64,000 bases of DNA. It comes from Dichotomocladium elegans (taxonomy: Eukaryota; Mucoromycota; Mucoromycetes; Mucorales; Lichtheimiaceae). The number at the start of each line of letters is the position of its first letter. Position 1 is the first letter of the stretch. Below, one piece after another: positions 1-64,000 of the stretch. The notes under the pieces were generated by a model. The model was not told the origin of the DNA. It was given only the letters and a program-made list of their open reading frames with translations, and made no database searches. A program made the position numbers and the translations under genes. The stretch lies in NCBI GenBank assembly GCA_025716815.1, contig JAIXMN010000008.1:1240001-1304000 (forward strand). The letters are read 5' to 3'.

Positions 1-976
1 TGATAGCCACTGCAGTGTGGATATTAACGGGTGTTCCGTCAAAGTCGAGGGTCTGGACACAGTCGGGTGTAATGATATTATCTTTCACCACAAATTGGTC
101 CCGCATATATTTCAGGATGATATGGGGCCGCACCTTGGCCTTGTAGACTTGCGCAATGGCCCCCACACCCAGAGGCGTTTCGTCAATCTCACTAAATACC
201 TCATTCAGGTCTCGACCAAAGGCGTGGCGAAGAACATGGCATGTATGCGAGAAGGGGTGAGGATCAACGTGCGAATGAAGTCGCGAGAGACGCTTGCATA
301 AGGCCTGCGGGAAGAGATCCGTGCGAGATGCAATCCATTGCGCCAGCTAGTAGCCGAATATCTGTTAGAGGCCCCTCCCTTTACGCGCGTATATGTATCT
401 TTTTTAATTCAAAGTACTCACTTTAATAAATGTCGGACCCGCACGCTCCATCTGCCTCGCCAAAAGGCCATACCACCAAAGTGCTCCCTTCCTTTCGTCT
501 TCTTCAGCCACACGACCGCCTATGAAGAACACTGGTGTTGTGATAAAAACAGGCACAAATATAATGATAATATGGATAAATCGACGGAAGGTCAGTAGTG
601 GCTCAACCAAGTATTTGTCTAAAAGTCGAATCAGACGATGAACGGCTCGTTTGAAGGCTGATTTGGACGGCTCTGCTGCGGCCATCTCCCGCTCAAGAGG
701 TGTTTCAATAAAAAGCTTCGGGGACATCAAGAGTTCAATGGGAACGCCATGAGTCGGTTGATATTCGGGTATCCTGATTGAGGTAGTCCACAATCCTACA
801 GATGCTTGTCGTACGGCTGTTGTATATCCAAGCTGCCGCCATCCTAATGATGATGGCTGCACTGCGGACGATTGGCTGATTGTCGCGGGCTTTCGCGTTA
901 GATAACAATCGTATGTTCTATATACTCGAATCCTGGCACTCCGTTGCAGGACTTTGGAAAACCGAAGACGATGCAT
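1..976 (-). CDS. ABC1/UbiB-family (ADCK-like) atypical kinase, N-terminal part; runs off the window start
   Basis: Exons 976-422 and 346-1; the intron 347-421 has a GTGAGT donor and TAG acceptor and joins in phase 0. About 300 residues are visible. After an N-terminal segment rich in basic residues, compatible with mitochondrial import, comes a hydrophobic stretch near residues 134-156 (FVPVFITTPVFFIGG), then TFIK|LAQWIASRTDLFPQAL, the KxGQ-type motif of the ABC1/UbiB fold, and GVGAIAQVYKAKVRP, the following nucleotide-loop region. Family knowledge: these proteins are mitochondrial or plastid atypical kinases/ATPases tied to coenzyme Q and lipid homeostasis. The WIASRTDLFP context looks most like the ADCK2/Cqd1 branch, but that is a guess from memory. 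The Gly of KxGQ is Ala here (KLAQ). The start was chosen as the first ATG of the open frame. The catalytic half lies outside the window. Confidence 0.85.
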
Positions 977-3399
977 GCTTCTGAAGGGGAAGGACGTGCC
1001 GCTCGAATCAGTTCTTCGTTCGTTTGCCCTCTATCCCTTCTCTCTTTTTCCTTATGGGGACAAGCAATGAAACAAAGCTGGGCGCTTGAGCTGTGACTTG
1101 AAAAAATGCATGATGGACCCTTATTTCTTGTGTTACAATACGTCAGTTGCACATCATCAATCCAAGACCTACCTAGTCAGGGAAAGGATTGATCCATTGT
1201 GTACCATCGCAGGTCTCGGCGGGTCTAATTTACTTCCCCTATTAAGACATCATTTTGAGCATTGATAATAAAAGGCCATGATCCGTGTCTTGTGGCTGTT
1301 ACCGCATGGTAATGTATGTGTCAATCGCGTTTCGTTAATGGTCCAGTAGACGTATAGTGGAATACAACCCAGCGTAACCATCACCGCTGTATAACTTGTG
1401 ACGTAATAGGTCTGTTGCGAGGAAGCGACTGGTCTACTCTTGGAATCGTTGTCATTTAAACTCTAACTATCACCAATGACAATCACTGTGCTGGATGGGC
1501 TTGGGCGTTTCATGTCAACCTTGGAATGAACTGAGCATTTCTGGATAATTTAAATGTACAGATATTCGTCATTCTCATGCAAACGCCTAGAGATAGAGCA
1601 ATTTGGTGCACGCTTAAATTCCAGTATGGCATCTTGTCCCAGTTCTCTCGTCAAAATTCGGTCTTATTCATAAGTTCAATATTTTCAATAGACAACAAAA
1701 ATATGAATACGTTTCTAAACGGATTTACTTACACCCGCCGTCCGCTGAGTTAGCTAGATATGCGCTGGCGACAACCAGCACAGGGAAAGCAAGAGAGATG
1801 GAGCAGCGGCAGAAGCAGAAGGACCGGAAGCGGCAGATGAGGTTGATCAGTCAGCACTGTTTGTTTGGGGGATAGATAAGCCCGCATGGTGAATCAATTC
1901 CGCGGAGACGCGTAAAAGCACAGCGGACGCAATGAAAGAAATAGATGGCAGAAGAGAAACTCAGAATCTCCATTATTTAGAGGAATTCGAGACGGAACAA
2001 CCATGACTACTTTGTGAGTGACAATGCTGCAGCAGACACGGCAATGTATTATATGGTATCCTCCTTCATCTACGACGCTCATCAATGCTACTTCACGACG
2101 ATTACTGTATATTAAACATTCAACAAACAGCCCACATTGTTGTTACGGATAAATGTAAGCGGCTCATGGATAGACCTAATCTATTGTCAAAAACGACATT
2201 ATCTTTCTTCTTCAAAGATTAATTTCATCGAGGAAAGAATTACTAGCTGGTAAACGAAGCAGCATTTATTGCAAGGACGCCTTAATACTCGCAAAGGAAA
2301 AATTAACGAATATCGTGGTTTCAGCTGCATTGTATGAGAATCTGCAGTGCCAATCGGCTGCATACACGTGCATATACTACAGCAGTCCATCACCTTTGCC
2401 CTCCCATGGATGATCAAGATTCCGCTGCAAAACATTATATCACGGTCAATTCTATCTTCAGAACGTGAAGAAGTAATGTTGTTTGAATAATGAAACCTAG
2501 CACTAATATCTCAGCTACGAAGAGAGTCCGTGGTATGGACCATGGGCTGTGTATTAAAACCACTTGTGCATCAAAGTTGTTGTCGCTATATCTGGCATAT
2601 GCAACTCTGATAAGTTAAGGAGCACGCGCCACAAAGTCGCAGCCATTCCTCGCATGAGACAATGGGTTTCCTATACAGATCAGTATGCGACGAACATTTC
2701 CCATGTGTTGCATGACACCGTGCCATTATTTTGTTTTGTCCATAATTAAAGAGCTTATTCTTTGTTATATCCAAGTTCTAATCTAAGCCCCATTGCTGTT
2801 ATATAGAAGTAATGCACTTTATCACTCAACAAACGTTCTGGATATTTGAGGTACTGAGGCATCCCATATCTTCGCATACTCCTCTTTTTCTTTACATATA
2901 TATGTATATCTATTATGACAATCTCGTCAGAACTATCATAAGCCGGTTTATAGTTTTACCCAATTACGATAATTCACTACACATCTATAAGAATGGGAGA
3001 TCATCCTTTGAAATCACTCGGTTTTCTCCTATTCAAGCGAATACGATTAAAAGGCATCGATATCCTTTAAATTAGATGTATTTAAAAATATCCTCAATCT
3101 CATGAATAGCAGTGTTATCCATTTCCAGATAGTACAATTGACCTCGGTGCGTTTATACTTATCTCACTTCGTTCATCTGGCATTAGGGAAGCTCGGATAA
3201 TGCCAATTGCAGATTCTTTGCCTGTGGACATTCGAATTCACTTCCCTTATCATTTCTTGCCGGATTACTGCAAGAGTCTCACGTAAAATTGGAATGAAAC
3301 CTGGTGGCGAGATTGCTCCTAAAACTGTTGCTGGCTTTGCTCATGACTTTGGTACCGTAACGACTGCGTAAACTCATTTCCTGAGCCACGCATGTTACG
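977..3399. other. Gene-poor stretch, no supported gene
   Basis: Only short, random-looking open frames on both strands. The first few hundred bases should hold the promoter and 5' leader of the minus-strand ABC1-family gene. No tRNA, convincing terminal repeat or conserved domain was seen. AT-rich with a few short homopolymers. Confidence 0.6.
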
Positions 3400-4240
3400 C
3401 TTCATGTTAATATGGGAACGGATACTCATCAGAGAAATCAAATGTTTGTTACGGCCCATTGGCGCAACCAGTCAAGGCGGCCTTCGATCTTCGTACAATT
3501 ATTTCTGGCTACTAAATTCAAATCGACCCCGCTTAAATAACAGGTTACATTTGTTTTTCGTAATGGATAGAGCGCCATTTGTATAACTTTAAGTCGCTCA
3601 AATCTCTTCAGGAGCTGTGCCATTACTTTCTCAGAGCAATGAATGGATTTTCATCAACAGACTTTTAACGTGAAATCCTTATGCTTCTTCGTGAAGAATA
3701 CGAGGATAATTCCTGGTGTTCTGTCTCTTAGAAAACCGTCAGGTGTCTCTTCATACTGCAAAACTCATCACTGCGCTGAATGGATGTGTGATAGCATTTT
3801 TGCATAAAGTAGGCACACTCTGTACTTTCTCAAACATCAGCTTGCAAATCGGCATTGACAATTCTTGTGGTCTTTTTGCCTGAATATGCATGGCGACAGT
3901 TTTAGAATTAGCATTGTAAGCTAATTTACGCAGATGTTCTGTGCCGGAAAAAATGGATTGAAGAGAGCATATCTCCTCAGCAATAACATAGTCCAAGGCT
4001 CGGGGCGGTCATACAGATCAACAACATCGCCCCGTCCGTTTTCGGAGCAAAATTTCACTCGTCTTAAATTGATGAATGTGTATGGAAGGACAAAGTTCAT
4101 AATGTCAAAAAAGATCACATATCTTTGAAAATGCGGCGTCTCATCTTGCCGTAGAGATTTCTCGGTAAATCCGTCTTTGAGTTGGGTAGCCATGAGACTC
4201 TTTAAATTTGTGACATTTTGTATAGCCTGAATGGACACGA
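3400..4240 (-). mobile_element. Decayed Tc1/IS630-like transposase copy (family A, copy A1)
   Basis: On the minus strand, fragments at 3996-3751 (CKLMFEKVQSVPTLCKNA) and 3623-3438 (MAQLLKRFERLKV ... CTKIEGRLDWLRQWAVTNI) match in order the N-terminal half of the transposase that is better preserved at 25433-26440 (KLMFEEVLSASAAAK; MEQLLQRFEGLKVSKTTLHRF; AAKIQERLAWVRRW). Reading frames are broken throughout. Terminal repeats were not located, so the boundaries are approximate. It lies head-to-head with copy A2. Confidence 0.5.
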
Positions 4241-4308
4241 GCTAATCGACAAGCGTGGGTTGTTCTTCCTGCTTTTCGTGGACTTTCGGCTTCATTGATC
4301 CAAACGTA

Positions 4309-6050
4309 CACTGCTTTCCAAAATCAAAGTCGCAGGATCACAAAGCAAATGTCGCATGCATCCACAGAAAGATGTCGCTTGGCAAATCCTCTCTTCGTTT
4401 CGACTCTTTCTCTTTTATACACTTTTACGCTCTGAACTGAGCAATCTAACTCTTTACGAAGATGGACAAGACCATGTCGTTGATGAGCATGGCTGTCTTG
4501 AACCTATGGAATATCTTGTTGATGAAAAATTGTACTCTCTCCAATCTGTTTGATCTCGCATCGGATATCGGCGTTGCATGCCTTGCAGACATAACTCTGA
4601 TTTTATTACCCCAGACATTCAGATGAAAGAAGCGAGGATCAAATTGCAGTTACACAGCGTACGCTGACCAAGACAAGGTCAGGTTTTTTCAAACTGATGT
4701 TTGAGGAGGTCTTGAGTGCGTCAGCTGCTGCAAAACTGCCACGAATCCATGTTCTTTCAGCTAAGAAATGGGCATTGCAAGTACGAGAAGAACCCTGACA
4801 GCATCTTTAAGAAATTTAAAGCGAGGAATCGTTCGCGTATTCTCAATGAAGAGCATAAGAGCGTTATTTTAAATTCATTGATGAGAATCCATCCTTTGTT
4901 TTAGAGCAGCTGATGGAGCAACTGCTCTAAAGATTTGAGGATCTCAAAATATCTAAAACAACGCTCCATCGATTTATGAAAACGGATGCAGCTTACCATT
5001 GAAAATGCCTCGGTTTCAGCCTATAGACAGGAATAGTGCTGCAAAGATCCAAGAACGCTTTGACTGGATGCTCAAATGGGACAGGACCGATATTGACTCT
5101 ACAAAAAACTGCGTTTTCGTTGACGAGGCTGGATTCCATATTAATGTGAAACGCAGCATGGCATGGTCCAAGAAAGGGACCCCTGCAGTGGTCACAATAT
5201 CAAAGACAAGAGCAAAGTTAACGACAATATTCGGAGCAATCTCAGCATCAGGGATCATTAAATGTGGCTTGAGACTCTCACACCCCCCAATCAAGAAATA
5301 AAAGAGGACAGGTCAGTTTGAAGCTATGAGTAGAGGAACTATAACTGGACATTATCTCAGCTTCCTTAAAGCTACGATAGACGAGATGGAGGAGTATAAA
5401 CATATGAAGACCATTATTTCATAATGGATAATGCGCCTCCATAAGGCTGAGGAAATCTTTAAATACGGAGTCTCGAGAATATCGATGCTTATCTTCCACA
5501 ATACTCGCCTGAACTCAATCCGATTTAGTAGTATTGGTCAGTTACCAAGAGCAAAGTAAAAGGCAATAGGTTACCCTTGTTCCATTCTGCAATCTTATAA
5601 TATTCAGGTCCTCTGTAGATAGCGATATTAGCCCAACTCAAGTGCCTCGAGAGGAGAGTGTATGGACTTTGGGTGAGACCGTAGTTTGGCTGCACCCGCG
5701 CAGGTCTCCCACCATGGCTTCGCCGAGGTTTTTTGTTCGTCGCTTCCACCGTTGCTTCCCCCCTTCTTATGCCGCTGTTGTTGTCGCTGGTCTGCCGTCG
5801 ACGCTCAACAGCTCCAGGTCCTTCCTTTGTCGCTCTTTCGCCGTTGTTGCCTCGATGGCACACCTAGCTACCTTCGTGGTAAGTTAAAGGATAGGAAGGG
5901 GGCTGATGTTATCTGCTGGCTAATGGATATGTCTCGGCCTTCTTTATTCATGCGACAAATTGTATGTTTATACACACTATTTTACTTTTTTTAAAGGTGA
6001 AATATACGACTTTATCTCAATACCTACGAAAATATGTAGCACTAAACAAA
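4309..6050 (+). mobile_element. Degenerate Tc1/IS630-like transposon (family A, copy A2)
   Basis: The left end starts after a TA (4307-4308) with the terminal-repeat sequence CACTGCTTTCCAAAATC, shared with copies A3 and A4. The body carries a decayed transposase; the clearest part is 4999-5301 (AAKIQERFDW, FVDEAGFHINVKRSMAWSKKGTP), which contains the first DDE Asp. Homology continues past the transposase into a GC-rich right arm (about 5640-5900) shared with A3, A4 and the arm at 31310. The right end is too eroded to fix: it resembles the A3 end around 6010-6045. Multiple stops and frameshifts make it non-autonomous. Confidence 0.7.
4434..5540 (+). pseudogene. Broken DDE transposase of copy A2
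   Basis: Frame fragments in transposase order: HTH-like N-terminal part (4434-4904), then 4999-5301 holding FVDEAGFHIN (first catalytic Asp) and GTPAVVTISKTRAK, then 5390-5530 with degraded matches to the second-Asp and glutamate regions. Several in-frame stops and indels relative to the 25.9-26.4 kb copy. Family: Tc1/mariner-IS630 superfamily cut-and-paste transposase. Confidence 0.65.
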
Positions 6051-8618
6051 TATGAAATCAAACTAGCGGGAGCTTTGAGTATTTGACCGTCTATTACCTC
6101 ACAATCGTAAAGCTAATTCTCTCTGTTTTGTGAGTCATTTACGAAATTGACGAGAGACTTGTTTGTTTGATAGGTCAGACTGAGGTTTATGCAACGATCC
6201 CAAAGGCAAACAGCTGGATTTAGTATGAATATATAACAGCTGTTCCAGTTAGATCGTCTTATAGTAAGTTAAAACCGATATGTTCGTGCCGGCGCAAAAC
6301 TGTTCCAACCCATCTATTCCAGCGATAAAAGATATCATCTTCCATATTACTGGACAGAAATATTATTCAGAAGGAAAAAGTAAAGATATGTTAGAAGTAA
6401 ATAAAGAGAATCAGGTACTGGACGGGCCGATGGATAGGCGGCTGTGTATGTTACTGCACTACGCTCTGACAAGAGATCTACAGCCATCTGCAAAAATGGT
6501 TACTAGGAATTTAATCGCGAGCGTGGCTTTGGTTCAAAAAGTAGAATCCTGGTAGCAGTGTGTGCGACTAAGAAAAATGGGTGATATGGACTACCAGGCA
6601 TGTTAGTTGGCTATAACCAGATGATCGAACGCCATACACCTGATTTAAGCAAGTTAATTGACGCTGTTTTTGTGCTGCGCATATCTCGCATTCCAGTTTG
6701 GGTCGCATGCGAGGATAGACCATCAAGATATTAATTTATTATATTTTTTTAAAAAAAAAGCCATTGCTGTTACAATGATTGAGGCACGCGCTTTTCCAAA
6801 TACAGATTTCTAAATATGCTGCTCTCTGTTTTTCCCACTGCGCAGGATCAAGCTGCTATAATATCCGGGATCATGGGGTCAATTATGACAAATCGGACGA
6901 TGATGTTCCGGGCCTATAGCCATAATATATAAAAGCAATATGATGATCCTCGTTGATTTTCGATCTGTCACAGGTGAAGAATTATGATCGACAAGATCTT
7001 AATCTATGAGCTTACTTGACGGTTTTATCGGACTACATGCAATTCGACCTATGTCCTGTAAATGTCTTATAAAATTGCTGTCCTCATTCCAAATCATATA
7101 TCGAAGCTCTTCTCAAGTTGAAGAAAACGGGATTTTATGGCTCATCACCATGAAAGATATATATGTTGCCGTTTTTACGCACCGCACTTGCGTCCTAAAT
7201 CGCTGATCAGTACTAGATACGCAATCGATCTCAGGATATATTATTTGTACCGTATAATCAAAGAAACCGGTTATTCCGAATATCCTGGTCAGCTTGGTTT
7301 TCATCTTACACCCTAGACTATGTACACCCTGACAGTAGTCCATGTGCCTAGACGAGACATGAACAGAGCATGGAATTTTAAAAGTTTGCATTTTCTTCTG
7401 CCATATAAAGTTGGTTTATGGACGGCCAGAAATACCATAAGAAAATTGTGACCCATAGAATATTTACTTAGCAGTTTGTTATTCTCTTGTCTTTACATCG
7501 GCAGCTTACACGTTCAAACATAACTAAAACAGCCACGCATAAATATACTTGACCCATTCCTAGAATATCGCGATTTACGAACACATAGGAGAGGTCATAG
7601 CTAAGCATTATTTGACGTTCTCAAAATTATAGAAAGCATGACGTCATTATACACTGCAGTTGAGACACATGGCCCAATTAGTAAATAAAATAGGATTCGC
7701 AATTGTATTAAGCTATCGGGTGAGAGCCCATCGATTACTTCTGTTTAATGTGTTTCAGGTATCACACAAATTGGCTTTTCAGTTATAGAATCTACAGCTC
7801 GATGAACATGAAGAGATCACAAAGTACCCAAACTTCCCTTACGCGGCAGAACAAAATACTGTCTGATAACAGTTGTCTTTCCCTGAACGATTACTCATGT
7901 TTGTTAACGCGGTCAATCGCTACAGCTCAAGCGTTTCCTTGTTGTTAATTTTATTTTAAGCAAAAAAAAGGAAGGAATGCTAAAATCGCTCTCTCCATTC
8001 ATTTCTGTGTGTTACGAAGCACATGGGATTTGACGTATTCCGTACACCACTTTTTTTTTAGTGGCAGCCTAAAAAAAACTGAACGAGCTGGGCTTAAGAA
8101 GTAGTAATAAAGGGGTCATCAAGGGAGAAAGGAGTTTGATAGAGAGCGACAGGGAGAAGAGGAGGACCGCTCGGGTCTTCATTTCTACAGGTATATATCT
8201 TATCTTGTTATTCCTTTTGCTCTTTTGGAAACATCCATCCACTTACTACAGGTAAGCGCTGCATATATAAATTTATATTTCTACACGCAAGCTCGCCCGA
8301 ATACCTTTCTCCCCGATACTATCCCACCCCTTTTTTACGCTCCTTTTTTCTGATTCCGCCTGCAACATCACTTTCTTTTCTCTCTTTTCATCTTTCTTCT
8401 ACTATTAAAAATAAGCTTGTAGTACTTTAAAGAGCTTAGTGAGAGAAAAGGTTAGCGAAGTTGAGACTCATAGTAACGAGAAATTGTTGCTGAGTTAATC
8501 GATCTCATGAAATCAAGGCAAAGAAAAAGAAACAGGAAGCGACTCCAGTCCTCTCAACGCATCCCCACAACAATCCTTTCTCTCTGTTCGATCGATCTGT
8601 TTCCTTCCTACAACAACA
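6051..8618. other. Gene-poor stretch upstream of the aspartic-protease homologue
   Basis: No open frame with a recognisable domain. From about 8100 the sequence becomes pyrimidine-rich on the + strand (8290-8400), as in many fungal promoters and leaders, and presumably forms the 5' control region of the gene starting at 8619. Spacing alone cannot define a TATA box. Confidence 0.5.
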
Positions 8619-10235
8619 ATGCGATTCACCATCTTTTACCTTGCAGTCTTTTTACTTTTTACCACTGCCAAGGCCGATCTGCAGCGTATCCCCCTTTATC
8701 GTCGCACTAATTCAAAAAGTGTGGTGACAACTGAAGGACATCAGCTCGACAGTGGTGTTCTGGCAGGCAAAGTTACCATAGGCACGCCGCCCCGAGAATT
8801 TACCATGGCTTTTGATACCACAACTAGCTATTCTTGGGTCCGCGGCTACCGCTGCAAGTCCGAGAACTGCCGGGGACGTCGTTCCTACTACACACGCCGC
8901 TCTGAGACTGCTGAGCCGGCTCATAAGAAACTCTCCGTTGAATATGGCGATTCATGTGTAGACACTAAACTTTATTACGACGACTTCGAAGTCAACGGAA
9001 TTCCAGTCGGACACATGCCCTTTGGAGTGGCCTATCGAATGAGCGGCTTCGATGATGGCTTTGATGGCTATTTAGGCCTCGGCATCGACGGCGACTTGAG
9101 TTCTTGGGATGAGTCCCATAAGCTCTATGCGGGTTCCTCAAAACTTCTGCGCCGTGCATCAGTGATCGCATCGCTGGCATTTGTCACCAACGCATATGTT
9201 GAGGGATCCATTGATAGCGCTCAGTTTGGTATGGTCACCACGTCTTCTACATCCAGAGGCTTTTCGCAGTCTGGATCCTCATCGACGCCTCCTGAAAATG
9301 ACAGCCCAAGCGACAGCAATAATGGTAACAGGCACAGCAACTCAACGAAATCAAAGACTGCACCTACCACTACCTCGACGGTGGGATCTGGAACGTTTGC
9401 AACGCAAATAGCCACCACCTCAACACTCATGGGGTTTCCGACAACCCAGCCGTCCTTATCAATCAATCCAACTATATCAGGTGGCTTCGGCTTTATAAAG
9501 CGTACTATCTCAGAACCAGACGGCTATCTGATCATTGGTAACTTTTCATGTTGTATTTTTTCTCAACCGTAGTTTCTAATGCATTGTCCACCCTCGGGCG
9601 AGGATGGTTATTTAGGTGGAGTAGATAAGAGTCTTATCGATGGCGATATCGAGTACATCCCTTTGGCCGACCCTGTTAAGGGTTCCTCACGCAACTGGGA
9701 CGTATGCATCCGTGACGCCAATTTTGAACATGCACTGAATATCCGGCAAAAAGAAAATGCTATTGCTGCCATCAGCACCTCATATGGCTATATCACTATG
9801 CCATCCGATCAAGGTATGACAACTAATCCATCATAGAGCGGTATGAGCATGTATTGAATGAAATCTAATATCATTCAAAAATTGCAATCATCAGCCGACC
9901 AATTTCAGACGGTGTTTGGTTTGAAGTACTACGAAAATACACAAACTTATGGGATCAAATGCTCTGAGGTCAAATACCTACCTACACTCAAACTTACCCT
10001 TGAGAACCACATTGTTGAACTCCCGCCCAAATACTGGATTCGTGTGATCGACGCTGAACGTAACTGCTGCGGCACTCGCATTCGACGAGGTCACTCCACA
10101 CGCGATTGGATCCTAGGTACACCATTTACCAACGCCTTTTATACGACATTTGATCCCGCATCAAAGGCCATTGGTCTTGGTATTAAGAAAGGCCAAGAAG
10201 ACGATGGTCTGGCTGTCTATCAAAAATCACACTGA
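8619..10235 (+). CDS. Secreted pepsin-like (A1) protein, probably catalytically dead
   Basis: Three exons: 8619-9537, 9616-9813, 9895-10235; introns of 78 and 81 nt (GTAACT, GTATGA donors). 485 aa. Residues 1-19 form a signal peptide (MRFTIFYLAVFLLFTTAKA), followed by a very short pro-like segment. The A1 fold is recognisable from GKVTIGTPPREFTMAFD, YLGLGIDGD and, near the C-terminus, WILGTPFTNAFYTTFD. In active enzymes the two catalytic motifs are DTG and D[TS]G. Here the first is D66-T-T and the second is AAISTSYGYITMP, where the Asp is replaced by Ser (about residue 360). A Ser/Thr/Asn-rich insert (about 205-275) sits in the middle of the fold. Inference: a secreted pseudo-protease with a binding, inhibitory or surface role. 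Gene structure is confident; lack of activity is likely. Confidence 0.88.
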
Positions 10236-11289
10236 TCACTACTTCAAGCCACCCTGAAATCATCCCGCTCCCTCCCCACTCCCAGATATTCTTTTTTTAC
10301 TCTCTAAACTCAATGCAAGAAAAAAATCATTGATTCCCCGACCATGAGCCAGATACTCTCTTATACAACTAAAATACATTCGATTTTAGTGTTGTTTCTG
10401 CATTTTCTCCAATCATTCCTCCCCTTATCCGGACAGACACGCATGGCACAAGGTGCTTTAGGCATAGGGTGAGACTCATTACACTATGTGTGTAACGTAT
10501 GCCCCCCTGAGGTCCGCCTAACTTCGGTTCGTCACCCCCGTAAGTGCGGTCTACAGTACTGGTTCTTTTGGTCACTGAGGACTTAGAACGCAGAATATAA
10601 AAATGTGTGCAGGTGTTGTATCGCCCATGGTTACATAAAGTGACACAGATATGCCTATCAACATGATAGTGGATTTGTATGTCTGTTATACCGATGGGAA
10701 GACCATTCATTCAGCCGCCCTAGGGTCTCACTAGCATGCTCATCGCGCATAGGATATATCTGCGCCCCTTTGGTTCTATCCGGTGTGTACTGGTCATGGA
10801 CTTTGGATGATATTCATTCAGACGTTGACCAAACCTGCTAAAGCTGAATAGCCCCCCCTACTTGCCCAAGTAATATCCAACGTTCATTGTGAACGTACTG
10901 GTAGACCCAAGGCACGATTGTCTTATTTAGAATTATGGAGCGGCCAGCATTGCGGTTAAACTCTGAGATTCTGTACAATGGCGATCAAGATCATATGTAT
11001 CCATTCTTGTATGCAAAGCCTATATCTAGTGGGAATTTTCTCCCTGAAAGGTCATACCTTACTCGACATAATGAGCCTACAGCTTTAGATGAGCCTATTA
11101 ATCGCGTAAGTCTCATTATCCATGCAGGTGAGGCTGACGATCGGTATTACCGATCCTTTGGTTTTTCAAAAACACGGGTTGGAGAGCAATACAGCTCAAA
11201 TTAAAGCGGGAAGAGACAAATCTATCGTTAGGATTGGTCTTCTTGACCGGTCGTGTCGTATTGGTGTCTGCGATGGAGGTGAGAATCTC
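10236..11289. other. Gene-free stretch, probably old repeat DNA
   Basis: The start presumably contains the 3' UTR and poly(A) region of the protease homologue. Beyond about 10380 there are only short frames without domains. A frame at 10935-11204 (89 codons) has no recognisable motif. The tract leads into an LTR-like region with a TATAAATA box, which suggests retroelement debris. Confidence 0.4.
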
Positions 11290-11935
11290 TGTTACGACAC
11301 AATGATCACGTGGCCTCCATCGCAGCAAATAGTCGGAGATCACAGAAACACTTCCTGATGCGCAGCACCCTTTTGCTGCAGCCGCTTAGCGTAATAGACA
11401 ATAGTATAAATAGAGGCCCGTTATGATTATTAAACATCAACATATATCTTCTCTACTTTTGGTACGCCTGTGTGGCTATTTCATGTCGTAGTTCCCGCTC
11501 TGCCTAATACAGGATTTTTAAGAAGTTTGCCAAAAAATTTGGTTATTGATATAGACCGTCTAGGTTTTTCGTTTTCAAATTTTAGTATTTCGCTTCTCTT
11601 CTTTCTTTGAAATTTGAATGAAACATAAAGGTTTAGCCTCCCTAAACTATTCTGGTGTAAAAAGAAACTAAGGAAGAATTAGCTATAGCCTTAACTGAAA
11701 CTTCTTGCTGCTATTGCCTTTAAATTTTGACAAAGAGATAGCAACGAAATACTAAAATTTGTATTCGAATTTGAAGCAAAAAAAAACGAAAAACCTAGAT
11801 GGTCTATACCAATAACCAAATTTTGTGGCAAACTTCTTCTTGAAAATCCTGTATATTCTCTGTGGTGATCCTATCCTTTGTGGTTCTCTTCGTGGCCTTC
11901 GTCAACCTTCCTTCGCGACATCCAAAAAGACGACA
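11290..11935 (+). repeat. Possible solo LTR, interrupted by a MITE
   Basis: LTR-like layout: TGTTACGACA at 11291, a TAGTATAAATAG box near 11404, an ATTATTAAACATCAACA stretch and pyrimidine-rich sequence after it. The order and spacing resemble the complete LTR at 63061-63489 (TTAGTATAAATATC then an AATAAAG signal), but the sequences are not the same. No target duplication could be assigned and the 3' end is uncertain. A 342-bp foldback element splits it at 11510. Confidence 0.3.
11510..11851. mobile_element. Foldback MITE with about 100-bp terminal inverted repeats and TA duplication
   Basis: The left end CAGGATTTTTAAGAAG and the right end, read in reverse complement as CAGGATTTTCAAGAAG, start inverted repeats that stay aligned for about 100 bp on each side (for example AAATTTGGTTATTG and CTAGGTTTTTCGTTTT in both arms). 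The element is flanked by TA at 11508-11509 and 11852-11853, the target duplication of Tc1/mariner-type elements. It has no coding capacity. The arms are nearly identical, so insertion or conversion is probably fairly recent. The TIRs differ from those of family A. Confidence 0.85.
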
Positions 11936-12025
11936 AAAAAAAAAAAGACAACGACACCTAACAAAAAGTAAGGTCCTCCATTAAACCTTATTTCATAGCA
12001 TGAAATAAGCAGGATTAAAACCTCA

Positions 12026-12099
12026 AGCCCCTGCTGGGGGTCGAACCCAGAGCCTTCGGATTAGAAGTCCGATGCGCTATCCAATTACGCCACAAGGGC
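12026..12099 (-). tRNA. tRNA-Arg (anticodon TCT)
   Basis: On the minus strand the sequence folds as a cloverleaf: acceptor GCCCTTG paired with CAGGGGC (one G-U), D-arm GGCGTAATTGGATAGC, anticodon stem TCGGA/TCCGA enclosing CTTCTAA (anticodon TCT, reading AGA), and T-arm CTGGGTTCGACCCCCAG. No intron. TTTT a few bases beyond the 3' end fits a Pol III terminator. CCA is not encoded, as expected in a nuclear gene. Confidence 0.95.
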
Positions 12100-15000
12100 T
12101 CCTATTGTTTAGGATATATATCTATATATTACATCAGTACATTCATGTCGTGGCGTATTTTGCACTAATGAGCACAGGAATTGTAGCAGATTTTTTAACC
12201 TGTATGCCAGGCTACAACATGCAATGCTTCAAAATAAAAACGCACCCGTATAGCTCAATCTGAAATTGAGAGAAGGGTTACATCAGTTTGAATTTAAAAC
12301 AACAACTTCGTTCATTTAGCTTTAATCCCTGACAGGGAAATCGGTCGACCTGATTGCAGTGTGTGCGATGTCGTCATACATAATGATGTGCAGATAGTGT
12401 GACATGCTTTTTAACCTCACTGCGTTAGCGATTAATCCAGAGAGGGATGGCGATTTGTAATGATGCAACTATGTCCTCTGAGTGGCATTTCCCTATAACG
12501 CGATTGCTGTCTGCTGCATCTGGAAAATGCAGTATCATGTATCATGGCTGGCAATGATTTATGAACTCTCCTGCTCAAAATTTGTTGTTTCCCGGTTGTC
12601 CAGCATATAAATTTACAGCATTCTTCTGTTTCTCCCTCTGTGGGTGGCCCAAGAAGCTTTAATAGTCTTGCTACCTATGAGAACGCAAAACACCAGACAT
12701 TCCAAGAAGTTGCTATTACCCTCACAGAAAAGATCTGGGTCATATCAACTGGAGAGGCGGCTTTAAGCTTGCTGTCACCCACATTCTTATGCAAGAGGAT
12801 ATACATATTGTAGAAAATTCCCAAAATTGAATGAAGTATAAAGCAGAGGGTTGAGGTCGGAACCGAGTATGCCACCATGCTTATGTCAACCAGCTCAGAT
12901 ACCAAGCGTAGAAAGCCTACGCTGGCTGACCAACCTCGAATTCTTACGGAAACCATAAGCACGCAGCAAATTTTTTTTGTCTGTTTCGCATCGCCAATGC
13001 CGCAGTCTACAACGAAATGATGCACTATCCCTGTGCCTTTTAACCTGGGGTTAGAAGCCCTTGCTTTTGTCATAGACACCGCTTTCTTATTCCAAGCCTT
13101 ACGTTCCGCACCGACCATACGCTGCAATCTTTGCAATGTTCTTTCAACATCCCATCCGTCAACGGTATTGGGGTTTTTCTCTCTTCTCCTTCCAAACTGG
13201 CTCCAGCTCTTGTATTTTGTCGGCTTCCGCGGTTAGGTTGCTGTGTAATTTTAACCCCAATAAGGTCCAGCCGATTGCATTTTGATATCTGGAGATATCT
13301 ATGACGGTTGACTGGCCTTCCTTCCAGATTATGGCGCTAAACAATGGCATGACATTCCTCGACGGTGACCACCATTTATTCGTGCTATCTCCTCACTTGC
13401 AGCAGTACTCAGCTTGATGGGTTCCTAAAACAATCCCTCGCTAACACAGCGTCGTGCTCATCGTTTATCACGTCGAAATCTTTCACTTTCTGACCACAAC
13501 CTAATGGCGAATACTACTCTTGCTGAGACGTATTTGGCATGTCATTATAATAGTGCCCATCGCCAAGACCTTCCTCTTCAAACTGCTGTTCATCAGCAAA
13601 TTTTTGACATATACATCTTTTGCCTCAATCTGATTTGTGATGCGCCACATCCTCGACAAGAAAGCAACTGGGAAGTTCTCGAATCTGTCACGCAGCAGGA
13701 TGCCCTATGCCTGTAGTGGATACCGGCTCTCCCCTATGCAGGTGAACAACCGCAATGTTCATTTATTAGTCCCAACTGCCCTCTCTACTGGTGGCCCTCG
13801 CCAATAGGCTGCAGCCCTAGTGCGCGAGTCTTTGTTTTCAGTGCCTGTCATTTCTACCCCATACTGCTGTCACCTCAAAGGCCGCATCGTCTAGCACTTT
13901 TTGTTATTACCAATGCTCATCCATGCGCCATTACACATTCTTTCCGAAGGTTTTTCTCGCCCATCACAGAGTCATCCCCATGAAACTGCCAAGCTCGCAG
14001 CTGCACAGTCGGTCTTTGATTACATGCAGGTCATCTGTCCAAAGGTCGATCGAAGTACAGTATAAGCAAGAGATTCACGCGGCATAACAATGACCTCTTG
14101 GTGCGCTCCGTTTCCACATCATACACTCACTACCCTTTTGCGTCGTCACTCACAGCTCATGCCCTCGATTTTCCATAACCTCACATGAGTGCTTTGTTAT
14201 AAACCGAGGGACAATTTCCTGTAGTCCTATCTGGGCCAAACTGCAAGTATGGGAACCATTGCTGCCCAGACCCTACGTGGCCTGCGTCCTTAATTGTGTT
14301 AGATTGGAGCATCTACGCCACCAGTAATCACAGTGTATGCGTTTGGTATTACCTTCGTCAGCGAGGCTTCCTGGCCTGATGATATTGCTGAGCCAGATAC
14401 TCGACTGCTTAGACTTCAAGAAAAAGGACGTGCACTTTAATATTGTGATCTTCTTATATTCGCTATTTATGCCCGATATATTTCCTTTCGTGCAACTGCG
14501 ATATTAGAATGGATACTATCCTCTACAAGAAATTCCTTACGTTAGCTAAAAAAAGAGAGAAATCTCTTCTGCTAATACATTTGATACTGACATAGTTGAG
14601 GCACAGAAATGGTTTTCTCTTCTGAAAATGAGGCCATCTTATCTTTAATAGTAAGGTCCCCACCTCTTGCAACAAGACCATCTTTTCTTCTGCACACCAT
14701 CAATCACTGCCTTATAAATATGAAAACTCTGTATACCAAACATCGACAATTTTCTACAGTGAATACTAGGCTCTCATTATTATGTGTCACATGAGAGGAC
14801 CTCTGGAAGGAATTATGTAGTTGAATATATCTGTTGGGTGCTGAACCGCAAGTCACAAGTTAGACGTTCATCATGGCAATAGGCTCCTGCAGTTGTAAGT
14901 CCAGTTATCGGCCAAGCGCCTCCCATATCTTCGATCACCACGTCATATCTGATCCAAGTCACTCTGATAAGATTCATGAGCGAGAAACACACTCTGATAT

Positions 15001-15514
15001 TTAAGACCAATGGACCCAATGAACCGTTTTAATTGCTATATGGTCTTTGGGATGTTTTCCGATTGTACATACAGAGGAATTGTGCTGGATTTCATTTTTT
15101 TACGCTCTCTCAATGCAATACTAGTACCTGGCTATCACCGCTTCAGATGAGATGCAACATACCTACGCCCTTATTATTCAAGACGCTCTTATGTGACCCG
15201 GATATAGCGAAATTGTTATGTCCGCAGCAATCTTAATTTGACGAAAGAAAAAAAACTGGCTAGAATCTCCAAGTTCAAAGGAGAGCACTAATTGGCAGAG
15301 AAAATGAGTGTCACCTATATTCTGATGGGTCAATGTGGTGGTAGTATCATTCAGCACCGGTGCTATGGTGCATGGCTTCTAAAAATACTTTGATTGAAAG
15401 GTTCCACTCAGTGCAGGCGTGAAGAAAACGGTCACACCGTGTGGGCTACAAAGGCGCACACGTGTACGACGGAGAGTAGTCCGTCGTTTTTTTGAACTTG
15501 CAACCATAAGAGAA
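12100..15514. other. Gene-poor stretch with unassigned coding relics
   Basis: No intact gene. On the minus strand 13350-12675 shows adjoining frame pieces (KIQELEPVWKEKREK, then DGWDVERTLQRLQRMVGAERKAWNKK) separated by a frame change, which look like a decayed protein gene, probably of transposon origin; the family could not be named. Around 13500-14450 there are further eroded frames. The last few hundred bases precede the Scd6/LSM14 start and presumably hold its promoter. Confidence 0.4.
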
Positions 15515-17274
15515 ATGAACGGCCAAAACTACATTGGATCAAAAATTTCGGCACGTCGTAACATCAATACCGGAAAGCTATCAAAAAGCTGCTAAATAAT
15601 GCCCGTTTAGCTTATCAGCAATAGTGACATTCGTTATGTTGGACGTCTCCACAGCTTAAACGCCGAAGAATCAACGGTCGCATTAGAACAGGGTAAGCTG
15701 AAATAAATCATAAAGATATCCGTCAGCATCTCACGCACTGTCTGTTAAAGTGCGATCGTTTGGCACTGAAGGCCGCCGTGGAAAGCCTGAAGAAGAAATT
15801 CCTCCATCAGACAATGTATTTGACTTTGTAATGTTCCGTGGTTCCGACATCAAGGATCTCCAAGTCCATGAAGGTCCCGCGAAACCAGCACCTCCGCCAC
15901 CACCACCTAACATTCCTAATGATCCCGCCATCTTGGTATGTTCAGCTTTGATAATCTCTACTATGCCCTTGTAGGACTGACATCTTCTCATAGCAGAGCT
16001 CCATGATGAAGAGCTATGGGGGCATGAACCCATACATGACCCCGTACCCACAATACTGGAATACCCCGTCAGCTGTGTATCCAGTTCCCATGCATATGGG
16101 ACCTAGTGCACATATTCACTCGTCTCCAGCAGCCACGGTTCATGGTTCTACCGCCGGTGCTTCGCGTGCGCACCACCTTAACCCCCCAGTAGAAATACCA
16201 AGCGGCCCGTCGCTGCGTGGCCGCCCTGTACCCGAGGCTACCGTTGGTTCTTCGGCCCGTATTATTCCTGAATCTCTACCTCTCAGCACGAATGGTGTAG
16301 TCGCGAACGATCTTGCTACTGCGTCCGTTCATAGGGCTCCCGTTCGTGCCACGGCGGCAACCATTCCTCATTCTTCCCCAGTGGCAGACCGCGAGGTCGT
16401 GTTTAATGCCGAAGCATCTAATGCAGAACTCGAAGAAAGTACCATTGACGATGCAGTCGACCGATTGGGCAAAAAAATAAAAAATTTGGATGTGGAGAGC
16501 GAGAAGAACGTTCAAGAAGACGACGCGCGATCCGGCCAGCAGCAGCAAGTACAGCAAAATCGTGGTCGCCGGTTCAACAGTAACGGACAGAGTAGCAATA
16601 ATACACGTGGGAGTGGTAGCGGACGTGGCGGACGCCAGGACCACCGAGGCGCTTCCTTTGAGGTGCCTAAGTCTGATTTTGATTTTGAGTCGTCAAATGC
16701 GAAATTCAACAAGGATGAAATTGTCAAGGAAGTGACCCGAAAGGTGAACGATGAAGAAGAGGAGGAAATTATTGATACTCGAGAAGAAGAACAAGAGGTT
16801 GTTATTCCACCCCCAACCGATGAGCCATATTATGACAAGGTAAAGGATAAAGCGGTTAACCCATGGGGAAAAAGCAAGAATCTGATTCAGGCATTCTTTC
16901 GTCTGCAGGAAAAGAGCTTCTTCGATAACATCTCATGCGAATCCAAGGAGCGCAATGAGCAAAGTATCGAGTGAGTATCCTCTGAGAGTGGATTTGATGA
17001 GAACAGACATGTTAATTTGTGAGCACAGTGGTGTTGATCGCCGGGCCAAATTCCACGAGGAGCGCAAGCTCAACTTGGAGACATTTGGTGAAGTCTCTGT
17101 CGATCATCCACGATACCGTAATTACCGCGGTCGCGGCGGATTCCGTGGCCGTGGACGCGGTGGTAACTCGCGCGGCTACCGCGGTGGCAATAACCGTGGT
17201 GTAAGTTACAGAGATGATTATACGTTCTTTTGTTAACAAAACTGTAGCGTACGATTCCACGACCTTTATTTTAG
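15515..17274 (+). CDS. Scd6/LSM14-family mRNP protein
   Basis: Seven exons: 15515-15550, 15611-15692, 15751-15935, 15997-16839, 16909-16970, 17029-17200, 17248-17274; 468 aa. Order: LSm-like N-terminal domain ([18 protein letters not shown]..., [18 protein letters not shown]), a Pro/Ser/Ala-rich linker, an FDF motif ([20 protein letters not shown]), the FFD box ([14 protein letters not shown]), the TFG box ([10 protein letters not shown]) and a C-terminal RGG tract. Family knowledge: these proteins bind capped mRNA and eIF4G or DDX6-type helicases, repress translation and promote decapping in P-bodies. The first intron appears to be GC-AG. The intron 16840-16908 is 69 nt with no stop in frame, so retaining it would insert 23 residues into the FFD box. 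If the last GTAAGT intron is not used, the protein ends at 17236 instead. Confidence 0.9.
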
Positions 17275-17582
17275 GACTTTCTATGATATCCGTTTGAACA
17301 GCACATACTCAGGGGCCACTTGATTTATTTTCTCGCTTTTCTGCTGTAACATATTACATACGTGTTATACTGTCTTCCTTGTCGTTTTCCTTTTCTAGTT
17401 GAATAATCTTTTATACACATACACATGCACAGCGCAACTGCATTCTTCCTCTCTCATCCTTTACTTACCAAGCAGTCGGTGCCTAAGCGTGTGAATGCAT
17501 GAGGAGCTGACAGAAAAAGTCTAGAACTGACGTAAAATGAACGGTTGTTGCACAAATGCACAATGGACATGGGTAAAATATA
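17275..17582. other. 3' flank of Scd6/LSM14 gene
   Basis: Pyrimidine-rich sequence that presumably includes the 3' UTR and poly(A) site. No further gene is seen before the TA target site of the Fanzor element at 17581-17582. Confidence 0.5.
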
Positions 17583-18040
17583 CACCGTTTTCGAAAATTG
17601 AAGTCGTGTCTTGGCAATTCTGAAGTCGTGGGATCACAAAATAAGAAGCAGAAACCTTTACGCATGATGACAAAGCAAATGTCGCACAGAAAACGCTTGG
17701 CTAAAAATATTAGCTTGCTTTTTCATACCCATTTTACAGTCTGAAATGAGCAAGGCCATGTTGTTGATGAGTGTGGCTGCCGTTGAAAAGGTAATGTACT
17801 CTCTTCAATCCGGTTATTTTCACACAGAGTATCTACGTAGTCCATCTTGCAAGGGTGACCCTGACCTTATTGCTACACATATCCCCAAGCGAAAGGATTC
17901 AGATGAAAGTAGCAAACTTTAAGCGCGGCTACACAATGTGCATCGACAAAGAGAAGGTTTATGTTCGCGAAATACAGCAATGGGCATTATAGCATGAAAA
18001 GGACCTTGATAAACCTTCAGTGAGGAGCATATGTTTATTA
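17583..18040 (+). pseudogene. N-terminal transposase fragment and left arm of copy A3
   Basis: Nucleotide similarity to A2 4309-4700 and A4 25279-25600: shared GATCACAAA..GCAAATGTCGCA, a TTTTATACACTTTTACA-like stretch, GTTGATGAG and TTCAGATGAAA. Translated after 17930, GYTMCIDKEKVYVREIQQWAL parallels the YTDQDKVRFFKLMF...KKWAL region of the other copies. Frames are broken and the catalytic domain is absent. The fragment is convergent with the Fanzor gene and ends within about 20-30 bp of its stop codon. Confidence 0.6.
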
Positions 18041-18055
18041 TATTTATATATGATA

Positions 18056-20176
18056 TCACTGCCGCCGTCGCGTACTCGGTGATGTAGGTGCTGCTTGTCG
18101 ACGCCTTCTGGGGACAACGGCCCTCCGAAATCTTTCTGGCACTTGACCGGCAACACGCAGACCGTGAATGATATGGATAAAATTTAGGCAAGCGGCAAGA
18201 TCCCGGTTCCACATCCGACGTACTGGACCGTTGTCTTCGGTGCGCAGTATGCAATTTTCGCTGTGACATCTACAGTACAGAGGTCAATGAATTCCTTAGG
18301 CTTTCGAATACATAAAAAAACGCAAGAATGAGTCCCATACCTCAAAAGACCGTGGCAAAGGACGTGGGGCCGCGGTTGCTGCTGCTGTTTGCGCTGCTGG
18401 TGTCGCCGAGGATTTAATACCATCCTGAATTTTGCAAGGTTCTCAGTGCCGTAGGATGGACAGCACTTGCTTGTTTTAAACTCGTCTATTAGGTACACCT
18501 CGAATCCATGCTTTTGCAGGAGTTCCCTGAAGCCCTTGCCACGTATGGGCTCATGGAATCGAGCCATAGGAGCTGACCAGTTCCCGAAAATGAAGACTGC
18601 AGTGCTGCCAAACTTTTCTTTCAAGTCTTGGACAAGCTTAACATCAGCGAGTTGTTTGTTGAAAAAAGCTGACAGACGGAGTTTTCGGAAGAGAAAGGCT
18701 TGGGGCATGTGGTCGGTCATGGTATGACTATAAAACCCCTGGAGAACGTCGGACACCTCGGACCTTACACGAAGAAAGCGGCGGAAGTCATCCAGAACCA
18801 GTGTGCAGCTTCGCTCCTCAGACAGGCGGTTGCACCTTGTGCAGCTGCTTCAACCAACGGAACTTTTTGCTCTTGCGTGCCTTGTCCTGCTGGGATTTTG
18901 TATACCGGAACAGTCGAGGCGCGATATTCGTTGATTCCTCGTGCACGCAGTACATAAAGTCTCGTCGGCCTGGATCGACGGCTACACATCGACCTGATAT
19001 TTCTTCATGATCCGCTCGGCTCAGGCTTGTGATGCAAGGGATAAGCTCCTTGTTTGCTTTTAGAGGTATCGCGGTTGCGATCGGCGATGCTCTCAGCTTT
19101 TTAAATACAGTAACCCCAACGCCATCTGTACTGATCATGCCACGGAACGTGAGATTGCCTTCTTTCTGGGGCCTGAAAGCTTTTGAATTGAGGTCAACTA
19201 CCTCATACCAATAATCCAAGTTGACGAGTTCGTCATCATTGTTCCAAGATCGTTGCAGAATGTTTTGGCAAAATATTTTGCTGTCGATAAACATATAACA
19301 CCGGGACCATCTGCGACGAAGTGGGAAACAATTAAAAGCAGGTAATTCGAGCCGTTGAAACAAGCAAGCGAGCTGGTAAAAGGCTTTCATGTGGTTGGCG
19401 GGGCGGGTCTTGCAGTCGTAGTAGATATTATCTTTTTGGAATCGGTAGCCTTCATGATAACAGTCGAGAACAGGCAATAGGACCTGCAAAGCCTCCCAAA
19501 AAACATCTGATTGCTGCCTGATGAGATCTGTGTTAATCTGTCGGCTACTAATTGCCAACTTGAAGCGTCTGGCTGGCTCGATCACGGTTTCCAGAATACG
19601 GGCGCTTATTTCTTCGGTGCTCAAACGATCGAGCAGGTCTCTTTCCATTATAGCCTTTTGACGTCGAATGCCCAGCAAAGTATTGACGGCACGTCTGAGG
19701 TGCTGACCAAATCGCATGTTGATATTGTTGCTGTACGCTGCATTTATCTTGCGTCCTTCATATATCGAGCATTGCTGTGCATGCGGAAAAGATGGCCTCG
19801 TGTAATTTGCATGGTGGAGATATCCAGGCAAGTACTCGTTGATCAGAGCTCGATTCCTGACTGTGATGGACGATCTAAGTGCACGTCTCTCGTATTCGAC
19901 TAAAGAGAGCCATACTTCAGAAAAAAAAAAACGGCTGTTCAAGAAGATCGCAATGTCGAAGTCTTGGTTGATTTGAAGTTCATTTAGGAAGATATACTTT
20001 GAGAAGGAGAACGCATGCACTGTTGTGGCGTGAGCAATATCAACCACCTCTAGTAACCGCTCACGGTGCTCTTCTCGCCAGCCGATGCTTTGAATAAAAC
20101 ACTTTACCGAAAGGATCCGGTCACCGACATCGCGAATGTTGCAGACACTCGTAGTTGATGTAGCGGGTGAAGACAT
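18056..20176 (-). CDS. Fanzor (eukaryotic TnpB/OrfB-like RNA-guided nuclease), probably inactivated by a frameshift
   Basis: The minus-strand frame opens at 20176 and runs 452 codons to a stop at 18818. A +1 shift near 18822-18841 continues the protein (NRLSEERSCTLVLDDF...) to a splice site at 18341. The intron 18340-18270 (GTATGG...TGTAG, phase 2) then leads to the last exon, 18269-18056. Recognised features: RuvC-I VAVDPGRRDF (Asp about 401), a region with FGNWSAP and HEPIRGKGFRELLQKHGFEVYLIDEFKTS, a zinc ribbon with KCCPSYG, CHGLLR|C and HSENC, RuvC-III MWNRDLAACLNF, and a basic tail (RFRRAVVPRRRRQ). Family knowledge: Fanzors are transposon-encoded relatives of TnpB/Cas12 that cut DNA guided by a downstream RNA. 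Odd points: the frameshift, and Tyr where a zinc-ligand Cys is expected in CPSC (a single G-to-A change). No Arg/Lys-rich tail loss is seen. The family call is strong; activity is doubtful. Confidence 0.85.
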
Positions 20177-20639
20177 GTCTGTACCGGGATGACTAAATAT
20201 TTCGGTTTCTGATGTCTAACCATTGATAAAAGAAGCTTACTTTTGAATGCGAGTTGTAAGTAGCTGTAGATATTGAAGACTAAAAAGTATCGGTATCTAA
20301 GGACCATTTGCGATGATTGTGTTAGCAAAACCTGAAACTTTAGAAATGTGAATGCTACTATCCAATTCCTTTTCTGCATTGTATTTTTACGCGGCGGAAA
20401 TGGGAAGATCGTAACAAGGCGTTTTCAAGCTCTGTATTAGTTAAAGCATCAGTAAGTAATGAAAGTCGTGCATCAAAAGTAGTACAGTATGATCTTTGAT
20501 TTCCTATAAATAATGGACAGTTGGTCAATCTGCTTTTTTCATAACTACATCCGCCCCTCTCTTTCATGGTCTTATCCGGTATGGTCATTATAATACAAAA
20601 TTCTTTTATTACAATCTAACATCCACACTTCTTTGTAGA

Positions 20640-21034
20640 TTAACCAATCGTACCAGCACTTGATGAGCCATGGAAGAGAGGAGATCCTGAACACTTCTTC
20701 TCTCCTTCCGCTCCGTTTCGCTGCCGCTTCTGGTCCCACTCCATTCCTTTTATTCCTTTTCGCCGCCGCCACTGGTCTCATCCCCTGTTGCTGCTGGCCT
20801 CCTCCACATCTTCCGTCCTGGTTATCGCCAGGACACCCATACTACTCTTCGGAGATAAGTTAACGGGTATGGAGAAGAGGTAGTGTTTTTTGTTGTCTAA
20901 CATGTTCCAATCCGCGGATCCGAAATCGTTTTACCTATTGATACGACAACTTTATACGATTCTATGCGTCGCTATTTTGTATTTTGTACGACATTGTTTT
21001 ATCTCATTTACGAAATTTATTTTGGAAAATAAAG
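20640..21034 (+). repeat. GC-rich right arm of copy A3
   Basis: A pyrimidine-rich, GC-rich block (about 20680-20860), then CACCCATACTACTCTTCGGAGATAAGTTAA, parallel to CACACCTAGTTACCTTCGTGGTAAGTTAA in A4, then a long AT-rich tail ending in the terminal repeat. The tail (TTTTACCTATTGATACGACAAC at 20930-20951) is also present in copy A6 on the opposite strand but absent from A4, so A3 and A6 belong to one subfamily. It sits upstream of the Fanzor gene and may include its promoter. Confidence 0.6.
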
Positions 21035-21101
21035 TATTTATTCAGAGGACAATCCTCGCCAGCGCAAAAGGAATTTGTAGACTGAGGCAGATGACGTATT
21101 G

Positions 21102-21239
21102 TCAAGGACTGAATTTGGTATTGTCGCCGCGTGACATAGAACGCTTTCGCGCAGCATCTCCAAGAGCATATTGGAGCGACAAGCCAGTGGGTAAAAAGGT
21201 TCCTCGCATCATGGTCTCTGAAAAATCTGAGGATGAAGA

Positions 21240-21274
<35 letters not shown>

Positions 21275-21488
21275 TTTCATGCGTTTGCTCCTGCCGTATG
21301 GATGTAGGAAGGATGCCGGGCGTCGTATCCATAGACGGGCGGTGCTTGGCTAAGGCCTGTTGGTGCTGTTTCAAAATAGCGTTTGTATCGGATGCCCGTC
21401 GTTGGTGGAAAACAGCGCAAGCGGAGGTATGAGAAGCAAAGGAGTCTGCTTTTTCATAGGTTTTTCCACAACGACAACGGAACGGCAT
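21102..21488 (-). CDS. Small zinc-finger protein with a polyglutamine run
   Basis: Single-exon frame of 128 codons. The N-terminus MPFRCRCGKTYEKADSFASH-TSAC has a C-x-C...H...C pattern (Cys5, Cys7, His20, Cys24) like an atypical C2H2/C2HC finger, followed by a low-complexity Gln run (11 residues, from a CAG-type repeat at 21241-21273) and a Ser-rich segment. No other domain. The A3 transposon ends 67 bp beyond its stop codon. Function is unknown; a DNA- or RNA-binding role would be a guess. It is accepted as a gene because of the ordered Cys/His pattern at the natural start and the long open frame; a longer gene model with upstream exons is possible. Confidence 0.5.
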
Positions 21489-22516
21489 TGCAAAAAAGAA
21501 AAAATAAAACCAGAGAAAAGAAAAGAATGAGAAGGGGGTAAAAAGGAACTGCGCTTTTCAATTATGTGTGCATGTAATGGGTGCACCTTTTGGGACGCAT
21601 ACCTTGTTTAGCTCAGATGGGGTAAATGGGATGGAGGGCGAAGCCGCATCAGAACATCTAGCAACAGGAAAATCTAAGGGCGTAGCGCCTTGTTGCTATT
21701 CCGCATTACCTTAAGAAAAAAAGCAATTGCGAAACTAGGTGTGGATTTCTCTGTCTCTCTTTGCGGTGATATACACTATCCAAGTGATCAATCTTCCATA
21801 TCCTTATGCTCCGACTTGAGTAAGGGCATGAATAGTCGTTTCCTTACGATTCCCTGGATCAACCCCTCCCTAGGCAGAAGCTTCTTGGCGACAGATTAAA
21901 TCCGCTATTCGGGCATCAACTTTTCTTTACAGCTTTTTTATAGTCCAAGGGAGCTGCCAATAATCCTGAAACAATAAGCGCTTTCACCCACTTTGATGCA
22001 GATAAACGAAAATGTTTGTGTTCGTGAGATGTCTTTCTCGTGTAACCATGACAGCGGCGTGTAAATTCAAATTATTGTATGTAGCCGAATACGTTTTTAC
22101 TTTGCCGGGACAACGCAGCAGCATGGTTAAGTTGAATAGGCATGAATTCTCGTTACTGATGCATGCCTAAGGTTGAAAGAAGGTATCCTCTCATTTTTTA
22201 TATAATCCGCCCCTTCAAGCTAACTCTGGTTTGCTGTTAACCCACAAGAGAGAGGGAAGAAAAGATAGAAAGAGAAAGACAAAAAGCAGAAAAAGAAGTT
22301 GTATTATTTCCAAGGCCCGCTATTCCAGCACATTCGATTTCGAGTGACTTTTTTTTTTTTCGCCGTTAAACCTTGTTCCTCGTTCCAGGGCCGAAGATCT
22401 CCTTTTTTTTTCCCTTCTCTCTCTCTCTTCTCTTCTCTTCTCTCTCCTCCGTCCACTGGACAGCAACCTCATCCAGCTGATCCCCCTCGCTTATAACCCG
22501 TTTATCACTCTCAGAA
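21489..22516. other. Intergenic region between divergent genes
   Basis: Holds the upstream regions of the minus-strand zinc-finger gene and the plus-strand DNAJC7-like gene. CT-rich tracts at 22330-22450 just before the J-protein start are typical of fungal leaders. No gene seen. Confidence 0.5.
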
Positions 22517-24486
22517 ATGACAAACAATCCTATGGATATCGATTCTACCGCACTGTAAGTGATGTCTTATTGCCGATCTCATCCTACTTGATAAAAGTGG
22601 TACTGGCTTCGGAACAGTGTTGTGATGTTAGCTAGAAAAAAACCATCTCCGGCATGGACTGACATGATACATTTTAGTTCGGCTGAGGAGATCAAAGCGC
22701 GTGCCAACGCAGAATATAAGAACGGTTCTTACAATGAAGCTGTGGCTCTTTATTCCCAGGCGATTGGTACGTTCCCGGAGCAGCCAGAGAAAGAGCGACT
22801 ATGCTTTTGTGAATATAAGCATCTGACATGCTTACCATAGAATTGTCACCAAGTACACCCACTTACTATGCCAACCGTGCTGCGGCGCTAATGATGCTCG
22901 GTCGATACAGTGAAGCCAGTGCTGACTGCCGTTCAGCAACTGATCTTGACCCAAGCAATATCAAGGCGTTTCTCCGAAATGGAAAATGCCAACTCAACTT
23001 GGGCTCATTGGAGGAGTCAACACGCCAATATGAACAGGCCTTGGCCCTGGATCAGTCGAATGCACAGGCGCGACGCGAGTATGCCAACCTCCAGACTGTC
23101 AAGAATTATATTGTTCAGATGGAAACGTACTTGAATAACAATCAATGGGCTTTGGCGGGCAACAGCTTGGATCGTGCCATCGCGATGGTTGATGGCGAGC
23201 GTGTGCCCTACAAGTGGAATGTGTGGCGTGCCGAATGTGCCCTTGGCCAGAAAAAATGGTCCGAGGCGAGCCGAATTGTGAAGTAATGCTCGATTCTTAT
23301 AGAAGAAAATCGTAAACACTTCCTCACGCATGCAACCTTGTTTTTCTTACAGTTATCTAGTTCGTCTCAATACTCAGAACCCAGATGTGCTTTACCTTCG
23401 TGCCCGCGTCTTCTACGGCCAGGGCGATAACCAAAAAGCAGTGGCTCACTGCATGGAGGCTCTTCGATGCGATCCCGACTTTGCAAAGGCGCGCGTGCTG
23501 CTCAAGAAGGCCCGGGCTCTGGAAGCTCAAAAAGAGAAGGGCAACGCAGCATTTAAGACGAATCAGCTTCAAGAAGCATATGATGCGTATACTGCTGCAC
23601 TTGAGATTGATCCTGAGAACGACATTATCAATGCGAAGTTATACTCTAACCGAGCTGCTGTTTTGCAAAAGGTAATATTAAAATAACTCTCATCGAGACG
23701 GGATAAGTCACTCATACATCTGTAATTACAGCAAAAAAAGCATCAAGAAGCACTGGAGGACTGTAATCGGGCCATCAAGCTTGATTCGGAATTTACCAAG
23801 GTGTATAGTCGACGTGCCGCATGTTATATGGAACTGGAAGAGTACGAGGACGCTATCCGAGATTATCGTCATTTGACTGAAGTGGATGCTAGCAACAGAG
23901 GTAAGATAAATTTTATTCACCTCCTCAACTGGGTTCATTTTGAAGACTAAGAAAACCATTTCGTGCATGTAAATTAGAATATCGAAGTCTCTTGCAAAAG
24001 GCTGAACTCGAATTCAAAAAGTCTCAGCGTAAGGACTATTACAAGATTCTCGGTCTTACTAAGACTGCGACCGACTCCGAGATCAAGAAGGCATATCGCA
24101 AACTTGCGCTTCAATACCACCCGGACAAGAACGATGGTGATGCGAAGGCTGAAGCAAAGTTCAAAGAAGTGGGTGAGGCATATACCATCCTGAGCGATCC
24201 GCAAAAGAAGATGCAATATGACTCGGGCGCCGACCTCAACGGAGGCATGGGTATGGGTGGCGGATTCGAGGCTTCAGGAGCCGACATGAATGATATTTTC
24301 ATGCAAATGTTCGGTGGCGGCATGGGCGGTGGCGGTGCACGTGGCTTTTCTGCTGGTGGCGGCTTCCCTGGTGGCGGCTTCCCAGGCGGCGGCTTCCCAG
24401 GCGGCGGCTTCTCAGGTGGAGGTTTCCCGGGAGCCGGTGGTTCTCGACGCGCGCCCGGTGGAGGTTTCACCTTCCATTTTGGTTAA
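22517..24486 (+). CDS. TPR- and J-domain co-chaperone, DNAJC7-like
   Basis: Six exons: 22517-22554, 22678-22766, 22841-23282, 23353-23671, 23732-23900, 23978-24486; 521 aa. Tandem TPR repeats fill residues about 15-345 ([51 protein letters not shown]). A C-terminal J domain (about 360-425) follows: [25 protein letters not shown] with the HPD signature (YHPDKNDGD), then a Gly/Phe-rich tail with GGGFPGG repeats. Family knowledge: TPR2/DNAJC7 proteins bind the C-termini of both Hsp70 and Hsp90 through the TPRs and stimulate Hsp70 ATPase with the J domain, moving clients between them in the cytosol. All junctions keep frame. Confidence 0.95.
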
Positions 24487-24524
24487 CCTATTTTTTTTGT
24501 TCATTCACCCACTTTACACGCACG

Positions 24525-24600
24525 AACATAACCACAACCACACGCACACGCACAACCACACGCACACGCACACGCACCGCACACACACGCACACGCACCT
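24525..24600. repeat. CA-rich microsatellite (CACGCA/CAACCA units)
   Basis: Imperfect tandem CACA, CGCACA and CAACCACA units just beyond the stop of the DNAJC7-like gene, probably in its 3' UTR. Confidence 0.9.
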
Positions 24601-25278
24601 TTCCTGTATGTACTTCTTTCATTCTTCATTCACCCTGCGCTATGCTGTCCATAATTTTATTACCAGTAGCCATTTTAGAATGTTTCTGTTTTTATTCCCG
24701 CTTATCCCTTCTTCCTTTGTAATCATACGCTACACTCTATTAAAATATGAAAACGAGTGTAATTATTCAATCTTCAATAGCCATTTAAAAGTTAAGGGAA
24801 GGAAAATAGTTTCGTGGGCCCACACGGTCGTGCTGAGGTACTCTGCTCCAATGGATGTACGTCAAGCGGATTCTACCTCTCGTGAACCGTGTACCTCATT
24901 TTCACAAACAAGGCCCTGCGCCACCACTTCTAAAAGTCGCAAGGCCATCGAATTAGAAGCCGCGGTTGCTTAGAAACTTTTGCGCATGATGATAAATAAA
25001 ATGCGTCGGCTTTTTAGAGGCCATCGACCCTTCTCTATAGATATTCAGCAGTCTGGATGAGCATTCACTGCAATCATACGAATAAATCCCACTTGAATCT
25101 GTTTGCAGCCAGTTTTGTCGCGGTAATAACCAAAAACAGGAGTTCACAAGATTTGGATCGTTCCGTTGTTCAAGAATGCAACGATATCACTAAATGTCAA
25201 TAGAGAAATATCTATTGATCCTCGCGATGAGGACAATTGGATCTTTTGTATATGTTGGTCAAACATGATGGAAACATA
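24601..25278. other. Intergenic, no gene
   Basis: AT-rich. A stretch near 24980-25020 (GCATGATGATAAATAAAATG) weakly resembles the left arm of A3 (GCATGATGACAAAGCAAATG) and may be a very old family-A remnant. Nothing else recognised before the TIR of A4. Confidence 0.4.
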
Positions 25279-26923
25279 CACTATTTTCCAAAATCAAAGC
25301 CGCGTTTTTTGCCCAGAATACGCATGACGACAATCAAATGTCACATGCATCCACGGAAAGATGTCGCTTCCATCTCTATAAAAATTCGTCCTTTTGACTC
25401 TTTCTCTTTTATACACTTTTACATTCTGAAATGAGCAACCTATTTTTCCACGAAGATGGCCAAGGTCATGTCGTTGATGAAGAAATGTACTCTCACACAT
25501 TCCCCAAGCGCAAGGATACATACATTCGGATGAAATAAGCGGAAATCAAGCGCAGTTACACAGCGTACACTGACCAAGACCAAGATCAGATTTTTCAAAC
25601 GGATGTTTGAGAAGGCCTTGTGTGCATCAGCTGCTAGGAATCCATGTTCGTTCAGCGAATAAATGTGCATTGCAAGTACGAGAAGGACCCTGGCAGCATC
25701 ATTAAGAAACTTAAAGCGAGGAGTCGTTCGCGTATTCTGAACGAAGAGTATAAGAGCGTTATTCTAGAATACATTGATGAGAATCATCCATTGTCCTAGA
25801 GCAGCTGATGGAGCAACTGCTCCAAAGATTTGAGGGTCTCAAAGTATCTAAAACGACGCTCCATCGATTTATGAAAACGGATGCAGCTTATCATTGAAAA
25901 TGCCTCGGTCTCAGCCTATAGACAGGAATAGTGCTGCAAAGATCCAAGAGCGCCTTGCCTGGGTGCGCAGATGGGACTGGGCCGATATTGACTTTACAAA
26001 AAACCGCATTTTCGTTGACGAGGCTGGATTCCATATTAATATGAGACGCAGCATGGCATGGTCCAAGAAAGGGACCCCTGGAGTGGGCACAATAACAAAG
26101 ACAAGAGCAAAGACAACCACAATCTTGGGAGTAATCTCAGCATCAGGCATCATTCAATGTAGTTTGAGACTCCCGCAGCCACCAATCAAGAAAAGAAAGA
26201 AAGCAGGTCAATCTGAAGTTATGATCAGACGAATTGTAATTGGACACTATCTCAGCTTCCTTAAAGCTACAATGGACGAGATGGAGAAGTATAAACATAT
26301 GAAAGACCATTATTTCATAACGGATAATGCACCTATTCATAAGGCTGAGGATGTCGCTAAATACACCGAGTGTCGAGGATATCGATGTATATATCTTCCA
26401 CCATACTCGTCTGAACTCAATCCGATTGAGCAGTTTTAGCCAGCTGTCAAGAGCAAAGTAAAACGCAATAGACTACCCTTCTTCCATTCTGAAAACCTTC
26501 TAATATTCCGGATCGTCTGTAGATAACGATATCAGCCTAACTCAAGTACCTCGAGAGGAAATGATATGGGTTTTGGGTGGGACCTGGTTTGCCTGCACCC
26601 GCGCAGGTCTCCCACCATGGCTTCGTCGAGGTGCTTTTGTCTTCGTCTGCTCCCTCCGTTGCTTCCCCTGATGCTTCTGCCGCTGGTGTTGTTGCTGGTC
26701 CGTCGTCGTCGTCGTCGTCGTCCCTCCTCGTTCCTTCCTCCAACCCTTCCGCCGTCGATGCTCAATAGCTCCAAATCCTTCCTTTCCTCCCTGTTCCGCT
26801 ATTGTTACCTCAATGGCACACCTAGTTACCTTCGTGGTAAGTTAAAGAGCAAGAAAGGGGACTGATGTTTTCTGTTGACTAATGGGCATGTCTCCGGGCC
26901 TTTACTTTTATTTGAAAATAAAG
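25279..26923 (+). mobile_element. Tc1/IS630-like transposon (family A, copy A4), best-preserved copy
   Basis: Starts after TA (25277-25278) with CACTATTTTCCAAAATC and ends with TTTGAAAATAAAG before TA at 26924-26925; 1645 bp. It contains the transposase frame 25433-26440 and a GC-rich right arm (26560-26860) with a GTC trinucleotide run. The order left TIR, transposase, right arm, right TIR defines family A and was used to read the other copies. Confidence 0.8.
25433..26440 (+). pseudogene. DD34E transposase of copy A4, N-terminal part broken
   Basis: The catalytic part 25894-26439 is open for 181 codons: FVDEAGFHINMRRSMAWSKK (first Asp), YFITDNAPIH (second Asp) and LPPYSSELNPIEQF (Glu), with 34 residues between the last two acidic residues, the spacing typical of Tc1 elements. 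The HTH half upstream (25433-25890) has stops and frame changes. A TAG replaces the Trp expected after NPIEQF; the frame afterwards still reads AVKSKVKRNRLPFF. Family: cut-and-paste transposase inserting at TA. Confidence 0.85.
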
Positions 26924-27978
26924 TATGCCAAGCCCTCGGCCGTCGATATGACTGCATAAATCGAGACTTATACTTCTTTATAGCGCTCATATCTGAAAAG
27001 GCACAACGCAAACCCGTATGTAACACGATTATGGACGGAATATCGATTGATGCTATGCGCTATGCGAGCACCCCGAGAGTAAGAACGGAATAACCAACAA
27101 TATTAGCAAGTAATGAACGTCCTGCAGCAAAAAAAGAAAGATAAGATCGATCGCCGCATGTACTTTCAACATAACTCATTGCAAAGAGACTATGCGTATT
27201 TTCCAAAGAGAGAGAGAGAGAGGAAAAGAACCGTGCAGCAGGCTAAGGTGTGCAAGAAATATACGTAGAGGGCGCTATTGGTTAGGAAAAGACGCTGAAC
27301 ATGATGTGGCTTGCTGTACTTATCATTCTGACGCAGAGATTGCACACTCCTGCTTATGGCCCGAAAAACGCTGCTTCCCAATTCTCTTATAGCAAGAAAT
27401 CTCAATGTAATAATAGAGAACACCTTTATCCAATTCACTTGCTTGTGATAAAACACTGACCAGCTTGAAGGGTGTACCGTACATCATATACTGAGAGTAG
27501 GACGGAAAATCTGTGGTTGTGGTGGTGGTGCGTGTGGCGTAATTTAAAAACCCGATTGCATGCATGTATGCTGCTGTGGTTAGTGCGCCCGATTCTGGGA
27601 ACCAAGAAAGGACGTCATCAGTACTGCAATCCTGCATAGGGGCTTTGCCTATCATAGTAATGATTCAAGGATTTTGATAGTAATGGCGAGTTTAGACCAA
27701 TTCAGGTTGTATAGACTGCCCATCGTGTATTCTGTATAACCTCAATTGTATTGTTCAATTATACCACGTCGTATGATGCAACTGGACTTTGCCAAGGCAG
27801 CAAATCAAACCACTCTTTGTATCATATAATGATACTTAGAAAGACATAGCATAACCTGCTCATCCGGCATTGCACTCCCATATTTATTCTCTTTAATACC
27901 TTCACAATATTATTTCCGTGTTTAATACAGAATACATGTCTGGCAAAAGATAAATATATCTGCAATGAGCTGGAAAAT
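26924..27978. other. Intergenic, no gene
   Basis: Only short frames without domains; short GA tract at 27207-27224. The end near 27950 is the 3' flank of the cytochrome c gene. Confidence 0.5.
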
Positions 27979-28477
27979 CTATTGAGTGGATTCCTTGAGA
28001 TACGCGACGACGTCAGCGCGATCTTTGGGTTTCTTGAAGCCTGCAAAAGCCATCTTGGTTCCCGGGATATATTTTTTGGGATTCTCCAGATACTATAATC
28101 GATAAGCGTCAGTATTTCTGGTTGACTCGTTTAAATAAATGTCCATCTTTCTTCTGCCCTCCGCCCCCCCTTTTCCCTCATACGTCGAAGAGCGTCTGAT
28201 CGTCCCAGATGACGCCCTTATTCTTGTTGGCATCCGTGTAGGAGAAGCCAGCAACTTGGCCGGACTTGCGTCCGAAGATACCGTGTAGATTAGGACCGAC
28301 CTTGTTTGGACCTCCCTACAAAAGATTTGATTTCGGTACGTGCGCAGTTTAGTTGGCGAAGATGATACAATCATTGGGCATATGTGTAGCTTCTACCTCC
28401 TCAACAGTGTGGCATTGAGCGCAACGGGTCTTGAAAAGCTTTGCACCGGCCTCGGCGTTGCCAGAAGTAGCACTCAT
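27979..28477 (-). CDS. CYC1: Cytochrome c (mitochondrial electron carrier)
   Basis: Three exons on the minus strand: 28477-28397, 28315-28184, 28092-27979; 108 aa. The CAQCH haem-attachment motif (Cys19, Cys22, His23) and GTKMAFAG, containing the axial Met85, are intact, as are [13 protein letters not shown] and the C-terminal ADVVAYLKE helix. It carries electrons from complex III to complex IV in the intermembrane space. Introns of 81 and 91 nt lie at codon boundaries or phase 0/2 and preserve frame. Length matches fungal cytochromes c. Confidence 0.98.
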
Positions 28478-30299
28478 GGTTTATCCAGAGGGTTAAAGTG
28501 AGAAGAGTGGGGAAGAGAGACGAAGAAAAACAAACCGAGAGTGGGGGAGGGGGGCGCACCGTGATATATGTTTGTTGCGATGGATTCCCCCCCCCGCGCA
28601 TACTGTGCAAAATAAGAAGGGGTGGAACCTTGACAATTGACCTCTAAAAAAACCCATGGGCTTCTTTCTGAGGCCAGTTAGACCTGCGGTTTTCAACACG
28701 AATGAGCGGTCAGCTTCCGCATTAGGGTTAAGAGAAAAGTCCCATTCATCTTCAGTGTAATATCAACCTCAGTCAGGCAATGTGCTGCTCGTTATACGGA
28801 TAAGACGGTTTTTACCCTCGGGTGTTTCCTAGGTATTTAGCAGGTTTCACGAATCTTGGGGGGGGTCTTCACAAAACGATTTTAAACGCAGCTCATGAAG
28901 CCGCAAGTGCCCTAGGCGTTTAACAGAGCTCAGGAAAATATTTAGGTCCCGCGACTTTTGGGGGAGGGGGTCAAGCTACCATAATGCTGTTGCCTGTATA
29001 CATACATTTGTAATATCCTATGTAATGTCCAGGGGTTTCTTCCTGCTACTATTGTGATCTTCTACTATCATTTTGCTAAATACAAACCACGCCAGGTATG
29101 AGCATAGCGTGCAGACAAAGAATATGTTTCAAGACAATAACTAGGGCGAAGACCGCTATGCCAAATAGCGAGTACTTTGTTGAAAATCACCATGGATACG
29201 ATGCGCAGGCGCCAATCTCGGGACCCTTGTTCTTAGCACTCTCAACTACCTAAAATTAAACAGGGAGCAGGCTCTGGGTATGGTATAGTTCAGGGCTAAC
29301 CAGCCCAGCTGAAGTCCCAGCAGGCAGATGGTACGGGAAAGAGAGTGAAGATTGCAGATAGTGTTTCGGCGTTCTGGAACGACAGTGGGAACGGCAGGCA
29401 GGAGATTGAGAGAAAAACGGTTAGACAACGACACAAATACGGTATTGCTATCGACGAAGGCGGACAGACATCTGGTTACAGCAAAAAAGGAAGTAACCAC
29501 CGCAGTTGAAGGCTAGCGTGGTGCATAAGTGGATCGAGAATTCTTAAGCCACCTTCATTCCTAGGAGGATGCCTGTCTCAAGGATCTAAAAAGCCTCCAC
29601 TTAATGAAAGCGTGTAAAATTAAAAAGTCATTGAGGTACTTTCTTCACCAGTTCAATTATTAATAGATATCCTGTTTTTCATACATATTTAAGCAGCTTT
29701 GGCCTAATTGCTGGCCATGATGGAGTTGTACTTGGGATATATGTCGAAGAAGAAGGTTAACAATTTGCGGGTTAAGGACATTGGCGATCCCAGAAAGTGT
29801 GCTGCTATTATAAAAGCAAAATTAATTCTTGGGAAGTACTGAATTCAATTAAAATCTTACTGTGGGAAAAAGCATTGTATTTTCATAAAACTCCAAACTT
29901 TTTCAGCCCATTCCGGCAATGCTTGCATAGCTGATCGTGAAACGTATCGCGGGTATATTTTGGTTTGATGGAAGCAACATGAACATGGGATATTTCGGTA
30001 CTATTGGTAAACTATCAGCAAACTGACTATCGTTATTAGTATTGCTTGCCAGCTTATGCATGCAATCGCATAATGACCGCAACGGTGGGGTAATAGCATA
30101 TTGCTATGTGTTGATAGCCTCCCCTTCACTATCCGGCCCGCTTTCTTCTGTTTTTTGCCGTTGCTTATTTTTATCCCCTTCGCGCTTCGATTTTGTACAC
30201 TCAGCGAAAAGGGTCTCTGGTCGTTTTTGCGTATCAGCCCTTTCTTCGTGCGGGGCCGCCTCTAACTAATCAGTAGTGGTGATTCCTGATTTCCTCTTC
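28478..30299. other. Gene-poor stretch, no supported gene
   Basis: Cytochrome c promoter side near 28500-28700, then AT-rich DNA with G-runs (28856-28866, 28960-28970). A minus-strand frame at 29500-29246 has no recognisable motif. Pyrimidine-rich + strand at 30110-30200. Confidence 0.45.
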
Positions 30300-31110
30300 T
30301 TGAGAAGACTTACTGAAGCTTGCCAAAGATGTTCATGGGGTTAAAATAAGGGCTTTGGACTGGCCATGTGTCAAGTCGCTGATCTCAATGTTGGTCTTCC
30401 ACCATTTCGCATAGAAGCCAGTGTGATAGCTAGCTCCATCTCTTGAAAGATGAAGCCGATGTTCTTGCTCCTTTTCCAAATTTTCAAGTGGCAGGAGAAA
30501 GTGATACACTGAGGTACTGAATGTGCTTCTCTCGATTTATATTGCCTCGCAGTGTCACCAGAGGGCCTGATCCTCTTGCGCAAAAGCAGCTCCAAGTCAT
30601 TACTGATCCTCCGCCATACTTGTGGGTACACATAATACGCCTTGTCAAGAGCCGTTTATCCTTTTTTCATGGTAAAGCTCGCGCCGCCATGGTTGTGTTT
30701 AGGCACAAGCGAGGCTCATCAGACCAAAGGACCTTGCTCCACTGCTCTTGCGGCCAATTAAGGTTCGTCTTAACCCAACGCATTCTGTTCAATCGATGGC
30801 GAAAGAAACAAGAAAGTCTGCATTGCGGGCCTGCAGGAAACAAGTCTTGGGACGTCAAGGCATGTCGGACAGTCTCAACCCGGTGTGCTCCTTTTTGCAC
30901 TGGTTGCAGTTTCCAGATGCTTGAGCAAATAATTCAATGGTTCTTTTCCGGCAGAAAAGACAAGCTAGTGTTCGCCTCTTTCTGTAAAACCTTGTGGATG
31001 TGCGGAGCGAGATTTGCAGTATGTATTGAGTCCTTCGTTGTGGTACTTTCGCCAAATATCGGCTACTGTTGTTTTTAGGATTCCAGAGTTGTTCACTATA
31101 TCTGCGCATA
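30300..31110 (-). pseudogene. Decayed classical Tc1 transposase (different family from A)
   Basis: Minus-strand fragments in order: LWNPKNNSSRYLAKVPQRR (N-terminal region), RMRWVKTNLNWPQEQWSKV then LWSDEPRLCL (the Tc1 VLWSDES region with the first Asp), FIFQE and a frame-shifted HTGFYAKWW-like segment, and PVQSPYFNPMNIF (counterpart of WPAQSPDLNPIENLW, with the Glu lost). Stops and frame changes throughout. It lies immediately beside the family-A right arm at 31310. Confidence 0.75.
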
Positions 31111-31309
31111 CTTATATCCAGCAGTCGTTAGGCCGCAAATCATTCCTCTGGTGAACTCTGTAAGCTCCGTACGATGGTTTTGATTGTATTTATGATATTT
31201 GTGAATGGGAGCCTTCCTTTTCCCACCTGCTAGCAAGCCTTGTTAAACCTTGGTGGATGGAAAACAGACGACCTTACCTGATGTTTCATTTATGATAATA
31301 TTGACTGCC

Positions 31310-31507
31310 GTCGCATCCGCCGTCGATGCTCAACAGCTCCGGCTCCTTCCTTCCCTCCCTTTTCAGCCATTGTTACCGCAATGATACACCTAGCTACCTT
31401 CGGGCTAAGTTGAAGAATAAGAAGGGAGCTGATATTTCTGTTGACTAACGGGTATGCATGCGCCATTTTATTTCCCTCTCTTGCGAAATTTATTTTTGAA
31501 AATAAAG
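31310..31507 (+). mobile_element. Family-A right arm remnant (copy A5)
   Basis: GTCGATGCTCAACAGCTCC, CACCTAGCTACCTTCGGGCTAAGTTGAAGAATAAG and TTGACTAACGGGTATG match the A2 and A4 right arms, and the end CGAAATTTATTTTTGAAAATAAAG matches the A3 right TIR. No transposase of this family is attached. Confidence 0.7.
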
Positions 31508-31972
31508 CATAGCCGCAAACGATAACAATTGTTCCTCTTCTGTTAGTGTCGCAGGAAGATGGTTTGTATTCCCTTATGTACTGACCTATTTATGAGTAAT
31601 TGAACTCAATGGCAGGCACAATTGTTCTCCGAGGCCATCGCTACTGTCATCCTCCTCAGGTAGAAAAGCTTACCTAAACCACGCGTTCTGCAGGGTTAGT
31701 ATCGACAGAAACTTGCTGTCCAATAAAATCGATACCTTGTCGAAGTTCCTTTTGTTTTTGGGAGCTGTCTACTAGTGATTAAGCCTTAGCACAATATGAA
31801 GGTCTGCGCGCACATGCAGGTATCCATACTCCGCCAAAGCTGCGTTGCGTGTGCTTCGTTCATAGTCGATGTGCACGTAAAACATCCCGCTTTGGTGTGA
31901 CTACACGCGCACATACAATATACGTATTCACCGCTTTCGTCGTTCCCAACACCTCTTCCGACCAATTTCTTC
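31508..31972. other. Upstream region of the UBR1 gene
   Basis: No gene seen. Presumed promoter and leader for the gene starting at 31973; no clear motif. Confidence 0.4.
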
Positions 31973-34900
31973 ATGGCAAGCGAGTCTAGCCATTCTTCAC
32001 TGCTGTCGTCGAAGCGAAGGCACAGCACTCTAGAAGAGCAAAAGCATAAGCATAGCTCCATTGCTTCTGCTATTCGAATTACACCTGGCAGTACCTTTGA
32101 TGACTCATCACTACCGCCAACACCTTACCCGTTCATGGACCTGGCCACATTCCTTTGGCAATCCCCATTTCTATTTCGTTACTCGCTCAACGAGGTTGCT
32201 AAGCGCAGTCTTCTACAGAAATGCTATTCAATGCTTTGGAAAAACCAAGATGATGTCATGGAACAGCACTTCTTTGCCGACAAAGTCGCTTTCAGCGAGG
32301 CGATCGATCGCCTAATGTTACACCGGCATCGTCGTGCCCACAATCAGCAAAACGCCATGGCTACAGATACAGACGTTGACATGGGGCAGACGGATAGTTC
32401 TCCAGTTTTGCAGCGTTGTGGTCGCGTTTTTCGAAAAGGGGAACCAATATATCGCTGTAGGTGAGGGTCACCTATCTTCTGTCCAAAGATTGTCCTTACT
32501 CATCTCTACTCCGTCAGGGATTGTGGACTTGACGAGACTTGCGTCCTTTGTTCAAAATGTTTTCATAGCAGCGACCATGAGAATCATAATGTTACGGTTT
32601 CCATAAGCTCAGGATCCGCCGGATGCTGCGATTGCGGTGATTCAGAAGCCTGGAGGCGGACGCTGGAATGCAGCATCCACGGCACCACACCTCTCTGGGT
32701 TAAACCCTCGCCGCAGAAGCCTTCCATACCCCGTCCTGTTCTCAAACATGTACGCCAGACAATTGTCACTATTCTTGACTTTGTTCTTGTTACTTTCGCC
32801 CTGGCGTCGGAAGAGGTGTCTATTCCTTCGAGTAACGCTGAAATTGTGCATGCGAATCAAAGTGAATGCGCTGCTTTTCGGCGCATAGGTGTTCCTGCAA
32901 GGCGGCCTCTCAAATTTAAGCGCAAGCTTGAAGACGATGTCGACATGGATAAAGAGAATCATGCAATCAACGACGACCAGCTCTATGCGCTCATCGCCTG
33001 GAACGATGAGACACATTCATTCAAGGACGTATGCGAATCGATTATTCGTGCTACTGCTTGTAACTATGACCAGGCTCGCCGAATTGTCGAAACAATACAT
33101 ATCCAAGGTCGTGAGATTATCAGCATTTCAACAAACCTAGACGAATTGCGTAGTATGGCCACTCCTCTCACAGCTATTGGTTTTGGTGTTACAATTCGCC
33201 CTGCGCGCGACGTGTTTCGGGAGCAAGTAGCAGCAGTACTCATCGACTGGTTACAGGACCTGGCTCACGACCAGCAAATGCCTATCGGTCCGCATATTCG
33301 TACGATCCTATGCGAAGAGCTTTGCGCAAATTGGAAGCTTCCAAAGCAGATAGCAATTCTTACAGGAGGGACACCTTCCTTCAGGAGAATGTCCGGCGAA
33401 GAGGAGGTTGAAGAGGACTACGAAGATGAATTTGCAGAGGATGATGAAACAATGCAATCTGGATTTGAAGAAGAGGACATCGATATGGCCGACCCAGAGG
33501 AACCGCCTTCGGATATTGTGGTACCAATGGTAGAGCAACTGATGGAGACTGATCAAGCCAGCAAGATCATATATCAGACCGAAAAAGACATTGCTAGCAT
33601 TGATTGGAATCCCGCTTGGCTCGTCAAAGATCACCGACAATACCGCGCGGAGGAACAGAAGTTTGAAGCTGCTCTAAGGCTACCCCTTCAAGAGCTCAAG
33701 GACATGACAGAGACAAGGTGGCTGGCGTTTGCAGTCCAGCAGGAATTCGAGGAAAAGCAACGACTGGATTACTTTTTGCTCTATGACCAGCGCGTGTGGA
33801 AGGAGCTGCGCCTGTCTTTGCGTGGACTTTATGTCATTACATTGGGTTCTCATCCTGTCTATAAGAAAAGGCTCGGTATGGAATGAACAAATGAAGCAGC
33901 ATGTTCTAGTTTGCCAACGATTTTTTATAGGCAAACGCTTCGTACGGAATTACGCACGTCTACTTGATGCCTTCCTGTTTCGAGACCGCGAACCAGAGAA
34001 TGCAATTAGCATCTTTTCTGTCCAGTTACTGACAGTTCCATCTGTGGCGACGTTGCTGGTGAATGAGTACTATTTTTTCGACCTCATTTGTAACATCCTT
34101 CCAGTATTCTTCCTTACCGAAGAAATCTGCTATATGCCTTCCAACAAGCGGCAAAACCTCACAAATCAATTGAGCTGTGAATCGCGTGCATTTCGTTCGC
34201 GTCGCTATTTCAACGCCTTTAGCGATCTTCGTTATATACTAGAAGTGGGGCTCCTCAAGCCAGTTATTGCACAAGACCCTGTTTATCTGCGAGAGTTCCT
34301 CGAGCTCATATCACTTTTTCAAGCCATGAACCCCCAAGTTTGTCAAAAAGATACCCATGTAGAATATGAGTCGGAAATCTGGGTGAATGCGTTCAATGTT
34401 ACGCTCCAGATTGCAAAATGCAGTCGCGCCTTTGCAGAGTGTTATAGTGCCATCAAGGACGACAAGGATCGGATTCGGACGTCGCAAATACTAGTCCGTG
34501 CTATTGCCCGCATTCTCAAAGCTCTTGACGAATGGGGACCGCACCAGCAACAGCAAGAGCTATCAGGTGCTGATACAACAGAGAAACCGCCCATCCAGGT
34601 CCCTGCAACCGCGAATTGCAAGTACCATACTGTAAATCTGCCGTACCTGGGCGACATAAGTGTCGTCAATTACGATATATCTGTTGAGCCTGTTTCGTTT
34701 CACCATCCACTTCACTGGCTTTTGGCATGCGTCCTGGAGACGGTAACATGGCTCGATAACGACCTCGTTGCGCAGGCCGGCTGGGAAGAAGGCTTTGTGC
34801 ATGCTATTCAGATGTTTAGTCCTCAGGCACAGACCCTTTTACAACGGGTCCTTGATTACCCTATCCGTACCTTAGCATTCTCCTCTCAGATCAGGGCTGG

Positions 34901-37900
34901 TGTATGGGTCCGAAACGGTTACAATATCCGGAATCAGGTAAACAAAGAGCCAAGGAATCCGAAAAGCTGACTGACATTGCACAGGTGCATCATTATCGTG
35001 ACATTTCTCTGCGTGAGACTACTTACGACAGCGATATATTCCTCTTGCAATTTGCTTTCGTTTCCATTGATCCGAACCTCGTTTTGGTAACGTTGATGGA
35101 CCGGTTCGATCTGATTGATTGGTTCAAGGGTGAGACTCAGCACAAGCAGTACGACAGCACTCAAGCTACTTTCATGGTTGAGGAGATGCTTTACCTCTTG
35201 ATCGTCTGTGCTTCCGAACGCAGCAATGCTACCCATGCATCAATTACTGAAAAGATCCGGCGCGAGATCATCCATCATTTATGTCTTGGCCCTTCTGTGT
35301 ACTCTGAGCTTACTAAACGCATACCAGAACGATTCGCTGAGAAACTTGAATTTGACCAAATCCTTAACGAAGTGGCATTGTACCGCCCGCCTACGAGCCT
35401 TATGGATTCGGGACGATACGAACTACGCGATGAGTATTATGATTGTATCGATCCCTACTTTTGGCACTACAGCCGGAATAATCGTGGTGAAGCCGAGACG
35501 GCTCTTCGAGAGCGATGGAAGAAGGCGAATCCTGGCAAAGATGAGAGTACATTCTTTGTTCAACCCAAACCGCTGCTAGCAATCGACGGCATATTTAGCA
35601 ACCTATATCGTTTCCTCCAGTCTCCGGTCCTTTTGCAAATGCTTGTCTACACGTTTATGAACGTCATGGAGATGGGAGAGGCACACAAGAGCGATACGAT
35701 CGTGGACCAGGCACTTTATCTGACACTCCTTGCCGTCTCCAGTCAGGATGCTAATGAGTGTTGCGAATATTACATTGAACGTACTTACACAAAGAATGAG
35801 AGAACCGCAACATTATTTGAAATCATGATACAGTATCGCCGTGATGACAAATTCAAGGAGACCCATGCACGAATCGATCGGATATTTGAACAGATGATGC
35901 TTCATGGATCTGAGAATGTAAAGCACAAACTCCAGGCGACCTTGCGCGAAACTCTGCAGCAACAGCAGCAACAGGATCTGCAAACGCTGTCAATTGAGGA
36001 GCAAAAACAGCTCTCGGAGCAGGAACTGAAGAAGAAAGCTGCGCAAGAACGGCAAAAGCGGATCATGGAAATGTTTGCCCAAGCACAAAATGCATTTATG
36101 GAACAAAATGAGGATTTACTTGAGGATGATGACGAAGGTGACTTACGAGAAGATGGTACCGAGGCGACCGCACAGACCGCCGCGAATCCATCAGCATTGA
36201 GGCAACAGATGTATGATTACCCCACAGGCACCTGTATTGTTTGTCAGGAGGATGTGAACGAGCGTTCACTGCCGTACGGCATGCTGGGCCTCGTACAGAT
36301 ATCCAATATACTGCGGGAAACAGACATGGAAAACAAGGATATGCTTGAGCAGATGCTCATGATGGGACCCAACCTCAACAAGGAATGGCCAAATCGCGAA
36401 ATTTCTGATCGATCCATCTGCGGTAGTTTCCCTGCCGACCACCAGAAATCGGGTCTTTGCGCAACAACGTGCAGTCATCTGATGCACATCCAATGCTTTG
36501 ACACTTACTATGCATCTATTGATGCGCGACATGCTGCACAATTAACGCGTAACCATCCGGAAAATAGGCAACGAAAGGAATTCACATGTCCACTGTGCAA
36601 ATCCTTAGGCAATATTCTATTGCCTGTGATATGGCGCGGCAAGATGGAAACCTATCCATCGGTGCTTGTGAATGCTGACGAAGAATCTTACAATCGATTT
36701 CTGCAGAACGGGATACACATGACCGCCGAGAAACTCCAGACAGCCGTTGATCCGTACCGACCTATGGGATTTGGGCTGTGGAGTGCCGGTGGTGATTCAC
36801 TCTTTGCACCGCGACTCCCCTCTCTCAAAGGTGTACAAGGCGAGGATACACGGGACAAAATTCCGGGCCTGTCAACTTTACTAGGTGTGGAACATCGAGG
36901 GGGTAGCAATCAACTCGGGCCGCCAGATATGTTGTTTAGGGGAGCGATTGGCGTAGCCCAGGCGATCGAGGCAGCGTATATAAGACTACAAGAAGTTTTT
37001 GCAGTCATCCTTGATATATGTGGCGCAGACGCTTCACGAAGTTTATCTTCCAGTGTCAAGAATGTGGACACATTATGGGGAATGCTGGGGTTCACGATTT
37101 CTGCCCTAGAAATTGCATCGCGAGGCACTTCACCGACTTATAGTGGAGCAAATGTTTTCTCACAGCTACCGGCCCAGTCGCAAACCTTGTTACGCATCTT
37201 ATGTGACACTATCCTATCGTACACGAACCTAATGTGCCAGACAGATATGCTGAGCAGCTCGCGACTTTTCAATAACCCAGCCCGAGAGAGTCGCGCCATG
37301 GTCCAGGTACATATGCTTGCAATGCAACGAATGCTGCAGATCTTTGCCACAGACACTGTAACCACAAGTCGCCAAGCGGCAGAAGTGCCGCCGGACACAC
37401 GACTGTTTGACAATCCTCCACTTCTATCGGACGATCCATTCATGATCCTCTCCGAATTGTCAGCCCACCTCGTACAGGTCACCAAAGCCGACATCTATCC
37501 ATTCATCCGGATACTGCTTCTGGCCGAGATCACCAAGGCAACCGTTGGTTTTCTGCAGAACCCACCACCCACGGCTACTGCTGGAGAGGCTGAGGCGATG
37601 AACATCGATCGAGACACAAAGGCCGCGCATGACTTTGCGTTGTTTGTTGCGGACACACTGAACATGACGGTGGATGTCGACGACGAGCGTTTTGGTGATG
37701 GCTTTTGCCGTCTACTGAAGTTATTTGCGCTCCCGTACCTTCGACGGACGGTGATTCTTCTGGTGGCACGTTTTGGTGTGTTATTTGACGAGAGGGCTGT
37801 GTGCGATGACGTCGCGATGGGCGGTGATTCAGAAAAGGCGCACGTTGAGACCGAGTTTGATGAGCTCTTGGAAATGTTGCGGCTCCCAGGCCTATCAGTC

Positions 37901-38675
37901 TTGCTCGGCCATCCTGATACAGAGCAGATGGTCAAGGGCTGGTGCAGCCAGCTCCTCAAAGAATCTGAGCGTCGAGGGATAGAGCAGATGACTCTCGCTC
38001 TCGATCTGCCGTGTCCGTTCTTCTTGATCAAGCTCCCGTCTCGCCTGGATGCCTTAATGGATGAAAGCATGGCGCGGATCTGTCCCAGGTGCGAAACTGT
38101 CCCGACTGATCCTGCCGTCTGTCTCTTGTGTGGGACCTTTGTGTGCTCCCAAAGCTTTTGCTGTGCCGAAGGCGAAGAGGGCGAGTGCAACCTGCATATG
38201 CTAGAGTAAGTGATGGCTTATGTGTGTGTTATGGTCCCTAGCTATATCTCGCTTTCTTTCTTTCTCTCTTCGTGTATTATCTAGATGCGGTGGCGAGATT
38301 GGCATTTATCTGCTCATCAAAAAGTGTTCGTTGCTTGTCCTTCATGACGAAAATGGATGGTTTATGCAGGCGCCCTACCTTGACTCACATGGAGAAGCAG
38401 ACCACGGTCTTCGGTAAGTGACGATGCGGGTGTCTCTCTTTTGTTTTGTTATTTTTCCTATTACATGAATATTCATCCTTTTCTTTGGGCCATCACCGCC
38501 CTCTCCCCCTCCCTTTTTTTTTATTCGGTGGCATTTTAGACGAGGACGTCCTCTCTACCTGAATGCTCAACGGTATGCAGATATAAGAAGGATGTGGCTA
38601 CAACACGGCATTCCGGCCTATGTAGCTCGACAGATTGAGGCTACGTACGATGTGGGCGGATGGACCACATTGTAA
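31973..38675 (+). CDS. UBR1: Ubr1-type N-recognin E3 ubiquitin ligase
   Basis: Six exons: 31973-32460, 32518-33875, 33931-34937, 34985-38205, 38285-38413, 38540-38675; 2112 aa, the usual size for fungal Ubr1. Domains: UBR box at about 148-222 (CGRVFRKGEPIYRC|RDCGLDETCVLC...CCDCGDSEAW), which binds basic N-terminal residues; a ClpS-like domain at about 315-395 (YALIAWNDETHSFKDVCESI), which binds bulky hydrophobic N-termini; a RING-H2 with a long insert at about 1365-1490 (CIVCQED ... CSHLMHIQCFDTYY ... CPLCKSLG), which binds the E2; and a C-terminal Cys-rich autoinhibitory domain from about 1983 (CPRCETVPTDPAVCLLCG ... GWTTL). A Gln-rich coiled stretch precedes the RING. Role: N-degron recognition and polyubiquitination with a Rad6-type E2. 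Convergent with CHO2. Confidence 0.96.
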
Positions 38676-38875
38676 GAAAAAAAAAAAGAACTATACCCCA
38701 GTGTCAATCTTTTTTCTTCTATAAGTTTATTGTGCGAAATGTATATAAAAAACGCCACGTAAGGCGTTAAGGATACATGGTGTGTATAAAGGCGTGCGTG
38801 TGTGTGAGGAATTACGTTTTTGAAAACGGGTGAGGGGAAGATTGGAGGTTTTTTTTTTTTTGCAGGAAGCGGCGT

Positions 38876-41800
38876 TTAGAGAGCTTCGGAGGCAACCTTG
38901 GTCATCATTGGCGGCGAACACGTCGGCGACATGGATGGCGGCGGTGCGGAGGACGCCTTTGGTGTTGTTGATGAGGGTTTTTCTGTGCTGCCGGATGAAA
39001 ACGGAGCGAGGGCATCCAGGGCATGGTACAGGCGCTTTGTAAGGCGAGCAACAGTCTTATCGGCAAGAATGATCTCCCACGCAAACTCGATGCCAAACAT
39101 GATCTTGATGGTGTAGGCAACCCGCTTAGCCTCTATCTCGCCCATACCAATATATTCGTCCACGGGCGTCACCGGAATACGTTCAGAATCGTTGCCGAGG
39201 ACGTTCTGGATCAAGCGCAGAAGCGCGCGCTGGACGGCATCTTTGTCATGGAGGGCCGGAGCTGGCGGCGCAACAATCTCAAAGGGAGCGGAACGTGCCA
39301 TAACATTGTGCTTGCCGTCGTGATGGAGACGGAACTCGTACGTACCGGTTTGCCAGGGAAGCTGAGTACCCTTGAACACCAGCACGCCCTCTGTGGTCCC
39401 CACGTCATCCTCACCCGACACCCACTGCCACAGACCGCGGGAGCTGACGTCGGTGATATGGCGATGCTTATTGGCCGTTATCTTGTAGATACCAATCCAG
39501 TCACGGGTGGAATGGTTCTCAGGAGCGGTCCAGGCAATCTGGATAGGCTGGCCAAGCTTCAAACTGCCGTTGGCTAGCTGAGGGACGGTGATGGAATATC
39601 GGCTCAGGTCATACGTGTCAATGTTATTCGCAACGAGGGGATGGATCAGGCGCGAACGCGAGGCCTTGAGCATTGTCTTGGTCTCATCAAGGACTTCCTG
39701 AAGGCGAGGACGGGCAGCATCCATCATTTCGCCGACCGCACCTGCAGTCTCTTCCGCCGTCTTCTCGACCTTTTCAATCAGCTCCTTGATTATGCGCTCA
39801 ACATTCTTCGTCGTGTTGACCGCCGCCTGGAGCTCTGAAGTTTCGCGGATCAGCTTGGTGACTTCCTGTTGGACTTTTTCGGGAATCGCCTGGGGAAGCG
39901 CAATGGCCGCAGACTTGAGGGTCTTTGTCAGGCCAGCCTCCTTGCGGATCTGATTGCCGTACAGCTTTCGCATGTGGGGAGCCTCGACATGCTGAAGGAA
40001 CAAGAAGTTGGAGATTTGCGAAAACAGGGCTAGGCCATAGATCGTCCAGCTGCTGGCAATAATGGTCATGCCCCAGAAGGCCGCGTGTCCGACGATCTTT
40101 TCGGGGTTGTTGAGGTACCGATAGATGCCGGTATACAACAGTCTGCCTGGCTGGTCATCGAGGAAGAAATCACCATAGAACCTAAACGAGAGTACAAGTT
40201 AGTACCGTTTGTCGGCCATACCCAGCATGTCATCGCAGTATACCATCCATAGTCTCCAAGCACCTCGTAAATCGAGACTGACGTCCAGATGTGCAAAAAG
40301 ATAAAGCCGAGGCCAAGGGTGTGGCGGAGCAGGGTCGTGCCATAAGTCCAGTTAGTCGGCAGCGAGTACATTTCCCAGCAAGCGACAAAGAAGGTAATGT
40401 ATGTCATCGAAAGCGACAGGTTATAAATACTTTTCCAATTCTGGAAGGCTTGATCAGCGCCACCACCCCACTTGACAAAGTGGCGGGTGAACCATTTGCG
40501 CTCGGATTGGGCGCGTAACAGGGCACCAAGGCCATAAGAATGAAAGAGACGCCAAAAGACTGCCTGGACGACCGAGAACACAACGCCGGTTTTGCCGCCG
40601 ATGATCAAGGGTGTAATGAATGAGTATATCATGAGAGCAGCAGAGGCAAGATCGGTTGAACGGCAAAGGTCAAAATTCTTGAACACAATAAGATCTCGAC
40701 GAAAATAGGACGTGTAAAAATCCTTTGTCGCATTTTGATCAAGTGCAGAGTTTATTGAGCTTGCGTCCATATCCGATTTTGCCGGAGTAGCCAGAATGGA
40801 ATTGCGCTTCGGGGGAGTGGGTGGGTTATAGGTCTTGTCAATGTCTAGGATTGATGATCTTGTTAGTTTTTGTCCCTCACCCCCTTTTCTTCACTCCCCT
40901 TCCCTTCACTTACGAGGGGTCTCGACGTAGACTAAGAAGACGAACTGCAGCGCATGTGCGGCGATACTGCAAAAGAGAACCACATAGGATGCACTCATCA
41001 AGGAGAGACCATAGTAACCGATATAACCGACAGAATACATGGGATGAGGGGCCATCTCAAAGACGCCGTCAAATGTAAGCGACTGCTCGATGAGGAAGAA
41101 GAAATCGCCCCAATCTAGATTATTACATTCTCAGTATGTACCCTTTCTCCACCTGAACCTCTGATGCTTACACCAAGCAAAATCCTTGACAACGCGTTGA
41201 GCATCTAGCTTGACCCAGATGTTGAACAGGATCAAGAAGAGACCGCCGCACCAACGGAGCACATCAGCCATAAAGAAGCTCGATTGGGGCGAGAGCGTGA
41301 ACCATGCAAGAACAAGGCATATATAGGACGTAAAATCGTTCATGAGGATAAGATCGACCAGCTGGCGGTAGAGGAGCCACGTGTTGTATTCCACTGGGGC
41401 GCTCTGCAAATCAAGGTACATATCTCAGCATTGGGGGAAGCGGTGGCATTGGATGCGGATACTCAAACATACCGCGAAGTCGTAATCATCACCCATCTTC
41501 ATGCTTAGTTGGGTATTAAGCCAACGATACAGCTCGGGTCTTGCCTCCTTGTCAAAGATTTCGTGCTTCTTTGCGAGTTTAACAAGACCGCGTTTGTCAC
41601 TCTGAAACTTGAGCAGATAGCCAAGACCAGCATTATAGGCCAAACGCCAGAAGAAGAAGATGAAGATGAACAATATCTGGCTCACAGAACGCGGGAGTAA
41701 AAATAGAAGAGAGATTTCAACAGCCATCGTTCCGAGCGTGAGCAGATCAAAGAAGCTCTTCTTCTCCTTTGGGTTAATAAGGCCAGTAAGCATGTCGCGC

Positions 41801-42037
41801 GTCACAGGGACTCGGAAGACTATGAGGGGAGCAGTGAGGATGTGGAGAGCAAGAGCCTTTTGAAAACTCGATATTACCTTTCCCGTCAGGCGTCTTGCCA
41901 TAGGAGAAGTGAGCAGTCTTGTTCATATCGAGATCAGCAGAATCGATGGTGGAGGTAGACGATGAAGAGGACATGTCGGACATTCGTCGTGTCTCGGTGC
42001 TTGCATGACGCTGTCTCAGTTCTGTGTCGGCACTCAT
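38876..42037 (-). CDS. CHO2: Phosphatidylethanolamine N-methyltransferase (Cho2-like)
   Basis: Six exons on the minus strand: 42037-41878, 41819-41473, 41403-41172, 41114-40914, 40844-40244, 40181-38876; 948 aa, near the usual fungal Cho2 length. Many membrane segments. Two PEMT-like repeats are seen: [20 protein letters not shown]...[17 protein letters not shown] and, further on, [36 protein letters not shown]. These are the repeats that bind AdoMet and the phospholipid. The C-terminal third is a long soluble region (helical, then a beta-rich part with [19 protein letters not shown]). Role: first methylation step from PE to PC in the ER membrane. Stops of CHO2 and UBR1 are 200 bp apart, tail to tail. 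Confidence 0.93.
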
Positions 42038-43288
42038 CAATTCCTTGCGATAAGTGAACTAAGTTCTGGTTGAACAGAAAGTGTGGGTGATGTGCGGGAC
42101 AGAAGAGCGGGTGGAAGGAAGAAGAGAGGGAGCGAAAAAAAATTAGAAAGCAGGACCCGGTGGGGGAAGGGGAGGCTGTCCTATAGCCCAATAGAATTCA
42201 CGTGAATAATTCCTCAGCGGAATGAATTTGGATGATGGGGTGCCACACCGCCAAGGTCCGATCAAAGGAATACTATCCGTCCCCTGACCTGACGGACAGC
42301 AAGAAGCGTCTGCAAAAAGTATACCCAAGAAGTAGATCATCAGCGATGGCATAGGATGGTTATTGAAAAATATATACACACTCACTTTGGCTAACACTGC
42401 AGGTCCTGAACAAAATCATGTCACACGATGTCATAGACGGTTCCACATACAGTTTGCCGGAAGTTGCTGACTTGCCTGGGGTTGGACTTGCCCAGCCAAA
42501 ATATGCATGTCCTGCTTTGTTTTCCCCCAAAAAAAAAGTATATCCCGATCCATACCCATTGCCTCAATAGACAATGGGATATCCTACGTAGGCTTGGCCC
42601 GTGCCAAAAGCAAAATAAAAATAGCAGTAACGCTCTTCATAGCTGGGATGAAGCGGCTATCTATCAGGAAGTCAGGCGGCAAGTCACGTGGAGGGGTACT
42701 ATCTGTTCTCAAGGGGTTATTTTCGTTCATTCATTTGTAGGGGTTATATTATTCAGGAATTTTGTATTGGCTCTGCAGACCATTTAATGCTAACTCTATG
42801 CATAATAGCTTGGCACATAGAAGTTTCACAAATACATGCTATCACGTCATCATAGAACAGTGTTTTGCAAATCATATATTTTACCTAGGTCCTAATACAA
42901 ATAAAATACCCGTGGGTGAGCCCCAAAGGGTTTAAGCAAGCATAGTTAGTAAGAGAGATGTACTAAAGAGATTTCAGGAAACAACCAAAATAAACTTCAC
43001 CAAATATATGCAGTATTTGAAACGCATGGTAAACTCTTATGAAAAAAAGAGAGGTCTCGATTTGATGCTCATTTGCTATCATTTACCTTGACGGTTTTCT
43101 CTGATCTTTTCGGGGGAATAAGAACGATGCGTCCTTCAGAGATCCGGTAAATGCCATCGACTTTATATATATATATATATATATATATTCTCGCCTCTTT
43201 TCCTTATAAAGATGGAGATGAGTGGTGTTTAATGTCAGCAGAAGGGCTTTCTTTATCTCTCTTTCGCTTTTCAGTCCTTGGTATAGAT
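42038..43288. other. Intergenic between divergent CHO2 and a membrane-protein gene
   Basis: Promoter side of CHO2 (A/G-rich leader at 42080-42170) and of the gene at 43289. A (TA)n run occupies 43164-43188, about 100 bp before the downstream start. No gene seen; short frames have no motif. Confidence 0.5.
43164..43188. repeat. (TA)n microsatellite
   Basis: Perfect TA run 100 bp upstream of the start at 43289; it falls in the presumed promoter or leader. Confidence 0.95.
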
Positions 43289-43924
43289 ATGCCGCGAACC
43301 TTAGAATACCTGAACGGCTCGCCGCAGGGGATGCTGCGGCAGATCATTCTTGTTCAGATATCAATTGCCTTCTTCGCCGTCTTCTTGATCATCGCCACCG
43401 CGAAGCCCAACCAGTATCGCAGTAAAACCCGCGCATCTGCGCCATTTTCTTCGCCTGACACAAACCCATACACGATCTTTACAGCGAGTGACCACGCGCC
43501 CTCGTTATTAGCATTTGTATACTCCATATGGTGCGGGAGCACCCGTCCTAGCATCATTCTGTTCACCTCGAGCGAGCAAACTGTAATGGACGTCAGGGAG
43601 GGCTTGCGGGAGCTGTCGGAAATTGCCATCGACGGCCAGCACCACTACCACCACCACCACCACGCCATTACCATAATACCCACCGGCGTGCATAAGGATA
43701 ATAGCCAAAGTTTGTGGAAGGCAGCTCTTGCGGAGAGTATAGACGAAGTGGTGGTCTGGATAGACCCCCAAGTTAGGATTGCTAATGCTCATCTGCTGGC
43801 TCAACTGCCACGCCTCGTCCACCAAGAAGGAGGCCGATGGGGAATTTGCACATCTGAAACTATTTGTACCATCCTTGGCCTCAACACGACCGCCGCGCTT
43901 TCTTTTTATAGAAACTTTAGCTAA
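43289..43924 (+). CDS. Predicted type II membrane protein, function unknown
   Basis: Open frame of 211 codons from the ATG at 43289; the same frame stays open upstream to 43151, but that part runs through the (TA)n repeat and is unlikely to be coding. A single hydrophobic segment near residues 21-41 (IILVQISIAFFAVFLIIATA) looks like a signal anchor. The remainder has an alternating strand/helix look (RPSIILFTSSEQTVMDVREG, DEVVVWIDPQVRIANAHLL), faintly like a nucleotide-sugar-dependent fold, but no catalytic motif was identified. It contains the His-rich run HHYHHHHH (about 118-125). Single exon, unlike most genes here. It is not a recognised family. Confidence 0.6.
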   Translation: MPRTLEYLNGSPQGMLRQIILVQISIAFFAVFLIIATAKPNQYRSKTRASAPFSSPDTNPYTIFTASDHAPSLLAFVYSIWCGSTRPSIILFTSSEQTVMDVREGLRELSEIAIDGQHHYHHHHHAITIIPTGVHKDNSQSLWKAALAESIDEVVVWIDPQVRIANAHLLAQLPRLVHQEGGRWGICTSETICTILGLNTTAALSFYRNFS

Positions 43925-44093
43925 AGACCACCTTTTCTCTCCCATTCGTCCCAATCCTAGAGAGACGAAGCGAGATTTTTATCGTGTAATAAAAGATAAA
44001 TCTGTCTACACATCGTATATACGCTATGTTATGAGTATCCTGGTAGTGTAGTCCAAGACGCTTTGGACAGGAGATAAAAAAAAAATCACGGAT

Positions 44094-44124
<31 letters not shown>

Positions 44125-44402
44125 GTTTAGTAGATACAGCAGCGGGAAGATCCTGTGCGTGTATGTATGCGCAAGTGTAGGGGTAAGGTGCGTAAGGCTG
44201 TTTAATTACGTGCATTGGCGATTTTCACAAAAAGTGAAGCGAGGACAAGCCTTTCTTGTCGGAATATGGAATGACGAAAGGGGACTGGCAGAAATGTTCA
44301 AGCAGCTGTGCAACACTAAAAAAAAAATAACCAAAGCTCTATTTTTGTTCCGCACCCACCGCCCAAAATCCCCACTCCACGCGTATCCACTGTTCATTCA
44401 TC
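43925..44402. other. Intergenic with an AGC microsatellite
   Basis: 3' flank of the membrane-protein gene, then (CAG)n at 44097-44124, then the upstream region of cytochrome b5. No gene seen. Confidence 0.5.
44097..44124. repeat. (CAG)n microsatellite
   Basis: Nine CAG units in the intergenic region before cytochrome b5. Confidence 0.95.
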
Positions 44403-44981
44403 ATGTCCGAAGTGAAGCTGTTTTCATACGAAGAAATCGCAAAGCACAACAAAGTCGAGGACCTCTGGATGGTCATTCACAATAAGGTCTACGACATCAC
44501 TCGCTTTGTCGATGAGGTGAGCAAATAGACCTTATGAGATGACGCGCAAAAAAAAGGCTTCCGTGTTCTGATCTTATCTACTGGTTTCTCCAACAGCATC
44601 CGGGTGGTGAGGAAGTGTTGGTCGATGAGGGTGCAAAGGATGCCACGGGCCCTTTTGAAGACGTTGGTCACTCGTCGGACGCTCGCGAACTTCTCAAGGA
44701 GTACTATATCGGCGATGTGGATCCCAGTGTGAGTGACAGTGCTAGCTGCTCTATAACCCAGTTAATAACATCCTCCCTCTAGTCTATGCCTGTGAAGGTC
44801 CCTTCAAACACCACAACCACCTCTTCTACCGCCAACGAGCCTCAGGGAAAGTATGTAGTTCTGGCTATTATAATGCATGTCGGGATCGTTGACCTTTCTC
44901 TTTTGTAGTGCTCTCCGTATCCTGATTCCCTTGCTTTTGCTTATTGCATTCGCTTATTACCGATTTACTACTTCCGCTTAG
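44403..44981 (+). CDS. CYB5: Tail-anchored cytochrome b5
   Basis: Four exons: 44403-44516, 44597-44728, 44783-44850, 44909-44981; 128 aa. The cytochrome b5 fold (residues 1-80) has both haem-ligand histidines, His39 in HPGGEE and His63 in VGHSSDA. A Ser/Thr/Pro linker then leads to a C-terminal membrane anchor ([16 protein letters not shown]). It donates electrons to ER desaturases, hydroxylases and some P450s. Length and layout are typical of microsomal cytochrome b5. Confidence 0.96.
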
Positions 44982-45118
44982 AAATAGAAGGAAAACTCCC
45001 GGTCATACATAATAAAGAAACGAGAAAAAAACTATATAGAGCTTATTCATGAAGTACGAGGGTGGGATGAAAGGTAGTGGTATACATACGCTAGTTAGAG
45101 GAAGAGTGTTAGCATTCC

Positions 45119-47574
45119 TTACTCGTCTGCCGAGAGCTCACTTAATTCTGGACCATCATCAAAAATATCGAGATCCAGTGCAGCGTCGTCATCGCTCAGC
45201 AAAAGAGTGCGTGTCTTGCGCGTGTGCTTAATGTTATCGGCCTAAAAGAAATCAGTCGGGGGAAGTTTACCTTCAAAAGAAAGAAAGGAGATAACCCACC
45301 CTCGGTGTCTTTGCTGCGGGAGTCAGTTCGTCAGCATCGGAGGGAACTGTATTCTCGTCATTTTGGTCAGAGAACAGGCTATCAAATGTATAATCGCTGC
45401 TGCCCCCGCTGGTACGCAACTGAGGTTGCTGACCAAGCGGACGGCACCCCATCATTCCCGCCCTGCGCTTGCGGATGTTGCTCTCTCGTACGCGATGAAG
45501 GATTAACTCTTCCTCTATGGTGTGCTGTTGTTTTTGCTGTTGCTTGCCTTTTGCCATTTGCTCTGATTGCACCACCTGGGCGATCCGCGCACTGAAGTTA
45601 CGTACGCGCAACGATGGTGGTGCCCGGAATACTCGACTAGCGCTAGGTGACTTGAATCGAGGGCTGGTCATGGCCTTCCGATAGTAGATGTCATCATTGA
45701 TATCATTCTGAAGACGACGTCGAGGTGTTCGGTTATTATCCGTGTCGGACGGTCCAGCATCAACTGTCAGTTTTGCTTTAGCTTCAGCGGCCTTTATCTC
45801 TTCGAGGTACGGTTTGCCATAGATACAGAACTTCTTTCCTGTGGTGGTCTCGAACTCCATGAGAGCTTGTTCGAGGTCTTTTCGTACCTATAAATCACGT
45901 GTCAACAAAGAACAACAGCAACAGCGTTAAGATAGTTTCATTATGTGCCCCTTACCCTGGGGAATTCTTTCGCAATTCTCTTTCGGAATCGCTCTTCGCG
46001 GAGCAGTCGGCCAGGATCACGACGGCCTTTTCCAAACAGGCGCGCTGGATCATTGGTAGTTTCCTAAGTGGATTTCCAATGATTAGCAAAGATATCATCG
46101 AGATAGCCTATGGACGCAAACCATTACCTCGAACTCTTTAATTTCTTCCGTCAGCTTTTTATACTTCTCGACAAGTTCCAGAATGTACTTGCGGTCTTCC
46201 ACCAAAAACTGAAGCCTGCTTATTTCATTCTCGTGTAACTCGAGTGCAGCCTCGGTCATATCATCTGGAAATGAATAAGCTAATGCTCTCATCCTAGTGT
46301 ACATGCCGCATACCATTGAAAGCAGGTTTGAATTCTATGCGTTCTTCGCGTGAGAAGTAGAGTTGATCCCAGAGGCGAATCAAATCGTCCCGTGCGCTAT
46401 GGATGAATTCTTCAACACGTTCGCCTTTGAGCAAGTTCAGCTTCTCCACTTCTTTCTCGCACTGATATAGTCATAGCCATTGTCAAAAAAAAATTCGATG
46501 GTTCACCTGCTCAAACATACCTCTTTAATATCGTCATCCTTCAAAGTTTTATACCTCTGGCGGAAACTCTCGCGCTCATGCCGTGGTATTTTGAGTCTTT
46601 CCCATAAATGCGTAAGGCGTTGCATAACTTCCTCTTTACGAAATTCGCGTTCTTGGCGGACATCATTCAACTAGAAGGACTTAGCTCTAGCGATACAGAC
46701 AAATCACATCAATTGCAAATATGTACCTCCATCATCAGTTCATCCACATAGCTCATCCCGTCATCCCTGACAAGGGTAAAATAGAGGGTCTGTTTCTCGG
46801 ATGCGGTAGTATCGGGATCGTAGAGTTGATAAATATCGTTGTCTCGATCGTTTTGTGGCAAAAGCCCTAATAACATCCATGCATCCACAATTGTCTTTGC
46901 ACTTGTTTCGAGATATATCACTCGCTTATGCTATGTCATAGGAATCGTGTCAAAGGCGACAAAACGCAAGTCAATGAAGCAGTAGGCATATGCATGCGAC
47001 GTACATATTCCTCTCGGCACCGCTTAATTTCATCTTCCAATGCTGCCACTGCGAGCGGAGACACGTCTGGATCTTCTTGCACAATCAAATCGCTATCCAC
47101 AAAGCTCTGGAGGCACTCTCTGAAACGAATTAGCTCCCTTTGAAGTACAAGTACGCCCTCCAGCCGCCGGTCATATTTCTTAAATCCAAAACTGTTTGCT
47201 TAGAACAGGTGTCTGTCCTTCGAAAGCTTTGCACCTTTTGAACCAACCTTTTGTACTTTACAGAGCTTCATTTCTAGATCCCGTAACGTGTCATTCAGGG
47301 TGGGCTTGCGAACGAAACCATCGTCGACAGCGAATTCACCCATCAAGCGTTTTAATAAGAGAGTACGCTGATGTGTTGCTTGAATGCGTTCTTCCATCTT
47401 GTCGCGTTCGAACGTGATTCGATCCAGGTGCTCTTTGGCTGCCTGAATCATTGTTTCGTAGAGCATTTGTCGATCCTGATATTGCTTGTCTGGCTGGGTA
47501 CCCATCTCATTATGGAGAAGCTGAAGCTCAGCCAGCTTTTCAGTGACAGTTGAAATTAAGTGTTCATTGGACAT
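45119..47574 (-). CDS. ASE1: Ase1/PRC1/MAP65 antiparallel microtubule bundler
   Basis: Nine exons on the minus strand: 47574-47262, 47198-47005, 46924-46727, 46670-46521, 46461-46314, 46264-46128, 46063-45956, 45887-45300, 45241-45119; 652 aa. It is almost wholly helical or coiled-coil. The spectrin-like, microtubule-binding part shows the family landmarks REEYRVIYLETSAKTIVDAW..., RLWDQLYFSREERIEF and ETTNDPARLFGKGRRDPGRLL. A basic, Ser-rich tail follows (TPRRRLQ, PRFKSPSASRVFRAPP, AKTPR), suited to Cdk and spindle regulation. Role: crosslinks antiparallel microtubules in the spindle midzone. The first intron (47261-47199) is my least certain junction; all others keep phase. Confidence 0.92.
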
Positions 47575-49374
47575 TTGAAAGGAAGCGCTGCTGTAAATAA
47601 CGTGAGGAGGGGTGAGCAAAGAGAAGAGGGAGTGACGATAAATTAATTTTTATAGTAACAGCTCCAAGGCCCGTCAAGCAGGACAGGGCAGGCATGGCAG
47701 GGCAGGGCAGCTGGCAGTGCGCGCCACAAGAGTGCATAAAAAAAAAGGGTTGCACAAGTCCAAGGAAGGATGAGCGCTTTCTTGCGTACTTTGACTTACC
47801 CCATTAACAAACCTTCCCAAAGACCCGTAGCTCCCACACAAACGCGAAAACCTAGCTCAATATGCGAACGAAACAGCATCTTCAATATCTATCTATCGTT
47901 CAGTTTTTTCCAACGACAGACACAGCCTTCTGCATGCTCTTTAGCTACAGGTAGTCCCTTTACAGCCACAATTCCGTTAATTCAACGTCCTTGTTAGTTT
48001 GGAACTGAAAATGGTTCTGATGCAGCAGTTAATTATTCTCCTTCATCAACAGCTGCCGTGTCATAAGACTGTGCTCTGGCATACCAATGCTAAATACCAT
48101 GAAAGGCAATTAGCTAGTAAAGAGATTATGGCTCAGGAATTGTTTCATTCCATCGAGGAAATACATGTTGTTCTCGAAGCCCTTTAGTAAAAGGGGTACC
48201 CTAGGTCCCAAGGCGCGCAAATCGCTGTGGAGTTATAGCAGTTTCTCAATGCATGATCCCACGGTATCTGGCACTGAGCATGGTGAACAAAGCAAGTTCG
48301 AAGGAGTTGGGAACCAGGATACAGGAGGTTGGCTTATAGGCTCTATTCGGAATATCCGACTGTTTGGTGTCATTAAATGATAGCATCAAGTAATCGCTGA
48401 TGGCATAGTTGACGACCAACCATTCGTAGAAAGGGACACGATAAAAAGCAATGATCCACGGACTTGGTTTGGGGAGCCAAAGATGGTATCATTTGAAAAT
48501 GAACCTACACGCTCTCAACATGAGTAGGTTTTATTGCTTCCATAGCTGGGCACACGGGTTAATTTGTCCAAGTGAGGAATTTTTTTAAAAAATAAAAAAG
48601 ATGGGAGCGTCCGTTGCTAGGGAAGAAAGGAGATACACGTTGTCAAGTGTCCGAGTTCTGCGCAAAAGCACGATTCCTAATGTGGACCGTAGCACGAGAT
48701 TGATGGAGTTTTCCAAACCTTGAAATAACATGAGATCTACGCCCAAATGTCACCGGCAAGAACGGGCTGGTGTATTTATACTTTGCTCAGGTGATTCCAA
48801 TATGAATAATAACAACATGGAAGTGGTGATAGAAGTGAATGGGCGTGCCTACCACTCCTCTTCTGCCCTCCCCCCCCCATCACCCCTTTTTCCCAATCGA
48901 GAAGAAAAGTGGTCTGTTCTGATTGGGGAATGTGCTAATTCCATAAAGGATAGTCGGACATTGGCGGAAGTCAAACAAGTAAAAAGCGATGAAAACCTAC
49001 GGATCATTGTACTGCACGAAAAATTTGCTCTTTTCAACCTCTTCCATTTGGAAGCAACGCATCGACCCGATTGCCAACTTATGCAATTCCCTGTTTTCCT
49101 GGCTCTCTCCAACTTGTTTACTAAAGTAGTTCCTCACGGCGGCAGGGTGTCGTTTGCTATTGCTTTTTGCACCGCTCAATACCCATCGGACACATCGGAA
49201 GGGGGCTAATTTCAGCAACTCCTCTTTCTACATCACTTTTTCATACTTCTCAATCCTCTTTTCTCCAAGCGCTCTTCTTTTTATAAGCCCGCACGTTTTC
49301 CTCAACTTGACCTGATTGTACCGTATACCCGATAGTCCCTCCAAAACTCCATTGCCCATTCATCCTAATAAGCC
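47575..49374. other. Intergenic, no confident gene
   Basis: An open frame at 48730-49209 (159 codons) reads EVVIEVNGRAYHSS... without any recognised family, and the opposite strand is also open there. Tandem GGCAGGGCA-type repeats at 47690-47710 lie just upstream of ASE1. CT-rich leader before 49375. Confidence 0.4.
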
Positions 49375-50202
49375 ATGGTCAGCCAGCACCTTCGTTCTGA
49401 ATCCCCCCTTGGTCGGATGCTCTCTTTGATCGAGACCCCTGGGTCACCCCTCCGCTTCCTCATTCTTGATTGTCCGACGGAATCCACCCTACCTTTTTAC
49501 CTGGAGGAATTCAAACGCTTCAACGTCTCAACAGTGGTTCGCTGCTGCCAGCAGACATACAGCGCCGCCCGACTAGACGAGCAAGGTATCCAGGTACTCG
49601 ATATGCCTTTCAAGGACGGTGGAGTGGTAAGTGTATTTTTTTGGGAGGGGTTACGGTTGCATTTTACACATAACAGCAGGTGATTGATATCTCTGTGCAC
49701 GAGTTTAGCCACCTCCGACTGTCGTTAGAGATTGGTTGATTCTTATCGATCAGCATCAAACCAAAGCAGTTGCTGCGGCTGCGGCTTCTCTGCCGCCTCC
49801 CACAATCGCCGTTCATTGTGTCGCCGGTCTCGGAAGAGCCCCCGTATTAGTTGCCATTGCACTCATCGAACTCGGCATGGAACCTCTTGATGCCGTCGAG
49901 TTCGTGAGGAGAAAACGCAGGGGTGCCTTTAATAAGCCGCAGATCGCCTATTTGGTATGTAGTACCACATCGTCATCTGTTTGCGTGCGCGCAAACGTGA
50001 TGAGGGATATTTATGTATTTATTTTGCTCATCGCTTCTCCCCCCTTTTATTTCTTACAAAATTCCAGGATACATACAAGCGCTCGCTAAAGCCAAAGACT
50101 ACCGCCAGCAGCGCATCTTCTTTCAAGACATCTCTTGGTAGAATGTTCAGATTCGGCAGTAACAATGCAAACAAGAAGCAAGAGGCTCTGGCGATCCATT
50201 GA
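49375..50202 (+). CDS. PRL/PTP4A-like dual-specificity phosphatase
   Basis: Three exons: 49375-49626, 49709-49954, 50068-50202; 210 aa. The P-loop [20 protein letters not shown] (Cys121, Arg127) is the PRL signature, including Ala instead of Ser/Thr after the Arg. The general acid Asp81 lies in [29 protein letters not shown], the PRL basic loop, is also present. Unlike animal PRLs the protein ends KKQEALAIH, without a C-terminal CaaX prenylation box. Likely role: signalling phosphatase or CNNM-type transporter partner, by family analogy. Confidence 0.93.
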
Positions 50203-52128
50203 ATATATGGTAGATCTAGTAGCTCCGTGGAGGTTAAAGTTTTGTCCACATCAACAATACATACATTTTTCTATTTGATCTTGGGAAGAAACTCGGAGTT
50301 GTGTGTGTATATCATATTGTGCCGCACTAGCCACAGGAATGTAGGAGATCTCATGCTTATGATACATCCGGGACAATAGCTTGCTTTCTATGGAAACATG
50401 AGTCCTGTTCTCGTGCATCACCTTCTTCGGATGAACACCGATTATATTTGACCGCAACCCCGCCGAAGCAATGGTTATCCTGGGTGGGTTAGCGGTTGCG
50501 GCTGTGCAAACTTATCTTATACTCCTGATATATCTCCATAGGAGTGATAATCACCTTCATACGATGCTGGGCGATGGCTTCGTGACGACCTTCTTTGATC
50601 CAGGGGAAGTGTTTCGTCCGGCCAGGCTTTTCTTGTTGTCGGAGCTTCAGAGCTGCATTGACATCGTGCCCAAATGGTGTCGTCCAAGGGCTGACAATAA
50701 GAAGTGGGTGGGGGGCAGTTAGGTTATTGGTAGCGCTCCTTGATCGACCAAGTTTCGACTTTCTGTTCAAATGGTCAGAATGGAATACTCTTTGTCGCTT
50801 CTTGCTGGACGATATCCGGTCCACAACGAGCGCGGCACTCCCACTTGCAAAAGTATTTCAGATTGGTGTATCTCCAGCTGTAACATGAAGAAAATGCAGC
50901 ATCAAGCATTGTTTCGTGCATAAGTTCTACATAAGCATGCTCAACCAGTACAGTTCGTTAAACGCGCGAATTCGAACTTTTTGTTCTGAGTTTGGTGCAT
51001 AGGAATGCCTGTCTCAGCGTCGTATGTAGGGTATATCGTCTTTGTGGTGGATTAGCGACTGCATCTTTGTACTGTCCTTGTCTTTTGGTGTGTTGAGAGA
51101 AGGTGGATAATGTCTGACAGTAAGATGTTTTCCTCCAAGCGCTGCTGTTGAATCTACAAGTACTGGCTTACCCGAAATCTGTGGCCATGGTACCCCCATT
51201 GGTTCTCCAAATCTGTCATCTTGTTTTGCATTAGATAAAATGTTCTAGAGAGGGCTCGTTGAAAATGAGGACAACGGAGATTGTGATGAACGGAATGGAA
51301 TGGATAGGTGGACAGTTATGAACAGACCGGAGACAGCGAAGGAATCGGGGTGCCTTTCAGGAAGAGTGGACAACACAGGAGCAATAGATGACTGATTGTC
51401 TTTTACTATGCACCGATACTGTCATAAAAGGTACATTGCAAAAAAAGATGCAATCGGCGTCATTTATGGGTAACGCCATTGCAATATGCAACTTGAATAA
51501 TATGATAACACGCTACTGATGTCTATCATACATCCATTGTATGTAGTGGAATATAACGGCGATAAGGCCCGAGCACGCCCCAAATCTGGTGCCATTTTGT
51601 TCTTTCAGCTTTGGCAGGATGGGTCTATATGGATTTTATCCGATAATAAAGAAGTCATGTTATTTTCATGCAACGATCGACTTTAGTGTACTTGACATTT
51701 GATAGGTTCATGACGCACACAAGTTTCTGGGGCTGCACACCAGTTCCATTTTCGGTAATCCTCCGATGGCAGAAATCAAGTATAGTCGTATAGAGGGTAT
51801 GGAAGTATTGGAATATACCCTCAGGCTAGTACTAACCCTGTCTCGCCCGACGATGAAGCTCTCTCCTTACTCTTATGGACATTTCTTCTATTTTAATCGT
51901 TTTGGCTTATTACCAAACTAAGATACCCATGGTGACACCTGGTTTCCCTGGGCCTCAAATATAAGGATAGGTGGCCCCGACTTCGGGCCCACTCGAAAGA
52001 GACTTAAACCTTCGAGTAAATCACCTGGCCTCTCCTATCTCACCAGTTTCTATTGGTTAAGGTCAACCGTTGCTTGACACATTGTAAACCTTTTTCTGGC
52101 CATCGCAGATATCTTCTCCAATTATCCC
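50203..52128. other. Intergenic, probably decayed repeat DNA
   Basis: Only eroded frames. The minus-strand frame 50824-50489 contains GHDVNAALKLRQQ, which faintly recalls the TnpB C-terminus (RDxNAA), but its context offers no support. The last 100 bp are the leader of the phosphomutase gene. Confidence 0.4.
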
Positions 52129-54697
52129 ATGTCAGACACGAACACTATTGATAATCTTGTCCAGGAATGGCTCCGGGTCGACAAGGTAGAGCTCCGCACG
52201 ATGTTCGAGGTTCTGAAAAAGCTCAACAGGATATGGTATTGTCCCTGTTAGAATGAAGAGACGCGTAAGGAAATACTGCAGTTGCACGAATCAAAGGATT
52301 ACACCGAACTCCAAAAGCGTCTCGGTTCTCGTATTGAGTTTGGCACGGCAGGTAAGTCAGTAATTAGCATGGTGGTATTTTTTACTAGGACACTCACGTT
52401 GGAAATTGTATCAAGGGCTACGAGCGAAAATGGAAGCCGGATTCTCGAGAATGAACGATCTTACTGTACTTCAAGCCTCCCAGGTATGAAATGGCGATGG
52501 GAAGCAGTTTTACTCTATGTGAACAGAGTAGCGAATCCGCCCGATGTTCCAAATTTGTAGGGTCTAGCGAAATATCTCCTGGAAACGGTTGATGATGCCA
52601 AGGCAAAGGGTGTCGTTGTTGGCCATGACCATCGCCACCATTCCATTGATTTTGCGAAGCTGACCGCTTCGGCGTTCCTTACCCTTGGGTTCCGTGTCTG
52701 GTATTATCGTGATTACGTACATACACCGATGGTGGTAAGTAGGAGGGAGTGGTGTGAAATTTGAGGAGCGTTCTGAGACATGCTTTATCCTATTTCAGCC
52801 CTACACTGTGAAAAAGTGCAAGGCAGCAGCGGGTGTCATGATAACTGCTTCCCACGTAAGCTTCGTCAATCTTTTATACACAAAAAAAAGCTAAATTTTT
52901 CTATCTCTTTGCATTACAGAACCCTAAGCAGGACAATGGATATAAAGTGTAAAGATCGGGCTGATATATGAATGCGGACGAATACTAAAGATGAGCGATA
53001 CAGATACTGGGAAAATGCATGCCAAATCATCCCCCCGCATGACTCGGGTATTGCCGCTAGCATCTTAAACAATCTCGATCCTTGGGCATGGGACTACGAT
53101 CTTGTTGATTCAAGTGAACTTTGCTGTGAGCCTGAAGGAGTAATTGACAGTTACTTCGAAGAAGTTGCTGCTTTATCCCGATACAGGTAACGCTTGGAAG
53201 CTATATATATATATATATATATATATATGAGGATAGTCGATTGAGTTAACCTTTGCAAATGGAAGGAAGGACAATGAGGAAACGCCTCTCAAATTTGTTT
53301 ACACCGCCATGCATGGAGTCGGCACTCCTTTCGCTAAGCGCGCGTTCCAGTCTTTCCACCTACCCGCCTTCATTGGAGTGGAGAAGCAGATCATGCCCGA
53401 TCCTGATTTCTCAACCGTCGAGTTTCCCAATCCAGAAGAGGGCAAGGGTTCTTTGGTACAGTTCATTTCTCCACGGGGGGGGAAGGAGAGACTATATGAT
53501 TATGGCTGATTTGCGGATGCGCCGATAGAAATTGGCCATTGAGACAGCCGAAGAGGAAAACGCGAACCTCATCCTTGCAAACGACCCAGATGCAGATCGA
53601 CTGGCTATCGCGGAAAAAGTCAAGTAATGTGAATCATATATTGCGTCTGTGATTTACGGATCTAACGTCACTTTTATAGCGGTGAATGGAAGCTCTTTAC
53701 GGGTAACCAAATTGGTGCCATACTGGGCGCTGCCAATTTTGAAAGGGCCCGAGCAGCGGGTATTCCGACAGGTATGAATTTTAGTCATGTATGGATGTCA
53801 CTTTTACAGAGAAAAAAAGACTGATTCGATACAAAAAAAAAAGAGAAAATTGCCATGGTTGCGAGTACAGTGTCCTCTAAATTTCTGGCACGAATGGCAG
53901 AAGTTGAGGGCTTCAGATTTGAGGAGGCGCTAACAGGCTTCAAGTGGATCGGCAATAAGGCCATGGACCTCGAGAATGAGGGCTATCACGTCGTCTTTGC
54001 TTTCGAGGAAGCCATCGGATTCACAGTGGGAGATATCGTCAAAGATAAAGATGGCGTCAGCGCCTTGGCTGTATTCTCAGAATGGGCTGTCCAGCTTCAA
54101 AAGCGCAATATGACCGTATTCCAGTTCCTAGAATCTCTCTATGCAAAATATGGCTATTTTGTGTCGGATAATTCGTATTTTATATGCGATGACAAAAAAG
54201 TGATTGGTGATATCTTCAAGAGGATCCGCAACTTCGATGCACAGGTGAGAGAGGGTTACTCTCAAATCGATACTTGATAAAACCTCCTACTAAACGAAGA
54301 GCGTAGCCAAGCGAGAATGAGTATTCATATCCAGCAACGATCGGTGGTCATAAGGTGATTGGCGTCCGCGATTTGACAGTAGGCTATGACTCTACTACCG
54401 AGGACCACAAGCCAACCCTGCCTGTGTCATCCTCTTCGGAGATGATTACATTCCGTTTAGACAATAACACAGTGTTTACGATCCGAACGAGGTGAGCATT
54501 TCATATAATCAAATGCGCAGCGACCTCGTAAACTAACTGCTCCCGATAGTGGTACAGAACCCAAAATCAAGTATTATTCCGAGCTGCGCGGTCCATCTGA
54601 AGCTGAAGCAAAAGCAGAATTGGAGGGTGTGGTGCAGGCTATTGGTGATGAGCTCATAGAATATCAGAAGCACGGACTCCAGTGGCGCCGAGGCTAA
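52129..54697 (+). CDS. Phosphoglucomutase/phosphopentomutase (PGM2-type)
   Basis: Thirteen exons: 52129-52185, 52252-52351, 52416-52483, 52561-52734, 52799-52855, 52920-52948, 53004-53186, 53266-53455, 53529-53623, 53680-53771, 53844-54244, 54322-54491, 54550-54697; 587 aa, all in phase. Motifs: [22 protein letters not shown], the phosphoserine loop [13 protein letters not shown] (Ser151), the metal loop NDPDADRLA, the sugar-binding GFKWIG and FAFEEAIGF, and the phosphate-binding [12 protein letters not shown]. It interconverts hexose or pentose 1- and 6(5)-phosphates in the cytosol. It is closest in style to the eukaryotic PGM2/Pgm3-like branch rather than PGM1. A (TA)n run lies in intron 7. 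The most intron-rich gene in the window. Confidence 0.94.
53202..53228. repeat. (TA)n microsatellite in a phosphomutase intron
   Basis: About 13 perfect TA units inside intron 53187-53265. Confidence 0.95.
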
Positions 54698-54859
54698 TTT
54701 TTGAATGCCTCATTTAACTGAGGTTACTCATTTTGTTTCCATGACCGTGATAGTTTTTGGTGTTCATAGAAGTCGTAATGAAATAAGCTCGGTAATTTGG
54801 GTTGACCAGGCAACTTAAATTAAAGCTCTTCGGTAATGAGGACAAACAAAAATTTATGT

Positions 54860-55139
54860 TCACAGTTCACTAGCTGCCCTCCTCAGTTCGCGCTCCCATT
54901 CTTCCATATCATCCTCCGCAACTAATTGTTTCGTATTAGCGGGGGCTGGAATAGAAGCAGAGGCAGTCGGCGTGGTAGAGAGTGTTTTGGTTATCCCACT
55001 TTCTTTTTCTGTAAGTCGCTTCTTTTCGACCTGTTTCTCCTGTTTACCACCGTTGCCATCGTCAGTGTTGTCATCATCGCTTTCGGGAAAGTCGAACAAT
55101 ACATCGTTGCGCTTCTGATATATGATGAATAGCTTGCTC

Positions 55140-55231
<92 letters not shown>

Positions 55232-56131
55232 TGTGCCCTCAACGCAATACCTTCTCTTCTTCGTCCTTAATAACATTTGGATCGATATCTGGGGTATTTA
55301 ATGCGGCCTGCTTCTCCAATGTCACCCGGTAAAAGTAGTTCCTCCAAAACGTTGACTCCTGGACGCTGTCAAACCAATCAGTAAGGTGGACTTCCTAATT
55401 TAAGATGCGCCATTCTCTGTAGATGACTTACTACTGTGGTACGAGGGTAAAGCGCATATGAGCTAGGTTCGGATCATGTTTCAATGCTGCAGCGGCAGAC
55501 TGACTATAAGCCTTCATATCGAACTGAAACTGCGTGTCGTCGGGAGGTGGTATTGTGAAATTGCGCTGATCCTACTCGTATTATTAGAATTAGCTGGGCC
55601 AACGAATGTTGTTTTACATGGAGGAAATATAACCTGCCTTGGACAGTGCAAGTACTCGCTCTTTTATCAGTTTTTCATAAGCACCGTAGCCTTCCCATGG
55701 CGCGACTAGATCTTTTGACAAAGAGGAGAGAGAGAGAGAGAGAGAGTGTGTGTGTGTGTGTGTCAAAATGCTAATCTCGCATGGTACTCGTTTATTTTTT
55801 CTCGTACCTATCTTCGCGTTCCGCGACCGGTTGTCTTCGTTTGCCTTGAGAAAGTGCTCACGTTCAGCTTCAAAAGCATTCGGTAAATTGACGATATTGG
55901 CTGGCAGCTGACGTGCTTTTTGCTGGAGCGTCAATGACAAGTCGCCAAATCGCTTGAGAGTACCAGGGATGCCTTCCTCAGTTCCTTTTTGAAGAGATGA
56001 TGACCATGAGGTAAAGGTGGATGAAATGCTGCCGAGAAAAGAGTTTGATTGCGTCTCTTACAAAGACCCATAGGATCAAAGTCAATAGATAGTCGTGGAG
56101 TCAACTGCTGTTTTCTACCTTTAGAAGTCAT
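54860..56131 (-). CDS. BSD-domain protein (BSDC1-like)
   Basis: Six exons on the minus strand: 56131-56119, 56056-55808, 55711-55638, 55571-55432, 55365-55251, 55114-54860; 281 aa. The first coding exon is only 13 nt. The N-terminal region (SFLGSISSTFTSWSSSLQKG, LPANIVNLPNAFEAERE) precedes DLVAPWEGYGAYEKLIKERVLALSKDQRNF. The BSD domain core is LVPQYVQESTFWRNYFYRVTLEKQA (Phe-Trp pair), followed by an acidic C-terminal tail (FPESDDDNTDDGNGG, EDDMEEWERELRRAASEL). BSD domains occur in transcription/TFIIH factors and in synapse-associated-like proteins; the exact role is unknown. Intron 55572-55637 appears to be GC-AG. Two introns carry long microsatellites. Confidence 0.85.
55143..55226. repeat. 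(CT)n microsatellite, about 40 units, in an intron
   Basis: Near-perfect CT repeat inside intron 55115-55250 of the BSD-domain gene. On the coding strand it is a (GA)n purine tract. It makes a false RERERE frame. Confidence 0.97.
55725..55763. repeat. Compound (GA)n(GT)n microsatellite in an intron
   Basis: (GA) run passing directly into (GT) run, within intron 55712-55807 of the same gene. Confidence 0.95.
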
Positions 56132-56502
56132 GAGCGAGGGGGTGAGATATTTGTAGAGGAGGTAAAAGAAGAGAGCACGAGGGCCTGGTGTTGACTCCAT
56201 ACCCCGACTGTTCAACAATACTTATTGCAGCATGGTTGAACAATGCAAACCTACGGGGTCCCCCCGGGCGATTGGGGTTGGGGAGCTGGAAGGCAAGTAT
56301 CACCGGCCAGATGTGCAATGGAAGTAAACTTCTAGACGAAAACTGAAGCTCTTGCGTTGATGGTTATTATTTATTTTGAGCGATAATATCATGGAAGACA
56401 ATCTTCGATCGGCTGTTTTAATTTGCCTGGAAAGGTAGTTAGCGCCAAGACGAGGAACCCTCCTTAGCAGCACCTCTTTTCAAATCTTTCCTAATCCCCA
56501 CC
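56132..56502. other. Divergent promoter region
   Basis: Separates the minus-strand BSD gene from the plus-strand UPF0357 gene; presumed shared regulatory DNA. No gene. Confidence 0.5.
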
Positions 56503-57023
56503 ATGATGCTATTACTTTTTATTTTCGTTCTCATTATTCTTCGTGAGTCGCTGTTTTCGCAATAGGTTGTTTAGCACCTGCATGTACTGAATCTTTTTCA
56601 AAAGTATGCTTCCTGTTCAGAAAGCAGATTTTCAACCTTGCCAACCGAGGTGCTGACCAAATGAACCGATTAGTCGGCTACCATATTCTCCCAACTACTG
56701 TCGGCTCATTTGAAGACGACATTGAAGATGGATTGACCAGCTCACAATTTGATTTGGAAGCAAATATTGACCAAAATGATAATCGTGCCGGACTCAAGGA
56801 CAAGGAGGAAATTCTGAAGATCATGAAAAAGCAAAAGGTATCGTTCGACGAAGCCCGACTCATTCGTCAACAGCGCCTTTTGAAAAAGAACGTAAGTGGT
56901 ATTTGGTTTGAGCGCTCCATCAGCTCATAGGAGGTTGAATCATAGAACATCGATCCTGTTACTGGCCTTCCACTCGACCCAAGACTGGTTACCTTTGATT
57001 CCCCTTCCTCCTCCTCATCTTGA
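56503..57023 (+). CDS. UPF0357-family small membrane protein (yeast YCL012C-like)
   Basis: Three exons: 56503-56542, 56605-56891, 56946-57023; 134 aa. An N-terminal hydrophobic segment (MMLLLFIFVLIILLCFLF) is followed by RKQIFNLANRGADQMNRL and the family-like C-terminus (KVSFDEARLIRQQRLLKKN|NIDPVTGLPLDPRLVTFDS). Family members are uncharacterised, predicted secreted or membrane-anchored proteins. The start was chosen because the hydrophobic N-terminus directly follows CCACC. Family assignment is from the LPxDPRxVTF ending and is moderately sure. Confidence 0.8.
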
Positions 57024-57222
57024 AACCTGGAGTACAGCGGTGTAAAGCCCTCCCCCTTAAAGCACTATTAATATTAAACTACACAGCCAATTTCGACTGG
57101 TAGCTATATCGGGATATTTAATCCACCACTGAGCGTTCCAGCAATATCTTCATCTTTGTGCGACAGACAGCTTGCAAATCTTTCTGGCAGTAGGAAACAT
57201 CGTTTGGAAAAGATATTAAGTA

Positions 57223-57944
57223 TTTTATTTTCTGGTGACTATAGTCTCTCAACCAATCGATGTGAAATCCTTGCAAATACAGTACAAGATCAAAAATGTA
57301 GCATAAATTTATACGAAATTGTTGTATCAACAGGTAAAAAGATTTCGTTGTCAACATAAAATATCTCCTTTACAATCGGGCTCAAGTCCGGCGTATCCAG
57401 GTGTGCACATGGCGCTAACCATGGCGGAAAATTGGTGATGCGTCAGAACCAGCTGTAGGAGCAAGAACAGGCAACGATAGAGGTACAATGACGGGCACGG
57501 AACCGGCGAAAGGCGGGGGGCATCGGCAATTTACATCGGGTGAGCGCGGGGGAAAAGAAGACGTTAAGCGAAAAATTGAAAGCACCTGGGGTGGAGGCAA
57601 CGCCGCAGCGGCGGCAGAGACAGGCACAGAGACAAAGCGACGCGAGCTGCAAAAAGAAACAGAGGGGAAGGCAATGCCCGAAAGGCAGACAAATCGCGGC
57701 CCCACCGGATGATGTGATTCCGATTTAGCCTCTCTTCTATGACTTATCAAGTACGGGTACGATTGGTCAATCTACAAAGGACAGAAGGTATTAGCTTCGA
57801 TATAAAGATTCATCGATTTTCGCTGTGGATGCGACGTTTGCTTTGTCAGCGCGCGTAAAGGTTTCTGGGCAAACACGACTTCTATCTTTGTGATCTTGCA
57901 ACTTCAGAGCTGTTAGGGCACACCTTTTAATTTTGAAAAACAGC
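57223..57944 (-). mobile_element. Short non-autonomous family-A element (copy A6)
   Basis: Minus-strand orientation. The left end at 57944 (read inward GCTGTTTTTCAAAATTAAAAGG) and about 115 bp after it match the A3 left arm, including GCGTAAAGGTTTCTG on the opposite strand. The rest is a GC-rich arm (57415-57750) and the AT-rich tail with TTTTTACCTGTTGATACAAC, ending in a TIR (TTTTATTTTCTGG) after TA at 57221-57222; the other TA is 57945-57946. 722 bp without transposase or Fanzor: a MITE-like deletion derivative closest to A3. Confidence 0.65.
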
Positions 57945-59013
57945 TAATCACGCCTCCCTTTGATGGATGTATCCACGACCGTGTATGTATAGAAATGTTT
58001 TCCCTTCGTCATAAGATAGCATTTTTCAAATACGATGAAATAGCCGCGGAAACACTTGGATCTACTTCAGACTTAAGGCACGCTTGCTTTGCTCGAAATA
58101 GCGATTAATCGACCGAAACCAAGTATTCAACAGAAAATGATGGACTCTCTGCAGCATTCATACTGATTTTATGTCTATAAATACATCCAAAGCGAAAAAA
58201 CGGCTGATGAATATTCGATTGAGTATGTTGAGCACAAGCAAGAAATGTGCCAGGTATGTCTGGTATACAAAATACGAAGGGGTTGATCTTGAATTCGCTT
58301 TTAAAGATCGTTTCGGGCATAAATAGATGCGCTGTAACCCGTCTCTGACAGCTTCTTGGGATCTTCTTATCGACTGTATCGAGACCTCTTTATTCATAAC
58401 CTACTCAAAACACTTGTGGACACTTGGCGGCGGGGGTGGAATACTAGGTCGTCATAGCTCCAGCACAAATTTATCGGGTTTTTTTGTCCTGTAAGGTGAT
58501 GAAGAAACAACCAGGCAATGGCTGGCATTGTGTGTGTATATAGAGCGATGATAGATAAGCCGTTGAAGGTCCAACATATTTCTTAGTGACAAAGATGGAA
58601 CTTAGCGGAACGGACCGCATGGAGGTGGACAGGGGCAAAAAACATTAAGGCCAATAATGAGGTCATGTGCAACAATATCCGGAAAGCGGATGACCAGTTA
58701 GTGCGCTGTAGCAAAATAAACACCAGAGCACAGTAGTCTGTCAAGTGACAGCTGTGGACGTCCTCAAAGTGATAATAATATCTTCCCAGGGATGATGACC
58801 TTTTTCCACGCAAGAAGCGGCACTAGCGATTGCGAGTATTTCGGGTCTTACAGATTTGAAACGTATTGCAGATCCGCGGCTATGGCAACGAACAAAATTG
58901 TTTATGCGGCGGAGTAGTCACGCTGCATGGGCGTGGATGTTTCACTAGAAAATGATTCGTCTCGTTCTATTTCGCCGTTTCTTTTTTAAAAACTCCAAAA
59001 AATAAGGGCAAGA
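57945..59013. other. Intergenic, no gene
   Basis: AT-rich with short frames lacking motifs. The last bases are the upstream region of the RNase T2 gene. Confidence 0.5.
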
Positions 59014-60206
59014 ATGAAGTGTTCTCACTTACCCCTATTATTATTGCTCTTCTGCCTCGGAGCAAATGCTTTAGATACTAGTCACCAAAACCAACTCGTT
59101 TTGAAGAAGGCCAGTGGGCCGATATGCAATCGTATGTATCTGTTCATTCCAAAAACAAATAGGGAAAGGATCCTCACGTCTTCTCAAGAAACCGTTTTGT
59201 CTTGCCATTGGGAAGAGCCTGTAGACGCCTGCTGTTCTCCAAAGTACGGTCTAGTTGTACTAGCCCTACAATGGATCCCCGGCTTTGGCCCTCCTGATGA
59301 GTTCACCATACACGGTGTGTGTCATATATTGCAAGATATGCATCGCGTCTAACCGCGTTATCTTTAGGGCTTTGGCCGGACACTTGGTAAAATACTGATG
59401 GAGTGCCTGTCGTGGTTAGAAAAAAAAGGGGAGCTGTGCTGATTGTTTATCACTTCTCAGCTCTGGAGGCCGCGCGCCGTCTCGAGGCTGCGATCGAACT
59501 CGATCAAGTAATAATGTTGGCAATATCATCAAGAACGCAAACGCGAATCTTTATCGCCGCTTACGTGAGCTTTGGCCGAGCTACAAGGGAGATAACAATT
59601 GGTGAGTTGGATCAATTGATGAGGAAAGAAAGAGGGAGTAACCGTTCGCCTTAGGTTCTGGTCACATGAATGGACCAAACATGGTACATGCGTAAGCACG
59701 CTACGGCCGACATGCTATGGTGATTCATATAGGAAATACCAGGACGTTGAAGAGTATTTTGAAGTAAGCCGTTTTGCTTGTCAATCGCAAAACATGGGAA
59801 TGAGAGCAAGTGCGGGATTGGATAATAAGACTCTAAACCATCTTTTAGCAAGTCCTTGACCTTCATTACCAATACGATATCTATGGCGTCCTCAAGTGAG
59901 ACTTTTTGATCTGTTTCGATTATCCAATGTTCACTGGTCTGATTAATATATATATTATACCAAAGTGTTGGTGGCGTGTCTCCAGGGCGTATATATAGCG
60001 CCAATACTATACACGATACGCTTGAACAATTCTACAAGGCAAAAGTCATGCTTACCTGCGACCGCCAAGGCCAGCTCCGTGAGGTGTCACTCTATTTTTA
60101 CGTTAAAGGCCGCAATGGTTATCAAATCACCAATGCATTGAGCCGTGGAAATTGCCGTGGACCTGTGTGGTTCCCTAGAAAAGACTCTCTGTCTCCGCCC
60201 AGGTGA
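59014..60206 (+). CDS. Secreted ribonuclease T2
   Basis: Seven exons: 59014-59131, 59189-59314, 59368-59386, 59461-59601, 59655-59763, 59849-59895, 59966-60206; 266 aa. Signal peptide (MKCSHLPLLLLLFCLGANA). Both catalytic segments are intact: FTIHGLWPDTC (His81) and FWSHEWTKHGTC (Glu140, His144). Paired Cys residues (DACCSPKYGLV, RGCDR, TLRPTCYG, MLTCD, GNCRGPVWFP) fit the conserved disulphides. It cleaves single-stranded RNA in the vacuole, secretory path or outside the cell. One exon is only 19 nt. Exons are numerous for such a short gene, but all junctions keep frame. Confidence 0.94.
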
Positions 60207-62976
60207 TGGGTCATTGGCTCGATTGTTCATATAGAATTGACTTTATTACTAAAGAATGACCCATTCCCTACTTATCTTTCGCTGATATAGTTGATCATTT
60301 GGGTACACAATATTTGTGAGTCAGAATTCCAGGTAGCACGATAACCATGAGAAGCAAACTGAAAAGCAAGGGGAAACACATGCTGCCTCCTTTTCACCCA
60401 CATGAGTGAGCTAAATGAAAGCGTTAAAGTTCTCACCTGAGCCGTTCATGGTATCATATGCTATGCAGTATCGTTAAAAGCTGGATAGTTCTGGGCTGTG
60501 TACGTGGTTAAGGTAAGCCGTAACATGTGTTTTATTTGCATTAGATTGCTGCTTCTAGCAGCTGTGGAGTTCATTTTCTTTGGAGGACTCCTTCATCAGA
60601 AACATACGTCTATCATCTTCTAATAGAATAAGTCCTTCATTGTTCGTAGAAAAGATCGTCAGATTGGCTTCAAATATGAGCGATATAGTCATGAATGTTG
60701 GGTTTGGAAATCCTCGATAATATGCGCAAAATGTAATGATTCTGGACCGCCGATAATCCCTGGGTAGTCCAGGGTATACAATGGCATCTTGTCATGATAA
60801 ATAAGAGCATCTTGATCCTCTTACGGTATACCATCCAAGACTTTTAGCAGCTGCTTCACTCTATCACTGACATCGATACCGCCATGATGGTTGTGGCAAA
60901 CAATGATAGTCACGAGTTATTACGATATATCGACGAGGTTAATGTGTTTAACACTTGTCATGCTATGATTCTCAATTTGCACCTGAGGAATGGTTACATA
61001 TCACAAAAAGTGAAGGCATTTACACATCACGACTCCATGTACTGTTTACTGGTGGGCACAACCTACAATAGGCGATCAACCTACAATAGACGATCTCATC
61101 GATATCACCGATACCCTCTTATTTCGGACCTTGTATCTGTACCATAAGGGTGAACGTGGGGACCGTCGTGGCCTGGTTTTCCCAATGCATACTGCAGAGG
61201 CGCCAATGAGACAACGCTTATCATTTAAAGGAAACTCGGTAGGAATGCACCAGAAGTGAACTTGCTGGTACTTACCTTATATATATAGGCAAGGGTTGAA
61301 AAAGCGACACTCTTCGCAGGTTTTGATTCTTTTTCTGGTCTTTTTTTTCTTTACAGTCGATGAGATGCACCTTCTTTGACATAAAGGCGGTCACCAAATT
61401 CGGAATATCCTTTGCAATAAATATTGATGTGACGGAGTCCTTGGCTTGAGGGGAGAGTATCGCAGTTAATGTTGTTAAGTCGTTTTTCTTCACGTTTTAC
61501 AGACGACATGGGATCAATTGCTTTGGCATTGATAATTACCATCGGAAAACGAATAACAGTTTGCGGTCATGTGTTCCTTACAGCAAGGCAATGCGCCAAA
61601 AAAAATATTTCGCTAAGGTGAACCGTCCAATTGGCATAAATATTCGCCGTGAACCAGAAAATGATGAGCAACACTGGGCCCAGGAGGATGAATAAGTACC
61701 TTATTCCTAGGAATAAGAATTTCAGGATGGTGAGTGACCAGCACCCCCACGTTCCCAAAGTAGGTGACACGAATAATGGTTCATGCTAGGTATGTCTGCG
61801 TTGCACACTCCTATATTTAAATTGTTAATGTTTATTTTCCACATAGCTATGTCTGATGAACATAATTGCTCTATGAAAGCTAAGTTAATGTGTAAAAACA
61901 AGGTTGGGAAAATGCAGCAGTAAAATGTTTCCCTAAAATGAACATGGATGCAGTATAATCATTGCATTGGCCAAGCAGTGAATGCAAAATAAATGATAAT
62001 TAGTGGTCATATTTATACCCAAGATTTTACGTAACTTTCTTCCATACTATAGACCTTATCTTGGGCCAACAAAACTCAATGCGTTTATAGTGTGTTTTCT
62101 CTTAAGATGTTGGTCCATAAGATCGCAAGTACTGGAACATGAAGAGATCGAAGTAGTTCATCGTGCAGACTTTTGAATTCTCCATATGTTCACTTCGTCA
62201 ATCACCCCAATATCTATGTGGTATAAATGATGGATCGCTTTATCTTGACAAAAAGCATCCTCTTCTTTTTGACAGTATTTTGTGGCATTTCTCGGCATAA
62301 TGAAATGTTGGACAGCTTAGTAAAACATATAGCGAAATCATAGACTGCCTACAACCTTATAATCTTAAGTAGTTGTCGGCCAGTGTTACCGATCTAGGTT
62401 GACATACATGCGTATTTATTTTTCGCACTGTGACATTTTTAACGACTGTATAGAAAATTATCAGGAACACTTTATATATTACATACTGGAGATAAAGTGC
62501 TATAATGACTGTACACTAAGTGCATCTATTAAGCGATATATATCAAGGAAGTTGCGCTGGGTGGGCAACCCACCGTTCGGATAACCAATATGGTTTCCCG
62601 TGTACATTGTCTTTGATCATCCGAGCATAAAGGGCTGCCGTGAGTATATTTTGGCGCTTACACTGTAGCCAGTAGCAACGACATTATCGTTATCGTATAG
62701 CAGATCAGATCAGTGGCCAATTGTAATACTTTTGATATTGTAGAGTGATATTCCTTATTCATAAGACTATTTGTGCTATATATATATATTGCAATTGACG
62801 ATTCTATGAACGGGTGGAAGATGACAGTAAAAGAGCTTCTAGCGAAGGCCATTGTCAAAGGAAGGAAAAGAAAAAGGTTCAAGAAGGAGCCAAGAAAAGC
62901 TGTTACACACAGTCACATGACTACGACAATATCGCAATTCCAGGAAAAAATGAACCCGTTCTAAGCGTATTTCTTT
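60207..62976. other. Gene-poor stretch, no supported gene
   Basis: AT-rich, frames under 90 codons without motifs. A two-unit 18-bp tandem repeat (CAACCTACAATAGRCGAT) sits at 61059-61094. A hydrophobic minus-strand frame at 61770-61567 is probably chance. Confidence 0.5.
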
Positions 62977-63049
62977 TGGAGAAGCTGGGCGTCGATCCCA
63001 GTACCTCTCGCATGCTAAGCGAGCGCTCTACCATTTGAGCTACATCCCC
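62977..63049 (-). tRNA. tRNA-Ala (anticodon AGC)
   Basis: Minus strand: acceptor GGGGATG paired with CTTCTCC (one mismatch, one G-U), D-arm TAGCTCAAATGGTAGAGC, anticodon stem CTCGC/GCGAG around TTAGCAT (anticodon AGC), and T-arm TGGGATCGACGCCCA. B-box GATCGACGC is close to the eukaryotic consensus. A T-run (AAAAAA on the plus strand at 62945-62950) downstream may be the Pol III terminator. Confidence 0.93.
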
Positions 63050-63060
63050 ATCTTGTGATT

Positions 63061-63489
63061 TGTCGTGGACGAACGGAGTTTTGGCTCCAGGACTGCCAAA
63101 TCAAGGCAAAGATTCAAGCCCAGGAATCCCGGTCGACCCAAGCTCTCAATTCGAAGCACGTGATCCCAGACATCCCTCTTGTCACGTGCCTTTCGGAAGC
63201 TAAAATGCCATGGCGCTTCCTGGCATCTTCTGGAACTTGCTCCACGATCAGTAGCTTTTGCTAGTATCTTCTTTAGACATTAGTATAAATATCAGCTGTA
63301 TCCTTTACTACAATAAAGAACAGTCAATCTATCTACTCTTATTCTTGTATTCCGCTTCCTCCTGAAATCAAGGCTTCCTCGGCGCATATCCTCTTGTTTA
63401 CTGCTAGTTTGAGTACTCTTTGGGCTGGATAAAGATATTATTACAAAAGCGGAAAGAGACAAGACAACTAGGAAACAAGAAAACCGACA
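63061..63489 (+). repeat. 5' LTR of a Ty3-like retrotransposon
   Basis: Starts TGTCG and ends CGACA. Holds a TATAAAT box at 63284-63290 and AATAAAG about 25 bp on. It is followed after two bases by TGGTAGC, a likely primer-binding site for a tRNA ending GCTACCA (initiator-Met type). The start is 11 bp from the 5' end of tRNA-Ala, the kind of place targeted by Ty3-type elements. The 3' LTR is outside the window, so the limits rest on the TG...CA ends and the primer site. Confidence 0.75.
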
Positions 63490-63590
63490 ACTGGTAGCTG
63501 ATGCTCATTCGTTCCCACTGAATACAAGATCAAGATTGGATACGACTTTATTTTGCTTAACAAGAACTGCTACCCGACAACTGACTTACC

Positions 63591-64000
63591 ATGGACACCG
63601 ATAACAGTCTTACCTTCGAGCAACAAGCTCTGATGACGGTAATGCAGTCACTGCAACAACTACTGCAACGACAACAGCAAGTCCCACAGGAAGACGAGTT
63701 CATGCATGGTACTGGACAAGAAGACAATCGGACTCTTTTGCAAGCGCTCCGACCTGTCAAACCTGACACTTTCTCCGGTGAACGTAATTCGCGCAAGGTC
63801 GATGCTTGGTTGTACACTATCGAAAAGTATTGCGAATTGGTGCAAATGCGCCATGATCATCAACGCGTGTTGTTTGCTGTGGCTCTACTTCGAGATGGTG
63901 CTATTACTTGGTGGCGTCAATTAGAGTCCGACACAAATGTGGCGACCCCCCAAACATGGCAACAATTTTGCGATGCATTCCGTACAGAATTCAAGCCCGA
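63591..64000 (+). CDS. Gag of the Ty3-like retrotransposon, 5' part
   Basis: Open from the ATG at 63591 to the window end. After a Gln-rich N-terminus comes LLQALRPVKPDTFSGERNSRKVDAWLYTIEKYC...VALLRDGAITWWRQLE...TWQQFCDAFRTEFKP, the retrotransposon Gag capsid pattern of Ty3/gypsy elements. Intact so far, so the element may be young. The first 100 bases after the LTR are the leader with the primer-binding site. Confidence 0.88.
   Translation, partial: MDTDNSLTFEQQALMTVMQSLQQLLQRQQQVPQEDEFMHGTGQEDNRTLLQALRPVKPDTFSGERNSRKVDAWLYTIEKYCELVQMRHDHQRVLFAVALLRDGAITWWRQLESDTNVATPQTWQQFCDAFRTEFKP

Follow-up and report, generated by a model that had tools for sequence, protein, structure and literature searches.

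The analysed stretch of the Dichotomocladium elegans genome, 64,000 nucleotides long and referred to below as the window, holds, at 17581-21034 and flanked by TA on each side, one copy of a Tc1/IS630-like element that is repeated in the genome. We read this copy as dead and transposase-less, carrying a Fanzor1 gene as cargo, and the system to which it belongs as one that would move by TA cut-and-paste in trans and be retained through a guide RNA; we put the probability of this reading at roughly 0.7, and within it we infer both the RNA guidance and the trans-mobilisation of the elements.

The window element and its Fanzor gene

The first-pass annotation had described a Tc1/IS630-like transposon that has defined ends and carries a Fanzor gene, and this was borne out by homology to Fanzor1 and by ends that are fixed among copies. 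The terminal repeats are imperfect, as claimed, with TA outside both (Table 1); because these TAs lie at 17579-17580 and 21035-21036, the start originally given, 17583, is 2-4 bases too far in. The sequence TACACCNTTTTYCAAAATYRAAGTCG, from which the window copy is one base off, occurs exactly 31 times in the genome (reversed control 0), and a 28-base left-end pattern with up to one mismatch has 113 matches (reversed control 0). Searching the genome at the DNA level with the window element gave at least 119 matches (40 of 952 candidates scored), and the proposed check for copies sharing both ends and the Fanzor body found such copies, so that the claim survives it.

Table 1. Features of the window element and of related elements in the window.
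Feature	Position	Strand	Basis
Left TA, the first TA of TATACACC	17579..17580	.	lined-up family A left ends, unoccupied paralogues
Left terminal repeat, TACACCGTTTTCGAAAATTGAAGTCG	17581..17606	+	lined-up ends, pattern counts
N-terminal (helix-turn-helix) relic of DD34E Tc1/IS630-like transposase	17661..18009	+	60-68% DNA identity
Fanzor last exon: zinc ribbon second half (CHSENC) and WNRDLAA	18056..18269	-	sequence reading
Putative 71-nt GT-AG intron within zinc ribbon	18270..18340	-	sequence reading; same position in families A and B and the C57 locus
Fanzor middle coding part (LIDEFKTS, CPSY), frame shifted relative to preceding part	18341..18817	-	sequence reading, homology
Fanzor N-terminal and first RuvC part, DPGRRD, 452-aa ORF	18818..20176	-	ORF, PDB homology
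Right arm	20856..21034	+	83-84% to family B
Right terminal repeat, TACTTTATTTTCCAAAATAAATTTCG, including right TA 21035-21036	21011..21036	-	lined-up ends
Related transposase element, CATACACT left end	25275..26925	+	195-aa DDE_3 frame 25852-26439
Short derivative combining pieces of the left and right arms	57223..57944	-	DNA match; longest listed overlapping ORF 118 aa

The arms were also said to match other copies in the window, which holds for both arms at 57223-57944 and for the left arm only at 25279-26923 and 4309-6050. On its right side the copy at 25279 has only the terminal-repeat-like part in common with the window element, and the right-end pattern used gave no match in the copy at 4309. 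An additional right end lies in the window at 31461-31509.

The left arm aligns with loci that have intact transposase frames at 60-68% DNA identity over 236-482 bp, the last match ending at 18009. The truncated DD34E transposase recognised there earlier is confirmed as an N-terminal relic; its open piece at 17795-17992 has no Pfam match, and no transposase catalytic core was found in the window element. The window copy is a non-autonomous relative of Tc1/IS630 (DD34E) elements.

The 452-aa minus-strand ORF resembles Parasitella parasitica Fanzor1 (PDB 9cf0, E 6.8e-68), as does the piece at 18184-18756 (E 7.5e-32). The zinc ribbon and the NRDLAA motif that had been claimed are both there; the ribbon is one Cys short, this residue being replaced by Tyr (CPSY in place of CPxC), a frameshift lies near 18815-18860, and NRDLAA sits in a third frame, joined through the GT-AG intron (18340 down to 18270), which was placed by sequence reading alone. 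Which Glu among the Fanzor RuvC motifs is the catalytic one is a presumed assignment. The RuvC acidic motifs are there, though split between frames, in the motif order given in the available text of PMC3627910. The Fanzor gene of this copy is broken. The suggested profile search gave no match for the window Fanzor in Pfam (E 1e-3) or NCBIfam (0.01), and the Fanzor naming therefore rests on PDB sequences: homology to solved Fanzor1 proteins places both the window protein and that of family B within Fanzor1.

Fanzor families and their DD34E relatives

We read 21 loci of the family of the window copy (family A; the window and 20 others) with their flanks. The left end aligned in 14 (in a 15th, L024, weakly) and the right end in 13, 10 loci align to both ends, and no two of the 25-bp flanks shown are alike. 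In none of these 21 loci was an uninterrupted Fanzor gene seen. Across 15 copies mean pairwise identity is 0.87-0.94 per 100-bp step, and 0.70 in the final 58 bp, where the alignment is poor; differences by codon position number 407/398/492. The copies show little sign of selection between them, and those examined have decayed evenly.

Family B has arms like those of family A and the Fanzor in the opposite orientation. At least 16 of its loci have an open 639-aa Fanzor frame (93 of 635 candidates scored), and its Fanzor matches that of P. parasitica (PpFz1) at E 3.9e-120. Two copies are 99.3% identical over 3953 bp, and a comparison of copies B1 and B2 gives dN 0.0047 and dS 0.021, on 16 differences only; the family is young, with its Fanzor frames open. 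Identity between the window element and family B is 83-84% in the right arm, 65% in the left arm and 58% in the Fanzor coding DNA. Among 20 family B-like left flanks, 11 have the exact-type end, 2 a variant, 1 an end cut short, 1 a TACACT end and 5 no end where one was expected. On the right, 3 of 11 flanks fit the end pattern, 4 agree in the last bases only and 1 was settled separately; those of L063, L067 and L071, in which no end was found, were left out of the right-flank count. Twelve of the top 40 B-type right ends have no listed Fanzor match within 4.5 kb (93 of 635 candidates scored, so that some matches could have escaped), and one Fanzor-less pair of ends is 1231 bp apart, too close to fit a Fanzor gene.

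A further locus, C57 (L053), combines a transposase whose frame is intact with a Fanzor convergent to it; the locus is 98.2% identical to the C44 locus over a shared 2752 bp, which extend through the transposase and into the 3' part of the Fanzor, and no right end was found for it. Differences between family B and C57 are in excess at third positions (366 vs 216 and 178), and both retain the RuvC acidic motifs and a complete C4 zinc ribbon with the intron in between. In a tree built from 31 of 99 database matches and three loci, the window being represented by its 452-aa ORF, A, B and C57 group with support of only 91/90, and B and C57 with 99/95. The tree pairs B with C57, yet the Fanzor orientation is common to C57 and A. 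Looking into a simple inversion from A to B, we found no DNA similarity between them upstream of the Fanzor.

The earlier suggestion that the nuclease replaced the transposase core in one subfamily is too simple, given the two-gene C57 locus and the opposite orientation in family B. Because C57 has a transposase and a convergent Fanzor, family A may just as easily have arisen by deletion from an element with two genes. For family A, the idea that the transposase was lost and that movement would take place in trans is mostly correct, but this family is one branch within a larger system.

The genome contains at least 157 transposase matches. The intact transposase frame of a relative matches DDE_3 (Pfam, 1.8e-30) and an IS630 model (NCBIfam, 164.7 bits, cut-off 100) and resembles Sleeping Beauty (E 9.9e-5); an end-sharing relative has a DDE_3 transposase with D34E spacing, the 34 counted by eye. 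The annotation had named the A4-type transposase as the one acting in trans. We still infer mobilisation in trans, but the left-end type of the A4-type elements, those at 4309 and 25279, is ..TACACT, which differs from that of the window element (TATACACC). TACACC left ends with a same-strand transposase match within about 1 kb are found at C43:320709, C28:508904 and C90:951954, the frame being stop-free in C43 alone, and these loci would fit better as the source in trans than the A4-type elements.

Insertion sites, candidate guide RNA and alternative explanations

TA precedes 12 of 15 family A left ends (AA 2, TG 1), and the flanks are all different. Genome-wide, TA precedes 27 of 31 exact TACACC ends and CA precedes 10 of 11 exact TACACT ends (Fisher p 6.6e-6, copies treated as independent), against a background before window TA sites of 8.7% TA and 7.7% CA. 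The right-flank dinucleotide varies, with TA in 7 of 23. The dinucleotide also tracks end type at transposase loci where no Fanzor was seen (e.g. L050, L055).

The empty-site search used a composite of flanks, and its usable paralogues come from one insertion, the family B copy at C112:375048. There, all three unoccupied paralogues carry the left TA, which therefore appears to have come from the target. At the insertion point they have ATTAAAC, ATTAAAT and ATTACGT rather than TATA, in favour of a plain TA duplication, but their right sides align poorly. Such a duplication does not explain the CA upstream of TACACT ends. It is possible, with the odds somewhat against it, that the dinucleotide, TA or CA, belongs to the terminus of the end type itself and is unrelated to Fanzor target recognition: its tracking of end type, also at loci where no Fanzor was seen, speaks for this, and the TA in the unoccupied paralogues against it. 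That the left TA serves the window copy as its target motif was set aside, except within the speculative extension described below, since the 3' end of the family A Fanzor faces the left end and the usual layout, with the guide RNA downstream, puts the motif at the opposite end.

The right arm has in its middle a stretch of about 90-110 nt that two other right arms in the window, at 26748-26925 and 31316-31509, lack, and we propose it as a candidate guide-RNA region. It is present in a right arm (84%) at C34:302543-302721, with a same-strand transposase match 1.7 kb away, which argues against a strict link to the Fanzor. An Rfam search for the guide RNA gave no match, and the predicted folding of right ends is not stronger than that of shuffled sequences (z +0.84, +0.94); only one stretch, which follows the family B Fanzor, is mildly structured (z -2.34, the best value among 15 overlapping stretches folded, its position chosen after a first result had been seen).

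In the mechanism that we favour, members that still carry a DD34E transposase would provide it in trans, and it would move the copies by cut-and-paste at TA sites. The guide RNA would run from one transposon end out into the flank, and the Fanzor with this guide would cut the vacated or empty allele beside the left-end motif; repair from an occupied copy would restore the transposon, and the Fanzor would in this way aid persistence of the element. That the Fanzor is instead passive cargo of a Tc1 family, without effect on transposition or retention, seems unlikely to us. The even decay and codon-position differences of the 15 family A copies agree with it, as do the B-type right ends lacking a Fanzor match nearby; the open 639-aa frames, the third-position excess between B and C57, and the intron and catalytic and zinc ribbon motifs retained in both argue instead for a long-kept Fanzor function. 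We consider it very improbable that Fanzor and transposase are neighbours through nested or chance insertions. Transposase matches are numerous, 7 of 90 merged Fanzor loci lie within 5 kb of one of 150 listed transposase matches where about 4 are expected, the C57 locus lacks a found right end, and nested ends do occur; against this, families A and B repeat arms, relic and Fanzor as a unit between the same ends, and the stretch shared by C44 and C57 extends through the transposase into the 3' part of the Fanzor.

An extension of the favoured mechanism, which we regard as speculative and rather doubtful, is that one Tc1 family hosts split and modular RNA-guided homing, with a guide at the right end, a left motif set by end type and a Fanzor flipped at least once relative to the guide end. 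If so, autonomous members, members with a Fanzor only and members lacking genes could share nuclease, guide and transposase in trans. The motifs would be TATA for TACACC ends and CATA for TACACT ends, and the right-end guide region would be kept also where a Fanzor is unseen.

Relation to known Fanzor elements

In the element names used here, PUl presumably denotes Pythium. Fanzor1 within Tc/mariner elements was reported in 2013 (PGv-1, PUl-1, PUl-4; PMC3627910). The Tc/mariner elements of Bao and Jurka are likewise TA-bounded with Fanzor1 inside, and carry transposase plus Fanzor, or Fanzor only, between the same terminal repeats; the examples named in that text come from a virus, PUl and Hydra, whereas the host here belongs to Mucorales, and the Mucoromycotina elements ROr-4, PBl-3 and MCi-4 are assigned to MuDr (PMC3627910). 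Unlike those named examples, the elements described here are DD34E, carry the Fanzor in either orientation between the same ends, and comprise families with open frames alongside decayed ones. The Spu-1 elements of Spizellomyces punctatus (SpuFz1) are similar in having Fanzor1, terminal repeats and Fanzor-less ghost loci, and, in the portion of the report available, CA lies upstream of the left repeat at SpuFz1 and ghost loci (PMC10432273). That study reportedly found no transposase flanked by Spu-1 repeats, whereas here related ends are common to transposase relics and to intact transposase frames; the Spu-1 guide RNA was measured, while ours is a candidate region known from its sequence (PMC10432273).

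We regard two features as new: a fungal DD34E family in which the same ends enclose Fanzor1 in either orientation, and a dinucleotide preceding the left end and tracking end type, comparable to the CA of SpuFz1 elements. D. elegans is a good place to study the role of Fanzors for eukaryotic transposons, as it combines elements whose Fanzor frame is open, DD34E transposases with intact frames and related ends, a two-gene locus and Fanzor-less members; with all of these in one fungus, excision, guide RNA and retention are testable in one system.

The TAM of SpuFz1 is reportedly CATA. PpFz1, the closest solved sequence to the window Fanzor and to family B, differs in that its RuvC domain contains an additional insertion of some 100 aa, and has the TAM ATN, according to the available text of PMC11423790. 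In that text one sentence gives CATA as the TAM of GtFz1 and TTAA as that of SpuFz1, and elsewhere TTAA is given for GtFz1.

Decay of the window copy and of family A

The Fanzor1-type gene of the window copy can be followed in two parts that match the Parasitella parasitica Fanzor1 construct (see table), and its protein gave no Pfam match at E 1e-3. The two parts are out of frame with each other (around 18815-18860), unlike in copies L011 and L019, where they share one frame. The last motif, WNRDLAA, lies in a different frame behind a predicted 71-nt GT-AG intron, which would split the zinc ribbon (CPSY) between CHGLLR and the following Cys; a putative intron occupies the equal position in family B, the young sister family, and at the two-gene locus on contig C57. 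No unbroken reading through all Fanzor parts was found in any of the 21 family A loci (the window copy and 20 others). The window copy is dead.

Coordinates of the elements, their relatives and adjacent features
Feature	Location	Strand	Remarks
Fanzor gene, window copy	window 18053-20176	minus	Fanzor1-type protein
Fanzor ORF	window 18818-20176		construct residues 503-937, E 6.8e-68
Further Fanzor match	window 18184-18756		construct residues 1095-1213, E 7.5e-32
RGG-rich ORF	window 16955-17236	plus	flanks window copy
Short Cys/His and poly-Q ORF	window 21102-21488	minus	flanks window copy
Third, more diverged transposase relic	window 3055-3848	minus	~64-67% DNA identity to other copies
Transposase-type right arm	window 31316-31509		78-80% to arms at 5791-5948 and 26748-26907
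Family B element	L056, 437-4386
Two-gene locus (L053)	C57:1658500-1664800		intact 473-aa transposase frame; convergent 606-aa Fanzor frame; further frame with NRDLAA
Mixed-end Fanzor locus (left end in L077)	C79:410776-414737		641-aa frame; transposase-type (TACACT) left end CATACACT; B-type right end
Stop-free DD34E transposase frames, 299-475 aa	L050, L051, L052/L053, C79:217587-218153, C43:321401-321979
Right-arm stretch near a transposase	C34:302543-302721	same as transposase	1.7 kb from transposase match

We aligned the window copy and 20 flanked loci using the TA-to-TA stretch (3458 bp) as query, which lined up 15 left ends (that of L024 weakly) and 13 right ends. Both ends were present in 10 of the 21 loci (window copy, L010-L014, L019, L021, L023 and L025), and the 25-bp flanks of the lined-up ends all differ between copies. 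The left end reads TATACACCGTTTTC.AAAATTGAAGTCG and the right end, from outside inward, TACTTTATTTTCCAAAATAAATTTCG; the initial two bases of the left ends are TA in 12 of 15, AA in two and TG in one. A whole-genome search with the element gave at least 119 matches, which is a lower bound on copy number because the best 40 of 952 candidates were scored. Among 15 near-full copies, mean pairwise identity is 0.87-0.94 per 100-bp window (34 full windows), coding or not, dropping to 0.70 over the poorly aligned final 58 bp. By codon position, the differences between 14 copies and the window copy number 407/398/492. Family A is in decay, and earlier selection has left a trace at most.

Further left ends occur in the right flanks of two copies, directly at the right end in L010 and about 90 bp past it in L019; these are nested or tandem insertions. 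The two ORFs flanking the window copy face one another.

Fanzor orientation and end types

The family B copies L056 and L057 are 99.3% identical over 3953 bp and are bounded by like left and right ends. The left arm (65% over query positions 1-380) and the right 182 bp (83-84%) match the window copy in the same direction and the Fanzor part matches in reverse; therefore the family B Fanzor is co-oriented with the transposase relic and that of the window copy is opposite. A 639-aa Fanzor frame without stops was found in at least 16 loci (93 of 635 candidates scored). Among matches from these 93 candidates, a Fanzor lies within 4.5 kb inside 28 of the best 40 B-type right ends, co-oriented in all 28, with none listed at 12; exact TACACC left ends have a co-oriented Fanzor in 19 of 31 cases and none listed in 12. 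In one case the two ends are separated by 1231 bp, which leaves no room for a Fanzor gene.

In a midpoint-rooted tree of 34 proteins (31 of 99 database hits and three loci), A (window copy and P0001), B and C57 form one group (support 91/90), and B joins C57 (99/95), which sits on a long branch. Since B joins C57 with differing orientation, while A and C57 agree, the Fanzor switched orientation at least once or was acquired anew.

TA precedes 27 of the 31 exact TACACC-type left ends in the genome, a pattern from which the window copy is one base off, and CA precedes 10 of 11 exact TACACT-type ends (Fisher p 6.6e-6, on the assumption, checked only for copies whose flanks were read, that each copy is an independent insertion). 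These end types mix, because one Fanzor locus pairs a TACACT left end with a B-type right end. The dinucleotide past the right TA is not fixed, being TA at 2 of 13 right ends in family A and at 5 of 10 in family B. The family B set includes B1 and B2 and four ends that were truncated; of the 11 flanks fetched for it, 3 lacked an end and were dropped. A TATA target motif is opposed by the three unoccupied paralogues of the family B insertion C112:375048, all of which read otherwise (ATTAAAC, ATTAAAT and ATTACGT), their right sides aligning poorly with the right flank.

The target-adjacent motif of SpuFz1 is presumably CATA. In Spizellomyces, CA stands upstream of the left repeat in Fanzor loci and Fanzor-less ghost loci, according to PMC10432273; here it precedes TACACT ends. 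In PMC11423790, a sentence whose list of proteins opens with GtFz1 has CATA at the head of its motifs, yet the GtFz1 motif is elsewhere given as TTAA.

Transposase relatives

Up to window 18009, the left arm aligns with the left part of L050-L052 at 60-68% DNA identity (236-482 bp). The 473-aa ORF of L051 contains DDE_3 (Pfam, E 1.8e-30), matches the NCBIfam IS630 model (164.7 bits, cut-off 100) and weakly resembles Sleeping Beauty (E 9.9e-5), its D34E spacing having been counted by eye. The catalytic domain has at least 157 matches genome-wide (150 of 1686 candidates scored). Given several long stop-free DD34E frames, the Tc1 family itself may have been recently active.

The left end of the two-gene locus begins CATACACT..., and a search of this locus for the right end found none. 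A locus on C44 shares its transposase and Fanzor 3' part (98.2% over 2752 bp) and is divergent beyond. For 7 of 90 merged Fanzor loci, a transposase match from the 150 listed is found within 5 kb (2 convergent, 4 co-oriented, 1 divergent). Chance would give about 4, which makes the count weak by itself.

Published elements and a possible guide RNA

Jiang et al. reportedly described Fanzors in eukaryotes and viruses in 2023. A literature search with most subscription papers outside its scope found PMC11423790 for Fanzor in Mucorales, nothing joining Fanzor with Dichotomocladium or DD34E and, among the papers listed and partly by title and abstract start, no description of the present fungal family; by title and abstract start, nothing joining Fanzor with Tc1 concerned fungal Fanzor elements. 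PMC3627910 places Fanzor1 inside Tc/mariner elements, with and without transposase, with TA duplications.

A guide RNA would be expected from the kind of element. Folding of the right ends gave no support (z +0.84 and +0.94), and an Rfam search matched no family; out of 15 overlapping stretches, one located behind the family B Fanzor gave z -2.34, a value reached in 5 of 200 shuffles. Conservation between A and B is highest in the right arm, from which a stretch of about 90-110 nt is absent, in the alignment, in two transposase-type right arms (26748-26925 and 31316-31509). This stretch is not strictly tied to the Fanzor, because it is kept near a transposase match on contig C34.
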